Assembly: GCA_015065965.1 (NCBI GenBank)
Contig: SVPH01000018.1
Location: forward strand, 1-56,653
Direction of reading: 5' to 3'
DNA length: 56,653 nt
Source of the DNA: Oscillospiraceae bacterium
Lineage (GTDB): Bacteria; Bacillota; Clostridia; Oscillospirales; Acutalibacteraceae
In this document: in pieces, positions 1 through 56,653 of the stretch
Numbering within the stretch: position 1 is the first letter of the stretch
Layout: each line of letters begins with the position of its first letter
Notes under the pieces: generated by a model
Told to the model about the DNA's origin: nothing
Seen by the model: the letters and a program-made list of their open reading frames with translations, nothing else
The model's database searches: none
Translations under genes and position numbers: made by a program

Positions 1-1356
1 GAACTTATTGACGATTTTGTTATGAAACTGCGCATTGCGCGCCATCTGCGCACACCGGAATATAATGAACTTTTCGGCGGCGACCCGATGTGGATAACAG
101 AAGCTGTAGGCGGTATGGGTGAAGACGGCAGAACACTTGTTACAAAGAACAGTTTCCGCATTCTCAACACTCTCTATACCCTCGGTTCATCTCCCGAACC
201 CAACCTCACTGTGCTCTGGTCAAATTCACTGCCTGAAAACTTCAAAAAGTTCTGCGCAAAAGTTTCAGCAGATACGGATTCAATCCAGTATGAAAATGAT
301 GACCTTATGCGTCCGATTTACGGCGATGACTACGCAATCGCATGCTGCGTTTCGGCAATGAAAGTCGGCAAACAGATGCAGTTCTTCGGCGCACGCTGCA
401 ACCTTGCAAAACTTCTGCTTATTGCAATCAACGGCGGATACGATACCACAAGTGGCATGCACATCGGTCCGCAAATGCCTGTTCTCAGCGGCGACAAACT
501 CGATTATGACGAGGTTATGGAACGCTTTGATATCTATATCAAATGGCTGAGCAATCTTTATGTAAACACAATGAATATCATTCATTATATGCATGATAAA
601 TATGCTTACGAAAAAACACAGATGGCTCTGCATGACACATCTGTTGAGCGCTTCATGGCATTCGGCATTGCAGGTCTTTCAGTTGTAGCAGACTCACTCA
701 GTGCAATTAAATATGCAAATGTCTGCCCCGTAAAGGACTCCAAGGGCTTTATTTCAGAATTCAAAACCGAAGGCAACTTCCCCAAATACGGCAATGATGA
801 TGACAGAGTTGACCTTATTGCAAAGGATATGGCTCACCGTGTTATCACGGAACTTCGTAAAACACCAACTTACAGAAAAGCAATTCACACTCTTTCTGTT
901 CTTACAATTACATCAAACGTTATGTACGGCAAAAATACAGGTGCAACTCCTGACGGCAGAAAGGCATCTGCTCCGTTTGCGCCGGGCGCAAACCCAATGC
1001 ACAACAGAGAGGAAAACGGTGCTCTTGCATCACTCAACTCTGTTGCAAAAATCAGTTATGACGATTGCCGTGACGGCGTTTCAAACACATTCTCCATAAC
1101 TCCCGAAGCGCTCGGAAGGACAGAAGAAGAAAGAATAACAAACCTTGTTTCAATCCTTGACGGTTACTTTGCAAAGAAAGCACATCATATCAACGTTAAC
1201 GTGCTCAACCGTGAAACACTCATGGATGCATATGAGAACCCCGAGGCTTATCCCAACCTTACAATCAGAGTTTCAGGTTACGCAGTTAACTTCAACAAAC
1301 TCTCACGCGAGCAGCAGCGCGAAGTTATCAGCCGTACCTTCCACGAAGCAATATGA
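1..1356 (+). CDS. pflB: Pyruvate formate-lyase (formate C-acetyltransferase), 3' part
   Basis: Glycyl-radical enzyme that cleaves pyruvate with CoA to acetyl-CoA and formate in the anaerobic cytoplasm. The gene is open from base 1, so the window holds only the last ~451 residues of a protein normally ~750 long; the ATG at 22 is internal. The catalytic Cys-Cys pair lies in IACCVSAM (codons 343-348). The glycyl-radical loop RVSGYAVNF near the C-terminus places the radical Gly at codon 1276-1278. Both signatures are intact, so nothing suggests a pseudogene. The stop overlaps the activase start by four bases (ATGA, 1353-1356), implying translational coupling. The family is certain; true pyruvate specificity rather than a glycerol/diol dehydratase follows from the Cys-Cys pair. 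Confidence 0.97.
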
Positions 1357-2054
1357 CAGGTTTAATTCACTCATTCCAGAGCCTCGGCGCTTTGGATGGG
1401 CCGGGCATTCGCTTTGTTGTATTTATGCAAGGCTGCAATCTGCGCTGCGGATGCTGCCATAATCCTGACACATGGAACATAGACGAAGGCTCACCCTACA
1501 CTGCAGAAGATGTTGTTAAAAAAGTTGTAAGATACAAGGAATATTTCGGCAGTGACGGCGGAATAACCGTTTCGGGCGGTGAGCCGCTTCTGCAGGCTGA
1601 TTTTGTGAAAGAACTGTTTGAACTATGTCACAAGGAAGGCATAAACACCTGTCTTGATACATCGGGCAGCATAATGAGCGACAAAATCAAAGCGCTTCTT
1701 GAAGTTACTGACCGAGTCTTGCTTGACATAAAATATACCTGCGATTCTCTTTATAAGGAACACGCAGGCTGTAACTTACAGAGTGTATTAAATTTTCTCG
1801 GATATCTTAATCAAAAGAATATTCCCGTAACTTTAAGGCAGGTTATCATACCCACTCTCAACGATAACGAAGAAAACATCCGAAACCTTAAGATGATAGC
1901 GGATAATTACGGCTGCGTTGATAAAACGGAACTTCTGCCATTCAAAAAAATCTGTCAGGTAAAATATGATAAACTCGGAATACCGTTCCCGTTTGCTCAT
2001 ATACCCGAACCTAAAGCAGAAACGATGAAAAAACTTAATGATTTTCTGAAATAA
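1353..2054 (+). CDS. pflA: Pyruvate formate-lyase-activating enzyme (radical SAM)
   Basis: Installs the glycyl radical on PflB using S-adenosylmethionine and a [4Fe-4S] cluster. The 233 residues are normal length for PflA. The cluster motif CxxxCxxC is visible as C28-C32-C35 in [11 protein letters not shown], preceded by [14 protein letters not shown], the usual PflA N-terminus. The glycine-rich SAM-binding stretch VSGGEPLLQ follows at about residue 75. It lacks the extra ferredoxin-like 4Cys insert found in activases of other glycyl-radical enzymes, which supports PFL as the partner. The start ATG overlaps the pflB stop. The gene ends three bases before a strong hairpin. Confidence 0.97.
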
Positions 2055-2056
2055 CA

Positions 2057-2086
2057 AAACCGCAGGATTGCTCCTGCGGTTTTTCT
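2057..2086. terminator. Bidirectional intrinsic terminator between pflA and the GH3 gene
   Basis: Perfect 11-bp stem AAACCGCAGGA / TCCTGCGGTTT with a 4-base loop, followed by a T-run on the + strand and by an A/T tract on the other side. It lies between two convergent genes and can serve both. Confidence 0.9.
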
Positions 2087-4510
2087 TTATTTCATTGCTT
2101 CGCTGTTCATTACAAAGTTGAGAACATGCATTGCATTCTGCTGAAGTTCACCAAGGGTTATGCCTTCAGGCATACCGAGAGTTTTAAGCAGAGTACCGTC
2201 AGGCTTTCTCCTGCCGGTTCTTCCTCCGCCGGGCATAAGAACATTAACGCCTGCCCTTACTCTGTAAGCCTGGTCTTTTATTTCAGGGAACTCAGGCGAT
2301 GCTGACGAACGCATCCACCAGTCGGTCATGATATTGCCCTTATATCCCCATTCCCCTCTGAGAATGCGAGTACAAAGTTCATAGTGATAGTGACCCCAGA
2401 CGCCGTTGATTTTGTTGTATGAAGTCATTATATTCTGCGGATTTGCAGTTTTTACGCAAATTTCAAAACCTTTAAGATAGATTTCACGCAGCGCCCTTTC
2501 GGAAACTCTTGAATCATTATGTGTTCTGTTGGTTTCCTGATTATTGCAGGCAAAATGCTTCGGGCATGCCGAAACGCCTGCTTTCTGAACGCCTCTGACT
2601 ATTGCAGCCGCCATATGACCCGTAAGCAGCGGATCTTCTGAGAAATACTCAAAGTTTCTGCCGCAAAGCGGATTTCTGTGGATATTCATGCCGGGAGCAA
2701 GAAGAATGTGTGAGCCGACACGCTTCATCTCCATTCCAACCTGTTCGTAGAGGTTCTCAACAAGTTCCGTGTTCCACGAACATGCAAGCGCAGTTGCAAC
2801 AGGAAGAAGCGATGCGCCCTCGTTGATTCTTATACCCGAGGGTCCGTCCGTTGTTGTAACGGCAGGGATACCTTTTTTGCGCATTGACTCCAGCACTCCG
2901 CCAAATGTGCCCGCATTGCCTGCTGCACCTAGAGGACTGTTCATGACGTAGTCGCCCCTGCTGATTGCTTCAAGTTCGGTATTATCAAGTTGAGCAACAA
3001 ACTGCTCCATTGTTACTTTACCGCTCTTAACATCGGCAAGTTTATAACCTATATCCCCTGTCTGCGGTATATCTTTGGGCAAGTTTGAAAGGATAATCTC
3101 TTTAAGGCTGTATTTTGCGGCAGGCACCGTATCATAGATCTTCTTACCGTCAACGTATTTAAGGCGTTTGAATGCGCTCTCGGGACTGACGGCGGCAGTC
3201 TGCGAAAGGCGTTTTATAACATCGGTCTTACCCTGCTCATATGTACAACAAAGTTCAGCCGAACGCACATCTGTACCAAGATAGATTTTATAAACACCTT
3301 TTTCGAGCAGATATGCAAAAATTTCTTCATCCTCATATGATGCCATATCTGATGCGTTGAGTTTAAGCGAGAGTGTTTCGCTCTCATTAGGGAGAAGTTT
3401 CTTTGTTTTTGCAAAATCGGCAAGCACTCTTGCAGGTTTACCCATTCTGCCGCAAGGTGCTTCATAATAGAGTTGCAGAACTTCTTTGCCTGCATATTTC
3501 CCGATATTTTTCACATCAGCCGAAACCGTAATTTCATCGTTTTCACAAGAACATTTTACATTTTCAATTGCAAACTGCGTATAACCAAGACCAAAACCGA
3601 AGGGATAAAGAACCTTATCTTTTGCAAATGTTTCAAAACCTCTGTAACCAACATAGATATCCTCGGTATAGCAGTTGAACTTTCTGTTGCCGAAATCCGC
3701 ACTGCCGGGGTAATCTTCGTAACTCTTTGCAATCGTGTCGGTCAGTTTACCGCTCGGAAAACTATCGCCCGAAAGAACATCGGCAATTGCATTGCCGCTT
3801 TCCATGCCTGTCTGCCATACATAGAGAATAGCCGAAATCTTATCACCGTAAGACTCAATCTCCGCCATATCCATAATTCCGCCGCAGTTAAGCAGAACGA
3901 TTACTCTGTCAAAGGCGGTTGTTACGGAATCAAGCACCTGCTTTTCGGTATCGGTAAGATAATAACTGCCTTTTTCAAGTTTGTTCTCTCTGTCTTCACC
4001 TGCCGATCTGCCGATAACAACAATTGCCGTATCAGACATTGATGCGGCAGTTCTTGCCATTGAAAGGTCAACCGGCATCTCATCATAACACATGGGCCAA
4101 TTACCCCAAAAGCCATCATCAACCGGATTGAGTTTGCCCCAATTTTCATAGGCCGCAGCAAGCAGTTCGTTATATTTTATCTTGCCATTGTTGCGTATGC
4201 CCTGCATAAGGTTAACTTTATATGGTGCTTTTACATCGCCTCCCGAACCGTAACCGACGCAGAAATAATCATTCTGCACCCTGCCGAAAACAGAAACAAT
4301 CCTGTCGGAAGTTAAGGGCAAAACACCGTTATCATTCTTAAGCATAACAATGCCCTCTGCTCCAACCTCGCGGCAAAGTTCAACAATTCGTTCATCAGGC
4401 ACAAAACTCTTACCAAGTTCTCCGCTTGAAGTTCCCTGCGATGTGGTTGTAGTCACAAAGTTTACAACTTTGCCGACATACTTCATAATTTTCTTTTTTA
4501 CAGAACTCAC
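2087..4510 (-). CDS. Glycoside hydrolase family 3 beta-glucosidase-like enzyme, inverted domain order
   Basis: Predicted cytoplasmic exo-glycosidase (beta-glucosidase or beta-xylosidase type); no signal peptide. Domain order is reversed from standard GH3: the alpha/beta-sandwich GH3_C domain comes first, then a fibronectin-III-like stretch, then the GH3 barrel in the C-terminal third. The nucleophile motif GNIMTDWWM places the catalytic Asp about 77 residues from the C-terminus. Further barrel signatures are TTDGPSGIR, CPKHFACNNQE and the active-site SYNKINGVW. Reversed GH3 enzymes are known from rumen Butyrivibrio and Ruminococcus. A longer reading frame opens at ATG 4540, but GTG 4510 is preferred: AAGGTG lies six bases upstream and the predicted transcription start falls inside the 4540 extension. 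Monocistronic between two terminators. Substrate not determinable. Confidence 0.93.
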   Translation of the reverse strand: MSSVKKKIMKYVGKVVNFVTTTTSQGTSSGELGKSFVPDERIVELCREVGAEGIVMLKNDNGVLPLTSDRIVSVFGRVQNDYFCVGYGSGGDVKAPYKVNLMQGIRNNGKIKYNELLAAAYENWGKLNPVDDGFWGNWPMCYDEMPVDLSMARTAASMSDTAIVVIGRSAGEDRENKLEKGSYYLTDTEKQVLDSVTTAFDRVIVLLNCGGIMDMAEIESYGDKISAILYVWQTGMESGNAIADVLSGDSFPSGKLTDTIAKSYEDYPGSADFGNRKFNCYTEDIYVGYRGFETFAKDKVLYPFGFGLGYTQFAIENVKCSCENDEITVSADVKNIGKYAGKEVLQLYYEAPCGRMGKPARVLADFAKTKKLLPNESETLSLKLNASDMASYEDEEIFAYLLEKGVYKIYLGTDVRSAELCCTYEQGKTDVIKRLSQTAAVSPESAFKRLKYVDGKKIYDTVPAAKYSLKEIILSNLPKDIPQTGDIGYKLADVKSGKVTMEQFVAQLDNTELEAISRGDYVMNSPLGAAGNAGTFGGVLESMRKKGIPAVTTTDGPSGIRINEGASLLPVATALACSWNTELVENLYEQVGMEMKRVGSHILLAPGMNIHRNPLCGRNFEYFSEDPLLTGHMAAAIVRGVQKAGVSACPKHFACNNQETNRTHNDSRVSERALREIYLKGFEICVKTANPQNIMTSYNKINGVWGHYHYELCTRILRGEWGYKGNIMTDWWMRSSASPEFPEIKDQAYRVRAGVNVLMPGGGRTGRRKPDGTLLKTLGMPEGITLGELQQNAMHVLNFVMNSEAMK

Positions 4511-4540
4511 ATAACACACCTTCTTTTTGATTGTGAACAT

Positions 4541-4570
4541 ATTTTACCATATACCATATTATAAAATCAA
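4541..4570 (-). promoter_or_regulatory. Sigma-A-type promoter of the GH3 gene
   Basis: On the minus strand TTGATT (4570-4565), an 18-base spacer and TAAAAT (4546-4541). It lies just downstream of the lipase terminator, so the GH3 gene has its own transcript. The implied start near 4534 supports translation from GTG 4510. Confidence 0.55.
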
Positions 4571-4596
4571 TCCCTGAGGACTTAACCTCAGGGATT
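4569..4596 (-). terminator. Terminator of the Dabb-GH43-lipase operon
   Basis: Inverted repeat AATCCCTGAGG / CCTCAGGGATT with a 6-base loop, directly after the lipase stop codon; followed on the minus strand by GATTTTAT. Confidence 0.8.
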
Positions 4597-4602
4597 AAAC
4601 AG

Positions 4603-6444
4603 TTAAAATTTGAAAAAAGATATTATTTTATTGAAAACATCAATGAAAAATCCGATTATATTTTTAAATACATATTGAATACCCGAATTTTCAGGCATAT
4701 TATCATCAGCAGTTGCACCGCTGTATTTTTCAAGAACAGTTACGCCAAAACTCTTTTCCATTGTTTCAAACATATTCTTCATTTCTGCATATTTAACTGT
4801 AATTTTACCGCTCTTTGCCTCACTTGCGGAAACTGCAATATTCATGCTCTCACCCGAAGCAAGAACAGTACCGCACGGGTTATCAAAAGTTACCGCACCG
4901 TTATCGCAATTTACAGAATTAATCACAACAGCATTTTTCTTTGAAACATTCTTAATGACCATTGTATACTCTTCCCTGCCGTCATCAAGCAGAAGAAAAT
5001 TGCTGTTGGTGTTTATAAAGCGCATTGAAATATCCGATGTTGGCGATTCGCTCTGAATAAACTGAGGAAAATCGTAGGATGAATATGCATCTTTGATATT
5101 ATCGGTATAAAGCAATTCTTCAAGAAGAGCAAGAGATTTTGGGCACCACTCCGCCTGTCCGTGATAGAGTCCGTTGAACACCCATGTCCTGTCAGGCCAA
5201 TAACCTGCCGAAATATCAACAGTTCTGTCCGGTGAAATGCTGTTTTTGCCGTTATCAACAGCCTGAACATAATCTTCAGGAAAACTCTCACCGTAGGGAG
5301 CACAAATTGCACCGCACGAATACTCCATATCTACAATAGAATCCGAATACGCATTACTATCGGTTACAATATCAAAACCTGTACACGCCTTAATTGAAAT
5401 GACGCTGCCGTGCTCAGTTGCCTTCTCAAATGTTTCGGTTATGTTGCTCATAAAACCTTTATGAAAAACACGAACGGCTTCAATTACTTCAGCGTGCTCC
5501 TTTGAATCAAGCAGAGCCGCAGCCTTTTCTTCAAACATATCAACCGGAACCATCTGCCAGAAAGCAATGCAAGGAAGAACAACCGGCAATATACACTGAA
5601 GTTTGCCTATATCAATTGCACCCATAATGAAGTCACCCTCAAGTATCGGTGAAATGCCCGCAATGTCAATCTCAGCGTGCAGAACATCGCTTACAAGCGA
5701 AAGGATAACGGGGAAGTTAAGATTTGTTCTGCCGGGAGTCAGAAGGTCTGCTACGAAAGTTGAACCGCCGAGAACAGGAGTATCAAAAATAACCTTATCC
5801 GTCTGTTCAAGTTCCGAATATTTATAGAGATACTGACCTACAACAAGGCAGCCCTGACTTATAGAATATACGCTTACTTTATCCGCACCTGTCAATTCAA
5901 GAACATCGTCTATATATCCTTTGAATTCATCGGCAACAAGATTATAGTCCTCGCGCCAATCGTATGTAAAATTAAAAACGTTTTCATCGCCTATGCGGTC
6001 ACCGATTGATTCCATATCAAGGAATTCTGAGCCGGTATAAGGAACATAATCAAGCATATCCTGTTCTTTGAACGCCGCGAGCGATGTATTCTCTGCACCG
6101 CTGATTATAGGTTCAACATCATATGCCGATGTGCCGTCGGAATTAACCCTGATATTTTCCATCATTCTTGAAACAATAGCCGCAAGTTGAACAACATATC
6201 CTTCATCCTGAAGCCAGATTTCAAGTTCACTTATTGCTTTTTCAACAGTTAGATCTTCATTGATACCAACCGCATCAAGAATCGTATTAAGTGAAGGCGG
6301 AAAAACCGCTTCACCATCTTTGACAAGTGTTGTTGCACCAAAACCCGAAACAAGAATTACAGGCGTAACATCCGCCGCAAAAGCAAGCGGCATTGTTGAA
6401 AATGCAACAACAGCAGCCATAATCACTGCTAAAAACCTTTTCAT
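4603..6444 (-). CDS. Secreted LCAT/lipase-like alpha/beta hydrolase with aromatic C-terminal tail
   Basis: 613 residues with a clear signal peptide (MKRFLAVIMAAVVAFSTMPLAFA, cut near residue 23). The start of the mature protein, PVILVSGFGATTL, and the later FNFTYDWR resemble lecithin:cholesterol acyltransferase/lipase-type alpha/beta hydrolases. The nucleophile elbow is VSVYSISQG with Ser196 (SxSxG instead of GxSxG). Probable action is on lipid or acyl-ester substrates outside the cell; the true substrate is unknown. Residues ~500-570 look like a beta-sandwich. The last ~20 residues form an amphipathic, Phe/Ile-rich segment ending FIDVFNKIISFFKF after a linker, a tail also seen on two other secreted proteins here. 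Start ATG has GGAGG nine bases upstream. Last gene of a three-gene operon. Confidence 0.8.
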   Translation of the reverse strand: MKRFLAVIMAAVVAFSTMPLAFAADVTPVILVSGFGATTLVKDGEAVFPPSLNTILDAVGINEDLTVEKAISELEIWLQDEGYVVQLAAIVSRMMENIRVNSDGTSAYDVEPIISGAENTSLAAFKEQDMLDYVPYTGSEFLDMESIGDRIGDENVFNFTYDWREDYNLVADEFKGYIDDVLELTGADKVSVYSISQGCLVVGQYLYKYSELEQTDKVIFDTPVLGGSTFVADLLTPGRTNLNFPVILSLVSDVLHAEIDIAGISPILEGDFIMGAIDIGKLQCILPVVLPCIAFWQMVPVDMFEEKAAALLDSKEHAEVIEAVRVFHKGFMSNITETFEKATEHGSVISIKACTGFDIVTDSNAYSDSIVDMEYSCGAICAPYGESFPEDYVQAVDNGKNSISPDRTVDISAGYWPDRTWVFNGLYHGQAEWCPKSLALLEELLYTDNIKDAYSSYDFPQFIQSESPTSDISMRFINTNSNFLLLDDGREEYTMVIKNVSKKNAVVINSVNCDNGAVTFDNPCGTVLASGESMNIAVSASEAKSGKITVKYAEMKNMFETMEKSFGVTVLEKYSGATADDNMPENSGIQYVFKNIIGFFIDVFNKIISFFKF

Positions 6445-6459
6445 CTTCTCTTCCTCCGT

Positions 6460-7407
6460 TTAAATTTCAAACTGCTTTCTGTCCGCAGTTATAATGCCGT
6501 CTTTAACATTAAGGCGGCAGATTCTTGCGTTTCTTCTGTCTCCTTTAAGTCCGTCATCCTCAGCATTCCTTGCGTGGTAAATCGCATACCACTCGCCGTC
6601 ATGCTTAATCATCGAATGATGTCCCGTACCCTCTTCCCATTCATTGCTGTTAAGAACGGGAGCGTAAGTTTTATCATCCGGATATTTTTCAAATTTTATC
6701 TTAGTCAAATCCTTTTCATCGGTTTTTGCCCTTGCATAGCCGATAAAATATTTTTCGTTTTCGTAGCAGGCACCGCTGTACATAACATACTGCCAGTCAC
6801 CCTCTTTGAAATAAAATGCACCTTCAATAGTATGCCAGTGAATGCCTTTTTCGTATCTGTCCCTGCAATAAATTTCCTCATCTATTGATGCCGTATTAAC
6901 CGGCACAGGTTTACCCTCAGCCTTTTCAGGAGTAACGAGCCTATCAACGCAAATATATGTACCGATTCTGCTGCCTTCAAAAGTGTTTGTTGAATAAAAA
7001 ATAAACAAACCGTTTTCATTTTTAACAACATGAGAATCAATTGAGAAGGGATGAAGAAGTTGCTTTGCGTTTTCAAAAGGACCGAGAGGATTTTTGCTTG
7101 ATGAAACAAACATCGTTTGATGATGGCCGCCCTTATCGGGTGTATCTTTGTAATACTCAAACGAACAATACATATAGAATGTGCCGTCAAGTTCAATAAC
7201 GGAAGGTGCCCAATAATCATGCACCTCAGGGTCATCATATTCAAATACCTTGCCTTCAAACTTCCATCCGCTCAGAAGTTCATCTGAGGAGTAAGCATAA
7301 ATGCCGTCTTTGCCCGTAGTATAAATATAAAATCTGCCGCCGCTTTCAAGAATAAAAGGATCGGCCTGACCGATATATTTTTCTTTGTTTATCTCCAGAA
7401 GTTGCAC
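6460..7407 (-). CDS. Glycoside hydrolase family 43 enzyme, cytoplasmic
   Basis: Five-bladed beta-propeller glycosidase, probably arabinofuranosidase or beta-xylosidase type. The three GH43 acidic residues are visible: base Asp16 in GQADPFIL, pKa-modulating Asp124 in FSIDSHVV, acid Glu195 in HTIEGAFYF. WAPSV and the GTGHHSM stretch near residue 265 are also typical. The 315 residues form a single catalytic domain without signal peptide or accessory domain, so it should act on imported oligosaccharides. The start is GTG 7407 with AGAGGTGG eight bases upstream. Eleven bases separate it from the Dabb gene upstream and 15 from the lipase gene downstream. Confidence 0.92.
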   Translation of the reverse strand: MQLLEINKEKYIGQADPFILESGGRFYIYTTGKDGIYAYSSDELLSGWKFEGKVFEYDDPEVHDYWAPSVIELDGTFYMYCSFEYYKDTPDKGGHHQTMFVSSSKNPLGPFENAKQLLHPFSIDSHVVKNENGLFIFYSTNTFEGSRIGTYICVDRLVTPEKAEGKPVPVNTASIDEEIYCRDRYEKGIHWHTIEGAFYFKEGDWQYVMYSGACYENEKYFIGYARAKTDEKDLTKIKFEKYPDDKTYAPVLNSNEWEEGTGHHSMIKHDGEWYAIYHARNAEDDGLKGDRRNARICRLNVKDGIITADRKQFEI

Positions 7408-7418
7408 AAAACCACCTC

Positions 7419-7709
7419 TTAAAGAACATAGTCAACAGCAACGCTGCTTTCTCTGACAGCATGCATATGCTTTTTAACAACCGAGCAATGGTAAGGATCG
7501 TTCTGATAACTTTCAAGCGCAGCCTCATCATCAAGAACAACTTCAAGAATCAAGTCGTAAGAACGCTCTGAGTGAAGAAAATCAACACCGACTTCAATAC
7601 CTCTGAGTTGAGGTACCTTGCCTTTCATTGAGAGAAGAACTTCCTTTGCCTTTTCACACTCTGCAGGGCTGTTATCTTTTAATTTAAAACAAACAATATG
7701 TTTTATCAT
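7419..7709 (-). CDS. Dabb (stress-responsive alpha/beta barrel) family protein
   Basis: Small ~96-residue protein beginning MIKHIVCFKLKD, the hallmark of the dimeric alpha/beta-barrel (Dabb) family, with a second conserved stretch SYDLILEVVLDDEAALESYQ. Some family members are stress-induced and a few are cyclases, but most have no known reaction. The start is ATG 7709, with GGAGG eight bases upstream; an in-frame codon at 7727 lacks a ribosome site. It leads the operon Dabb-GH43-lipase. A weak promoter-like pair (TTGAAT, 17 bases, TTAATT; 7758-7730, minus) sits just after the pyr terminator. Confidence 0.88.
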   Translation of the reverse strand: MIKHIVCFKLKDNSPAECEKAKEVLLSMKGKVPQLRGIEVGVDFLHSERSYDLILEVVLDDEAALESYQNDPYHCSVVKKHMHAVRESSVAVDYVL

Positions 7710-7769
7710 ACGGTTACCTCCGAACAATTAATTAAACCCAACCTTCTGATTTATTCAACATCACACAAA

Positions 7770-7797
7770 TAAGCAGGCCGTGTGAATGACCTGCTTA
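7770..7797 (-). terminator. Terminator of the pyr operon
   Basis: TAAGCAGG / CCTGCTTA stem with a 12-base loop, 13 bases after the pyrI stop on the minus strand, followed by TTTGTGTG. The T-tract is short, so it may be leaky. Confidence 0.65.
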
Positions 7798-7810
7798 AGC
7801 CGTAATAGAA

Positions 7811-8227
7811 TTATTTTGCCTTTGCTTCACAATAAATACAGCGGTAAGTTTTGTTTGCAGGGTCTGTCAATTTAAATACATGAGGCAGATCCTGCTCTGT
7901 TGTTGTGATGCAACGGGGATTTTTGCACTTGATAACATCTTTAATCTGCGCAGGAAGAGTCAGTTTTTTCTTCTCGCAGAGAACTTCATTTTTGATGATA
8001 TTAACGGTTATATCGGAATCAATATAGCCAAGCACATCAAGATCAATCTTCATCTCGGAGTCTATTTTGATAATATCCTTACGACCCATCTTCTTGCTGC
8101 TTACGTTTTTGATTATTGCAACAGTGCAATCAAGTTTATCCAGTTCAAGGTGATTATATATTTCCATCGCCTTGCCTGCTTCGATATGATCAATTACAAC
8201 ACCGTTTTTGATAGAATCAATATGCAT
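7811..8227 (-). CDS. pyrI: Aspartate carbamoyltransferase regulatory subunit
   Basis: Allosteric, nucleotide-binding subunit of the PyrBI holoenzyme. The 138 residues include the N-terminal allosteric domain (MHIDSIKNGVVIDHIEAGKA) and the C-terminal zinc domain. The zinc ligands are CKNPRC and CIYC near the C-terminus, about 22 residues apart. The start ATG follows the pyrB stop directly (TAA ATG). Its presence means the pathway is feedback-controlled at the enzyme by nucleotides, as in enterobacteria and many Clostridia and unlike Bacillus, which lacks PyrI. Last gene of the operon. Confidence 0.96.
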   Translation of the reverse strand: MHIDSIKNGVVIDHIEAGKAMEIYNHLELDKLDCTVAIIKNVSSKKMGRKDIIKIDSEMKIDLDVLGYIDSDITVNIIKNEVLCEKKKLTLPAQIKDVIKCKNPRCITTTEQDLPHVFKLTDPANKTYRCIYCEAKAK

Positions 8228-9142
8228 TTATTCCACCTCCAGCAGTTTAAGAATAAGCGCCATGCGGATAAATTTACCGTTAAGCACCTGCCTGAAATAG
8301 CAAGCCCTCGGGTCAGCATCAACAGAAGTATGGATTTCATTAACTCTGGGCAGCGGATGCAGAATTGCAAGATCGCTCTTTGCGTTAACCAATTTCTCAG
8401 GGGTAAGAATATAACTGTCCTTCAGTCTGAGATAATCTTCTTCGTTGAAGAAGCGCTCACGCTGAACTCTTGTCATATAAAGAATATCAAGTTCAGGCAT
8501 AACAGCGCTGAGATCCGTTGTTTCAACATACTCAATGCCCTTTGCATCAAGAGTATCCTTTTTAAGATAACCGGGAAGTTTGAGTTCATATGGAGATATA
8601 AGAACAACCTTTATACCCGTGTACCTTGACATTGCCTCAATAAGCGAGTGAACCGTTCTGCCGAACTTGAGGTCACCGCAAAAACCGATTGTAAGGTTAT
8701 TGAGCCTGCCTTTTTCACGCTTGATTGTGAGGAGGTCAGTAAGAGTCTGTGTGGGGTGATTGTGACCGCCGTCGCCCGCATTAATAATCGGAACGCTTGC
8801 TGCTGTTGAAGCAACAAGGGGTGCACCCTCTTTTGGATGTCTCATTGCGATTATATCGGCATAACAACTGACTGTTCTTGCAGTATCTGCAACGCTTTCG
8901 CCCTTTGCAGCAGAGGATGAATTAGCCTCCGAAAAGCCGAGAACCTGACCGCCGAGTTCATACATCGCAGCCTCAAAACTCAGCCTTGTCCTTGTTGAAG
9001 GCTCAAAGAAAAGGGTTGCAAGTTTTTTATATCTGCACTTATCACGGTATTTTACGGGATTCGCAATAATATCCTCCGCAACCGCAATGAGTTCATCAAT
9101 TTCTTCTGTTGAGAGCGAAAGAATGTCTATAAGACTTCTCAT
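8228..9142 (-). CDS. pyrB: Aspartate carbamoyltransferase catalytic subunit
   Basis: Condenses carbamoyl phosphate with aspartate, the first committed step of pyrimidine synthesis. The 304 residues match the PyrB family. Carbamoyl-phosphate loop [25 protein letters not shown] and the aspartate-loop signature HPLPRVNEI are all intact. Its start overlaps the pyrE stop by four bases (9139-9142). It is followed immediately by pyrI, consistent with a PyrB6I6-type complex. Confidence 0.98.
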
Positions 9143-9777
9143 TTTGCTCCCCCTATCCAGCTTTCGTCGGAGGGATTGTTTCTGAAAGCAATAAGACGCG
9201 CAACATCTTCGGGCTTGATATAGCCTGTTTCAGCCGCAACTTCTGCAATTACGTCAAGGTTTGTAAGGCTAACATTCTTAACCTCGGCTGCAGCGAGTCT
9301 GTCAAGACCTTTCTTCATGCCATAGGTAAAGATGCTTGCAATACCGAGAACTTCTGCACCTGCTTCACGGAGTGCTTCAACAACTTCGATAACACTGCCG
9401 CCTGTTGAAATAAGGTCTTCAACAACAACAACTTTCTGACCTTTTTCAAGTTTACCTTCAATCTGATTTCCTCTGCCGTGATCCTTTGCGCCTGAGCGGA
9501 CATAGCCCATAGGCATATCAAGAAGATGCGCCGTGATAGCAGCATGAGCAATACCTGCAGTTGAAGTGCCCATAAGCACCTCTGCATCGGGATAATGTTT
9601 CTTAACGATTTCTGCAAGACCCTTTTCAACATCTGTTCTTACTGCAGGAGCAGTAAGAGTGAGTCTGTTATCACAGTAAATAGGGCTTTTAATACCGCTT
9701 GCCCATGTAAAGGGCTGCTCGGGGCGAAGAAAAACCGCACCGATTGAGAGCAAATCTTTAGCAATAAGTTTTTCCAT
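9139..9777 (-). CDS. pyrE: Orotate phosphoribosyltransferase
   Basis: Transfers phosphoribose from PRPP to orotate to give OMP. The 212 residues carry the PRPP-binding loop [14 protein letters not shown] at about residues 116-129 and the N-terminal [16 protein letters not shown] substrate region. The ribosome site is CAGGAGG before ATG 9777. A 31-base gap follows pyrF, the only real gap in the operon; no hairpin is visible in it. Confidence 0.97.
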
Positions 9778-9808
9778 TATATATAACCTCCTGAGAATTA
9801 TTTACAAA

Positions 9809-10507
9809 TTAACCTACAAATTCAGCAACACATCTTCTGTAAGCCGCAACGGGGTCATCCGCTGCCGTGATGGGTCTGCCGACTACAATATAATCAGAGC
9901 CGAGTTCCTTTGCCTTTTCGGGAGTTGTAACTCTAACCTGATCACCGATATCGCCATCTGCAAAACGGACACCGGGAGTAACAGTGAGGAACTTTTCACC
10001 GCATCTGTTATGAACCTTACCTGCTTCAAGGGGCGAACAAACAACGCCGTCAAGACCGGCCTTTTCTGCATTTGAAGCGTAGTGCATAACAACTTCATCA
10101 AGAGGCTTGTCAATGAGAAGTTGCTCTCTCATTCTTTCCTCGCTTGTTGAAGTAAGTTGAGTGACGGCAATAAGCAGAGGTCTTGTTCCGTCAGGTCTTG
10201 TAAGACCTTCAAGCGCAGCCTGCATCATTTCAATTGTGCCGCTTGCGTGGAGATTGGTCATATCAACATCAAGACCGCTGAGAACACTCATTGCTTTTTT
10301 TACCGTATTGGGAATATCGCAAAGTTTAAGGTCAAGAAAAATCTTGTGACCTCTTGCTTTGATTTCTTTTACAATTGAAGGTCCTTCGGCATAGAAAAGT
10401 TCCATACCGATTTTAACATAAGGCTTTTCCTCTGTGAACTTATCAAGAAAGTCCATTACTGCCTGCTTGCTGCTGAAATCGCAAGCAACAATTACATCTT
10501 TACCCAT
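9809..10507 (-). CDS. pyrF: Orotidine 5'-phosphate decarboxylase
   Basis: Decarboxylates OMP to UMP. The catalytic charged network is visible in IFLDLKLCDIPNT (the DxKxxD motif); the phosphate-binding end IVVGRPI lies near the C-terminus. The start ATG 10507 is preferred because AAAGGA lies ten bases upstream; the in-frame GTG at 10516 would be one base from it. The gene overlaps pyrD by eight bases. Confidence 0.97.
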   Translation of the reverse strand: MGKDVIVACDFSSKQAVMDFLDKFTEEKPYVKIGMELFYAEGPSIVKEIKARGHKIFLDLKLCDIPNTVKKAMSVLSGLDVDMTNLHASGTIEMMQAALEGLTRPDGTRPLLIAVTQLTSTSEERMREQLLIDKPLDEVVMHYASNAEKAGLDGVVCSPLEAGKVHNRCGEKFLTVTPGVRFADGDIGDQVRVTTPEKAKELGSDYIVVGRPITAADDPVAAYRRCVAEFVG

Positions 10508-11417
10508 TGTGTGCACATCCTTTTATATCATTTAAATTTTTAATACCGTACTTAGCCATAGCCGCAGGAAGTTCTTCAATGATTTCCTTGCATGCATAGG
10601 GATTGACAAGGTTTGCCGCACCGACTTCAACAGCCGTTGCGCCTGCCATGATATATTCGATAACATCGTTTGCAGTTGAAACTCCGCCCATGCCGACAAC
10701 GGGAATTTTAACCGCCTGACTCACCTGATAAACCATTCTGATTCCGACAGGCTTTATTGCTGCGCCCGAAAAACCGCCCATTTTATTTGCAATAACAGGT
10801 TTGCCGGTTTTAAGGTCAATTCTCATGCCGAGAAGCGTATTGATAAGGCTGACACCGTCTGCACCCGCTTCCTCACAAGCCTTTGCAATGGAAACAATAT
10901 CGGTAACATTTGGTGAAAGTTTGATGATAACAGGCTTTGATGTTACTGATTTCACTGCCTTTGTAACCTCTGCCGCCGCCTCAGGTGAAGTGCCGAAACT
11001 CATGCCGCCGCCGTGAACATTGGGGCAACTGATATTGACTTCAAGCCAGCCTACTTGCTCTTCTTTATCGAGTTTTTCGCATGTGTAAGCATATTCTTCA
11101 AGTGAAAATCCGCTGACATTCGCCATAACAGGTTTTGAAAAGCATTTTGCAAGTTCCGGCAGTTCATGGCTGATAACCTTTTCAACGCCGGGATTCTGCA
11201 AACCGACTGCATTAATCATTCCGCTGTCACACTCGGCGATTCTGGGTGTGGGGTTGCCGAAACGCGAATCTTTTGTTGTGCCTTTAAATGAAAATGTTCC
11301 GAGGCAATTAATATCATAAAGTTCTGCAAATTCATAGCCGAAACCGAATGTGCCCGAGGCAGGGATAACGGGATTATCAAGTTCGATTCCGCAAAGATTA
11401 ACCTTTGTGTTTACCAT
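10500..11417 (-). CDS. pyrD: Dihydroorotate dehydrogenase B, catalytic subunit
   Basis: FMN-dependent oxidation of dihydroorotate; class 1B because the partner PyrK is encoded just upstream and the active-site base is a cysteine in EVNISCPNVHGGG (~Cys135). The FMN-phosphate loops GMGGVSTANDV and GATAVEVGAANL are present. The class 1B enzyme is NAD+-dependent and cytoplasmic, which fits an anaerobe lacking respiratory quinone coupling. Overlaps pyrK by seven bases. Confidence 0.97.
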   Translation of the reverse strand: MVNTKVNLCGIELDNPVIPASGTFGFGYEFAELYDINCLGTFSFKGTTKDSRFGNPTPRIAECDSGMINAVGLQNPGVEKVISHELPELAKCFSKPVMANVSGFSLEEYAYTCEKLDKEEQVGWLEVNISCPNVHGGGMSFGTSPEAAAEVTKAVKSVTSKPVIIKLSPNVTDIVSIAKACEEAGADGVSLINTLLGMRIDLKTGKPVIANKMGGFSGAAIKPVGIRMVYQVSQAVKIPVVGMGGVSTANDVIEYIMAGATAVEVGAANLVNPYACKEIIEELPAAMAKYGIKNLNDIKGCAHNG

Positions 11418-12142
11418 ATTATCTCCTCCCTTTCAAGCACAGGACCGTCCCTGCAGATTCTCTTGTATCCGTATTTTGTTTTGCATGAGCAACCCATGCA
11501 AGCACCGAAACCGCAGCCCATTCTCTCTTCAAAACTGTACTGACCGCTTGTTGCAGCAATCTTCTCAATTGCTCTGAACATAGGCATCGGTCCGCAAGTA
11601 TAGAAATAATCATAATCAAGGTCTTTGAGCACATCGGTTACAAAACCCTTTGTACCTGCACTGCCGTCAACGGTTGAAACATAAACCTTTGCGCCAAGTT
11701 CCTCAAATTCTTCTTTATAGAAAATTTCGCTTTCAGTGTTAAAACCGAGGATAACTGAAACATCCTTGCCCTCTTCAATAAGTTTTTTGCAAAGATTATA
11801 AAGAGGAGGAACACCTACGCCGCCACCGATAAGGACAGCCTTTGAGCCGCTCTTTGAGATATCAAATCCGTTGCCGAGACCGCAGAGAACATCAAGATAT
11901 TTGCCTTCAGCGAGTTTTGCCATTGCTTCCGTGCCTTGACCGACAACTTTGTAAATTATTGTTATTGTTTTATCATCGTAGTCGCAGATAGAAATGGGTC
12001 TGCGAAGATAAAAGCCGTCAAGAAGAATATTGATGAATTGACCCGGTGCGGTAATATGCGAAGTTTCACCGCTGAGTTTCATCTCATATATATCTTTTGT
12101 TAAGGGCTTATTTGAAACTATTTCATATTTCCCTCTGTTCAT
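11411..12142 (-). CDS. pyrK: Dihydroorotate dehydrogenase B, electron-transfer subunit
   Basis: FAD and [2Fe-2S] subunit that passes electrons from PyrD to NAD+. FAD-binding RRPISICDYD and NAD-binding GGGVGVPPLYNL are visible. The C-terminal cluster ligands lie in GCGFGACMGCSCKTKYG with a final Cys in KRICRDGP. The start is ATG 12142, which overlaps the pyrC stop (ATGA) and has AAAGGGG seven bases upstream. A longer frame to 12196 has no ribosome site and lies wholly inside pyrC. Confidence 0.96.
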   Translation of the reverse strand: MNRGKYEIVSNKPLTKDIYEMKLSGETSHITAPGQFINILLDGFYLRRPISICDYDDKTITIIYKVVGQGTEAMAKLAEGKYLDVLCGLGNGFDISKSGSKAVLIGGGVGVPPLYNLCKKLIEEGKDVSVILGFNTESEIFYKEEFEELGAKVYVSTVDGSAGTKGFVTDVLKDLDYDYFYTCGPMPMFRAIEKIAATSGQYSFEERMGCGFGACMGCSCKTKYGYKRICRDGPVLEREEIIW

Positions 12143-13374
12143 TTGTCTGCCCCTTTCTGCCACGCTGTTTTTCCGCCGCTGACTGTCATAAGGCATTCGC
12201 CGTAAACCTCATAACCTTCAAACGGTGTTGCTCTTCCTTTTGAAAGGAAATCATCGGGATTAATTGTATATTTGCTGTTCAAATCAAACACGGTAAAATT
12301 GCCGCTGTCAATCGAATTATCAAAGCCGAACCGCTTTGCCGGATTAGTGCTCATGAGTTCAATGAGCCTGTCCAAAGTAATTATGTTTTGTTTGACAAGA
12401 TAGGTGTAAAGCAGCGGAAACGCAGTTTCAATGCCGACTATTCCCATTGCACTCTTTTCAAGACCCCTGCCCTTTTCTTCTGCCGAATGAGGCGCATGAT
12501 CGGTTGCAATCATATCAATTGTGCCGTCACATATGCCTTCTATAAGAGCAAGCCTATCAGTTTCATCTCTGAGCGGAGGATTCATTTTGAATCTGCCGTG
12601 TTCTTGCATATCTTTATCACTGAGAATAAGGTAATGCGGAGCAGTTTCGCAAGTTACATCAACTCCCGCAGCCTTTGCCTTGCGGATAAGTTCGACACTC
12701 TCTTTTGTTGAAATATGGCAGACATGGTATGCGCAGCCTGTTTCGGCGGCAAGTTTAAGGTCACGTTCGATAGGCTTCCACTCGCTCTCAGAGCAGATTC
12801 CTCTGTGACCGTGTTCTGCTGCATATTTACCGTCATGGATATATCCGCCGTTAAGCAGCGAATTATCCTCACAGTGAGCAACTATCATTTTGCCGAGAGA
12901 TTTTGCAGTTTTCATCGCTTCTCTCATCATTTCTTCGCTTTGAACGCCCTTACCGTCATCCGAGAAGGCGCAGACATAAGGTGCCATCGCAGCCATGTCT
13001 GAAAGTTTTTCACCGTTCTGACCGACGGTAATTGAACCGTAAGGCACAACTCTCATCGCTGCGCCGTTTTTTATAAGTTCAAGTTGAGCATTGAGATTAT
13101 CAAAACTATCGGGAACAGGGTTCAGGTTAGGCATTGAGCAAACGGTTGTATAACCGCCTCTTGCGCAGGCACGCGAACCGCTCTCGACAGTTTCTTTATA
13201 AGAAAATCCGGGCTCTCTGAGATGAACATGAACATCAATAAAGCCCGGAAAAACAGCACAATTATTAAATTCAAAAACAGTATCGGAGGCACCGCCAAAG
13301 ACGCCGCCTGAAATAACGATATCGACAGGGTTACCCTGCCCGTTTATTTTGCATCCTTTTACAGTGAAACTCAT
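12139..13374 (-). CDS. pyrC: Dihydroorotase
   Basis: Zinc amidohydrolase cyclising carbamoyl aspartate. Metal ligands are visible in FIDVHVHLREPG (the HxH pair plus substrate Arg), followed by IVAHCED, YHVCHISTKE and the catalytic Asp in IATDHAPHSAEEK. The ~411 residues fit the class I PyrC family. Of two close ATGs, 13374 is chosen because GAGAGG stands eight bases before it but only two before 13380. First gene of the operon. Confidence 0.96.
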   Translation of the reverse strand: MSFTVKGCKINGQGNPVDIVISGGVFGGASDTVFEFNNCAVFPGFIDVHVHLREPGFSYKETVESGSRACARGGYTTVCSMPNLNPVPDSFDNLNAQLELIKNGAAMRVVPYGSITVGQNGEKLSDMAAMAPYVCAFSDDGKGVQSEEMMREAMKTAKSLGKMIVAHCEDNSLLNGGYIHDGKYAAEHGHRGICSESEWKPIERDLKLAAETGCAYHVCHISTKESVELIRKAKAAGVDVTCETAPHYLILSDKDMQEHGRFKMNPPLRDETDRLALIEGICDGTIDMIATDHAPHSAEEKGRGLEKSAMGIVGIETAFPLLYTYLVKQNIITLDRLIELMSTNPAKRFGFDNSIDSGNFTVFDLNSKYTINPDDFLSKGRATPFEGYEVYGECLMTVSGGKTAWQKGADK

Positions 13375-13404
13375 GGTCATTTCCTCTCTGTCATTACTTA
13401 ATTT

Positions 13405-13432
13405 AGTATACCATATTAATAAAAAAAGTCAA
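13405..13432 (-). promoter_or_regulatory. Promoter of the pyr operon, very short leader
   Basis: Minus strand TTGACT (13432-13427), 16-base spacer, TATACT (13410-13405). The transcription start should fall near 13398, leaving about 24 bases to the pyrC start. That is too short for a PyrR-type antiterminator/terminator leader, and none is seen. Confidence 0.8.
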
Positions 13433-13450
13433 CAGCAAAACAGAAAATAA

Positions 13451-13474
13451 GCGGACAAACTTATGTTTGTCCGC
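13451..13474 (-). terminator. Terminator after the glycerophosphodiesterase gene
   Basis: Perfect 10-bp stem GCGGACAAAC / GTTTGTCCGC with a TTAT-type loop, five bases after the stop and followed by TTATTTTCTGTTTTG on the minus strand. It insulates the pyr promoter. Confidence 0.88.
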
Positions 13475-13479
13475 ACACA

Positions 13480-14328
13480 TCATTTAACCAAAATATCGCT
13501 TTCAATATATCTTACGCCGAGGTCATAAAGTTTCTTTGCTTTTTCAATTGTGTTTACAGTCCAGAAAGACACACCTATGCCTGCATCAAGAGCAAGTTTT
13601 ATTGAGTCGGCATCATTATCATCATAGCAGGGTGAAAGCCATACATTATCTCCGATTGCATTTGCTTCCGCTATTCTTTCATCGGTAATTTTGCCGATAA
13701 GATACCAGAGTTCAATATTGCTGTCAAGTTCACGGATAACCTTAAGTTGTTCAAGGTCAAAGGAAATTACAATTGCACTTTTTTCAAGTCCTCTTTCTTT
13801 AACTGCATCAACAACCGTATAAAGCATATCATATGTTTCTGCTTTTATTTCAATCTGAGGGCGAGTGTTTGTTCCGACAAAAACATCAAGATATTCCTCA
13901 AATGAACAAATTTTTAAATCATCATATGCCCAAAAGTTTGCTCCGCTCTTATATGTGAAACTTCTGACTTCATCATAAGTGAAATTCCTGATATCTCCCT
14001 TCTGGCAGAAAAGAGAATCCACTGTATCATTATGAAGAAGAACCCATTTGTTATCCTTTGTAAGACGGATATCACATTCGGCTGTGTAATAACCAAGTTC
14101 GACCGACTTTTTATAAGCAGGCAGGCTGTTCTCCGGTGCAATTGAAGAAACGCCTCTGTGCGCGGTAAGATAAACGGGGTCATCTTTTGACCCAATACCG
14201 TTTTCGCTCAATGAAATTCGATTTTTAGGCTGATTCATCTTTTTTGCAATATGTAAAAAAGGCAGGGCACTGCTTTTAAACATAGGAACCCAGACTTTTG
14301 AAATAAACTTGTTGGCAAATGAAAGCAT
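13480..14328 (-). CDS. Glycerophosphodiester phosphodiesterase family protein
   Basis: Metal-dependent hydrolase of glycerophosphodiesters, releasing glycerol 3-phosphate and an alcohol. Family residues are visible: catalytic TAHRG (His57), APENS, the metal-binding ECDIRLTKD and VLLHNDTVD (second catalytic His), plus the C-terminal VSFWTVNT. The 282 residues are a single domain. The N-terminus (MLSFANKFISKVWVPMF) is hydrophobic but not a clear signal peptide, so it may be cytoplasmic or membrane-associated. The ribosome site AAGGTG precedes ATG 14328. Monocistronic, with its own terminator. Confidence 0.93.
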   Translation of the reverse strand: MLSFANKFISKVWVPMFKSSALPFLHIAKKMNQPKNRISLSENGIGSKDDPVYLTAHRGVSSIAPENSLPAYKKSVELGYYTAECDIRLTKDNKWVLLHNDTVDSLFCQKGDIRNFTYDEVRSFTYKSGANFWAYDDLKICSFEEYLDVFVGTNTRPQIEIKAETYDMLYTVVDAVKERGLEKSAIVISFDLEQLKVIRELDSNIELWYLIGKITDERIAEANAIGDNVWLSPCYDDNDADSIKLALDAGIGVSFWTVNTIEKAKKLYDLGVRYIESDILVK

Positions 14329-14382
14329 AATATCACCTTATCTGTTAATTTTATCCTATCGTACACCAACAAAAGACAAAAG

Positions 14383-14808
14383 TCAATTAATTTGTAAATT
14401 AAGTTTTTTACTTGCTGCTTTTACTGAAAAATAAACTGCAATCCATATAATAAAGTAAACAGCAACAAAAATAGCCGTAAATATTGCAATCACTTGCCAT
14501 TCAAAAGGAATCCATGAATTCAGAACATAACACATAACATAGACGAAATAAAGAGTTGAAAAATGGAATAACATTGATTTAGGCAAAGACCATGTTTCGA
14601 TTTGATTAAACACACTTGCACCTGCCTGAACGAAAGCAAGAACATATGTTGAAACTATCCCGAACAAAATCTGCCCTGCATTCACGCTGAAGTTATCAAG
14701 AGTTTTTGAAAGTATGAAAAATATTATTCCGAGTATAATCGGTCCGAAACCGCCGAACATCAAACCTCTGTGTAAAAATTCTTTTAAATATCTGTTCAAA
14801 TTAAACAC
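14383..14808 (-). CDS. DUF3021 family membrane protein
   Basis: 141 residues with four predicted membrane helices (about residues 17-37, 45-65, 78-98, 104-128). It matches the DUF3021 family in length and in being coupled to a LytTR regulator: its GTG start (14808) lies inside the end of the LytTR gene. Such pairs are known as autoregulatory modules in which the membrane protein counteracts the LytTR factor; that role here is inference. Confidence 0.85.
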   Translation of the reverse strand: MFNLNRYLKEFLHRGLMFGGFGPIILGIIFFILSKTLDNFSVNAGQILFGIVSTYVLAFVQAGASVFNQIETWSLPKSMLFHFSTLYFVYVMCYVLNSWIPFEWQVIAIFTAIFVAVYFIIWIAVYFSVKAASKKLNLQIN

Positions 14809-15232
14809 CTAACCTTTCTTTTACCTTTTTAATATTTCGCCTTGAAACATATTCCGAATAACCGTTTTTGAATGTAACCGTCAGCGTACCGGAAATGGTT
14901 GCATCAAATTTCTTCATTTCTTTTATATTTGCTATACAAGACTGATTGATTTTGATAAAACTGCCGTCAATTATCTTTTCAATCTGATACAAACGAAGCC
15001 TCAAACGAAGTTTACCTTTATCTGTTAAAGCATATACATTATTATCTTCAACAACAAAGCATGTGATTTCAGCAAAACTGAGTTTATACGCTTCTCTTTC
15101 AATATAACCTATAATCTCCTTTGACCCGTCTGCAACAAGTTTTTCTATTTCATCTGTTAATCTTGTCCTCCGGTGAGCATAAATTAAAACCTCCTCCTCA
15201 TGTTCTTTGTTGATTATAAGTTTACATTTCAT
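14801..15232 (-). CDS. LytTR-type DNA-binding transcriptional regulator
   Basis: 143 residues. The C-terminal half carries the LytTR signature: AYKLSFAEITCFVVEDNNVYALT, then SFIKINQSCIANI and VSRRNIKKVKERLG. There is no receiver domain, so it is a stand-alone LytTR rather than a two-component response regulator. ATG 15232 is chosen because AAGGAGG lies eight bases upstream; the longer frame to 15286 lacks a site. Eight-base overlap with DUF3021 downstream. Targets unknown, probably its own operon. Confidence 0.92.
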   Translation of the reverse strand: MKCKLIINKEHEEEVLIYAHRRTRLTDEIEKLVADGSKEIIGYIEREAYKLSFAEITCFVVEDNNVYALTDKGKLRLRLRLYQIEKIIDGSFIKINQSCIANIKEMKKFDATISGTLTVTFKNGYSEYVSRRNIKKVKERLGV

Positions 15233-15349
15233 ACAAAACCTCCTTACAATTTCATGATATAATTCAATCATGGTTTTTTCAAGCATTTTTAAGTATTCGG
15301 TTGTTTACAGCGTTCAAACGGAAAATCAAAAAATTTTTTTAAAAAAGTA

Positions 15350-15378
15350 TTGACAAATCCGACTATACACGTTATAAT
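15350..15378 (+). promoter_or_regulatory. Consensus sigma-A promoter of the perR-like gene
   Basis: Perfect TTGACA (15350-15355), 17-base spacer and perfect TATAAT (15373-15378). The transcription start is expected near 15385, inside the palindrome at 15382-15406. Confidence 0.93.
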
Positions 15379-15381
15379 AAT

Positions 15382-15406
15382 GCTAACGATAACGATTATC
15401 GTTAGC
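15382..15406. promoter_or_regulatory. Palindromic Fur/PerR-type operator overlapping +1
   Basis: Perfect 11-3-11 inverted repeat, GCTAACGATAA then CGA then TTATCGTTAGC, four bases after the -10 box. The core GATAA...TTATC resembles Fur and PerR boxes, although the spacer is three bases rather than one. Its position over the start of a Fur-family gene implies autorepression. Confidence 0.82.
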
Positions 15407-15422
15407 GAAAGGAGTGAGATGA

Positions 15423-15812
15423 ATGCAGGCTCAGCGGCATAGCAAACAACGTGATGCAATACTTGAAAATCTGTGTTCCCGATGTGACCACCCTACGGCA
15501 GAGGAACTGTATTTTTCGCTCAAGCCTCAGATCCCTGCCCTCAGCCTTGCAACGGTATACAGAAACCTTGCACAACTTGAAAGTGACAAAAAAATCATCA
15601 GTATAGAATCCGGAACTACCAAGAGGTATGACGGCAACACAAATCTCCACTATCATCTGACATGCCTTGATTGCGGCGGTGTCTTTGATATCTTTCTTGA
15701 CGGCGATTGCGGATTATGCCAGAAAGCATCCGAAATTTTCGACGGTAAGATTATTTCACACTCGGTATTATTTACAGGCTACTGTTCCGCTTGCACAAAG
15801 CAAGTAGGGTAA
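15423..15812 (+). CDS. Fur-family regulator, PerR-like peroxide sensor
   Basis: 129-residue winged-helix repressor. The recognition helix is in ALSLATVYRNLAQLE. The metal region reads NLHYHLTCLDCGG, with structural zinc pairs CLDC and CSAC at the C-terminus. Gene context (reverse rubrerythrin 47 bases downstream) argues for a PerR-type peroxide response rather than iron (Fur) or zinc (Zur) control, but sequence alone cannot settle the metal. The start ATG 15423 has AAAGGAG eight bases upstream. It should bind the palindrome at 15382-15406. Confidence 0.92.
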   Translation: MQAQRHSKQRDAILENLCSRCDHPTAEELYFSLKPQIPALSLATVYRNLAQLESDKKIISIESGTTKRYDGNTNLHYHLTCLDCGGVFDIFLDGDCGLCQKASEIFDGKIISHSVLFTGYCSACTKQVG

Positions 15813-15859
15813 GTATAAATTAACAAAAATTATTTTTATATTAACGGAGGAAAAATGTT

Positions 15860-16405
15860 ATGAAAAAGTTTGTATGTTCAGTATGCGGTTATGTTCACGA
15901 AGGTGATTCAGCACCCGAAAAATGCCCCGTTTGCGGCGTTCCTGCTTCAAAATTCAATGAGCAGGCTGCAGGCGAAATGACTTGGGCAGCAGAGCATGTT
16001 GTAGGCGTTGCTCAGGGTGTAAGCCAGGAAATCATCGACGGTCTCAGAGCAAACTTTGAAGGCGAATGCTCAGAAGTAGGTATGTACCTTGCAATGGCAA
16101 GAGTTGCTCATCGTGAAGGTTACCCCGAAATCGGTCTTTACTGGGAAAAAGCCGCTTATGAAGAAGCAGAACACGCTGCAAAATTTGCAGAACTTCTCGG
16201 CGAAGTTATTACCGACAGCACAAAGAAGAATCTTGAAATGAGAGTTGACGCAGAAAACGGCGCAACAGCAGGTAAGTTCGAACTTGCTAAGATGGCAAAA
16301 GAACAGGGTCTTGATGCTATCCACGATACAGTTCACGAAATGGCACGTGACGAAGCAAGACACGGCAAGGCATTCCAGGGTCTTCTTGAGAGATACTTCG
16401 GATAA
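15860..16405 (+). CDS. Reverse rubrerythrin (NADH:peroxide oxidoreductase)
   Basis: 181 residues with the rubredoxin domain first (CSVCGYVHE...[11 protein letters not shown], residues 6-32) and a four-helix diiron domain after it, reversed from classical rubrerythrin. Diiron ligands appear in [13 protein letters not shown] and DEARH. In Clostridium acetobutylicum proteins of this layout reduce hydrogen peroxide and oxygen and are under PerR control. The ribosome site GGAGG precedes ATG 15860 by nine bases. There is no terminator between the regulator and this gene, so they form one unit ending at the hairpin 16412-16435. Confidence 0.95.
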
Positions 16406-16411
16406 ACTTTT

Positions 16412-16440
16412 AGAGAGGGCATCTGCGCCCTCTCTTTTTT
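16412..16440 (+). terminator. Terminator after reverse rubrerythrin
   Basis: Stem AGAGAGGGC / GCCCTCTCT, 6-base loop, followed by six T residues. Confidence 0.95.
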
Positions 16441-16474
16441 ACATATTAAATGAATTAAATGAGGAGGAATTGAA

Positions 16475-16972
16475 ATGAAAAAATTGTTTGTATTACTTTT
16501 GGGAGTTCTTTTAATTGCAGGTGTTTTCTCTGCTTGCACAACTGACGAAAAGCCGCAGGAAACAACAACCACGCAAACAACCGAGAATGTTTTTGTTACG
16601 GAAAAACCCGAAGAAACAACCGACGAACCCTTTACCGTACCCGAAACAACCGAACCCGAAGCGAAACCCACTGATGCAGTTTCAGAAACCTTGAAACCCG
16701 CAAAGGCAACCGAAACAAAAAACACGGCAAATTCTCAAAAAACACCTTCGGTGCCGGAAACAAAAGTTTCAAAAGATGATGCTAAAAAAGCAGTTTTAAA
16801 TCACGCTGGTCTTTCCGCTTCGGATATCAGCCGTTATAAATCCGAACTTGACAGAGAAAGAGGCACTCTTGTATATGAAATCGAATTTGACTATGACAGA
16901 TATGAATATGAATACGAGGTTGATGCAAACAGCGGCAAAATACTGAAATCCGAAAAAGAATTCAGAGATTAA
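16475..16972 (+). CDS. PepSY-domain lipoprotein with Thr/Glu/Pro-rich linker
   Basis: 165 residues. The signal sequence ends in a lipobox-like VFSAC (Cys21), so the protein should be anchored outside the membrane. Residues ~25-95 are a low-complexity Thr/Pro/Glu linker that would span the wall. Residues ~98-163 match a PepSY domain (KVSKDDAKKAVLNHAG, then LVYEIEFDYDRYEYEYEVDANSGKIL split over two strands). PepSY domains are thought to modulate or inhibit extracellular proteases; no peptidase neighbour is present. The ribosome site GAGGAGG lies upstream of ATG 16475. Closed by its own terminator. Confidence 0.88.
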   Translation: MKKLFVLLLGVLLIAGVFSACTTDEKPQETTTTQTTENVFVTEKPEETTDEPFTVPETTEPEAKPTDAVSETLKPAKATETKNTANSQKTPSVPETKVSKDDAKKAVLNHAGLSASDISRYKSELDRERGTLVYEIEFDYDRYEYEYEVDANSGKILKSEKEFRD

Positions 16973-16988
16973 TAACCAATAACTTAAA

Positions 16989-17020
16989 GGGAGCAGATTT
17001 AATATCTGCTCCCCTATTTT
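16989..17020 (+). terminator. Terminator after the PepSY lipoprotein gene
   Basis: Perfect 10-bp stem GGGAGCAGAT / ATCTGCTCCC with a 5-base loop, followed by CTATTTT. Confidence 0.88.
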
Positions 17021-17031
17021 ATGTGTAAACT

Positions 17032-17211
17032 TCACTTGTTTTTTTCTTCTTTAAGATTATCCAGTGCTACTCTTACAGCCTCAATAACAAAAGCCGTAAA
17101 AGTGCAGTTCGTGCCTTTTATTTCGTTTTCTACTTGTTCAATTATATCGTTCGGAAACCGTATACATTTGTTTGTAGCTGGCGGAACTGATGGAATTTTA
17201 AATTTTTTCAT
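17032..17211 (-). CDS. Small ribbon-helix-helix-like protein
   Basis: 59 residues from ATG 17211, which has GAGGTGAGG just upstream; a longer frame to 17280 has no ribosome site. After a basic, Pro-containing N-terminus, the segment NKCIRFPNDIIEQVENEIKG...TFTAFVIEAVRVALDN fits a beta strand plus two helices, as in CopG/Arc ribbon-helix-helix regulators. It may be a repressor of itself and the divergent zinc-ribbon gene, given the repeated TGCAA/TTGCA elements between them. The assignment rests on pattern only. Confidence 0.72.
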   Translation of the reverse strand: MKKFKIPSVPPATNKCIRFPNDIIEQVENEIKGTNCTFTAFVIEAVRVALDNLKEEKNK

Positions 17212-17258
17212 TACCTCACCTCTGCAAATATTATTGTATATGTAAAAATATTTACGGT

Positions 17259-17300
17259 ATGCATTGCAAATGTATTGCATTTTTATGTTTAATATGCAAT
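17259..17300. promoter_or_regulatory. Cluster of TTGCA/TGCAA half-sites in a divergent intergenic region
   Basis: ATGCATTGCAAAT (17259-17271), ATTGCAT (17274-17280) and ATGCAAT (17294-17300); the last two form a perfect 7-bp inverted repeat with a 13-base spacer. A further TGCAAATA lies at 17223-17230. This may be an operator for the divergent ribbon-helix-helix protein; no binding evidence. Confidence 0.4.
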
Positions 17301-17326
17301 CATGTAAAAAAACGGAGGTGTATCAT

Positions 17327-18148
17327 ATGGCTCTAATCAAATGTCCTAATTGCGACAAAGAAGTGAGTGACAAAGCCAAAGTTTGTCCCGCTTGCGGCAC
17401 TCATTTAATTGAAGATTTATCTCAAGAAGAAAAAAGTATTAGTGTTTGTGAAGAATACGGTTCGGAAATTCCTGTCAATGCAGACTCATGTCTTAATTGC
17501 GGTTGTCCTGTTACCGCTAACCAAACTGAAGAACCGTCTCCTCAAAAAGTTGAAATAGCTGCCGTCAACCTACAAAGTGTAAAAAAATCCACAAAAAAGC
17601 GAATAATTTTTGCTGTTATATCTGTTGTCTTGATAGCGATAATTGCAATTATAGTTTCAGTTTTCAACAAACAAAACAAACAAAAACAGTATCAAGAAAC
17701 TCTGCAATCTGCAACATACAGTATGCTTTTAGGTTCTGTTGAAGCAGAAGAAGCAGGCAACCTTATTAAATCTGTATGGTATAACAGTATACATAAGGAA
17801 AGCAGCAGTAAAACCGATAAATACACAACTGATAACTTTGGCTGGTTTTATGATGATTTTAACGATGCTCTTGCAAAACTTTTTGCTGACAGTGAATTTC
17901 AAGAGAAGATTACATATATAGAAAACAATCAGCAAGAGGTTTCATCATTGATGAAATCACTCACCAACCCTCCGGACGAGATGCAAGAAGCATACACCGC
18001 ATTAAAAGAATATTATGATGCATATATTGAACTTACTAACCTTGCTACAAACCCATCCGGAAGTCTTCAATCGTTCTCTAACAATTTTAATACGGCTGAC
18101 ACAGAAGCAGCAAATTGCTACAATGCAATGGATTTGTATATTGAATAA
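17327..18148 (+). CDS. Double zinc-ribbon single-pass membrane protein, function unknown
   Basis: 273 residues from ATG 17327 (CGGAGG upstream; the frame is open to 17264 without a site). The first zinc ribbon is CPNC...CPACG near residues 6-25. The second, CEEYG...CLNCG at ~45-65, has lost one Cys of its first pair. A basic stretch (KKSTKKR) then a membrane helix (~residues 89-111) leads to an external helical region of ~160 residues with no recognised domain. The topology is inside zinc ribbons, outside sensor-like domain, typical of uncharacterised Firmicute zinc-ribbon membrane proteins. No function assigned. Confidence 0.88.
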   Translation: MALIKCPNCDKEVSDKAKVCPACGTHLIEDLSQEEKSISVCEEYGSEIPVNADSCLNCGCPVTANQTEEPSPQKVEIAAVNLQSVKKSTKKRIIFAVISVVLIAIIAIIVSVFNKQNKQKQYQETLQSATYSMLLGSVEAEEAGNLIKSVWYNSIHKESSSKTDKYTTDNFGWFYDDFNDALAKLFADSEFQEKITYIENNQQEVSSLMKSLTNPPDEMQEAYTALKEYYDAYIELTNLATNPSGSLQSFSNNFNTADTEAANCYNAMDLYIE

Positions 18149-18156
18149 TGTAAAAG

Positions 18157-18186
18157 GGCACCTGCAGTTGATAAACCGCAGGTGCC
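18157..18186 (+). terminator. Terminator after the zinc-ribbon gene
   Basis: GGCACCTGC / GCAGGTGCC stem with a 12-base loop, followed by TCGTTTATTTT. Confidence 0.85.
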
Positions 18187-18258
18187 TCGTTTATTTTCCT
18201 CATATAATTTATATTATCGCACTAATATTATTTTTTTGTTCAAACCGCCGATAAATGA

Positions 18259-18287
18259 TTGACTATTCAGAACAAATTATATATAAT
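18259..18287 (+). promoter_or_regulatory. Promoter of the lipoprotein-GH2-WYL-DUF3798 operon
   Basis: TTGACT (18259-18264), 17-base spacer, perfect TATAAT (18282-18287), about 44 bases before the lipoprotein start. Confidence 0.85.
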
Positions 18288-18330
18288 ATAGTTAATTATA
18301 TGTAATTTTATACTTAAAGGAACTGTTTTT

Positions 18331-18897
18331 ATGAAAAAATTCGTTTTAATTCTGGCATGCTTTTTAATTTTGTTAACAGGATGTGCCCAAAAAAATTACA
18401 GCGGCAGCACAGACAACGCTCTTGATGAAAACTACATCGGCGAAGGTCAGATGACAGTTTTGCGTCATCTTATAAGTTCAAACGCATTCTTTGTTGAAGA
18501 AGTTTTTATAGAAAACCGTCTGCCTTCCGAAACAGGCAAAGACACAACAAACGAAAGCGGCGTTTTTGCGCCTGTTGTTTCCGAAAAAATAAACTCATAT
18601 GACGAACTTGTTCAGATAATAAAATCAACATACACTGCTGAAGCCGCAGAAAAAATTCTTGCTGATTTCAATTATTATACCGATATTGACGGCAAACTTC
18701 ACATTAACAAACAGATCCCTGCATCCGAAGCAGAAAATTATGATTGGAGTAACCCCGAAATAGAAGTAATCTCAGTTGCTGACGGAACATACACTTTTGA
18801 TGTTACCGTAAAAAAGGAAAACGGTCTTAACCACAGTTTCACTATGATTGCAAAAGATGTTGACGGTAATATCCGTCTTGAAAATATTTATTATTAA
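18331..18897 (+). CDS. Lipoprotein of unknown function
   Basis: 188 residues with a lipoprotein signal ending LLTGC (lipid-attached Cys18). The mature part has YDELVQIIKSTYTAEAAEKIL, then a YYTDIDGKLHINK stretch and a beta-rich end. This is loosely like small extracytoplasmic lipoproteins of the IseA/peptidase-inhibitor type, but the resemblance is weak and no function is assigned. ATG 18331 has AAAGGA upstream. First gene of the operon, 19 bases before the GH2 start. Confidence 0.85.
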   Translation: MKKFVLILACFLILLTGCAQKNYSGSTDNALDENYIGEGQMTVLRHLISSNAFFVEEVFIENRLPSETGKDTTNESGVFAPVVSEKINSYDELVQIIKSTYTAEAAEKILADFNYYTDIDGKLHINKQIPASEAENYDWSNPEIEVISVADGTYTFDVTVKKENGLNHSFTMIAKDVDGNIRLENIYY

Positions 18898-18916
18898 ACC
18901 ATATAGGAGAAAAGCA

Positions 18917-20674
18917 ATGAGTACATTAAAAACAAAATGGTTTGACAGCATAAGCAAAGATTGCCCGTTATCTGAATATCCCAGACCTCAGTTTGTCAGA
19001 AAATCATGGCAGTGCCTTAACGGACAGTATGACTACGCCATAACAGACAAAAATGCAGAAAAGCCGCAAAAATATGACGGAAAAATTCTTGTTCCGTTCT
19101 CGGTTGAATCTGCTGCATCGGGTGTAGGCAAATCTCTCAGCCCCGATGAAAGGCTCTGGTACCGCAGATATTTTACCCTTACCGATGATTTCAAGGGAAA
19201 AAGAGCACTGCTCCACTTTGACGCAGTTGACTGGCAATGCAGCGTTTGGGTAAACTCCGTGCTCGTAGGAGAACACACCGGCGGATACAATCCGTTTTAT
19301 TTTGATATAACAGATGCGCTCACTGACGGCGAAAACGAACTCTCGGTTAAAGTATATGACCCTACTGATGCCGGTCATCAGCAAAGAGGTAAGCAGGTGC
19401 GCGAAACCCACGGATTCTGGTACACCGCAACTTCCGGAATATGGCAAACGGTATGGCTTGAACCCGTTGAGTATTGCCGAATTGAAAGCATTAAACTTAT
19501 TCCCGATATTGACAAAGGCGTTATAGGTATAAAAGTTAATCATACCTGCAAATGCGGCGGTAAAATCACCGCAAAAGTTCTCGAAGGCGAAAAAGTTGTT
19601 TTTGACGGTGAAATCTCGGCTGATGCCGAAATCTCCATTCCGGATGCAAAACTCTGGAGTCCTGAAAATCCGTTCCTTTACGACCTTTATCTTACCCTTG
19701 ATTGCGACGGAAGCAAAGATGAGGTAAAGAGTTATTTCGGAATGCGTAAATATTCAATAGTCAAAGATGACAAGGGAATCCCCAGACTTGCGCTTAACAA
19801 CAAGCCGTATTTCCAGAGAGGACTGCTCGATCAGGGTTATTGGCCTGAAAGCCAACTTACGCCGCCTTGCGATGAGGCAATGATTTTTGACATTGAAAAA
19901 ATGAAGGAACTCGGCTTCAACATGCTCAGAAAGCATATTAAAACCGAACCTCTCAGATGGTATTATCACTGCGATCGCCTCGGAATGCTTGTATGGCAGG
20001 ATATGATAAGCGGCGGTGAATACATAGGCAACTTCCTTGCCGGTTTCCTGCCAAACTTAAGCATACATGTTAAGGACAATATGTATAAGAGTTTTAAGCG
20101 CGGCAAACCCGAATGGCGTGAAGAATTCCGTCAAGAACTTTGGGGCATGATAGACAGCCTTTACAACAGCGTTTCGATCTGCTGCTGGGTACCTTTCAAC
20201 GAAGGCTGGGGTCAGTTTGACGCAAAAGAAATTGCTCTTAAAGTTAAAGAACTCGACCCTACAAGATTTGTTGACCACGCAAGCGGCTGGCATGACCAGA
20301 AAGGTCCCGATTTCAAGAGCATGCACAGATACATTGTCCCCGTTACTCCACCTTTCTCATTCACCAAAAAAGGCAGACCCTATGTTCTTAGCGAATACGG
20401 CGGATACAGTTGGAATATAAAAGATCATGTATGGAACTCGAAGCGCTCGTTCGGTTACATAATGTTCAAAAACAGTGAAAAACTCTCAGCCGCATATAAG
20501 CACCTTCACGATGTTCAGATTGTCAGGCTCATCAAGAAAGGTCTTTGTGCAACGGTTTATACGCAGGTCAGCGATGTTGAGTTTGAGGTAAACGGCATCT
20601 ACAGTTATGACAGAAAAGTTCTTAAAATAGATAAAAATGTTCTTATCGAAACAAACAAAAAGTTGACTTATTAA
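18917..20674 (+). CDS. Glycoside hydrolase family 2 enzyme (beta-galactosidase/glucuronidase type)
   Basis: 585 residues from ATG 18917 (AGGAG eight bases upstream); the open frame extends to 18848 but overlaps the lipoprotein. Sugar-binding jelly-roll at ~25-185 (RLWYRRYFTL, HFDAVDWQCSVWVN), immunoglobulin-like domain ~185-280, barrel from ~285. The acid/base Glu429 lies in CCWVPFNEGWGQF and the nucleophile Glu493 in PYVLSEYGG. No signal peptide: it would act on imported saccharides. The short form without extra C-terminal domains is typical of uncharacterised gut-anaerobe GH2 enzymes; sugar specificity is open. The operon encodes a WYL regulator downstream. Confidence 0.93.
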   Translation: MSTLKTKWFDSISKDCPLSEYPRPQFVRKSWQCLNGQYDYAITDKNAEKPQKYDGKILVPFSVESAASGVGKSLSPDERLWYRRYFTLTDDFKGKRALLHFDAVDWQCSVWVNSVLVGEHTGGYNPFYFDITDALTDGENELSVKVYDPTDAGHQQRGKQVRETHGFWYTATSGIWQTVWLEPVEYCRIESIKLIPDIDKGVIGIKVNHTCKCGGKITAKVLEGEKVVFDGEISADAEISIPDAKLWSPENPFLYDLYLTLDCDGSKDEVKSYFGMRKYSIVKDDKGIPRLALNNKPYFQRGLLDQGYWPESQLTPPCDEAMIFDIEKMKELGFNMLRKHIKTEPLRWYYHCDRLGMLVWQDMISGGEYIGNFLAGFLPNLSIHVKDNMYKSFKRGKPEWREEFRQELWGMIDSLYNSVSICCWVPFNEGWGQFDAKEIALKVKELDPTRFVDHASGWHDQKGPDFKSMHRYIVPVTPPFSFTKKGRPYVLSEYGGYSWNIKDHVWNSKRSFGYIMFKNSEKLSAAYKHLHDVQIVRLIKKGLCATVYTQVSDVEFEVNGIYSYDRKVLKIDKNVLIETNKKLTY

Positions 20675-20699
20675 ATAAAAATAAGGAGGCGTAGGTATT

Positions 20700-21683
20700 T
20701 TGAATAACAACAATATCAACACCAACGCCAGAACAAGACTTCTTTGCCTTGTTGAAATTATGACGATGTATTCCGATGAGCAACACATTCTTTCCATTGA
20801 AGAAATCTGCGATTGGCTGCATGACTACGGTTACGCCGCATCAAAAAGGAATATCCTTGCCGATATAAAGGCAATCAACACAACGCCAATTAAAATAATA
20901 AGCGTTTCAAAACCTAAAAAAGGCTTTTACATTGCAAAATATTTCTCGCAGGATGCTATCAGGCTGATTCTCGAATCCGTGTTTGCATCGGATTTGCTCA
21001 CGGAAAAAGATGTGGAGTATATTAAAAAGTATCTCCACAGATTCACGTGTATTCCGACACTCGATTTAATTCTCAACACAACAATCAATCTCAACTCTCT
21101 TTCGCCAAAACGCAAGGTATCGGGCGAGGCCGTGCATAACCTCAGGCTTGCAATCAGAGATAAAAAGCAAGCCGAAATAACCGTGCACCGTGCTGTTCCC
21201 GGCGATACTTTTTCAGAAACCCGTAAAACTGAAACCTTAACGGTAAATCCGATTGTTCTTGCAGTTAATAACAAGTCCATTTCTCTTGTTTTTACAAACA
21301 TCAACAGCCCCAAAAAGGCTGAGTTTGTCAATACACACCGTATTGAAAGCGTAAAACTGCTTAACAGCGAATCAACCGAATTTGCAGACGACCTTACCGG
21401 CGCAGTAAATTATTTTGACAGAAGGTCTTTAAGCACAAATAAAACCGCTAAAGACTGGATTTTTATAAGGTTCAAAGCGGAAGATGTTGAACTTGTTGAA
21501 AACCGATTCAATTCCCCCATCCAATTGCGAAAGGATGATTCGGAAGGCTATTATGTTGCAAAAGTGTTCACACCCATAGACGATTCTCTTATCGGCTGGC
21601 TGTTCACACTGAGCGATAAGATAGAAATAATTGCTCCTTCAAGTTTGAAAGAACTTTTTGAGAAAAAAGCAAAAAATATTTAA
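20700..21683 (+). CDS. WYL-domain transcriptional regulator
   Basis: 327 residues. The N-terminal helix-turn-helix (NARTRLLCLVEIM...SIEEICDWL...ASKRNILADIKAI, residues ~9-62) is of the DeoR-like type seen in WYL proteins. The central region (~150-225) resembles a WYL domain (KQAEITVHRAV, LTVNPIVLAVNNKSISLVFTN, HRIESVKLL), followed by a C-terminal extension. The start is TTG 20700 with AAGGAGG ten bases upstream; the next Met would cut the first HTH helix. Probably controls the operon in which it lies, with a ligand not identifiable here. Confidence 0.85.
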   Translation: MNNNNINTNARTRLLCLVEIMTMYSDEQHILSIEEICDWLHDYGYAASKRNILADIKAINTTPIKIISVSKPKKGFYIAKYFSQDAIRLILESVFASDLLTEKDVEYIKKYLHRFTCIPTLDLILNTTINLNSLSPKRKVSGEAVHNLRLAIRDKKQAEITVHRAVPGDTFSETRKTETLTVNPIVLAVNNKSISLVFTNINSPKKAEFVNTHRIESVKLLNSESTEFADDLTGAVNYFDRRSLSTNKTAKDWIFIRFKAEDVELVENRFNSPIQLRKDDSEGYYVAKVFTPIDDSLIGWLFTLSDKIEIIAPSSLKELFEKKAKNI

Positions 21684-21706
21684 AAAATGACAAAAGAGGT
21701 AAAATT

Positions 21707-22888
21707 ATGAAACTCTCAAAGAAATTTAATGTTTTAAAAAGAATTGCAGCCACAATGCTTGCAACCGTTCTTCTCTTCTCACTGGCATCATGCAAAAATA
21801 TAGGCAAAACAGAAGATGACGAAGTTAAAATTCCCGCAAAGAAAGTTGCAATTCTGGTTGCACCTGAAGCACAATACCCTGAAGATTACAGAGCAGCACA
21901 AGAACTTGCTGCAGAATACCCCAACAGCGTTGTTATCAAAGAATATGATGACAGCCGAATTCTTAAAGCCGGTGACCCCGGAATAATCACACACTCAGTT
22001 GAACTTGCAAACAACCCCGAAATCGGTGCAATTATCTATGCAAGAGCAACTCAGTACACAAGAAACGCTATATACAAAGCAAAAGAAATCAACCCTGATA
22101 TTATAACCGTATGCGTTGAACCTGAAGAGGATATCAAGGAAATTGCCGAACTTTCAAACCTTGTCTACTGTGTTGACTGGGCAAAAGCAGCAGAAGATGT
22201 TGTTGCTCAGGCAAAGACTCAGGGGGCAAAATACTTTGTTACTTTCTCATTCTCACGCCACATTTCAGGCAACTCACTTATCAGAAGTGAAATTGATGCT
22301 TTCAAAAAGGCTTGTGAGGCACAGGGCATCACATACATCTATGAAAACAGTGAAGACACCAACAAATCAACCCAGATTCCCGGTGCGCAGAAATACATAA
22401 AAGAGGCTGTAGCAAGACTCTATCTCAACAATACGGTTGAAGGCAGCGATGTTGCTCTTTTCTCAACAGACAGTTCAGTTCAGTCAACTCTTATTGAGCA
22501 GGCAAACAGCAGAGGTCTTATCTATGTTTGTCCCTCATTCCCCACCGCTTACAACGGACTTGGTGAGGTTTATGACATTGAAACTCCCGAAAAGATTTCT
22601 GATATTGACAAATATATCAAAAACGCTAAAGATGCTGTTGAAGCCGATACCGAAGGCACAGGAAGACTTTGCATATACAAATATCCCCTTGCAACAGCAC
22701 TTCTCAAAGCCGCTCTCTACAGCGCTTTTGATATGATGAACGAAACAATGACCGCTGAAAACATGGCTGAAAAAGCAATTGCAAGAGCAAACCTTGCAGC
22801 TGACAGCAAAGATTTCACAGTCAGCGCATACGATAACAGCGCAAATGTTTATATGGCATATCTGCCCGGATTTGAAATTATCAGATAA
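21707..22888 (+). CDS. DUF3798 substrate-binding-like lipoprotein
   Basis: 393 residues; the lipoprotein signal ends SLASC (Cys29). The mature protein has the two-lobed periplasmic-binding-protein look of DUF3798: KVAILVAPEAQYPEDYRAAQ, IGAIIYARATQYTRNAI, KYFVTFSFSRHISG and VALFSTDSSVQ. Known members resemble basic-membrane-protein/sugar-binding folds and often accompany ABC permeases, but no permease gene follows here. The ligand is unknown; its operon mates (GH2 and WYL regulator) hint at a sugar-related signal. Closed by terminator 22904-22928. Confidence 0.88.
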   Translation: MKLSKKFNVLKRIAATMLATVLLFSLASCKNIGKTEDDEVKIPAKKVAILVAPEAQYPEDYRAAQELAAEYPNSVVIKEYDDSRILKAGDPGIITHSVELANNPEIGAIIYARATQYTRNAIYKAKEINPDIITVCVEPEEDIKEIAELSNLVYCVDWAKAAEDVVAQAKTQGAKYFVTFSFSRHISGNSLIRSEIDAFKKACEAQGITYIYENSEDTNKSTQIPGAQKYIKEAVARLYLNNTVEGSDVALFSTDSSVQSTLIEQANSRGLIYVCPSFPTAYNGLGEVYDIETPEKISDIDKYIKNAKDAVEADTEGTGRLCIYKYPLATALLKAALYSAFDMMNETMTAENMAEKAIARANLAADSKDFTVSAYDNSANVYMAYLPGFEIIR

Positions 22889-22903
22889 CAACAGCAAAAA
22901 ATT

Positions 22904-22928
22904 ATCCGCCAACCATCGGTTGGCGGAT
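22904..22928. terminator. Bidirectional terminator between DUF3798 and acyl-CoA synthetase genes
   Basis: Perfect 11-bp stem ATCCGCCAACC / GGTTGGCGGAT with a 3-base loop; T-rich (TTCTTTTTATT) on the + strand, and the A-run on the other side serves the convergent gene. Confidence 0.92.
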
Positions 22929-22937
22929 TTCTTTTTA

Positions 22938-25256
22938 TTATTTACCTGCTCTGAGGTCAACACGTCTGATTTTACCGCTGATAGTTTTGGGAAGTTCGTC
23001 CCTGAACTCAACGATTCTGGGGTACTTATAAGGAGCGGTGCGCTCTTTAACATACTTCTGAATCTCTTTCTTGAGTTCATCTGTCTTTTCAGTGCCCTTG
23101 GTAAGAACGATGTCAGCCTTAACAACCTGACCTCTGATTTCATCGGGTGCAGCCGAAACAGCACATTCAAGAACATAAGGAAGTTCCATGATAACGCTTT
23201 CAATCTCAAATGGTCCGATACGGTAGCCTGATGATTTGATAAGATCATCAACACGGCCTACATACCAAAAGAAGCCGTCCTCATCGCGCCAAGCAGTATC
23301 ACCTGTGTGATAGATGTTATCGTGCCATGCTTCGGTTGTTTTCTGTTCATCACGGTAATATTCCATAAACAGACCGCAGGGTGAGCCGGAATCTGTTCTG
23401 ACAACGATTTCACCGACTTCGCCGACTTTTGCTACTGTTCCCTCGGAAGTAATGAGGTCAACATCAAACAGCGGGCTGGGTTTACCCATTGAACCGACCT
23501 TGATTGACGAACCTACAAAATTACCGATTGCAAGAGTAGTTTCCGTCTGACCGAAGCCTTCCATAAGTCTGATACCCGTTGCTTTAAGGAACTGCTGGAA
23601 TACTTCAGGGTTAAGCGCCTCACCTGCTGTTGTTGCGTACTTGATTGACTTAAGGTCATATTTTGCAAGATCTTCCTTGATGAAGAAGCGGTACATGGTA
23701 GGCGGAGCACAGAAGGTTGTTATCTTATGCTTGCCGATGAGTTTAAGGATATCATCAGCAACAAAGCGGTCAAAGTCATAGGTAAATACACCTGCTTCGC
23801 AAAGCCACTGACCGTAAAGTTTGCCCCAGAGAGCCTTACCCCAGCCTGTATCCGAAATTGTAAAGTGAAGACCGTTGGGATCAACATTGTGCCAATATTT
23901 CGCAGTAATAAAATGGCCGAGAGGATATCTGTGGCTGTGCATTGCGATTTTGGGGTAACCTGTTGTTCCGGATGTGAAGAACATGAGCATGGGGTCATAG
24001 CCGAAGGCTCCGTCCTCTGCGGAAGGTCTTTCGTATACATCACTGAAATTGATATATTCTTCATCAAATGTGTGCCAGCCGTCACGCTTGCCGTGTGCAA
24101 TGATTTTCGTTTTAAGAACATCGCATTTTTCTGCGGCAAGTTCAACCTGATGGGCAACATCGCCGTCAGCAGTGCAGACGATTGCGCTGATTTGACCTGC
24201 GTTGAAGCGGTACTCAAAGTCATGCTCAACAAGTTGGTTCGTTGCAGGAACAACTATTGCGCCGATCTTATGAAGGGCAAGGATTGAGAACCAGAACTGA
24301 TAGTGACGCTTGAGAACAAGCATAACCCTGTCACCTTTTTTGATACCGAGCGATTTGAAATAGTTGGCAGTTTTTGCTGAGTGACGGCTCATATCGCTGA
24401 ATGTAAAGCGCCTTTCAGTTCCGTCATTTTCAATATGAAGCATTGCAGTTTTATCAGGGCATTTCTTTGCAAGTTCATCAACAACATCAAAGGCAAAGTT
24501 GAATTTATCATCGTTCTTGAAAGTTATTCCGTTGAGAACACCGTTTTCATCAACCGTAGTTTCGATAAACTTTGCATATACGGGATTCTGAAGATTTGCA
24601 AGGTCAACATTTGTTGTGCTGGGAGTTTTGATTTCCTCAACATACTCGCTCATTTCAGAAGAGCCGTCAGGTGAAATAACAATAGCGTAAAATTCGCATT
24701 CCTGACCGCCTACAGCAATTTCGTTATGAGGAACAGATGAATCAAAATATATGCAGTCACCTTCGTTAAGGGTTTCTGTTCTGTCACCGATGATCATTTT
24801 AAGTGTACCTCTGGTGACAATATTTATCTCCTGACCTTCATGTGAAACGCAGTGATAAGGAGGATTAAGCGCTTCCTCTGAATAAGGAATAACGACTCTG
24901 AAAGGTTCTGCAATCTTATTTTTAAAGAAAGGAGCAAGGCGGTTATAAACAAAGCCTTCCCTTCTTGTTATGGGCATTCCTTCCCCTTTTCTTGTGAGAG
25001 TGTACTCTGTCAGACTGGGGCTGCTGCCTTCCATAATATCGGTTATTTCAACATTGCAGACCTGTGCAAGTTTATAAATGAAGGTAAAACTGAAATCTCT
25101 GCTGCCGGATTCATAGAAGCAATATTCTTCCTCACTCATGCCGATTTTCTTTGCCATCTCGCCCTGTGTAAGACCCATATCAAGGCGAAGCGCAATAATT
25201 CGCTGAGCAACCTCCATTATTCTGTTTTCGACTGAACTCTGACCAAAAGTTATCAT
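22938..25256 (-). CDS. XRE helix-turn-helix - cupin - acyl-CoA synthetase fusion protein
   Basis: 772 residues with three modules. Residues ~14-72 are an XRE helix-turn-helix (IIALRLDMGLTQGEMAKKIGM...). Residues ~118-195 are a cupin (HCVSHEGQEINIVTRGTLK, then LNEGDCIYFDSSVPH). Residues ~250-772 are a complete adenylate-forming acyl-CoA synthetase: A3 loop FFTSGTTGYPK (428-436), GEALNPE, GFGQTE, YHTGDTAWRDEDG, GRVDDLIKSSGYRIGP, and the catalytic Lys762 in PKTISGKIRR. The enzyme part resembles medium-chain/acetyl-CoA-synthetase-like ligases, so it should convert a carboxylic acid to its CoA thioester. The front half has the architecture of XRE-cupin transcription factors. ATG 25256 has AAAGGAGAG upstream. 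Controlled by the T-box leader 25287-25557. Confidence 0.94.
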   Translation of the reverse strand: MITFGQSSVENRIMEVAQRIIALRLDMGLTQGEMAKKIGMSEEEYCFYESGSRDFSFTFIYKLAQVCNVEITDIMEGSSPSLTEYTLTRKGEGMPITRREGFVYNRLAPFFKNKIAEPFRVVIPYSEEALNPPYHCVSHEGQEINIVTRGTLKMIIGDRTETLNEGDCIYFDSSVPHNEIAVGGQECEFYAIVISPDGSSEMSEYVEEIKTPSTTNVDLANLQNPVYAKFIETTVDENGVLNGITFKNDDKFNFAFDVVDELAKKCPDKTAMLHIENDGTERRFTFSDMSRHSAKTANYFKSLGIKKGDRVMLVLKRHYQFWFSILALHKIGAIVVPATNQLVEHDFEYRFNAGQISAIVCTADGDVAHQVELAAEKCDVLKTKIIAHGKRDGWHTFDEEYINFSDVYERPSAEDGAFGYDPMLMFFTSGTTGYPKIAMHSHRYPLGHFITAKYWHNVDPNGLHFTISDTGWGKALWGKLYGQWLCEAGVFTYDFDRFVADDILKLIGKHKITTFCAPPTMYRFFIKEDLAKYDLKSIKYATTAGEALNPEVFQQFLKATGIRLMEGFGQTETTLAIGNFVGSSIKVGSMGKPSPLFDVDLITSEGTVAKVGEVGEIVVRTDSGSPCGLFMEYYRDEQKTTEAWHDNIYHTGDTAWRDEDGFFWYVGRVDDLIKSSGYRIGPFEIESVIMELPYVLECAVSAAPDEIRGQVVKADIVLTKGTEKTDELKKEIQKYVKERTAPYKYPRIVEFRDELPKTISGKIRRVDLRAGK

Positions 25257-25286
25257 GTTTTTCTCTCCTTTCGCTCTGAGGGAAAT

Positions 25287-25324
25287 AAAAAACGCCCCAA
25301 AGCATATAATCTTGCTTTGAGACG
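25287..25324 (-). terminator. Regulated terminator of the T-box leader
   Basis: CGTCTCAAAGC / GCTTTGGGGCG stem (with G-T pairs) and 10-base loop, followed by six T residues on the minus strand. Its 5' arm adjoins the ACTC that closes the antiterminator, as T-box logic requires. Confidence 0.92.
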
Positions 25325-25557
25325 AGTAAAATCAAACCCGCGGTACCACTCAAATTGCGCTTGTTGCGCCGCTCAACGGACTCTATCAAGCCCTACACTT
25401 TAACGCAGTGTTTACGGAAACTGTCTACTGACCTGTTACGGATTTCGGAGTTTCTGCTCAGAAGGGATAGCATTGAATTGTTCCGCTGACGGCTCACACC
25501 AAACGCCGTCTCTCTGAAAACTTTGCAATTCCGCTTTCTTCGTCATCGCTTTTCTTG
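25287..25557 (-). promoter_or_regulatory. T-box riboswitch (tRNA-sensing leader) upstream of the acyl-CoA synthetase fusion
   Basis: Reading the minus strand: stem I base GCGATGACGAAG (25549-25538), AGAGAG (25515-25510), apical loop GGTGTGAGCC (25500-25491), 3' side with TGAGC near 25460-25456, then the T-box GAGTGGTACCGCGG (around 25352-25339), antiterminator closing ACTC, and a terminator with T-run. The GAAG/CTTC and GAATTG/CAATTC helices frame the specifier loop. Counting back from TGAG, the best-fit specifier is AUC (25468-25466, Ile); GCU (Ala, 25471-25469) is the alternative. Uncharged tRNA would stabilise the antiterminator and turn the gene on. Confidence 0.93.
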
Positions 25558-25563
25558 TGTGAT

Positions 25564-25592
25564 ATGATAACACCGAAAAAACAATTTGTCAA
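25564..25592 (-). promoter_or_regulatory. Promoter of the T-box/acyl-CoA synthetase transcript
   Basis: Minus strand TTGACA (25592-25587), 17-base spacer, TATCAT (25569-25564). The transcript would begin near 25557, giving a leader of about 300 bases that fits a full T-box. Confidence 0.85.
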
Positions 25593-25609
25593 CACTTTTT
25601 CAAAAAAAA

Positions 25610-25634
25610 TCCCTGCACCTTTAAGATGCAGGGA
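25610..25634 (-). terminator. Terminator after the CotH-family gene
   Basis: TCCCTGCA / TGCAGGGA stem, 9-base loop, followed on the minus strand by eight T residues. Confidence 0.93.
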
Positions 25635-25640
25635 ATAAAA

Positions 25641-27425
25641 TCAGATTTTATTTTCAAGACCAAAAGCCACTATAGCCTTCTCAAAAAGATTATTTATTCC
25701 TACAAGGAAACCTTTAAAGAATTTAACAACTGCATTGGTCTGAGGAGCATCATTATGCACTGTACCGATTCCGTTTGTGATTGTATTTGCCTTTACGCCT
25801 GCAAAGCCGATAACAAACTGTGTATCTTTTGAATACTCAGCCTTTATTGCCGAAACATCTTTTGTTCCGTAAATATTCCAGCGGATTGCGTTTGCAACTG
25901 CCGAGCCTTCAACCAGAGGAACATAGGTATCTTTTACCCATGCAACTGTTTCTGTAACAGCGGCTTTCACTTCACTGTTCCATACATTTTCAGCCGCATC
26001 AACAAAACCTTCATTCTTTGTGAGAACATTGTATACAGTAGGCTGTTCATCAATATCCCACTTGCCAAAAACGGTGTTTCTGTACATTCTGCTATAGCAA
26101 GCAACCCATTTTGTGGGGTCTGTATAATCGTTACCGAAACGTTCCAAATCATTGTTACCGAAAGCAATATCAAAATCCCATACAGGTCCTGCATAGAGTT
26201 TATCGCCTGCAGGTTTGTAGAAATATGTGCTGGTGAGAGATGCATCCATGTTAGATGCCCATTCATTGATAAGGTACATCTTTGCAAGAGATTCAACATC
26301 AACTATTTTATCAAGTTTATCCATTGAATCCCCGTTATAAATTGCATCCTCAACATTCTGATAATAACCGCTGATATACTCAATCTGAGCCTTTGATGCA
26401 TATTCAGGTGTTTTCATTGTAAAAGGCTGGCTTCTTGTTGTAACAAAACCGCTTGCTTCATCAGCATATCTGTTTGCAAGTTCCATTTCAATAATATAAC
26501 CGCCTGTAATATCTTTGGGGTCATTGGGAATTTCATACCACTTCTTTGTGCCCTCAAGAAGACCTGCATATGTGCCGTAAGCACCGCCCTTGGCATAAGT
26601 ATCAAGGTCATCCTTATTAACATCCTCTGTTTCTCCTTCAAGGTCTTCAATATCAACGCTTGAACCGTCAATACCGACTCTGGTGGTAAGAAGATATGAA
26701 CCCATATAATCATTATTGATATATACATCAACAGGTGTGAACTGCGGCGAGTAAGGCATACCTGCCTTTTCAGCAGCCTCATATGCAAGAGCATTTCTTA
26801 TAAGTGAAGTATCGCCGTGGTTTGCAATAAGGCTCCACTTCTTTGTTTTACCCATACCGAAAAGGTTAACTTTATCGCCAAGTTTGATATTATAAGGCTT
26901 TTTCTCCATCTGCCATGTTGAGTTTCCTCTGCCCTTGATTTCAAGTTCGCCGTCATAAACGGTGTTGCCCTCTGAATCGGCAATCTCGATAGTTCCTTCT
27001 TCTTCATTGCCTTTTTGTGCATGGATAAAATCAAGGCTGCCCGACTCGGTTGAAATAAACACTGAAGCAACCTTGGACTCTTTGATAATTACAACATCAT
27101 ATGTCCAACCGTCAAATTCAACCTTGATTTCGGACTTATCACCGAAAACTTCGGTAAGTGTTTTTGCTTCGTTATATGCAGCGCCGTCAACGGTTGCATT
27201 GCCGGGAATATAGAATTTGGCGGTATCATAGTCGACTGACGCGGGGATAAAGAAATAATACTTTCCGTCGTCCTCATACCAATTAACAACCCTGTCATAA
27301 CTTTCTTCGGCTTCATCATAATTGGCAATATATGCGGTAACAGGGTGTCCGTCAGCATAACCTGCCACTGCAAGCACTGAAAAAGCCATTATCATTGCAA
27401 GTAAAAATGCGGTAATTTTTTTCAT
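25641..27425 (-). CDS. Secreted CotH-family (protein-kinase-like) protein
   Basis: 594 residues with signal peptide (cut near residue 24, AVAGYADG). The CotH core runs from ~145 to ~430: EIKGRGNSTWQMEKKPYNIKL, KWSLIANHGDTSLIRN, PVDVYINNDYMGSYLL, GGYIIEME and the metal-binding PVWDFDIAFGNND. In Bacillus spores CotH is an atypical kinase of coat proteins; in gut anaerobes secreted CotH proteins are common and their targets are unknown, some lying near cellulosome or adhesion genes. The C-terminus is an amphipathic aromatic tail (FFKGFLVGINNLFEKAIVAF) like that of the lipase at 4603-6444. ATG 27425 has GGAGG nine bases upstream. Monocistronic. Confidence 0.92.
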   Translation of the reverse strand: MKKITAFLLAMIMAFSVLAVAGYADGHPVTAYIANYDEAEESYDRVVNWYEDDGKYYFFIPASVDYDTAKFYIPGNATVDGAAYNEAKTLTEVFGDKSEIKVEFDGWTYDVVIIKESKVASVFISTESGSLDFIHAQKGNEEEGTIEIADSEGNTVYDGELEIKGRGNSTWQMEKKPYNIKLGDKVNLFGMGKTKKWSLIANHGDTSLIRNALAYEAAEKAGMPYSPQFTPVDVYINNDYMGSYLLTTRVGIDGSSVDIEDLEGETEDVNKDDLDTYAKGGAYGTYAGLLEGTKKWYEIPNDPKDITGGYIIEMELANRYADEASGFVTTRSQPFTMKTPEYASKAQIEYISGYYQNVEDAIYNGDSMDKLDKIVDVESLAKMYLINEWASNMDASLTSTYFYKPAGDKLYAGPVWDFDIAFGNNDLERFGNDYTDPTKWVACYSRMYRNTVFGKWDIDEQPTVYNVLTKNEGFVDAAENVWNSEVKAAVTETVAWVKDTYVPLVEGSAVANAIRWNIYGTKDVSAIKAEYSKDTQFVIGFAGVKANTITNGIGTVHNDAPQTNAVVKFFKGFLVGINNLFEKAIVAFGLENKI

Positions 27426-27496
27426 CTGTTCTGTCCTCCATTTTTTATTTTATGTTACTACATTTAAATTAAAATGTAAATAAACATTTTTAAATT

Positions 27497-29128
27497 TTAT
27501 CCATAAATCTTTTTTGAAAGAACCGCCTGAACGGCTTCTTTCCTTGACTGTGCCTGCTCTTTATTTTCTCCCTTTATTGAGAAATAGAGTTTAAGTTTTG
27601 GTTCTGTACCCGAAGGTCTTGCCGCTGCCCATGAGCCGTCTTTGAAATCAAAACGGAGAACATTTTCTTTTGGCAAACCGTCAATGCCCTTTGAATAGTC
27701 GAGAAGTTTGTCAAGGTCATCAAAAAGGTTTTCTCCGCTTTCTCGCATCGCTTTCATTGCAGCCTGAATTTTCTCTGCACCCTCTTTGCCTTTGAGAACA
27801 AAAGTTTCAAGGCAGTCAAAATAATAGCCGTATTCAGCGTAAATTTCATTCAGAGCATCGACAAGGGTTTTGCCGTTATTTTTATAGTAAGCAGCCATCT
27901 CAGAAATCAGCATTGAAGCGGAAACGGCATCCTTATCCCTTGCATGAGTTCCTGCAAGGTAACCGTAACTTTCTTCGTAACCGAAAAGGAAGGTGTTTTC
28001 TCCGCTATCTTCCCACTCACAGATTTTTTCACCGATATACTTGAAACCTGTAAGGGTCTGAACTGTTTTTGCACCATGCTTTTCAGCGATTGCAGCGCCA
28101 ATGCCGCTTGTAACTATTGTTTTGACTACCGCTGCATTTTCGGGCAGATTTTCTTTTTTGAATTTGAGTATAAAATCAACGAGCAGTGCACCCGTCTGAT
28201 TGCCTGTAAGAAGAGTGTATGCGCCGTTATGCAAAACACCTACACCGACTCTGTCGCAGTCGGGGTCGGTACCGATAACGATATCCGCATTCTCTTTTGC
28301 CGCCTGTTCAAGCGCAAGATTGAGCGCATCTTTTTCTTCAGGGTTAGGTGAACGGACAGTTGAAAAATTACCGTCGGGAAGTTCCTGTGAATCAACGATT
28401 GAGACATTTTTACCTTCAAGAATTTTTCGAACGGGAATATTGCCCGTACCGTGAAGAGGTGTATAGACAATTTTAAGTTCTGACGGTTCATTATAAACAC
28501 TCTGCTTTTTCACTTCGGCAAGGAACGCATCAAGGGTTTCATCGCCGATATAAACAAGGAGCCCGCTCTTTTCTGCTTCCCCGAGCGATACACAGGGAAT
28601 ATCCCGGATATCCGTAACAGCATTCACATAGCCGATAACCTTATCTGCATATTCGGGCACAAGTTGGCAGCCCTTGCTGTCATAAACCTTATAGCCGTTA
28701 TATTCTTTGGGATTGTGGCTTGCCGTTATGACTATACCTGCCGTGCAATTATGGTATCTTACCGCAAAAGAAAGAACCGGTGTAGGCATAAGAGTCTTGA
28801 AAAGGTAAACTTTTATACCTGCTTTACAGAGCACACCTGCCGCCGTTTCAGCGAAAAACTGAGAATTGTTGCGTGAATCATAAGCGATTGCAACAGACTT
28901 TTCTCCGTCAAAACAAGCGTTAAGATAATCTGCAAGCCCTTTTGTTGCTTTTGAAACGGTGTATTTATTCATTCTGTTTGCGCCTGCGCCCATGATTCCT
29001 CGCAGACCACCCGTACCGAATTCAAGGTCCTTATAGAATCTGTCCTCAAGTTCGGCTTTATCTGTAATTGCTTCGAGTTCATTTTTTGTCGCTTCATCAA
29101 ATGTAAGCCAATACTCATAGCCGTTCAT
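27497..29128 (-). CDS. Phosphohexomutase (phosphoglucomutase/phosphomannomutase)
   Basis: Interconverts hexose 1- and 6-phosphates. 543 residues of the alpha-D-phosphohexomutase superfamily: FGTGGLRGIMGAG at the start, phosphoserine loop VITASHNPKEYNGYK, metal loop GTDPDCDRVGVG, sugar loop FGYEESYGYL and phosphate-binding PSGTEPKLKLY. The length and GTGGLRG form fit the PgcA-like Firmicute enzymes that accept glucose and sometimes mannose phosphates. The ribosome site AAGGAGAG overlaps the end of the GH38 gene, so the two are coupled. A mannosidase partner suggests use in mannose or glucose entry to glycolysis. Confidence 0.95.
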   Translation of the reverse strand: MNGYEYWLTFDEATKNELEAITDKAELEDRFYKDLEFGTGGLRGIMGAGANRMNKYTVSKATKGLADYLNACFDGEKSVAIAYDSRNNSQFFAETAAGVLCKAGIKVYLFKTLMPTPVLSFAVRYHNCTAGIVITASHNPKEYNGYKVYDSKGCQLVPEYADKVIGYVNAVTDIRDIPCVSLGEAEKSGLLVYIGDETLDAFLAEVKKQSVYNEPSELKIVYTPLHGTGNIPVRKILEGKNVSIVDSQELPDGNFSTVRSPNPEEKDALNLALEQAAKENADIVIGTDPDCDRVGVGVLHNGAYTLLTGNQTGALLVDFILKFKKENLPENAAVVKTIVTSGIGAAIAEKHGAKTVQTLTGFKYIGEKICEWEDSGENTFLFGYEESYGYLAGTHARDKDAVSASMLISEMAAYYKNNGKTLVDALNEIYAEYGYYFDCLETFVLKGKEGAEKIQAAMKAMRESGENLFDDLDKLLDYSKGIDGLPKENVLRFDFKDGSWAAARPSGTEPKLKLYFSIKGENKEQAQSRKEAVQAVLSKKIYG

Positions 29129-29130
29129 TT

Positions 29131-32076
29131 TTATCTCTCCTTTTTAATTCCGATTGTTATTATTTCAAAGGGTGAATATTCGATTTTATCCGTTGTACCG
29201 ATTTCATCTTCAAGCATATTGAGAACCGAAACAGTTTCGGGAAGGTTGATTGCTCCCCTTTCGCCATTCTGTTCGCAAAGGCGGATAACAATCATTTCTC
29301 CGTTTTCAGAAAGTTTGACCGCCTGCAGCCAAAGAGACCCGAAATCGGGTAGATCTGCCGAAACATCGGCTTTCCTCAACGGAATGTTATATTCAAATGC
29401 TTTTTTATTGATTTCAGCCGTAACGGCATCGCCTGCATGCGGATAAATCATATAGCAGAAATCGTGCTCACCCATATCGGAGGTCGGATCGGGTCTGATC
29501 GTTGAACGCAGAAGCGAAAGACCCATAACGCTGCCCTCGGCAGATACGCCGTATTTACCCTGATTGATAAGAGCAACTCCTCCGCCCTGCTCAGCCATAT
29601 CGCACCACTTATGGTGGCAAACCTCAAAGCGAGCCTGCTGCCAACTTGTGTTGCGGTGAGTTTCACGGCGGATAATTCCCGCTGAAGTATCACAGAGAAG
29701 TTCTCTTGAAAGCACGTTGCAGCCGTATTCAGCCTTAACAAGTTTATGCTTTTCATTCCAATCAACGATATGTTCAATCTCAATTCCTCTTGAACGGCGG
29801 AAAAGGCGGATAATCATCTGCCATTTGCTCTTATCCGTTGCAAAAGTTACTGAAAATTCAGCGCATTCGCCGTTTGCATTGACAAATTCTAACGGCTTTT
29901 CAACCGTCATTTCGCAAGGCCTGTCTTTATAATTTGGAAGGATATCCCATGCATCGTAGTTGCCCGGAGTATCATGATACATTTTAATTTTATTGAAATC
30001 GCCCTTTACCCATTCACGGCAAAGTTCTTTATCCTTAAGCGTAACAATACTGCCGTCATATGCAAATTCAAGCGAATAATAAGGCGTTTCAACTTTGCTG
30101 CCGTCTGTGCTTATCCAATCCGATGCGGAATTCCCACAAGCGATTTCGCCGCATGAAAGCGCATCAAGTTCGGGAACTGCATAATAACCTTTTTCTCCCC
30201 TGCGGATAATATCGCCGTTTTCATCGGAAATAAAGGTAAGGTTAGTGCGCTTGAAATTAAGAGTATTGAAATATTTTGAGCCGCTGCCGATAATTTCACA
30301 AAGCGATTTTTCCATTTCTTCATAATCAGCCATTGCATCACGGTAAACGGGCGTTATATGGCTGCCCGGAAGAATATCATGGAACTGATTTATCATCAGT
30401 TTTTTATAGATTTCTCTGATTTTTTCGGCAGGATATTCAGCGCCGTTTTTCATTCTGAGAACACTGAGAAGTTCAGCGTCACGCAGCATGAATTCAAGCC
30501 TGCGGTTATAATCCTTGAGTTTTGATTTGGTGGTGAATGTTCCTCTGTGCATTTCAAGATAGAGTTCGCCGTCCCATGTTGCGAGTTTATCATTGCCGTC
30601 AAAATTCTTTGAAAGGAACTCTGTTGCAGTTATATGCTCGGTTTCGGGCATAACGGAAAGTTTTTCAAAACGGTGCATAAGTTCGACCATTTCTTCTGTT
30701 GCGCCGCTGCCGCCGTCACCGTAGCCAAACATCTGAAGAGTCTGACCGCCTTCGTTTTTATCCTGATAGGCGTCCCAGTTTTCCTGCACCTGGCTGGGCA
30801 TATTCCATGTAATGAAATGAGTGGGCGGAACGCATGCATAAACAGACGAACCGTCAATCCCCTTCCAGATAAAATTGTTGTGAGGAAATCTGTTTGTATC
30901 ATTCCACGTTGACATTTTGTTTGATACAAAATAATCAACACCGCTCTTTTTGAGAATCTGCGGAAGAATCCAACTGTTGCCGAAAACATCAGGCAGCCAG
31001 CAGTTGTTAACGGTTATACCGAACATTTCTCTGAAACTGTGCTGACCGTAAAGACACTGACGGACAAGGCTTTCGCAGGAGGGAACATTGCAGTCCGGCT
31101 CAACATACATTGCGCCGACAGGCTCAAACCTGCCCTCTGCTATCCTTTTTTTGAGTTCTTCAAAAATTTCAGGGTAGTATTTCCTGACGGTTTCATATGT
31201 ATAAGCCTGAGTGTGTGCATATTTAAAATCGGGGTATTTATCCATAAGGCGCAGTTGAATGAGAACGGTTCGCAGATTCTTCTGCACGGCATGGATTCTG
31301 CGCCAATAATATGCAATATCAAGGTGGGAATGCGCAACAAGCGCAACATTTCCGCTGCCTTTATAATCCTTGTTTGAAAAAATGTTTTTTTCGATATATT
31401 CCGATGCCGCAAGAACATCCTCGTCTTTTACATCATCAAAATCAATTAAATTGAGTGCCGCATCGAGTTCACGGATAACAAAAGCACTGAAATCTTCGTT
31501 AAACACTTCACTGAGCGCCGCATCAAGAAGCATTTCAATATCATAAACAAGCGACTGCACCGCTTCATTAACAACAGAAATATAACCGCCTTCAAAAATC
31601 TGCCTGCAGCCTCTTACACTGAGACTTTCAGGATTGCGCTCGTCATCGGGCTTTGAGCGATTGTAGCCCATAATCTCAAAATGAAGTTTTGAACCGTCAA
31701 CATAGTCCGAAAGGTCAATCCGCTCTCTGTTAGGGTCAATACCGCCCACATATTTTCCGTTGACTTTCACAATCATTTCCGCTGCTGTTTTGAGCGAAAA
31801 ACAATACTTTTTACCGATAAGATGCTCCGGAAGTTCATAGTCCGCTTCAATAAACGCAGTTCCGTCAGGGGTAAAATACATGTCACCTTTTTTCAGCGGT
31901 CTGAACTCATCATCGTAGAACTCAAAATTCATTTCAGACACCTGACGGGCGTCTTTTATCATAAATTTTTCAATTTCGTTCTTTTCTTTATAAATGTATC
32001 TTTTCAGCCAGCCAAAGCGAAGGTTAATCCATTCTTCGGGGCGCATACTCCTTCTGACGACTTTAATGTGTGCCAT
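29131..32076 (-). CDS. Glycoside hydrolase family 38 alpha-mannosidase
   Basis: 981 residues, cytoplasmic (no signal). Zinc ligands and entry motif VAHSHLDIAYYW (H249, H251 or D253 among them), nucleophile Asp363 in NNCWLPDVFGNSW, and HDILPGSHI near residue 570, followed by the beta-rich C-terminal domains. An N-terminal ~230-residue helical/beta region is typical of bacterial GH38. It should remove alpha-mannose from imported oligosaccharides, for example N-glycan or yeast mannan pieces; linkage is not readable. ATG 32076 has GAGGTG upstream. It lies between a NifU-like gene (8-base gap) and the phosphohexomutase (2-base gap). Confidence 0.95.
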   Translation of the reverse strand: MAHIKVVRRSMRPEEWINLRFGWLKRYIYKEKNEIEKFMIKDARQVSEMNFEFYDDEFRPLKKGDMYFTPDGTAFIEADYELPEHLIGKKYCFSLKTAAEMIVKVNGKYVGGIDPNRERIDLSDYVDGSKLHFEIMGYNRSKPDDERNPESLSVRGCRQIFEGGYISVVNEAVQSLVYDIEMLLDAALSEVFNEDFSAFVIRELDAALNLIDFDDVKDEDVLAASEYIEKNIFSNKDYKGSGNVALVAHSHLDIAYYWRRIHAVQKNLRTVLIQLRLMDKYPDFKYAHTQAYTYETVRKYYPEIFEELKKRIAEGRFEPVGAMYVEPDCNVPSCESLVRQCLYGQHSFREMFGITVNNCWLPDVFGNSWILPQILKKSGVDYFVSNKMSTWNDTNRFPHNNFIWKGIDGSSVYACVPPTHFITWNMPSQVQENWDAYQDKNEGGQTLQMFGYGDGGSGATEEMVELMHRFEKLSVMPETEHITATEFLSKNFDGNDKLATWDGELYLEMHRGTFTTKSKLKDYNRRLEFMLRDAELLSVLRMKNGAEYPAEKIREIYKKLMINQFHDILPGSHITPVYRDAMADYEEMEKSLCEIIGSGSKYFNTLNFKRTNLTFISDENGDIIRRGEKGYYAVPELDALSCGEIACGNSASDWISTDGSKVETPYYSLEFAYDGSIVTLKDKELCREWVKGDFNKIKMYHDTPGNYDAWDILPNYKDRPCEMTVEKPLEFVNANGECAEFSVTFATDKSKWQMIIRLFRRSRGIEIEHIVDWNEKHKLVKAEYGCNVLSRELLCDTSAGIIRRETHRNTSWQQARFEVCHHKWCDMAEQGGGVALINQGKYGVSAEGSVMGLSLLRSTIRPDPTSDMGEHDFCYMIYPHAGDAVTAEINKKAFEYNIPLRKADVSADLPDFGSLWLQAVKLSENGEMIVIRLCEQNGERGAINLPETVSVLNMLEDEIGTTDKIEYSPFEIITIGIKKER

Positions 32077-32084
32077 AATTCACC

Positions 32085-32318
32085 TCATACATCCTGAAAA
32101 TAGGGCTTTTTGCGAATTCCGATAACCTTTACCTTTTCTCCGCGGTCAACTTCAATGCGCTGTTCAATCCATTTAAGGCAGCGCTCAAGAATAAGGCACT
32201 TTGAGCATTCGCCCTGCAAAAGCACGGTAACCTCATCGCCGTCTTGCTTTACAAAGGTTATTTCACCGCCATCGCCCTGCAGTCGGGGTCTTATATAGCC
32301 GTTGATATATTCTTCCAT
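32085..32318 (-). CDS. NifU C-terminal-domain-like small protein
   Basis: 77 residues from ATG 32318 (AGGAGG seven bases upstream; the frame opens at 32345 without a site). IRPRLQGDGGEITFVKQDGDEVTVLLQGECSKC, read in two halves, is the NifU C-terminal iron-sulfur scaffold pattern with its CxxC. The segment after the CxxC (LILERCLKWIEQRI) is helical and carries a third Cys. It may carry or donate Fe-S clusters. Its position as first gene before an alpha-mannosidase is unexpected and probably reflects transcriptional convenience. Confidence 0.82.
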   Translation of the reverse strand: MEEYINGYIRPRLQGDGGEITFVKQDGDEVTVLLQGECSKCLILERCLKWIEQRIEVDRGEKVKVIGIRKKPYFQDV

Positions 32319-32477
32319 AGGAGTACCTCCTGCATAAATATCCATTTTAAATTATATCATCATGTTTTGCGAGTATCAATAAAAAATATAGAATTTTCTG
32401 CAATATTTTTGAATTTTATTCTTCCAATATATTTCGCTATATGGTATGATAATGTAAAGAAATGCGGGGTGAACTCG

Positions 32478-34025
32478 ATGTTTGTCGTAACAAGCAATCA
32501 AATGTATCAGGCAGAGTGCAATGCCGTTAAAAGAGGCATATCCTTCCCTCAACTGATGGAAAACGCAGGTCAGGTCTGCGGTAAAATTATAAAGAAGACT
32601 TTTTCCTTAAGCAAAAAGAACAAAAAAAATATTCTTGTTATCTGCGGCAAAGGCAAAAACGGCGGTGACGGCTTTGTTATCGCCCGTTCTCTTTGGGAAT
32701 GCGGCTGCAATGTTTGCGTCATGCTTGCATGCGGTGAACCTAAAGCCGCCGACTCAATTGAGATGTTTTCGCTCGTTGAAGCAGCAGGAATTGATGTTGT
32801 GCGTTATGATAACAATCTGTCCGTTCTTCTTCCCCTTATAGAAAAATCAGATATTATTGTTGAAGCGGTTTTCGGCACAGGATTTTCAGGTGCGCTGGAC
32901 TCAAAACTCAGCGCTCTTGCAAATGCGGTTAACCGCTCAAAGGCAAAAACAATTTCAATTGATGTTCCTGCAGGTGCAGACTGCGACAAAGCAACCGTTC
33001 AGGGAACTGCTTTCAACGCAGATATAACAATAGCGATTTCTGCTTTCAAACCCATACATGTTATGAAACCGAATAACAAATATTGCGGCAAACTCGTTGT
33101 TGCGGATATCGGCATAACAACTGAAGATTTTCAGAATCTGGACAGCGTTACATGCTTTACTCTTAACGCAGGTGAAATAGGCAAAATGCTGCCAAAGAGG
33201 AAGCCTGTTTCAAACAAAGGCACTTACGGTCACGCTCTCTGCGTTTGCGGAAGCATGAGAATGACAGGCGCAGCATATCTTGCGGTCAGCGGTGCACTGC
33301 GCACGGGTGCAGGACTTGTCACCGCCGCATTCCCTCAAAGTGCATATCCTGCAATCGCCCCTAAACTCACCGAACCGCTCCTTCTGCCGCTTGAATCAAA
33401 CTTTGAAGGTACTTTTACCTACTCTGCAATGGCGGATATAATTGAAGCATCAAAAAGAGCAAGCGCAGTGCTTATCGGCTGCGGCATGGGTTTTAACAAA
33501 GATACAACAACACTTGTCCACAGCCTGATAAAAGAAATAAAATCACCAATGATTATTGATGCGGACGGCATAAATGCCCTGAGCACAAATATAGATATAT
33601 TGAAAGAAGTTCAGGCACCCGTTATACTTACTCCGCATCCCGGCGAAATGAGCCGCCTTTGCGGTAAAAGCGTTGCGGAAATAATAGCAAACCCCATTGC
33701 TGCCGCATATGATTTTGCAAGGAAATGCGGCGTTACTGTTGTGCTGAAAACAGCAAATACAGTTATTTGCGGTGCAGGTGCAAGCGGTATTTATATCAAC
33801 ACTACGGGCAACTCAGGTCTTGCCAGAGGAGGCAGCGGCGATTTGCTTGCAGGCATGACGGTTTCTCTGCTTGCGCAAGGCATGGCACCTTTTGATGCCG
33901 CAACAAGCGCTGTTTATCTGCATGGGCTTGCCGCCGATGCAGTAGCAGCCAAAACATCCATGCGCGGTATGCTGCCGAGCGATGTGCTTAACTATCTTCC
34001 TGAACTTTTTTCAAAATTCGAATAG
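32478..34025 (+). CDS. nnr: Bifunctional NAD(P)H-hydrate repair enzyme (epimerase + dehydratase)
   Basis: Metabolite-repair enzyme of 515 residues. The N-terminal YjeF_N domain (NAD(P)HX epimerase; VICGKGKNGGDGFVIARSL and IIVEAVFGTGFSG) is fused to the C-terminal ribokinase-like ADP-dependent dehydratase (NKGTYGHALCVCGS, TPHPGEMSRLCGK, LARGGSGDLLAGM). ATG 32478 follows GGGGTG; the open frame reaches 32244 but that part overlaps the divergent NifU-like gene and lacks a ribosome site. First of three co-directed genes ending at 37370. Confidence 0.95.
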   Translation: MFVVTSNQMYQAECNAVKRGISFPQLMENAGQVCGKIIKKTFSLSKKNKKNILVICGKGKNGGDGFVIARSLWECGCNVCVMLACGEPKAADSIEMFSLVEAAGIDVVRYDNNLSVLLPLIEKSDIIVEAVFGTGFSGALDSKLSALANAVNRSKAKTISIDVPAGADCDKATVQGTAFNADITIAISAFKPIHVMKPNNKYCGKLVVADIGITTEDFQNLDSVTCFTLNAGEIGKMLPKRKPVSNKGTYGHALCVCGSMRMTGAAYLAVSGALRTGAGLVTAAFPQSAYPAIAPKLTEPLLLPLESNFEGTFTYSAMADIIEASKRASAVLIGCGMGFNKDTTTLVHSLIKEIKSPMIIDADGINALSTNIDILKEVQAPVILTPHPGEMSRLCGKSVAEIIANPIAAAYDFARKCGVTVVLKTANTVICGAGASGIYINTTGNSGLARGGSGDLLAGMTVSLLAQGMAPFDAATSAVYLHGLAADAVAAKTSMRGMLPSDVLNYLPELFSKFE

Positions 34026-34036
34026 CAGGTGATTTT

Positions 34037-34555
34037 TTGAAAAAAGCATTTTCTGTTTTAGCCGTATTTTTTCTGTTGTTTGCGGCAGGATGTGAAAAAC
34101 AGAAAACCGAACAGGCAACTCCTCCGTGCGCACCAACCTCATTCACATCAAAGATAAAAGCAGTCTGGAACGGCATCGAAATGACTGCTGAACTCACACA
34201 AAACGCAGCCGAAGATTTTACACTTCAATTTCTTACACCTCAAGCACTCTCTCCTCTCTCACTTACATACCAAAACGGCTTATGCTCGGTTAAATATAAC
34301 GATTTGATGTTTGAAACCGAACTTGACCGATTCCCTCAAGCGGAAATGGGCGCACTTATAATCCACTCCATTTCAGATGCCGTTCAGGGTATAGATATTC
34401 AGACAACCTGTTCAGACGGAATATGGACATATACGGGCACAGGCGAAAGAGGCGCTTTTTCATTAACCCGTAACGCTGAAACAGGAGAATGGATTGAACT
34501 TAATGTTGAAGGCGCAAAACTCAAAGTAAATTTTTCTGATTTCAAAGTTAAATAA
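34037..34555 (+). CDS. Small lipoprotein of unknown function
   Basis: 172 residues. TTG start at 34037 with CAGGTG upstream. The lipoprotein signal ends FAAGC (Cys19). The mature part is beta-rich (VWNGIEMTAELTQN, FTLQFLTPQALSPLSLTY, SVKYNDLMFETELD) and recalls a LolA-like or outer-leaflet lipid-binding half-barrel, but the match is only by pattern. Lies 11 bases after nnr and 18 before the GH63-like gene. Confidence 0.85.
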   Translation: MKKAFSVLAVFFLLFAAGCEKQKTEQATPPCAPTSFTSKIKAVWNGIEMTAELTQNAAEDFTLQFLTPQALSPLSLTYQNGLCSVKYNDLMFETELDRFPQAEMGALIIHSISDAVQGIDIQTTCSDGIWTYTGTGERGAFSLTRNAETGEWIELNVEGAKLKVNFSDFKVK

Positions 34556-34573
34556 ATAATCAAGGATGTTTTT

Positions 34574-37336
34574 ATGATGTATTCCAAATGTTTCCCTGCA
34601 TGGGGTCCCTACGGCAAAAAATATATGGGCATTTCACGCATTGCTGACCACGATTTTGCAAACGGCGTGCGTTTTGACATGACTGTTGCGCCTGCAATTT
34701 TCGGCGGCGACATCAAAGTACCAAACACCACTCTGCCATCAGGCTGCCACCCGTGGAGATGCAGCCCCGATTATTCTCTTTTCACTTATCGTCATGACCT
34801 TGAGTGGAAAGACAAAGTTTTTGCCGAAGTTTCCTATGTTCGTCTTGAAGAAGAAAGCATACTTATCAGAACAAAAATAGTCAACAATTCTGAACTTATT
34901 CAGAATTGCGTTATTAACTTTTTTGAGTCAATAGAATATCCTGCGCCGTCATACTGCAAACTCTCACTGCCCTCAAAATGCGCTTTCAAAAACGCGCTTG
35001 AATATAACAGTTACAGTTATGCCGTAACCCGTCCTTGGGATGAACAGAATGCTGACGGATACAAAAAAGGTGAATTTGCCGACCATAGATTCACCGGCGG
35101 TTTCGGCCTTGGTGACAGAGCAGGCAAATGGCATATGCCTCACAGATATCTGCCTCCGTTCGGTTGTGAAAAAGGTGATAAAGTTTCGCTCACCGTTAAT
35201 TCGGAACACGACTTTGAAAACGCAGTGCTTGCCGTGCGTTACAGAACATCTGGCATCAGATATGAACAGGGCAAAATGGTTGGCGTTAATGTTACAACGG
35301 GCGATACTGTCGCATCGTTTATCATGAACGGAAACATCCGCCTTAATTTTGAACCGACAGATGAACTTGCAATAAAGTATTTTGAACTCGGCAAAGTTAC
35401 AAAAGGCGATTTTGAAATAAATCTTGATGCACTCGGTACAGGCGGCATCGAATTTGACTTTTTCTGCATCTGCGAAAAAGAGGATTCTGACAAAGTAAAG
35501 GCAGAAATGACTGCCTATGATTTCGTTCCTGAAATAACAAAGCAAAAATGCTCCGACGGCGGATACATCACAACCTGCAAATATAAAAATGTTGACGGCA
35601 TTTTCACCTTGCGCACATTCAACGACAACACCCGATTCAGAGAAATCGAATCAGGTGCACTTGAGGATTGCATGACCGCAAGGCTTTCAAACTCCGACCC
35701 GACTTTTGATGACGTTGCGGAGAGTTTTACGGGCGCATTTTCACGCAAGCACAGCGATGACGGTTTCTTCAGCAACTCAATTATTCACACAATCTTTATC
35801 GAGCCGAACAGCGAGCATATTGAATACGCTGTTCTTTCAAAGGGTGAAACCGATTACAAAACGGCTGATGAATATGAAAATATTTATACCGAACACCTTA
35901 AGGATGCACCTGAGATTTCGCTCAACAAAGACGGCAAAAAATATGAACTGAGCAACGAAATACTCAAGGCAACCGTTATGGTCAACGCCGTTTATCCTAT
36001 CTATAAACACGGCGAATACATTATTCACCACACCCCAGGCAAACGCTGGGACTGCCTTTATACATGGGATTCGGGCTTCATCGGTCTTGGCATGAACGAC
36101 TATTCCGAACGTTTTGCCGAATACAGCCTTGACACATATTTCAGCGATGAGAGCAACCCTGACTACGCATTCCTGCATCACGGCTCACCCGTTCCCGTTC
36201 AGATGTATCTCTATCTTGAAATGCTCAAGCGCAGAAACGATAAGTCAAAACTGCTTGAAATGTATCCCAGAGCAAAACTCTATTATGATTTCCTTGCTGG
36301 CAAAGTCAGAGGCTCAACTACCGCAAAACTCAAAAGCGGACTCACAACCACATATGACTATTTCTATTCAACCAGCGGTATGGACGATTATCCCCCGCAG
36401 GTTGCAATGATGGACAGAAATATCAGAGACACAACCGCTCCCGTTATCTCAACTGCGCAACTTATCAGATGCGGCAAAATTCTGCGAATGGTTGCTTCAA
36501 AACTCGGCAAAACAGACGATGTTGCTGTTTATTCGGCAGATATTGAAAGGTTGACGGCAGCACTCACAGAGCATTCATGGGATAAAGACAGCGGATATTT
36601 CAGTTATGTTCTCCATGATAAGGACTATAACCCCACAGGCTTTATGCTCTCTGATGACGGAGAGAACCTCAACAAAGGTCTTGACGGTATTTATCCCATT
36701 ATAGCAGGCGCATGCAACGATGAGCAAAAAGCAGCCATTCTCGGCCACCTTAAGAGCGATAAGGAAATGCTCTGCCCCTACGGCATCAGCGCAGTTGACA
36801 TGACTGCAGGCTACTTTATGGTCAACGGATATTGGAACGGCAATGTGTGGTTCCCACATCAGTGGTTTATATGGAAGTCCATGCTTGACCTCGGCGAAAG
36901 CGATTTTGCCTACACGATAGCAAAACTTGCCCTTGACATCTGGAAGCGTGAGGTTGACTATTCGTATTACACCTTTGAAATGGTCAGCGTTGTAACAGGC
37001 AGAGGCGGTTGGTTCCATAACTTCGGCGGTCTTTCAACGCCCATAACAATGTGGTCGAATGCCTACTTCAAAGCAGGAACACTCAACACAGGCTTTGACA
37101 CATGGGTTGACAGCGTTAACTTCAGCGAGAACAACACAAAACTCAACGCCGAAATCACATATTACGGAAAAAGCGATAAATTCACCGTTATTGCAACCAT
37201 GAATGACGATGAAAATAAAAACTATAAAGTCACTCTCGACGGAAAAGAAATTGAATTCAACGAAAGATTCAAAGGTACTCTTGAAATTCCGCTTTCAATT
37301 TCCGACAATGAAATTCACACGCTTATAGTTAAATAA
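34574..37336 (+). CDS. GH63/trehalase-like (alpha/alpha)6-barrel glycoside hydrolase
   Basis: 920 residues, no signal peptide. N-terminal ~450 residues are beta-rich; from ~475 a six-hairpin barrel follows with YTWDSGFIGLGMND, MDDYPPQ, MDRNIRDTTAPVISTAQL and YWNGNVWFPHQWF. These are the landmarks of GH63 glucosidases and mannosylglycerate-hydrolase-like (MGH1-like) enzymes, where an Asp in the WDSGF region and a later Glu act in inversion. The C-terminal ~70 residues form a small beta domain. Substrate cannot be set: alpha-glucoside, mannosylglycerate or glucosylglycerate are candidates. ATG 34574 has AAGGATG upstream. Last gene before a strong terminator. Confidence 0.8.
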   Translation: MMYSKCFPAWGPYGKKYMGISRIADHDFANGVRFDMTVAPAIFGGDIKVPNTTLPSGCHPWRCSPDYSLFTYRHDLEWKDKVFAEVSYVRLEEESILIRTKIVNNSELIQNCVINFFESIEYPAPSYCKLSLPSKCAFKNALEYNSYSYAVTRPWDEQNADGYKKGEFADHRFTGGFGLGDRAGKWHMPHRYLPPFGCEKGDKVSLTVNSEHDFENAVLAVRYRTSGIRYEQGKMVGVNVTTGDTVASFIMNGNIRLNFEPTDELAIKYFELGKVTKGDFEINLDALGTGGIEFDFFCICEKEDSDKVKAEMTAYDFVPEITKQKCSDGGYITTCKYKNVDGIFTLRTFNDNTRFREIESGALEDCMTARLSNSDPTFDDVAESFTGAFSRKHSDDGFFSNSIIHTIFIEPNSEHIEYAVLSKGETDYKTADEYENIYTEHLKDAPEISLNKDGKKYELSNEILKATVMVNAVYPIYKHGEYIIHHTPGKRWDCLYTWDSGFIGLGMNDYSERFAEYSLDTYFSDESNPDYAFLHHGSPVPVQMYLYLEMLKRRNDKSKLLEMYPRAKLYYDFLAGKVRGSTTAKLKSGLTTTYDYFYSTSGMDDYPPQVAMMDRNIRDTTAPVISTAQLIRCGKILRMVASKLGKTDDVAVYSADIERLTAALTEHSWDKDSGYFSYVLHDKDYNPTGFMLSDDGENLNKGLDGIYPIIAGACNDEQKAAILGHLKSDKEMLCPYGISAVDMTAGYFMVNGYWNGNVWFPHQWFIWKSMLDLGESDFAYTIAKLALDIWKREVDYSYYTFEMVSVVTGRGGWFHNFGGLSTPITMWSNAYFKAGTLNTGFDTWVDSVNFSENNTKLNAEITYYGKSDKFTVIATMNDDENKNYKVTLDGKEIEFNERFKGTLEIPLSISDNEIHTLIVK

Positions 37337-37341
37337 ACAGA

Positions 37342-37370
37342 AAGTCCCTCTGCAAAAAGCAGAGGGACTT
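37342..37370 (+). terminator. Terminator after the GH63-like gene
   Basis: Perfect 12-bp stem AAGTCCCTCTGC / GCAGAGGGACTT with a 5-base A loop, followed by TTT. Confidence 0.93.
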
Positions 37371-37413
37371 TTTAACATTCTCCGACAAAAAGAATATACT
37401 GAAAATGAAAGGA

Positions 37414-37469
37414 CAGGCAATTTTGAAATTTTTTGCTCCCCGATTTCAAAATCACGATTATTTTGCCTG
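37414..37469. repeat. Long interrupted inverted repeat upstream of mazF
   Basis: Inner stem TTTTGAAAT (37421-37429) / ATTTCAAAA (37443-37451); outer stem CAGGCAA (37414-37420) / TTGCCTG (37463-37469), with an 11-base bulge on the right arm. It is not followed by a T-run, so it does not look like a terminator. It could be a structured leader or a DNA operator; otherwise the 199-base gap holds only the MazF start and a small dyad at 37502-37517. Confidence 0.5.
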
Positions 37470-37535
37470 CCGTGTGCCAAAAATAGTGTTGAAACAACTT
37501 AGTAACTCAAAAGTTACCAACGGAGAGTGATAATT

Positions 37536-37889
37536 TTGACCGTTAAACGGGGAGAAATTTATTATGCTGACCTGAGCCCCGTAATCGGCTCAGAGCAAGG
37601 CGGCACAAGACCCGTTCTGATTGTTCAGAACGATGTGGGCAACAAATTCAGCCCGACGGTTATTGCTGCCGCAATAACAAGCCAGCGATTCAAAACAAGT
37701 CTGCCCACACATATAAGGGTAAACGCCGACGGTTGCGGACTTGCAAAAGATTCAATTGTTCTTCTTGAACAGGTACGTACCCTCGACAAAAAAAGACTCA
37801 GAGAAAAAATGGGCATCCTTGACGAAACCGATATGATAAGAGTTGACAGAGCGTTATCAGTCAGCCTTGGTATCGGCATTGCGGAGTAA
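37536..37889 (+). CDS. MazF/EndoA-type mRNA interferase, no antitoxin gene beside it
   Basis: 117 residues closely following Bacillus Ndo[48 protein letters not shown] (catalytic Thr region) and [17 protein letters not shown]. The catalytic Arg in GGTRPV is intact, so it should cleave RNA at short single-stranded sites. The likely start is TTG 37536 with CGGAGAG eight bases upstream; a GTG at 37527 sits inside the ribosome site. The antitoxin EndoAI normally precedes it, but the upstream 199 bases have no such frame. A dyad GTAACT/AGTTAC (37502-37517) just before the start may be an operator. Confidence 0.93.
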
Positions 37890-37897
37890 AACACAAA

Positions 37898-37923
37898 ACC
37901 CACCGAGCAATTTCTCGGTGGGT
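37898..37923. terminator. Bidirectional terminator between mazF and serS
   Basis: Perfect 10-bp stem ACCCACCGAG / CTCGGTGGGT with a 6-base loop between two convergent genes; TTTTGTGTTTT follows on the minus strand. Confidence 0.88.
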
Positions 37924-37936
37924 AATTTGTTGCATT

Positions 37937-39223
37937 TTATTTTACGGGCACAAGTTTTTCCTTGCCGCCCATATAGGGACGGAGTGCAACGGGAACGTTC
38001 ACGCTGCCGTCCTCATTGAGGTTGTTCTCAAGGAATGCAATGAGCATTCTGGGAGGAGCAACAACTGTGTTGTTGAGGGTATGAGCAAAATATTTGCCGT
38101 CTTTGCCGTTAACTCTGATTTTAAGTCTGCGAGCCTGAGCATCGCCGAGATTTGAGCATGAGCCAACTTCAAAATACTTCTTCTGTCTGGGTGACCATGC
38201 CTCAACATCAAATGACTTAACCTTAAGGTCTGCAAGGTCGCCTGAGCAGCATTCAAGAGTTCTGACGGGAATATCAAGAGAACGGAAAAGGTCAACAGTG
38301 TTCTGCCAGAGTTTTTCAAACCACATCATGCTGTCCTCGGGCTTGCAAACAACAATCATTTCCTGCTTTTCAAACTGATGAATTCTGTAAACGCCTCTCT
38401 CCTCAATACCGTGAGCGCCCTTTTCCTTACGGAAGCAGGGTGAATAACTTGTGAGGGTGTGAGGAAGTGTATCTTCATTGATAATTGTATCAATATATTT
38501 ACCGATCATTGAGTGCTCGCTTGTACCGATAAGATAGAGGTCTTCGCCCTCAATCTTATACATCATTGCATCCATTTCAGCAAAACTCATAACACCTGTT
38601 ACAACATTGCTGCGAATCATGAAGGGAGGCACACAGTATGTGAAACCTCTGTCAATCATGAAATCTCTTGCATATGAAATAACTGCGGAATGAAGGCGTG
38701 CAATATCGCCCATAAGATAATAGAAACCGTTACCTGCAACGTTTCTTGCAGCGTCAAGATCAATGCCGTTGAAGCGCTCCATGATTTCAGTATGATAAGG
38801 AATATCAAAATCGGGCACAACGGGTTCGCCGTATTTTGTTACCTCAACATTTTCGCTGTCATCCTTACCGATAGGCACACTGGGGTCGATGATGTTGGGA
38901 ATTATCATCATTATCTTTGTTACCTTCTCGGCATATTCAGCCTCAAGTTTCTCACATTCTGCAAGTCTTTCGGAGAATTCTGTTACCTTTGACTTTGCAG
39001 CCATTGCTTCATCTTTTTTGCCCTGAGCCATAAGAGCACCGATTTCTTTTGAAACCTTGTTACGGTTTGCTCTGAGGCTGTCTGCCTCGGACTTGATTGC
39101 TCTTGACTGCGCATCAAGTTCGATTACTTCATCAACAAGAGCAAGTTTACTATCCTGAAACTTCTTTTTTATATTTTCCTTAACGATATCCGGGTTTTCT
39201 CTCAAAAATCTGATATCAAGCAT
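37937..39223 (-). CDS. serS: Seryl-tRNA synthetase
   Basis: Charges tRNA-Ser. 428 residues: N-terminal coiled-coil arm (~residues 25-105) and class II catalytic core with motif 2 FRKEKGAHGIEERGVYRIHQFEKQE in two parts and motif 3 TVVAPPRMLIAFLENN. The region before motif 2 reads LIGTSEHSMIGKY rather than the usual bacterial PTAEVPVTN, closer to the archaeal/eukaryal-like SerRS subgroup also found in some Clostridia. AGGAGATG precedes ATG 39223. No T-box is present in the 36-base gap, so it is read through from mrp upstream. Confidence 0.96.
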   Translation of the reverse strand: MLDIRFLRENPDIVKENIKKKFQDSKLALVDEVIELDAQSRAIKSEADSLRANRNKVSKEIGALMAQGKKDEAMAAKSKVTEFSERLAECEKLEAEYAEKVTKIMMIIPNIIDPSVPIGKDDSENVEVTKYGEPVVPDFDIPYHTEIMERFNGIDLDAARNVAGNGFYYLMGDIARLHSAVISYARDFMIDRGFTYCVPPFMIRSNVVTGVMSFAEMDAMMYKIEGEDLYLIGTSEHSMIGKYIDTIINEDTLPHTLTSYSPCFRKEKGAHGIEERGVYRIHQFEKQEMIVVCKPEDSMMWFEKLWQNTVDLFRSLDIPVRTLECCSGDLADLKVKSFDVEAWSPRQKKYFEVGSCSNLGDAQARRLKIRVNGKDGKYFAHTLNNTVVAPPRMLIAFLENNLNEDGSVNVPVALRPYMGGKEKLVPVK

Positions 39224-39259
39224 ATTTTCATCTCCTAGGATTTTATATTGACTTCTATT

Positions 39260-40090
39260 TTAATCCATTTTTGACAAAAAATCAACTGCAGTTGCAATAT
39301 ATTTATCGTCTGCAAGTTCAATTGCACCCTTGTCAACAAGATTTGCTGTTTTGGGGTCAATGGGAAGTTTGGCAAGAACGGGAACACCGAGTTCCGCTGC
39401 AATCTCATCAATCTTGCTTTCACCGAAGATTTTGAACTCCTTGCCGCAATCGGGGCAAACAACATAACTCATGTTCTCAACAAGACCGAGCACGGGGATA
39501 TTCATAAGTTTTGCCATATTGAAAGCCTTTTTGACAATCATTGTAACAAGGTCCTGAGGTGTTGTTACAATAATAATGCCGTCAACGGGAAGATTCTGGA
39601 AAACTGTCAGCGATACATCGCCTGTGCCGGGAGGCATATCAACAAACATATAATCAACATCGCCCCATGCAACATCCTTCCAGAACTGCTGAATAACGCC
39701 CGAAATAACAGGGCCTCTCCAAACAACGGGGGATTCCTCGTTTTCAAGGAGCAGATTGATTGACATGATTTTGATACCTGTCTTGCTCTCTTCAGGGAGA
39801 AGGCCGCTTTCATCAGCCTTTGCTCTGTCTTTTATACCGAATGACTTTGGAATTGAAGGACCTGTAATATCCGCATCAAGCACCGCACAGGAATTACCTC
39901 TTGCCTGCATGGCACTTGCAAGCATTGAAGTTACAAGGGATTTGCCTACGCCGCCCTTGCCGCTTACAACACCTATAACTTTTTTAATGTTACTGAAAGG
40001 TCCGCAGGGAATTCTCATATCCTGCGCTTCTTTTCTTGAATCGCAATTGCTTGAACAACTTGCGCAATTGCCGCTGCATGCTTCACTCAT
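39260..40090 (-). CDS. Mrp/NBP35-family Fe-S carrier ATPase
   Basis: 276 residues. The N-terminal cysteines CSGNCASCSSNC resemble the NBP35-type cluster ligands. The deviant Walker A GVVSGKGGVGKS (~residue 42), Walker B-like YMFVDMPPGTGD and the C-terminal CPDC (bridging cluster site) are all present. The family carries and inserts iron-sulfur clusters into apoproteins; an anaerobe rich in Fe-S enzymes would need it. AGGAGA lies upstream of ATG 40090. Middle gene of a three-gene minus-strand unit with an acyltransferase-like protein and serS. Confidence 0.94.
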   Translation of the reverse strand: MSEACSGNCASCSSNCDSRKEAQDMRIPCGPFSNIKKVIGVVSGKGGVGKSLVTSMLASAMQARGNSCAVLDADITGPSIPKSFGIKDRAKADESGLLPEESKTGIKIMSINLLLENEESPVVWRGPVISGVIQQFWKDVAWGDVDYMFVDMPPGTGDVSLTVFQNLPVDGIIIVTTPQDLVTMIVKKAFNMAKLMNIPVLGLVENMSYVVCPDCGKEFKIFGESKIDEIAAELGVPVLAKLPIDPKTANLVDKGAIELADDKYIATAVDFLSKMD

Positions 40091-40106
40091 TACTCTGTCT
40101 CCTATC

Positions 40107-40889
40107 TTAAATCAAATTAATTGCAAGTTTTATTATATAGCCCAAAGCATATACAATGGGCATATGGACAACATAAATCGGCAGTGCACCTCTGCCAAGA
40201 AAACCCAAAAATGGGATCTTTTCTGTGCGAGTCCAGTCAGGGTAACCTTTTTTTGCAAAATTAATTCCTGCAAATACTCCCGCAAAGAAAATAAATATAT
40301 CCGGAAAAAGCGGAAAATAATCCGCAGAAGTAAATGACGGTGAATAAATACCGAAAGGCATAAGAAAATTGTATTCATAAAGAACATCGGGAATCTCAAA
40401 AACAAGAAGTTCACCGTAATTCAGAACTCCGTTTTGCACTCCGCTTGTAAAAGCATAAAACACCGAGCAAATTATTACACCGGCTGCAGGCGGAATTTTT
40501 TTGATAAATCCCGAAACCAAAGCAAAAATAATAATTGAAACCGAAAGAAAATGGAGAATGCCAAAATAGATTTCACAGTTTATAAAGCCGAGTTTTGGCA
40601 TTACTGCCGCAGTTACGAGGGTAAATCCGAGCGCAATTACGAGAAGTATTACACCTCTTTTAAAATTATTTTTGGAAAAGGTGCAGGATATTCCGCAAAT
40701 AAATATAAAAATCCCTGCAAACAGAGGCTGAACCGGCATAAAAAAATCAAACAGGCTCTTTGCCCATCCCCATTCAAAAAACGAATAAAAAATGTAGAAA
40801 GCATGATAAAGCACCATGCAGAGAACCGCAAGTCCTCTGACTTCATCAATAAAAAATATTCTTTTTTTATCTGCGGATTTCGATTTCAT
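40107..40889 (-). CDS. DUF1624/HGSNAT-like integral membrane acyltransferase
   Basis: 260 residues, about seven or eight membrane helices. The opening RIFFIDEVRGLAVLCMVLYHAFY is the signature of the heparan-alpha-glucosaminide N-acetyltransferase catalytic domain family (DUF1624), related to membrane acyltransferases. The helix-1 His (VLYHAF) is the candidate catalytic residue, and the C-terminal LPIYVVHMPIVY fits. It probably transfers an acyl group to a cell-envelope sugar; the acceptor is unknown. GAGGTG precedes ATG 40889. Confidence 0.88.
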   Translation of the reverse strand: MKSKSADKKRIFFIDEVRGLAVLCMVLYHAFYIFYSFFEWGWAKSLFDFFMPVQPLFAGIFIFICGISCTFSKNNFKRGVILLVIALGFTLVTAAVMPKLGFINCEIYFGILHFLSVSIIIFALVSGFIKKIPPAAGVIICSVFYAFTSGVQNGVLNYGELLVFEIPDVLYEYNFLMPFGIYSPSFTSADYFPLFPDIFIFFAGVFAGINFAKKGYPDWTRTEKIPFLGFLGRGALPIYVVHMPIVYALGYIIKLAINLI

Positions 40890-40905
40890 AAATTCACCTC
40901 ATATT

Positions 40906-40933
40906 ATTTTATCATAAAGTGTTAAAAATGCAA
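40906..40933 (-). promoter_or_regulatory. Probable promoter of the DUF1624-mrp-serS unit
   Basis: Minus strand TTGCAT (40933-40928), 16-base spacer, TAAAAT (40911-40906), with the start close to the ATG at 40889. It lies back to back with the + strand promoter 40941-40969. Confidence 0.5.
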
Positions 40934-40940
40934 GGGTTTA

Positions 40941-40969
40941 TTGACTTTATTGTTGTTTTGTTTTAAAAT
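40941..40969 (+). promoter_or_regulatory. Promoter of the gtrA-metH operon
   Basis: TTGACT (40941-40946), 17-base spacer, TAAAAT (40964-40969); about 40 bases before the GtrA start. No cobalamin or SAM riboswitch fits in the short leader. Confidence 0.75.
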
Positions 40970-41009
40970 AATAATAACTTTGCGGCAAATTTTCATCACG
41001 GAGTTAATT

Positions 41010-41567
41010 ATGATTGACAAATTAAGAGAACTGCTTTTTAAGTTGTTCAAAAAAGAAAGTATTATAGGAAAACTTATTGACAAACTTTTTACAAAAGAAA
41101 TAATAACTTATATAATTTTCGGGCTTATGACCACCGTTGTTAACCTCATAACATTCTATTTATTCAGCAGGCTGTTTATTTCTATAGGTTGGGACGGTGT
41201 TTTCAACAAAATTATACCCGAAAACACAAGGCTGTATGAAATTCTCAGCGGCGGCACAGATTATCTTGACGCAAACTTTATTGCGTGGATTACAGCCGTA
41301 CTGTTTTCTTTTGTTACCAATAAAATATGGGTTTTTGAATCGAAGAGTTGGAAACCCTCGCTTGCTTTTAAAGAATTCACAGGCTTCATGAGTGCAAGAA
41401 TATTTTCTTTTATCATTGAAACTGCTATCATGTTTGTAATGGTTACACTTCTTTCGTCAAACAAACTTTTAGCCAAAGTAGTTGTAGGCGTAATTGTTAT
41501 TGTGATAAACTATATTTTCAGCAAACTTTTCATTTTCAAGAGAAATAATAACTCAGAGGCAAAATAA
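41010..41567 (+). CDS. GtrA-like membrane protein
   Basis: 185 residues from ATG 41010 (ACGGAG upstream; the frame opens at 40941, inside the promoter). After a basic amphipathic N-terminus there are four membrane helices; conserved stretches YIIFGLMTTVVNLITFYLFSR and FVTNKIWVFES are typical of GtrA. Members flip or assist the transfer of lipid-linked sugars for cell-wall or teichoic-acid glycosylation; no glycosyltransferase partner is adjacent. The stop abuts the next start. Confidence 0.92.
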   Translation: MIDKLRELLFKLFKKESIIGKLIDKLFTKEIITYIIFGLMTTVVNLITFYLFSRLFISIGWDGVFNKIIPENTRLYEILSGGTDYLDANFIAWITAVLFSFVTNKIWVFESKSWKPSLAFKEFTGFMSARIFSFIIETAIMFVMVTLLSSNKLLAKVVVGVIVIVINYIFSKLFIFKRNNNSEAK

Positions 41568-42218
41568 ATGATACAGATTTTAAAATCATCGGCAGCCGAG
41601 ATTAATATTGACCCTGAAGAAGTTGCCGTTTATCTCGGATATTATTCTGCAAAATGCGATAAAACAACAAACTGCGTGATGTGCAACTGCACAGAAGAAT
41701 TTTTGAATTCGGCAAACTTTATCGCCTGCTACACAAAAGTACCCGTAAAAATTGATAACGGAGTTGATCTGGGTTTTATTAAAGTGAACAGTCATTCGCT
41801 CGAAAAGAACCTCGCAGGGTGCGACTATGCATATATCCTTGCCGCAACAACCGGAATCAATGCACACAGGCTTATTGAGAAAAATTCAATCATATCCCCT
41901 CTCAAAGGAATGGTTACTGATTGCGTCGGCTCTGCGGCAATTGAAGCCTTCTGCGATAAAATAAACCTTTCTTTTGAAAATCCGGAATTCCTTCGTCCGC
42001 GCTTCAGCCCGGGTTACGGCGATTTGCCGCTCGAATGCCAAAAAGATATTGTTGAATTTTTGCAGACAAAGAAAAATATAGGCATGAGCCTTACGGAAAG
42101 TCTTATGATGGTGCCCGTAAAATCAGTCACGGCAATTATCGGAATAGGCAAAGAGAAAAATAAATGCAAGGGACCGGGCTGCATGAAATGCAGCGGAGAA
42201 AACTGCCCTTACAGATAA
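41568..42218 (+). CDS. Free-standing methionine synthase reactivation-domain protein
   Basis: 216 residues with the AdoMet-binding reactivation fold normally at the C-terminus of MetH: LRPRFSPGYGDLPLECQKDIVEFL and SLMMVPVKSVTAIIGIG. It should bind SAM and help remethylate inactive cob(II)alamin on the MetH encoded 12 bases downstream. The last ~17 residues carry four cysteines (CKGPGCMKCSGENCPYR), unlike the classical domain, plus CVMCNC near residue 36; they may bind an Fe-S cluster or a metal. AGAGG lies upstream of the ATG. Confidence 0.9.
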   Translation: MIQILKSSAAEINIDPEEVAVYLGYYSAKCDKTTNCVMCNCTEEFLNSANFIACYTKVPVKIDNGVDLGFIKVNSHSLEKNLAGCDYAYILAATTGINAHRLIEKNSIISPLKGMVTDCVGSAAIEAFCDKINLSFENPEFLRPRFSPGYGDLPLECQKDIVEFLQTKKNIGMSLTESLMMVPVKSVTAIIGIGKEKNKCKGPGCMKCSGENCPYR

Positions 42219-42230
42219 GAGGAACCGAAA

Positions 42231-44579
42231 ATGAATATCCTTGAAAAAATCAGAACATCAATTACATATTGTGATGGCGGCGCAGGAACACTGCTTCAGT
42301 CGTGGGGTCTTAAATCAGGCGAACAGCCTGAAATGTGGAACATCACAAATCCCGATAAAATAATAGAAATGCACCGCAAATACCTTCAAGCAGGCGCGCA
42401 GATTATAACCACCTGCACTTTCGGCGCAAACAGACTGAAATTTGATAATCTTGAAGAAGTCATCAATGCTGCGGTTAAAAATGCAAAAACAGCATGTGAA
42501 GGCTATGATGCATACATTGCGCTTGACATCGGCCCTACCGGCAAAATGCTTGAACCTCTCGGTGATTTGAAATTTGAAGAAGCAGTTTCTGTTTTTTCTG
42601 AAGCAATCAGAATCGGTACACAAGCAGGCGCAGACCTTGTTCTTATTGAAACCATGAATGACAGTTATGAGGCAAAAGCCGCTGTGCTCGCAGCAAAAGA
42701 AAGTTGTGATCTGCCCGTTTTTGTTACCTGCGTTTATGATGAAAGCAAAAAACTCATGACAGGTGCTGACCCTGCCGCAATGATTGCAATGCTGGAAGGT
42801 CTCGGCGTTGATGCAATAGGCATGAACTGTTCACTCGGGCCAAAACAGATGGTTGGCATTGTTCCCGAATTTGCAAAGAATGCAAGCATTCCCATAATAG
42901 TAAATCCCAACGCAGGTCTGCCAAGAAGCGAAAACGGCAAAACGGTTTACGATATTGATGCCGATGAATTCTCCGATATAATGTGCGATATTGTAAAATC
43001 AGGCGCAACAATTATCGGCGGCTGCTGCGGCACTACACCGGAGCATATAAAAAAGACTGTTGAAAAAACGTTCAACCTGCCGTTTGCATTGCCAAAAAAG
43101 AAAAATCAGACCGTGATTTCATCATACACTCATGCTGTAAAAATCGGCGATGCTCCGGTTATAATCGGCGAAAGAATTAATCCGACAGGCAAAAAACTTT
43201 TCAAAGAAGCCCTTCGCAAAAAGGATATAAACTATATTCTCAGTGAAGGACTTGCACAAAACAAAAAAGGCGTTTCCGTTCTTGATGTCAATGTAGGTCT
43301 GCCAGAAATCAATGAAACCGAAATGATGGTAAACGTTATAAAATCACTTCAGGAAGTTATTGACCTTCCCTTGCAGATTGACACCGTTGACCCTGTTGCA
43401 ATGGAACATGCACTGCGAATATATAACGGAAAAGCGCTGATTAATTCCGTAAGCGGTAAAGAAGAAAGCATGAAGGCGGTTTTCCCTCTCATTCAAAAAT
43501 ACGGAGGAGTAGTAATTGCCGTTACGCTTGACGAAAACGGAATACCCGAAACCGCAGAAGGCAGAATTGAAATTGCAAAAAAAATAATTGCCCGTGCCAA
43601 AGAATACGGCATAGGCGAAAATGATATTATTGTTGATCCGCTTGCAATGGCTGTTTCAAGCGATTCAAACAGCGCAAATGTTACACTTGAAGCAGTAAAG
43701 ACACTGCATGAGATGGGAATTAAAACAAGCCTTGGTGTTTCAAACATTTCGTTCGGTTTACCTGCAAGACCCGATGTAAATGCAGTATTCTACACAATGG
43801 CTATGCAAAACGGACTGGACTGCGCTATTATTAATCCGTTCTCCGTTGAAATGATGAAGGCATGGCACTGTTTTATGGCTCTGACAGGAAAAGACGAAAA
43901 CTGTGCGGATTACATTGAATTTGCAAACGCCCTTGCCCCGGTTCAGACATCTGCAACGCAAAAAAATGACGCAACTCTCGGCGGATGCATAATCAGCGGT
44001 CTTAAAGAGCAGGCAGGTGCACTGGCTTCAGACCTTTTAAATACAACCGCTCCCATAGAGATAATCAACACAATGATTATTCCTGCTCTCAACACGGTAG
44101 GCAAAGGGTTTGAAGAAAAGAAAGTATATCTGCCGCAACTTCTCATGAGTGCACAGGCGGCAAAAGAAGCGTTTGATGCAATTAAATCCGCTATCCCTGC
44201 AGATGAAAACAAAAAGGGTAAAATTGTCATTGCAACCGTAAAGGGTGATGTTCACGATATAGGTAAAAATATCGTAAAAGTTCTGCTCGAAAATTACGGA
44301 TATGATGTAATTGACCTTGGCAAAGATGTTGCCCCCGAAGCGGTTGTTGATGCGGTTAAGGCGGAAGACATCAGCCTCGTTGGTCTCAGTGCGTTGATGA
44401 CAACAACCGTACCTGCAATGGAAGAAACGATAAAATTGCTCCGTAAAGAAGCGCCTGACTGTAAAGTTATGGTAGGCGGTGCTGTAATGACAGAAGAATA
44501 TGCTGAAATGATCGGTGCTGACAGTTACGGCACAGATGCCATGGCTTCCGTAAGATATGCAGAAAAAGTATTCGGATAA
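42231..44579 (+). CDS. metH: Cobalamin-dependent methionine synthase, short form
   Basis: 782 residues against ~1200 for full MetH. Homocysteine domain ~1-290 with zinc cysteines in GMNCSLGPKQ and IIGGCCGTTPEH; methyltetrahydrofolate (pterin-binding) domain ~310-570 (GERINPTGKK, VLDVNVGLPE); cobalamin cap ~575-650 (LPQLLMSAQAAKEAF); B12 domain with the lower-ligand His in GDVHDIGKN and GLSALMTTTV. The reactivation domain is absent and supplied by the gene just upstream. The ribosome site AGAGGAA precedes ATG 42231. Transfers methyl from 5-methyl-THF to homocysteine. Confidence 0.96.
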   Translation: MNILEKIRTSITYCDGGAGTLLQSWGLKSGEQPEMWNITNPDKIIEMHRKYLQAGAQIITTCTFGANRLKFDNLEEVINAAVKNAKTACEGYDAYIALDIGPTGKMLEPLGDLKFEEAVSVFSEAIRIGTQAGADLVLIETMNDSYEAKAAVLAAKESCDLPVFVTCVYDESKKLMTGADPAAMIAMLEGLGVDAIGMNCSLGPKQMVGIVPEFAKNASIPIIVNPNAGLPRSENGKTVYDIDADEFSDIMCDIVKSGATIIGGCCGTTPEHIKKTVEKTFNLPFALPKKKNQTVISSYTHAVKIGDAPVIIGERINPTGKKLFKEALRKKDINYILSEGLAQNKKGVSVLDVNVGLPEINETEMMVNVIKSLQEVIDLPLQIDTVDPVAMEHALRIYNGKALINSVSGKEESMKAVFPLIQKYGGVVIAVTLDENGIPETAEGRIEIAKKIIARAKEYGIGENDIIVDPLAMAVSSDSNSANVTLEAVKTLHEMGIKTSLGVSNISFGLPARPDVNAVFYTMAMQNGLDCAIINPFSVEMMKAWHCFMALTGKDENCADYIEFANALAPVQTSATQKNDATLGGCIISGLKEQAGALASDLLNTTAPIEIINTMIIPALNTVGKGFEEKKVYLPQLLMSAQAAKEAFDAIKSAIPADENKKGKIVIATVKGDVHDIGKNIVKVLLENYGYDVIDLGKDVAPEAVVDAVKAEDISLVGLSALMTTTVPAMEETIKLLRKEAPDCKVMVGGAVMTEEYAEMIGADSYGTDAMASVRYAEKVFG

Positions 44580-44586
44580 AAAATCA

Positions 44587-44616
44587 TCCCGTTGACTTAA
44601 CGTCAACGGGAATTTT
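44587..44616. terminator. Bidirectional terminator after metH
   Basis: Stem TCCCGTTGAC / GTCAACGGGA with a 5-base loop, then ATTTTTG on the + strand; on the minus strand TGATTTTTT follows, serving the convergent epimerase gene. Confidence 0.92.
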
Positions 44617-44618
44617 TG

Positions 44619-45461
44619 TTATATCACTTCTGCGCTCCATGCAAACTCAAATGTTTCACCCTTGTTGAGATGCTGAATTCCTCTTTTTTCTGAAATATCA
44701 GCCTTAACATCTCTGCCGTCATTTACACCGTACCAAGGCTCAATGCAGACATAGGGTGCGCCGGGCTTTGCCCAAATGCCGAGAAACGGGCAATCGCCAA
44801 AAGTAAACTCAACCTCATAATCGCTCTTGATTCTGAGTTTTTTTGATTTGATATCGGAAAGAATGAGTGCGTCAGGTTCAAAAATTTCTTTTGTAATCGC
44901 AATCTCTCTTGAATTTTCTATAAGAGGATATTTTTCATCAATTATGATGCTGTCCTTATCAATGCGCTCTGTTGCAAGCGTTTCAGGCTGCTCAAATTCA
45001 ATAATATCGCCCACTTTGCAATTGAATGCAGGGTGCGCACCGACTGAAAAATACATTTCCCCGTCCGTTTTGTTAACTACTGTCATTGTGTTAACAAGTT
45101 TCTTTCCGCAAAGTTCAAAGGTTACAAGATACTCAAAATCAAAGGGATAGTTTTCGCGTGTTTTTTCGTCGCTTTCAAGGCTGAAAACCGCTTTTGCTCC
45201 CTCACATTCTTTAACATTAAAAAGAAGTTTTCTTGCAAGACCATGCTTTGGCATTGTGTATTCCGTGCCGTTATAACGGTATTTATCATCAAGAAGTTGA
45301 CCGATAATCGGGAAAAGAACAGGCGCCTGACCGTACCATATATCGGGGTTGCCCTGCCAGATATACTCCTTTGAATTTTCTTTGAGTATGAGTGAATGGA
45401 GTTGAGCACCCATATCATCAATTTCACAAGTTAGAAATTCATTTTCAATTTTGTAATACAT
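44619..45461 (-). CDS. Aldose 1-epimerase family protein (LacX-like)
   Basis: 280 residues of the galactose-mutarotase superfamily: FLTCEIDDMGAQLHSLILK at the N-terminus, APVLFPIIGQL, YTMPKHGLARKLLF (conserved His), FSVGAHPAFN (second catalytic His) and a C-terminal Glu in CIEPWYG. The form is closer to LacX than to classical GalM, so the sugar may be a hexose or a hexose phosphate. AAGGAG precedes ATG 45461, 11 bases after the GH43 gene, with which it forms a unit. Confidence 0.92.
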   Translation of the reverse strand: MYYKIENEFLTCEIDDMGAQLHSLILKENSKEYIWQGNPDIWYGQAPVLFPIIGQLLDDKYRYNGTEYTMPKHGLARKLLFNVKECEGAKAVFSLESDEKTRENYPFDFEYLVTFELCGKKLVNTMTVVNKTDGEMYFSVGAHPAFNCKVGDIIEFEQPETLATERIDKDSIIIDEKYPLIENSREIAITKEIFEPDALILSDIKSKKLRIKSDYEVEFTFGDCPFLGIWAKPGAPYVCIEPWYGVNDGRDVKADISEKRGIQHLNKGETFEFAWSAEVI

Positions 45462-45472
45462 ATTAATTCTCC

Positions 45473-46510
45473 TTAAAAGATTTTATACCAAAACTTTATT
45501 AAAGTATAGTAGACCTCAAAAAACATTCTGTAAAAAATATCGCCAAATGTATATTTGCCCTCAATTTCAAGCATGTCGCCTGTATCGTTAACGGCAAGGA
45601 ATCTTGCAGTTTCAATCACACCGTCTGTTTCTCCGTTAGGGGAATGGATTGACATCATCAACTTACCGTCAAGTGTATAAAACAGCATCGGATGTCCGCC
45701 GTCATATTTAAAACTGCTGCCTCTTTCATAAAATGCTTCAGGATAATGAATCCAATTGCCGTATATTTCACCGTTATCCGAAACAGCCAAACCGACCGCA
45801 TATCCACCCGATTTTGAAAAATTGGACCACAGCATAATCAATCTGCCGTTTTCAGTGCGGTAAAGGCACGGACCGTCAGTAACGCGGCCGGTTGTCCACA
45901 GATGATTTTTTGCCCTAAAAAGCACAATCGGCTCACTGATAAAACGGCTCAAGTCATCACTGAGTTTTGCCGCTGCCATTTCGCCGACTTCATCGGGGCT
46001 TGATGTCCATTCATTAACATAAACCATCCACGGTTGACCTTGACGGTCGATATAGAGCGTGCCGTCAATACAGTCGATTTCTTTTGGAGTAACGTGACCG
46101 TCACTGATCATCACAAACGGACCAAGCGGAGAAGACGATTTATAGATTGCAGTTCCCCTTTTGCCGCTTGCCTGTGAACGGTATGTTGCAAAAAGATAAA
46201 AATTGCCGCCGTAATAATGGCACTCCGGTGCCCAGAAATCCGCAATCTCATCAGAACCTTCTGCAGGAGTATAAACCTGAACAGGGAATGACCAATCCTC
46301 AAGATTTTCGCTTACAACGCAGCCATAACCATTTCCGTTTGAAAGGCAAGTGCCGTACAAATAATACTTGCCGTCATGAACCAGAACATAAGGGTCACGC
46401 ACATGACCGTCTTCGGCTTTAAAAGGATACTCCTCGCTTGCATAAGAATTAAAGCAAACACAACTGAATATAAAAGCAAATAAAGTGACTGCTGAAACAA
46501 ATTTTTTCAT
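45473..46510 (-). CDS. Secreted glycoside hydrolase family 43 protein with aromatic C-terminal tail
   Basis: 345 residues from ATG 46510 (AGGGGTG upstream; the frame opens at 46537). The signal peptide ends near NSYASEE. Propeller motifs: Asp39 in GHVRDPYVL (base), DFWAPECHYY, Asp149 in CIDGTLYID, and TDGPCLYRTENGRLIMLWSNF at ~211, where many GH43 enzymes have an acid Glu and this one has Asp212. Some GH43 subfamilies carry this DGP form. It is extracellular, perhaps an arabinanase or xylosidase. The end (FYRMFFEVYYTLIKFWYKIF) is a strongly aromatic amphipathic segment shared in style with two other secreted proteins here. Followed by the epimerase gene. Confidence 0.87.
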   Translation of the reverse strand: MKKFVSAVTLFAFIFSCVCFNSYASEEYPFKAEDGHVRDPYVLVHDGKYYLYGTCLSNGNGYGCVVSENLEDWSFPVQVYTPAEGSDEIADFWAPECHYYGGNFYLFATYRSQASGKRGTAIYKSSSPLGPFVMISDGHVTPKEIDCIDGTLYIDRQGQPWMVYVNEWTSSPDEVGEMAAAKLSDDLSRFISEPIVLFRAKNHLWTTGRVTDGPCLYRTENGRLIMLWSNFSKSGGYAVGLAVSDNGEIYGNWIHYPEAFYERGSSFKYDGGHPMLFYTLDGKLMMSIHSPNGETDGVIETARFLAVNDTGDMLEIEGKYTFGDIFYRMFFEVYYTLIKFWYKIF

Positions 46511-46560
46511 ATTATACACCCCTGAATAATTTAGCACATTGATAAACTAATTTCAATATA

Positions 46561-47247
46561 TCAATTGCGTTTTAATGTTCTGAGGTAAGCCTTTTGTTCA
46601 TCGGTTATTCGGTAACTTTCAACCGCTTTTCTTATTGTTTTGTTATGCGTTTCTGCATCAAGCCTGTTATTCTCAAGGTAAGGAATAACTGCATCATACT
46701 GCTTTGCAAGTGCCGTTGCAAAGTACCACGCAACCATCATTTTAATGTAATATTCATCCGACCTGACTTTTGCAACAGCCTCTGGGTATTCAGGACTGAA
46801 AAGATCGTCAAGATAAAAGCACATCAGCATTTCAATGCCGAAACGCACCGTATATACGTGCTCCGAATTCATCCATTTTTCAATTTCCGAAAACAACTCT
46901 GCAAGATGGTTTTTAAAAATTTTCGGACGCATCATGTCACATGTTGCCCAGTTATCAACATACGGCAGAAAAATGTTTAGTTGCTTAATGCACTCATCAT
47001 AATCTTTTATACCCTCAATCAAAAATGCGTGAAGATTATTTTCTTCATAATATTTATGAGGAAGCGTTTTTATGAACTCTGCCGCACAAGGTGTTTTTGA
47101 AAATTCTTTAGCAAAACGCCTTAAATCAGGTGTACGCACACCGATAACCGTTTCCTTTGGAATAGTGGGCATAAGCCGTGAATGGAAATCTCTGTAACCA
47201 AAATCCTGCAATTCAAAAAGCCGCTCACGGATATATTTTTCCGTCAT
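46561..47247 (-). CDS. AlkD-like DNA alkylation repair protein
   Basis: 228 residues built of HEAT-like helical repeats: IGVRTPDLRRFAKEF, YYEENNLHAFLIEGI, VDNWATCDMMRPKIF and MMVAWYFATALAKQY. AlkD glycosylases remove bulky alkylpurines without base flipping; the conserved Asp-containing VDNWATCD is the active-site region. ATG 47247 has GGGTGG five bases upstream; a GTG at 47256 is less likely. The gene overlaps the end of the clan-A hydrolase by 23 bases. Confidence 0.92.
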   Translation of the reverse strand: MTEKYIRERLFELQDFGYRDFHSRLMPTIPKETVIGVRTPDLRRFAKEFSKTPCAAEFIKTLPHKYYEENNLHAFLIEGIKDYDECIKQLNIFLPYVDNWATCDMMRPKIFKNHLAELFSEIEKWMNSEHVYTVRFGIEMLMCFYLDDLFSPEYPEAVAKVRSDEYYIKMMVAWYFATALAKQYDAVIPYLENNRLDAETHNKTIRKAVESYRITDEQKAYLRTLKRN

Positions 47248-49783
47248 TGACACCACCCGATTTATTCATATATATATATGATGTTGAGTTAACAGTTGCC
47301 GAATATATATGCGGGGCAAACGAATCCTGACCGTTGAATTTAACCGAGCCGTCATTTGAAAGAAGAATTTTGTTCTCCCCTGCTTCAAGTTCAAGGTTTA
47401 TTGTAACGGTTTTAACTGTATCCCAACTGTAGGTGTTTCTGCACCATAAAGTTTGCTTATCGCCGTTTGCCTCAACGGTTACATAGCGTTCGATAAGGTC
47501 AACATTATAACTGTGCACTCCGCCTTCATCATTATTTGCGTAAGCAAGAGTCATTCTGTAACTGCCTGCATTCGGAACGGTAACCGTAAATTCTGCACTG
47601 CCGCCATTTGACGATATACCGTCAATATAATCACCGTTTAAAACAGCCGAACCGTCAATAGTCATTTCGCTTGCAGTTATGCATTCGGCAAAACCGTTTT
47701 TTTCTGTTTTATTTATACTGCAATCTATATCTTCTGTTGTTGCAACATCTATGTAATTCAGACCTTTTCGCAGATAAACAGCAGAAGTTCCGCTATCCGT
47801 GCTGCCCTTTGCACCGTCAATTTCAAACTCCGCCGCAGCGCCAATATTCATCTTATAAAATCCGTCTGCAGGCGATACTGCAAGGAACGATTTGTTATCG
47901 CCTGTTGTTCTGTCCGAATCTTTAAGCACAGTAATTGCAGTATCGTTGCTGTGAGGCACAACAAGCATGCTGTCAACAACAAATGTTCCGCTCTTATGAG
48001 CAAGAGTAATGCTGTGGCTGCCCTTATCAAGATAACGGATAAATGTCATTTTATCTGTGTATTCGCTCTTTATGGTATTGGGCAGCGAAATTTCCTGTTC
48101 TGTGCCGTCAAGAGTCATTGTTACAAGGGTATCTTTACGGTCATCGGGTGTTCTTCCGTCATTTGAGTTGCCGTAAATCAAAGTGAGGTCATAATATCCG
48201 CTCTCGGGTATATCAAAATTTACCGTAACGCTGTCACCGATATTTTCAAGACCGCCTACCATTCCGTTTTGCTGACCTGTTGTGGCATATGCGCTGTCAT
48301 AAGTATATGATCCGCCTGTGCGCACACCGTTTTCAAATTCATAGCGAACGGGAAGATTTTTATTTGTATAGTCAATTTCACCATCGGATTCGGTTACGGT
48401 GATATGATAAACCGCCGTAGGATCAATCTCTTCAAGTTCAACCTTAAGCCTGCCGAAAGGAGCACATGCCGTGTATTCACGCACAACATACGGCTCGGTA
48501 ACTATGCCGCTGATCCCTTCAAAATAAACACACTCTATGCGGACATTAACTTTTTCGCCAAGGTTAGTTTTGTCAAGATTTTTCAGATAAACACTGCCTG
48601 AATAATCACAGCCTCCGCAGATAACTGTGATTTCATCCTTATCCTCCGTCACAGATGCAATGCCCGTAAATCCGCTGTAATGGAATCTGTCATATCCGTA
48701 TTTTATTGCATTTGCAAAGTCAGCATGAAGCACATCTATAATTTTTGATTTGAGAAGGTCACCCTCCATATCAGTATACCAACGGTAAAGCCACCAGTTG
48801 GAATTAGGGCTGATATTATCTGCCGCTGTATCGTTGAGGTTATTGGCAAGGCGCCAATATGCCATGTTGCCGTAAACGCCTGAATTCTCAATCTGAACAA
48901 CATAATGAAGCATATCGGCGGGTGCGCCGCACTCATACATTGTGCCGTATTCAGTAACAATTACAGGCAAATCTTCAATGCCGAGGTCATCCTCGATACT
49001 TCTGTAATCATCAACATGCTCCTGCCAATATAATGACGATTTATCGCCGAGTTCATGATAAATCATAACATCGGGTACGCAGTTATTTTCTTTGCAGAAT
49101 TCAAGAAAATCTCTTATTTCATAACTGTCATAATCACAGTTACCTGGACCGCCTATAAGCGCAGCAGGATTTATTGATTTCACAAGGTTGTATGTTTCTT
49201 TCCATGCCTCATAGAAACGCTGCTTTGCCGCATCGTCAAACATAAGCCATGTACCGTCCTCGGACATTGTTCCGAACCACACGCCGTTATCCGCTTCGTT
49301 ATATATGCAGTAAACCAATCTGTCCGCATATTCTTTTTGTGAAAGTTCTCTTACCTTTTCTTCAACCTGAGAAAGAAAACGGTTGCGGACAAACTCCATA
49401 TGGTCATATTCCCCTGCTTTGCGCATCTGCCAGATTTCATCATGGCAATAATACCATGTGTCAAAACAATCCTGCAGATACACTGTTATGTAATCACAGT
49501 TACCAAGGGCAGGTGCGGCATTATCAACATCACCTATGGGATGCTGCAAACCGCCTATTACTTTTTGTGAAACGCTTGCAATATCAATGCTTTCGGTCAT
49601 TGCGTTGTCAGGTACATTGCTCTGTGCAATGCCGTAAAGGTAACCCGACGCTCTGCTTGAGACCTCACCCATGCTGATTGACGCATCGACCTCAATTGTA
49701 GGTTCAAACAAATACGGCAAGCCCTCCGCAGCAAGACCAAGCACTGTTATAAAACTTAATAATAAACTTATAAAATTACTCAT
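47225..49783 (-). CDS. Secreted clan-A (GH39/GH5-like) hydrolase with CBM35-like modules
   Basis: 852 residues; the hydrophobic N-terminus (SNFISLLLSFITVLGLAAE) is a signal peptide. Residues ~45-370 form a TIM-barrel with acid/base Glu163 in CIYNEADNG and nucleophile Glu278 in VIVTEYGT, the clan-A pattern; length and spacing suggest GH39 or a related family. A beta-sandwich (~375-465) follows, then a CBM35/CBM6-like module at ~478-607 (RYEFENGVRTGGSY...), a degenerate repeat and a second module at ~705-835 (ITASEMTIDGSAVLNG..., GSYRMTLAYANND). It should act outside the cell on plant or microbial polysaccharide. The start overlaps the flavoprotein stop (ATGA) with only a weak ribosome site, so it is translationally coupled. 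Confidence 0.83.
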   Translation of the reverse strand: MSNFISLLLSFITVLGLAAEGLPYLFEPTIEVDASISMGEVSSRASGYLYGIAQSNVPDNAMTESIDIASVSQKVIGGLQHPIGDVDNAAPALGNCDYITVYLQDCFDTWYYCHDEIWQMRKAGEYDHMEFVRNRFLSQVEEKVRELSQKEYADRLVYCIYNEADNGVWFGTMSEDGTWLMFDDAAKQRFYEAWKETYNLVKSINPAALIGGPGNCDYDSYEIRDFLEFCKENNCVPDVMIYHELGDKSSLYWQEHVDDYRSIEDDLGIEDLPVIVTEYGTMYECGAPADMLHYVVQIENSGVYGNMAYWRLANNLNDTAADNISPNSNWWLYRWYTDMEGDLLKSKIIDVLHADFANAIKYGYDRFHYSGFTGIASVTEDKDEITVICGGCDYSGSVYLKNLDKTNLGEKVNVRIECVYFEGISGIVTEPYVVREYTACAPFGRLKVELEEIDPTAVYHITVTESDGEIDYTNKNLPVRYEFENGVRTGGSYTYDSAYATTGQQNGMVGGLENIGDSVTVNFDIPESGYYDLTLIYGNSNDGRTPDDRKDTLVTMTLDGTEQEISLPNTIKSEYTDKMTFIRYLDKGSHSITLAHKSGTFVVDSMLVVPHSNDTAITVLKDSDRTTGDNKSFLAVSPADGFYKMNIGAAAEFEIDGAKGSTDSGTSAVYLRKGLNYIDVATTEDIDCSINKTEKNGFAECITASEMTIDGSAVLNGDYIDGISSNGGSAEFTVTVPNAGSYRMTLAYANNDEGGVHSYNVDLIERYVTVEANGDKQTLWCRNTYSWDTVKTVTINLELEAGENKILLSNDGSVKFNGQDSFAPHIYSATVNSTSYIYMNKSGGVNDGKIYP

Positions 49784-51144
49784 AATTCAGGTTTCCAATC
49801 TGAGAGTTTGCCTGTTGTTTTCCAAAGATTTTCTGCTTCTGCAACCCATGCTTCAAAGCCATCGGGTGTTTCGGGAAATTTTTCGTAATGATCGGTGAGT
49901 TTTCCGCTGTCGATCAATCCTTTTAAAATGCTTTTTATTTCTGCAATTTTAATATGGCCCGTAACAATACCTGCAATAACATAAACAGCAATCTTTAATA
50001 TATCCCCTGCACTGACATTGAGTTCCTTGCCCATGCCTCCGAGAATTTTCTTGCTGAAAATAACATCATGCTTGAAAAGGTACTCATTTGCCTTTGGGCT
50101 GTGCCTCACAATGCCCGTAAGCAGAGCCATAAGGCTCGCAAATTCCTTGCCCTGAGTATTATTATAAAGTTTGTTGATACTCCAGAGCGCTTCTCTTGTG
50201 GGGTATGCCCCGTCTGCCATTGCTTTTGATGCAACATCAACAGCAATTTGTTCGAGTGCAAGTGAAGCCGTACAGCCCTCGCCGCAGTTAGGCTTTGTAA
50301 TGCATGCGGCATCACCCATAGCGATAAATCCGTCAGCAACGAACGAATACGGTGCTCTGTGATATGGTGTTCTGCCTTTTTCGATTTTCTTAACGGTATG
50401 TTCGGGCAGTTTTGCATTCTTTGAAAACTGCGCAAAGCACTTTTCAACATAGTCAAACCCAAAACAAGCGCCTATGCCGAGAATTGCATCACTGCCTGCA
50501 CTGGGCGCAAGCCAACTCTTATAAGCAAGCCAAAATTCCGAAAAATTCCTCTTGCCTCTGCCGTCTGCAAAATCAACATATCTGAGGGTAACATACAGAA
50601 TATCATCGGGAGTAAGTTCAAACTTTTCAACGCCGTAATTATCGGGCAAACTGCGCCTTACAACAGCAGGAATACCCGAACAATCCGCAACAAGGCGGCA
50701 GCCAACACTTACCTTTTCGCCGTCTTTTACATATGTTACGCCGCAGATTTTGCCGTTTTCATCATAAACAAGGCCGTCAAATGCTGTGTTATAAAGAATT
50801 TCTGCTCCTGCTTTGGCAGCCCAATCGTTCATCAGAACTATATAGTCATGCTTATGCATACCGACAACGGTTGAGGGGGCAGGCTTAGGATAATTACTGT
50901 AAGCCGAAAGCATATCCTGATCAGTAAAAATGAATTCACAGATACCGTCGCCTTCTTTAACCTCAGGCAAACCGTATTGCTCCATTTCATCCTTACCCAT
51001 ATGGAAAACATCGTAATCAGGGCTGATTTTTTCTCTTGAACTCTTATCTAACATAAGAACGCTGAAGCCTTTTTCAGCCATTCTGCGCGCATAAAAACTG
51101 CCTGCGGTTGAAGCACCTACTACGATTATGTCATAATTTTTCAC
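49780..51144 (-). CDS. Geranylgeranyl-reductase-like FAD-dependent oxidoreductase
   Basis: 454 residues. GTG start at 51144 with AAGGGGAG six bases upstream; the frame opens at 51186. FAD-binding Rossmann motif YDIIVVGASTAGSFYARRMAEKG at the N-terminus (GxSxxG), and the second FAD motif GFIAMGDAACITKPNCGEGCTASL near residue 290. The family reduces isoprenoid double bonds or acts as FixC/monooxygenase-like dehydrogenases; the substrate is unknown. A hydrophobic stretch at ~385-405 (IAVYVIAGIVTG) may contact the membrane. Translationally coupled to the secreted hydrolase gene downstream. Confidence 0.88.
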   Translation of the reverse strand: MKNYDIIVVGASTAGSFYARRMAEKGFSVLMLDKSSREKISPDYDVFHMGKDEMEQYGLPEVKEGDGICEFIFTDQDMLSAYSNYPKPAPSTVVGMHKHDYIVLMNDWAAKAGAEILYNTAFDGLVYDENGKICGVTYVKDGEKVSVGCRLVADCSGIPAVVRRSLPDNYGVEKFELTPDDILYVTLRYVDFADGRGKRNFSEFWLAYKSWLAPSAGSDAILGIGACFGFDYVEKCFAQFSKNAKLPEHTVKKIEKGRTPYHRAPYSFVADGFIAMGDAACITKPNCGEGCTASLALEQIAVDVASKAMADGAYPTREALWSINKLYNNTQGKEFASLMALLTGIVRHSPKANEYLFKHDVIFSKKILGGMGKELNVSAGDILKIAVYVIAGIVTGHIKIAEIKSILKGLIDSGKLTDHYEKFPETPDGFEAWVAEAENLWKTTGKLSDWKPEL

Positions 51145-51191
51145 AACTAACTCCCCTTCTGAATTAATCTGATTTAATTTTAACAAACATT

Positions 51192-51226
51192 AAGCCGCAT
51201 TGCAACCATAATTTGCAATGCGGCTT
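51192..51226. terminator. Hairpin after the Nudix gene
   Basis: Perfect 13-bp stem AAGCCGCATTGCA / TGCAATGCGGCTT with a 9-base loop. A T-run follows on the + strand only; on the minus strand, where it ends the eight-gene operon, the tail is weak (AATGTTTGTT). Confidence 0.75.
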
Positions 51227-51233
51227 TTTAAGA

Positions 51234-51722
51234 TTATATTATACTCATTAATTTTGTTATAACAGTAAATTCCCTAAGGTACAAACTGCTCACGCCTTCA
51301 TTTTCAGCCCTGTATTTTTCATGCTCACCGAAAATTTCAAGTGCCTTATCAATCTCAATCCATTCAGGAACAATTCCGTGTTCAATCTCAATATCGGTAA
51401 GATTCGGGTTGCCCACACCCTTTATTTCACAAAGAAAATAGTTGTTGATAAACAGCGTTTCGTGAAAATACTCGTTGAATTCAAACACCTGTTTGCCCAC
51501 TTCAACATCATAGCCCGTTTCCTCGCAAAGTTCTCTTTTGCAGCAAGCCTCATATGATTCTCCGCTTTCAACCCCGCCACCCGGAGTCATATATACACCC
51601 GTATTCAACTCATGGGAGAGTAAAATCTTACTGCCGCTGACAATCAGACCTCGGCAGCCAACCCTTGTTTTTTCAGGCGAATTCATATATTCAGCGCTGT
51701 ATTGTGTAATTTTTTCAAGCAT
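51234..51722 (-). CDS. Nudix hydrolase
   Basis: 162 residues with a complete Nudix box: GGGVESGESYEACCKRELCEETGYD in two overlapping parts, i.e. the G-x5-E-x7-RE-x2-EE-x-G pattern. It hydrolyses a nucleoside diphosphate linked to another moiety; substrate unknown. Last gene of the operon, 25 bases after the radical-SAM gene. Nudix proteins of this size are common near GNAT and methyltransferase genes in Firmicutes. Confidence 0.92.
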   Translation of the reverse strand: MLEKITQYSAEYMNSPEKTRVGCRGLIVSGSKILLSHELNTGVYMTPGGGVESGESYEACCKRELCEETGYDVEVGKQVFEFNEYFHETLFINNYFLCEIKGVGNPNLTDIEIEHGIVPEWIEIDKALEIFGEHEKYRAENEGVSSLYLREFTVITKLMSII

Positions 51723-51747
51723 TCTTTAACCTCATTTTTTATTATTT

Positions 51748-52497
51748 TTATGGTTCATATGTATCAAGAATCTCAATTATATCCCGCTTACAAATATTGC
51801 TGCCGAGAATATCTCCGTTTGCGCTGAAACAGATTGCACGGATATCCGTCGGATCTTCCCAATACGGGCTTTTGGTTTCAGTGCTCAAATCAAAATATTC
51901 ACCCAGATATTTGAGTGCATTGCCGCTTGGGAATATCACATTTCCTTCGCTTGTTTCAATGCCCATTTTGTTAAAATCAGCAAGAATTTCTCTTGTTTTA
52001 TTGTTAAATGGATTCTCGGAATCCGGACTGACAAGCCACGCAGGATGAACTTGCAATTTAACATTTGGCACATTAACCGCTTTTACAAAAGACTTTACAT
52101 GTTCAAGCGGAATTGTTTCCTGATGAAAAGAATCAACCGAAAGCAGAATTTCGTTCACACCGCATTCGATAATCTTTTCTGCAACAGACTTTATTTTGTT
52201 ATAATCCCTGCTGAAAAAGCCGTTGGTTATGAGTTGCCTTTGAGGGATGTTCATTTCCTTTGCGGCTTTATGTATTTCACAAACGGTCTCACAGCAAAGC
52301 AAAGGCTCACCGCCGAATGTCATAACGGATTCGATGTTATATTCTTCGGAAATTCTTCTGACAGCGGTTGCCGCTAAATCTTTATCAATGGCATCTGAAT
52401 TTTTATGTTCTCCCTGAGAACAATGTTTGCATCTGCCCGTACAGGCCATAGTGACAACAAACTCTATGCGGTTAAGATTTTTTAAGTGTTTATTCAT
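51748..52497 (-). CDS. Radical SAM protein, function unknown
   Basis: 249 residues. The cluster motif is CTGRCKHC (Cys19-x3-Cys23-x2-Cys26), and SAM binding is suggested by VMTFGGEPLL. The barrel continues through RQLITNGFFS and EILLSVDSFHQE. The C-terminus has CFSANGDILGSNICKRD, a pattern seen at the entry of SPASM-like regions, but too few cysteines for a full second cluster. This could be a peptide- or metabolite-modifying enzyme; no precursor peptide gene is visible beside it. It follows the GNAT gene by one base. Confidence 0.88.
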   Translation of the reverse strand: MNKHLKNLNRIEFVVTMACTGRCKHCSQGEHKNSDAIDKDLAATAVRRISEEYNIESVMTFGGEPLLCCETVCEIHKAAKEMNIPQRQLITNGFFSRDYNKIKSVAEKIIECGVNEILLSVDSFHQETIPLEHVKSFVKAVNVPNVKLQVHPAWLVSPDSENPFNNKTREILADFNKMGIETSEGNVIFPSGNALKYLGEYFDLSTETKSPYWEDPTDIRAICFSANGDILGSNICKRDIIEILDTYEP

Positions 52498-52498
52498 C

Positions 52499-53071
52499 TT
52501 AATTTTCCTTAATATTTTTCATAAGTTTAAAATATTCTCCGTTTTCATCTGCACCGTCAAACAAAACCTCTGTAAATCCGAATTTTTTATACATATGCAG
52601 AGCATTGATGTTATCTTTGTCAACACCGATTGTCATTTCAGAATAGCCCATTTTCTTTGCTTTGTCAACAAGAAAAGCAAGTATTTCACTGCCTATGCCG
52701 CGGTTTCTGTACTCCTTCTTCACTATCATTCTTGAAACATAGATTCTTTGATCAGGTATGGTATAATCACTGTCACCGGTATCTAAAACCAACGCACCCT
52801 CTCCGATAAATTCACCGTTGATTTTATAAACAAACACCATGCGGTTGCCGTTTTTTATTTCTTCAAGCCATGTTTCGGCAAGCGGCTGATTTTTTATGTT
52901 CCAGATATTTGAACACTTATGGTAATCTTCGGGTCTGAGGGGTTCGATTGTAACTGTTTTTTTCTCATGTTTTTTATATGCAGATATGTCAAGTATGTTG
53001 TGAAATAAACTTTTTGTTTTGTTGCTGATATTATTTATCTTCATTATTGTACCACTTTTCCAAATCTTCAT
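52499..53071 (-). CDS. GNAT family N-acetyltransferase
   Basis: 190 residues, GNAT domain from ~43: TIEPLRPEDY, SRMIVKKEYRNRGIGSEILAFLV (acetyl-CoA-binding RNRGIG) and INALHMYKKFGFTEV. The N-terminal ~40 residues are basic and unrelated to the fold. ATG 53071 (AAGGGAAAG upstream) and ATG 53044 (AGTGG upstream) are both possible; the first overlaps the preceding gene by 41 bases. Acceptor unknown. Confidence 0.88.
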   Translation of the reverse strand: MKIWKSGTIMKINNISNKTKSLFHNILDISAYKKHEKKTVTIEPLRPEDYHKCSNIWNIKNQPLAETWLEEIKNGNRMVFVYKINGEFIGEGALVLDTGDSDYTIPDQRIYVSRMIVKKEYRNRGIGSEILAFLVDKAKKMGYSEMTIGVDKDNINALHMYKKFGFTEVLFDGADENGEYFKLMKNIKEN

Positions 53072-53999
53072 ACTTTCCCTTAAAATGAAAGCAGCGCCCG
53101 TTTTTGCTCATTCCGATTTTTGAAAGACCTAATTTTTCAAGTATACCTATAGATTTATGATTAGTAATATTGGCATAAGCCTCAACAAATTTCATGCCTT
53201 CACTTATATTATCAAATAAAAACCTATACAATCGCCTGAAAATGTTTTTGCCTTGATATGCCGATTTGAACTGAATTTCTTCCATCATAAATGTATCTTC
53301 ATTCGTATAATACTGAAAAAAGCCTATAACTCTTTCGTTATCTTTTATGAGAACAATCTGCCGATTCTCGCGCTTCAAGCCTTCACTCACGCCTTCATAC
53401 CAACACTTATAATCTTCTTCTCTTGTATTACCCGTTGGAGCAATAACAGACATGTTGTCGGCAAGAATATTAAATATTTCACGCGATATACGGTAAAAAT
53501 CGGTTTTATCAAGATAACTGAACGATATCGTCTTATCATAACGCATAAAAACAAACTCTGTATTCCTGTTAAACCTGTCAGGAATTACTTCACTGTATTT
53601 TACTGCAAAACCACATTCGCAATAACACTTTATTGCTCTCTCATTCCATGAGCGCACCTGCACCCAAATTTCTTTGTCAGGATATCTTTTACGGCATTCA
53701 GTTATTGTTTTGTTTAAATATAGTCTCCCTAATCCTTGCCCACAGAACTGCGGAGCAATACCAATACCTATATACACTCTTTCTTCTTTAGGGATAATGC
53801 TTGTATATGCAACAAGCGTTTCGTTATTCCAAAAACAGAGGTACTTATGTGCATTTTCTGCTTTGATTATGGCTCTTTGCTTTTTTAACGCATCTTCATA
53901 TGTCATGTAATTATAAACAGAATATGGTTGTTCATATTTCCAACTGCAAATTTCTTTTAATGCTTCGTGATTTATCGGTTCAAAATCAGTTTTTTTCAT
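53031..53999 (-). CDS. Tandem GNAT acetyltransferase
   Basis: 322 residues holding two GNAT domains in a row. The first (~1-155) has VYIGIGIAPQFCGQGLGRLYLNK and AIKCYCECGFAV; the second (~160-310) has MMEEIQFKSAYQGKNIFRRLY and HKSIGILEKLGLSKIG, where the acetyl-CoA loop is degenerate. One active and one regulatory or substrate-binding copy is a common arrangement. ATG 53999 is used; a TTG at 54005 has the better-spaced GGAG. It overlaps the GNAT gene upstream by 14 bases. Confidence 0.88.
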   Translation of the reverse strand: MKKTDFEPINHEALKEICSWKYEQPYSVYNYMTYEDALKKQRAIIKAENAHKYLCFWNNETLVAYTSIIPKEERVYIGIGIAPQFCGQGLGRLYLNKTITECRKRYPDKEIWVQVRSWNERAIKCYCECGFAVKYSEVIPDRFNRNTEFVFMRYDKTISFSYLDKTDFYRISREIFNILADNMSVIAPTGNTREEDYKCWYEGVSEGLKRENRQIVLIKDNERVIGFFQYYTNEDTFMMEEIQFKSAYQGKNIFRRLYRFLFDNISEGMKFVEAYANITNHKSIGILEKLGLSKIGMSKNGRCFHFKGKYEDLEKWYNNEDK

Positions 54000-54501
54000 C
54001 AACAAACCACTTCTCCATTATCACACTTCCGCCATAGTCTTCAATTACTTTAAAACCGTTTTTCTCGTACATTGAATACGATACAGGAGTATGCTTAAAA
54101 ACATTGAGCACCATTTTTAAAAAGCCTTTTTCACGGGCATCTTCCTGCAATTTTATGAAGGCGCTTTTGCCATATCCTTTTCCGCGGAATTCTTTTTTTA
54201 TTACATTTTCCGTAACAAATGCAGTGTTTTCTTCAAAGGGACTTTTCTGATAACCTATAACACCGATTTTCTCGTTCTTTTCGTTCACTACAATGTAAAT
54301 ATAGTTATCTGCGGAATATGCACCATTAGAAAATATATCGAGGAACTCTCTTTTGGCTGCTTTCCGCGCTTTGAATTTGAATTTTTCATCTCCTGATTTA
54401 ATTAAATTATCTGCATAATTTTTCACTGACCATTTTGAAAATTTTCTGAATTCATCTTTATTCATGCGTTTGAAACTGATTTGTTTTAATTCAACATTCA
54501 T
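53986..54501 (-). CDS. GNAT family N-acetyltransferase
   Basis: 171 residues. The acetyl-CoA-binding loop is in VIKKEFRGKGYGKSAFIKL and the C-terminal signature is PVSYSMYEKNGFKVIEDYG. It belongs to the YhfA/unnamed single-domain GNATs; acceptor unknown. It lies nine bases after a P-loop kinase gene and overlaps the next GNAT gene, so it is tightly coupled in the operon. Confidence 0.9.
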   Translation of the reverse strand: MNVELKQISFKRMNKDEFRKFSKWSVKNYADNLIKSGDEKFKFKARKAAKREFLDIFSNGAYSADNYIYIVVNEKNEKIGVIGYQKSPFEENTAFVTENVIKKEFRGKGYGKSAFIKLQEDAREKGFLKMVLNVFKHTPVSYSMYEKNGFKVIEDYGGSVIMEKWFVDEKN

Positions 54502-54510
54502 ATGCTCACC

Positions 54511-54993
54511 TTAAATACTCTTCATAAACTCTGAAACCTGCCGTTGTGACTTCAGCACAATGGTTTTATCTTTATATTTCTCCACGATTTCCGCATAGGA
54601 CTGCCGCCTTTCTTTGTTTCTGCAACCAAACAAAGTGAACTTCACAAACCACCGGTTCAAATCATTTTTATACCCATCCTGTCTGCGTGATTTTGTTCTT
54701 TTCACTGCACGGTAAAAGCAAGTCAGCCGAGGCAGAAGAAGCAAAACTATCATATCTGCCTTTTCGAGGCGTTCATCGTAAAACAGATATTTATAATAGC
54801 CGTCAATTATCCATCTATCCTTTGCCATAAAATCCGAAACCTGCGGCAAAACAAGTGAATCATCAATCGGGTTCCACTCCTTATCCCACTTGATTTCATC
54901 AAGGTGAAGAACGGGAATATTCTTCTTTTCGGATATATAATCTGACAAATATGTTTTTCCGCTGCCTGCATAACCCAAAACTGTTATTTTCAT
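54511..54993 (-). CDS. Adenylate-kinase-like P-loop protein (FlaR/topology-modulation type)
   Basis: 160 residues from ATG 54993 (AAAGGA nine bases upstream; TTG 54999 is less likely). Walker A GYAGSGKT at residues 7-14, VLHLDEIKW as Walker-B-like region and WIIDGYYKY. A small nucleoside or metabolite kinase fold; members are annotated as topology-modulation proteins on weak grounds. The insertion with RRQDGYKNDLNRW distinguishes it from the second copy next to it. Confidence 0.86.
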   Translation of the reverse strand: MKITVLGYAGSGKTYLSDYISEKKNIPVLHLDEIKWDKEWNPIDDSLVLPQVSDFMAKDRWIIDGYYKYLFYDERLEKADMIVLLLLPRLTCFYRAVKRTKSRRQDGYKNDLNRWFVKFTLFGCRNKERRQSYAEIVEKYKDKTIVLKSQRQVSEFMKSI

Positions 54994-55004
54994 AATCAAA
55001 TCCT

Positions 55005-55493
55005 TTATAATTGTTTTATATACGCATCCGAATCTTCTCTTGATTTGAAAATTATCACTTGCTTCTTGGCATTATATTTATCAATCAATTCATATATTTT
55101 AGGCAGGCTGTTTACGGGAAATTCTTCAATAAATTTCAAGAAAGCAGGATCAATTTCTTTTTCTATCCACGGCATATCATAACGCCCCTTGCCCAGTCTG
55201 TCCGTAGCACCCTGAATACATACTTCTGTAGGCAAATCAAACAGAAAAATCGTATCACACTGCTGAATACGCATTTCGATTGTTCTGTTGTAGTTGCCGT
55301 CAATTATCCATTCAGGTGTTTTGAAAATTTCTGCAACCCTTTCGTCATATTCTTCTCTTGAAATATGAGTTTTATCAGGCTTATGCCATATTGCATCCAG
55401 ATAATATAACGGCAAACCCGTGCATTTATTCAATTTTTCTGCAAAAGTTGTTTTTCCGCTTCCGGGACAGCCTATCACAATGATTTTTTTCAT
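55005..55493 (-). CDS. Adenylate-kinase-like P-loop protein, second copy
   Basis: 162 residues: Walker A VIGCPGSGKTT (residues 6-16), LYYLDAIWHKPD, EWIIDGNYNRT. Related to the neighbour at 54511-54993 in length and motifs but clearly diverged, so the pair is not a recent tandem duplication. It probably phosphorylates a small molecule or nucleotide. The start overlaps the methyltransferase stop by four bases. Confidence 0.88.
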   Translation of the reverse strand: MKKIIVIGCPGSGKTTFAEKLNKCTGLPLYYLDAIWHKPDKTHISREEYDERVAEIFKTPEWIIDGNYNRTIEMRIQQCDTIFLFDLPTEVCIQGATDRLGKGRYDMPWIEKEIDPAFLKFIEEFPVNSLPKIYELIDKYNAKKQVIIFKSREDSDAYIKQL

Positions 55494-56233
55494 ATTTTTC
55501 TCGCTTTAACTATCAAGAAATTAGGTTTTATATATTCTTTAACAATTGTAGGTAACTTTTCTATTGCCCAATCTTCCGGTACAGGTTCGCAGACTTCTTC
55601 AATTATAAAGCCTGCTTTTGCAAGAGCGTTGAAAATATTGCTGATTGTGCGGTGATATTTCACAACGCCGTCAACATACCAATGAATTCTGCGCTCACCC
55701 GGTTCATTGTAATTTGAAAAAGTGTATGAAACTCTGTTACCGTTCTCATCTTTATTGAAATGACCGTTTCCGTCAATCGTTGCGGTTATAATCGGATGCT
55801 CTTGTGAAAATAAAAGTTGACCGCCGTTATCCAGCGTCGAATACATAACTTTAGCAAAAGCATCAAAATCCTTAACATAATGAAATGCCAGTGAACTATA
55901 AATGAAATCAAATTTTTTATTGAGTTTTGATATATCCGTCATGCTTATATTGAAGTATTCAATTTTACTGTGTGACGATTTTTCCTTTGCAACTGAAAGC
56001 ATCTTTTCCGATATATCAACACCGACAACCCTTTCAGCACCTTTGTTCACAAAATCAAGGCAGTTATGACCGTAACCGCAACCTAAGTCTAAAACAGATT
56101 TACCGTTTAAATCAGGCAGCATTTTTGCCATTGCAGGCTGTTCAAGTAAGTCGTTATAGTTGATATCGTTATCTCGTAAAGCCTTGTAGCCTTCAAAAAA
56201 GATTTCATTGTCAAAAATATTTTGTTTGCTCAT
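55490..56233 (-). CDS. Class I SAM-dependent methyltransferase
   Basis: 247 residues. SAM-binding motif I VLDLGCGYGHN (~46-56), VVGVDISEKML, FDFIYSSLAFHYV and LLFSQEHPI. It resembles the Methyltransf_11/UbiE-like small-molecule methyltransferases rather than rRNA methylases of the Erm type, but rRNA action is not excluded. TTTTGGAGGA lies upstream of ATG 56233. First structural gene of the eight-gene operon, 20 bases after a regulated terminator and preceded by an 18-codon leader peptide. Confidence 0.9.
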   Translation of the reverse strand: MSKQNIFDNEIFFEGYKALRDNDINYNDLLEQPAMAKMLPDLNGKSVLDLGCGYGHNCLDFVNKGAERVVGVDISEKMLSVAKEKSSHSKIEYFNISMTDISKLNKKFDFIYSSLAFHYVKDFDAFAKVMYSTLDNGGQLLFSQEHPIITATIDGNGHFNKDENGNRVSYTFSNYNEPGERRIHWYVDGVVKYHRTISNIFNALAKAGFIIEEVCEPVPEDWAIEKLPTIVKEYIKPNFLIVKARKI

Positions 56234-56253
56234 GGTTTAATCCTCCAAAACAA

Positions 56254-56280
56254 ATAAAAGCACCTCCGAAACGGAGATGC
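56254..56280 (-). terminator. Regulated terminator (attenuator) ahead of the methyltransferase operon
   Basis: GCATCTCCG / CGGAGGTGC, 9 bp with a 3-base loop, followed by TTTTATTTG, and located between promoter and first gene. Its 5' arm can instead pair with CGGAGTGC inside the leader peptide (56333-56326), so the two structures exclude each other. Confidence 0.85.
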
Positions 56281-56305
56281 CTCACACTTACCGAAAGATA
56301 CTACA

Positions 56306-56362
56306 TCAATCATAAACGGACAAAACGGCACTCCGATTAAATGTGTTAATCATTCTTGTCAT
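56306..56362 (-). CDS. Leader peptide of 18 codons (uORF) upstream of the attenuator
   Basis: ATG 56362 with AGGTGG five bases upstream encodes MTRMINTFNRSAVLSVYD, then TGA at 56308-56306. It lies between a consensus promoter and a terminator, in the same transcript as the methyltransferase. The bases over its ribosome site and start (GGACAAAA, 56369-56362) are perfectly complementary to TTTTGTCC near its end (56325-56318), and CGGAGTGC within it is complementary to the terminator arm. These features match leader peptides that sense stalled ribosomes; the inducing drug or amino acid is unknown. Confidence 0.72.
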   Translation of the reverse strand: MTRMINTFNRSAVLSVYD

Positions 56363-56392
56363 TTTGTCCACCTGCCTTAAATAATTTTCTAC

Positions 56393-56421
56393 ATTGTAAC
56401 AATATAAAAAAAATTTGTCAA
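56393..56421 (-). promoter_or_regulatory. Promoter of the attenuated methyltransferase-GNAT operon
   Basis: Minus strand perfect TTGACA (56421-56416), 17-base spacer, TACAAT (56398-56393). The transcript should start near 56386, giving a ~150-base leader that contains the uORF and the attenuator. Confidence 0.9.
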
Positions 56422-56430
56422 TAGTCTTAT

Positions 56431-56458
56431 AAAAACAAAAACCGCCTCTATTGAGACG
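56431..56458 (-). terminator. rRNA operon terminator
   Basis: Stem CGTCTC / GAGGCG (G-T pair included) with AATA loop, followed on the minus strand by GTTTTTGTTTTT. It lies ~85 bases after the 23S 3' end, leaving no room for 5S rRNA. Confidence 0.82.
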
Positions 56459-56540
56459 ATTAATTTCGGTGTTATTCAATACACCCTGAAAACTGAACAA
56501 AGGTGGAAACGAAGTAGTAACGGAACTTGAGATATAAACA

Positions 56541-56653
56541 TTGGTCAAGCCCTCGACCTATTAGTATTGCCAAGCTGAACGTGTCACCACGCTTACACAT
56601 GCAACCTATCAACCTCATAGTCCATGAGGGGTCTTACTGGCTTACGCCATGGG
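56541..56653 (-). rRNA. 23S ribosomal RNA, 3' end (partial)
   Basis: Read on the minus strand, the stretch ends ...CTAATAGGTCGAGG-GCTTGACC, the conserved 3' terminus of bacterial 23S rRNA, preceded by GTGGTGACACG and other helix-101-region sequence. The gene runs beyond the window; its 3' end is near 56541-56543. The segment 56459-56540 after it is unique spacer. Confidence 0.93.

Follow-up and report, generated by a model that had tools for sequence, protein, structure and literature searches.

The window, by which we mean the whole stretch of 56,653 nucleotides that was analysed (contig SVPH01000018.1 of an Oscillospiraceae bacterium), carries near its end the 3′ end of a 23S rRNA gene, a short leader and an array of eight genes, all on the minus strand. 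From higher to lower coordinates, the features are as follows.

56541..56653, minus strand: 3′ end of a 23S rRNA gene, upstream of the leader (Rfam RF02541, 78.5 bits)
56440..56461, minus strand: terminator-like hairpin between the rRNA gene and the leader promoter (from a scan; 9 pairs, then a T run)
56393..56421, minus strand: sigma-70-type promoter, TTGACA-17-TACAAT (11 of 12 consensus matches)
56368..56373, minus strand: Shine-Dalgarno AGGTGG of the upstream ORF (uORF), read from the sequence and conserved in alignment A4 of relatives
56362..56369, minus strand: 5′ arm of hairpin 1, the putative anti-antiterminator, GGACAAAA, extending to the A of the uORF start codon
56306..56362, minus strand: uORF of 18 codons plus stop, read from the sequence, MTRMINTFNRSAVLSVYD
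56327..56335, minus strand: candidate antiterminator 5′ arm within the uORF, CGGAGTGCC, which can pair with the terminator 5′ arm
56318..56325, minus strand: 3′ arm of hairpin 1, TTTTGTCC, which can pair with GGACAAAA
56257..56283, minus strand: intrinsic terminator before the methyltransferase gene (12 pairs, loop of 3, T-rich tail)
56272..56281, minus strand: terminator 5′ arm, GGCATCTCCG, alternative partner of CGGAGTGCC with one bulged T
55490..56233, minus strand: class I SAM methyltransferase, 247 aa (PF13649, PF08241; nearest solved structures 3g5l and 3bkw)
55005..55493, minus strand: small P-loop kinase-like protein, of the DNA topology modulation family by name (NF005994, below its cutoff)
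54511..54999, minus strand: second small P-loop kinase-like protein (NF005576, below its cutoff)
53986..54501, minus strand: GNAT acetyltransferase (PF00583)
53031..54005, minus strand: two-domain GNAT acetyltransferase (PF00583, two stretches)
52499..53071, minus strand: GNAT acetyltransferase (PF00583)
51748..52497, minus strand: radical SAM protein (PF04055)
51234..51722, minus strand: NUDIX hydrolase (PF00293)
51192..51226, minus strand: terminator-like hairpin ending the array (14 pairs)

The promoter hexamers lie at 56421-56416 and 56398-56393, with a 17-base spacer and a TG preceding the second. When 46000-56653 was scanned, this promoter was the best of 32 promoter-like sites, a number that shows no excess over shuffled sequences (32.4); terminator-like sites in the same range numbered 18, against 8.0 in shuffles. 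The methyltransferase ATG is at 56233, 23 bases past the terminator. Hairpin 1 and the antiterminator pairing are mutually exclusive. The fold of 56387-56234 reaches -47.2 kcal/mol, with a z of -4.8; among 200 shuffles no fold was equally good, and the predicted ribosome-free fold consists of hairpin 1 and the terminator. A preliminary description of this DNA had named the promoter, an 18-codon uORF with its own ribosome site, the terminator and two alternative pairings, and all of these are present on the minus strand. The eight-gene operon that it placed behind the leader is likewise there, as eight same-strand ORFs from 56233 to 51234 with overlaps of at most 41 and gaps of at most 25 bases, closed by the last hairpin listed above.

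The rRNA gene is a feature that the preliminary description left unmentioned. The leader promoter starts 120 bases past the 23S 3′ end, and Rfam finds no 5S gene behind that end in the window. At 3 of 16 further loci scanned (L050, L062 and L076) a 23S 3′ end also lies upstream of the leader, some of the loci possibly ending short of the rRNA; with the window, these four loci represent two leader classes. Linkage to rRNA is not a general property of the leader. Elsewhere in the window, a T-box leader at 25315-25555 on the minus strand (Rfam RF00230, 96.5 bits) is the only cis-regulatory Rfam match.

Relatives of the leader were sought at several taxonomic depths. BLAST with the leader matched 20 of 45 genus genomes at E 0.01, including the window's own, several of these being short weak matches. 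A covariance model (R1), built from 17 sequences and covering the uORF part, matched 16 of the 45 genus genomes at E 0.001 (own included, one to three copies each), 16 of 295 order genomes at E 0.01 (own included, with G158, G175 and G259 unconvincing) and 1 of 299 phylum genomes at E 0.0001, the one being the window's own; the larger model searches score few candidates per genome and can miss weak copies. The place in G259 and the one place examined of six in G158 are not readable as uORF leaders, and G175 is doubtful. An exact pattern was found in 3 of 391 class genomes and in at least 117 stretches of a collection of 84,980 species genomes, while a search with an exact 29-base pattern gave no matches.

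The family so assembled comprises 125 distinct leaders, mostly from Clostridia; the sample is skewed by the search pattern, in that most of hairpin 1 is prescribed by it. Because the leader is partly self-complementary, pattern and model also match the antisense strand, and such matches (L116, L141, L144, L167 and L215) were removed from the leader counts. The 134 distinct pattern-type leaders were reduced to 131 with a uORF of 8-45 codons, to 127 after removal of four false or antisense rows, and to 125 after removal of two more antisense rows. An intrinsic terminator was found in 118 of the 125, at least four of them doubtful, and five of the seven without one have fewer than 50 bases downstream. 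Some of the 125 are one record entered twice (e.g. G022 C19 and SVOC01000025); merging identical leaders left 106 unique ones among those with a terminator, and 102 after L089, L165, L181 and L186 were dropped before the pairing test, L165 having unread bases and the other three seeming to have no good matching terminator. Four pattern matches are non-leaders, from Bacteroidales (one), Prevotellaceae (two) and Lachnospiraceae (one).

By their titles, the carriers are mostly Clostridia metagenome-assembled genomes (Oscillospiraceae, Lachnospiraceae, Christensenellaceae) with a few Bacilli, and many are named for gut samples of goat, sheep, deer, buffalo, rabbit or chicken. The named-strain carriers are Pseudoflavonifractor capillosus An386a and Paenibacillus ginsengarvi KCTC 13059. 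The window leader had no match in the plasmid or phage collections, leader L086 none in the plasmid collection, and one leader pattern with variants none in viral contigs; on these searches, the idea of the leader as a plasmid or phage passenger was rejected. The window genome holds a second, divergent leader (L096, contig C26, 9868-9931, minus strand, MTMRMNSLFKTEVLCPLGISL) with a GGACAC/GTGCCC version of hairpin 1, and the gene behind it encodes an ABC transporter membrane domain.

The preliminary description had suspected an undescribed attenuator, and we came across nothing that would place it in a named family. Rfam gave no leader match for the whole window at the gathering threshold or for six leader loci at E up to 1, and a known Rfam leader was accordingly rejected. 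No description of the family was met in the literature searched, which included parts of two genome-wide RNA-motif papers (PMC11109978, PMC8632094) and of a premature-terminator survey (PMC2965389); the family may still be listed elsewhere.

Since the search pattern fixes most of hairpin 1, statistics on this helix were taken from the genus set and from a model-based set only, the latter being itself fitted to the structure. In the 46 model matches (alignment A6), 92.8% of cells are paired, against 37-58% when slid; this set includes antisense rows L082, L090 and L168 and non-leader L093, and a recount of the 42 rows without them gives 93.1% paired and two pairs with two-sided changes. Two-sided changes occur at 2 of 12 pairs in the 46 rows, and shuffles reach the same in 227 of 500 cases. 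One of these changes, A-U to C-G, comes from the three-member subclass of the window genome's second copy. Among 17 genus-level sequences no pair has two-sided changes, and shuffles pair equally well in 500 of 500. Hairpin 1 is nearly invariant, so its covariation support is weaker than that for the helix between uORF and terminator.

For that second helix, the uORF in each of the peptide classes named further below has a stretch complementary to the leader's own terminator: CGGAGAGCC with GGC(A)TCTCCG, AAATCAGA with TCTGATTT, CGAAGTGTC with GACACTTCCG (allowing G-T or a bulge), CTGATAAAATCA with TGATTTTATCAG and TTATACGAAGCC with GGCTTCGTATAA. In a first test, which used only the terminator 5′ arm and loop, the own terminator scored above all dissimilar others in 19 of 106 leaders and fell in the best 5% for 44. 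After this weaker result 8 bases of the 3′ side were added, because the helix runs through the loop in the 16-codon class, and with this later choice the own terminator outscored every dissimilar foreign terminator in 79 of 102 unique leaders (79 of 106 if the dropped four are counted as failures), fell in the best 5% for 87 and exceeded all 60 shuffles for 77, with a mean z of 4.7; z was below 2 in 11 of the 102. The window leader pairs better with its own terminator than with any of 46 dissimilar foreign ones (z 2.6 against shuffles).

A 12-base helix was then scored in its best register in the 45 unique leaders with 15-17 codons. It reached 10.83 of 12, against 9.65 (sd 0.13) for re-dealt terminators, and the maximum of 1000 re-deals, with the register chosen likewise, was 10.14. 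Every column of this helix shows two-sided changes, including C-G to U-A, U-A to C-G and A-U to G-C; a few rows with a poor match in this register account for some of these changes. Across the sequences compared, the pairing of uORF with terminator is what is conserved in the family; the elements of the leader, their conservation and this compensatory pairing can all be read from the sequences. The preliminary description had proposed an attenuator with competing hairpins, to be given up if relatives lacked compensatory pairing, and relatives do carry the uORF-terminator pairing, conserved and with compensatory changes.

To follow the effect of translation on this pairing, a ribosome was placed at each uORF codon of the 102 leaders and the RNA downstream of it was folded with the terminator 3′ arm only begun. 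With the P site at codons 1-5, at least five expected antiterminator pairs formed in 92, 92, 85, 56 and 45% of leaders, respectively, and from codon 6 onward, where again only downstream RNA was folded, in no more than 11%. With no ribosome, 34% could form the antiterminator early by the same measure. Once the whole terminator had been made, the antiterminator was kept at equilibrium in 30% of leaders at codon 1 and in 12% at codons 2-3; the complete terminator is the more stable state in most leaders, so switching would have to be kinetic. For the window leader, which the preliminary description had proposed to fold with and without a ribosome, predicted antiterminator pairs before the 3′ arm was made numbered only 1.5 at codon 1 and 9.1, 10.1, 8.9 and 8.3 at codons 2-5, and with the full terminator 10.6-11.5 terminator pairs were kept at every ribosome position shown. 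The low value at codon 1 and the retained terminator pairs speak against the switch.

The position of the antiterminator strand bears on where a ribosome might stall. In the 42 leaders with 16 codons, its first base lies between +14 and +18, counted from the A of AUG, and in 22 of them at +16; in the 42 with 18 codons, the window's class, the start is spread over +13 to +29. The edge of a start-codon ribosome is given as +16 in the 30S toeprint among the vmlR results drawn on here (PMC9226507) and as +16 to +18 for Escherichia coli under tetracycline in the corresponding part of the toiL study (PMC12121999). The antiterminator of the 16-codon class thus begins at the edge of a start-codon ribosome, and this geometry points to a stall in the first codons. 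On this geometry, the stall on the uORF that the preliminary description had proposed would lie in the first codons, as in vmlR and cplR rather than erm.

We consider it probable that the leader is a ribosome-operated transcription attenuator, in which a stall close to the uORF start would let the antiterminator form and the usual cause of the stall would be a translation inhibitor. In the OFF state without a ribosome, hairpin 1 would close at the uORF start codon and enclose the antiterminator strand, and the terminator would form. With a freely moving ribosome the uORF would be read through, the antiterminator strand would be covered or freed too late, and again the terminator would form. 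In the ON state, a ribosome held in the first few codons would mask the 5′ arm of hairpin 1 and leave the antiterminator strand bare; this strand would pair with the emerging terminator 5′ arm, polymerase would read through and the enzyme array would be made. The downstream acetyltransferases, methyltransferases, exporters and others would then act against the translation inhibitor. We infer the switching of the two pairings, the stall near the start codon and a translation inhibitor as its usual cause.

In the erm and cat systems, a ribosome stalled on a leader ORF induces the resistance gene, mainly by translational attenuation with specific arrest peptides. The preliminary description had invoked these systems, and its attenuator with competing hairpins is supported; a specific arrest peptide is not. 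The uORFs of relatives have 15-26 codons, with start, Shine-Dalgarno and in-frame stop present. Their peptides fall into classes, among them a Met-rich (MTMMINTMNRRAVLSVCD), a Tyr-rich (MTMYYVNYSESYMKSDVILSAI) and an aromatic one (MTFYFLYYLNFNIKSDVVLSAI), besides MTNRKNDVMQNVLNRSVVLSAMLC, and other families have 16-residue peptides such as MTFRILIKSSAILSAV or MTKTVNLLYEAVLSAR. These biases, and those at early positions of the 102 related leaders (residue 2 is T in 72, residue 3 is M in 36 and residue 5 is I in 47), would suit an attenuator of the same build that takes as its signal a ribosome stopped at one given codon or by one given nascent peptide, through amino-acid shortage or peptide-specific drug arrest. 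We judge such a signal unlikely, since no early position is common to all classes, and the codons for the residues that many peptides do share, K-S and A-V-L-S, lie in the pairing arms, K-S being absent where the arm sequence has changed (L106, L142 and L177). With shared residues lying mainly in pairing arms and early codons varying between classes, a specific arrest peptide is unsupported, and much of the uORF peptide seems to be shaped by the demands of RNA pairing more than by what the peptide does. Shortage of an amino acid is also at odds with the downstream genes, where no amino-acid pathways appear among the 25 of 44 families listed.

Two classical types were rejected. An amino-acid leader of the trp/his type would need a run of control codons ahead of the matching biosynthetic genes, but the 102 leaders share no common codon run and the first genes are GNAT and others. 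For an erm-type system, the early residues that vary between classes leave no conserved arrest peptide, the solved relatives of the methyltransferase are other class I methyltransferases, and no Erm family occurs among the 25 of 54 NCBIfam families listed or among 15 Pfam families.

A ribosome paused near the end of the uORF, at TTTTGTCC or the stop codon, would also block hairpin 1 and might let the antiterminator form behind it, the leader then responding to slow termination or to slow translation in general. From the antiterminator strand to TTTTGT downstream of it the distance is 0-11 nt, and the strand could be free behind such a ribosome, but the residues after VLS vary between classes and the +16 placement in the 16-codon class would be left unexplained, so that this version seems to us quite improbable.

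A second layer of control may act at the Shine-Dalgarno of the first gene. Many relatives have, behind the uORF stop, a stretch that can pair with this region (TCTTTCTGTAAA with TTTACAGAAAGA, CCTTTTTCATA with TATGAAAGAGG), and over 72 leaders the pairing scores 16.9 against 14.58 (sd 0.34), with a maximum of 15.66 in 1000 re-deals. Such pairing would be akin to the additional Shine-Dalgarno control in vmlR and cplR, and it would speak for a leader that is chiefly a translational attenuator or an mRNA-stability element with the terminator secondary. The own pairing, however, is in the best 5% for only 16 of the 72 and weak in the window (z 1.5, rank 26), and a terminator accompanies nearly all leaders, at the count given above; we hold this primacy of translation to be very unlikely. 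That the locus holds just a plain terminator after an rRNA operon and a chance small ORF, with no regulation, gains from its place directly behind a 23S gene that has its own terminator-like hairpin, but can be practically dismissed, given that the second terminator follows a new promoter and that conservation and compensatory change in many genomes, before different genes, contradict it unless the leader set is wrong.

The leader stands before a varied set of genes. Of 110 first downstream proteins found, 104 were scanned, four short and two antisense ones being excluded. PF00583 occurs in 59 of the 104 and GNAT_C in 7, and many of the proteins are interrelated. The other first genes encode histidine phosphatases (4), methyltransferases (3), MFS transporters (3, with weaker similarity to Mef(A)), PF09818 ATPases (3), LytTR regulators (2), nucleosidases (2) and P-loop kinases of DNA-topology name (2), and singletons include an S66 peptidase and an ABC-transporter protein. 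A wider set of 112 proteins falls into 39 BLAST clusters, with 45 members in the largest; since the proteins cluster by relatedness, family counts are not independent. The window genome (2.33 Mb) has 14 PF00583 matches, four of them in the leader operon, so that GNAT proteins are strongly over-represented behind the leader.

Homologs of the eight operon genes were found in 14 of 15 further stretches searched. At 11 of the 14 loci, the methyltransferase is present and is preceded, on its own strand, by a leader at a distance of about 0.1 to 9 kb, which is the association that the preliminary description had suggested looking for. Of the remaining loci, L044 and L047 start at a contig end with no leader seen, and L174 has a leader and only the kinase homolog. 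L043-L046 and L048 hold several operon homologs in differing orders, 63-87% identical with one at 55%. The recurrence of gene families in these five (L043, L044, L045, L046 and L048) looks like that of a reshuffled array, yet the genes are packed with small gaps.

Some leaders differ in what follows them. In L054 and L070, the uORF and terminator are intact with no clear gene start close behind, and these are possibly orphaned copies. L039 and L042 share a nearly identical promoter and 5′ half with L040 and L041, after which the two pairs differ in uORF, terminator and first gene (GNAT-like for one pair, a LytTR regulator for the other), as though the switch had been exchanged together with its first gene.

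Ribosome-mediated attenuation is an old idea, and the best reading of the leader is a form of it, transcription attenuation with logic like that of vmlR and cplR, a longer uORF and varied targets. In the vmlR leader of Bacillus subtilis, which has a three-codon uORF (MIN) and one ABC-F gene as its target, a start-stalled ribosome frees the antiterminator and polymerase passes the terminator, with extra Shine-Dalgarno control (PMC9226507). As there (PMC9226507), the uORF start lies inside a putative anti-antiterminator hairpin, a pairing that is conserved here with hardly any covariation. In the cplR leader of Clostridioides difficile, with uORF MR[I/M] and an ABC-F target, retapamulin or lincomycin stalls the uORF, and both transcription and translation are attenuated (PMC10201436). 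The likeness to cplR lies in uORF-stall attenuation in Clostridia, with no shared peptide seen in the account used (PMC10201436).

Compared with these two systems, the uORFs here have 15-26 codons instead of three or four, the uORF itself contains the antiterminator strand and one hairpin arm, unlike in vmlR, and the targets are varied enzyme and exporter genes; the first gene at this locus is a methyltransferase, and no ABC-F protein appears among the 25 of 44 Pfam families listed. The toiL uORF upstream of topAI-yjhQ in E. coli responds to drugs of several classes, among them tetracycline and retapamulin, which stall ribosomes at its start codon, and as described there works through Shine-Dalgarno occlusion and Rho-dependent termination, whereas the leader here has an intrinsic terminator (PMC12121999). 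The uORFC-6-1 motif upstream of hflX in Bacillales is a covarying RNA with a uORF, which its authors suspect of sensing antibiotic-stalled ribosomes; it differs in having an Arg-Leu-Arg peptide motif and mainly one target gene (PMC8632094).

The support for the attenuator is comparative throughout, and from it we infer what triggers the switch (a drug or some other stress on translation), in which direction it works and what the enzymes do. A broader view, which we offer tentatively and at somewhat less than an even chance, is that the leader may be an alarm cassette that can move between loci: a single type of attenuator, sensitive to ribosomes caught at the start codon and not to one drug or peptide, would have been placed or kept before many unrelated detoxification-type genes and reshuffled arrays in gut Clostridia, forming a regulon for initiation-stage translation stress without a protein regulator. 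If the attenuator reading is right, this would be a start-stall attenuator with the antiterminator strand and one hairpin arm inside the uORF coding sequence, and the family would offer a large, directly testable set of natural stalled-ribosome sensors in bacteria mostly known from metagenomes. Many uncharacterised acetyltransferases, methyltransferases and kinases of these bacteria would then be probable answers to translation inhibitors.
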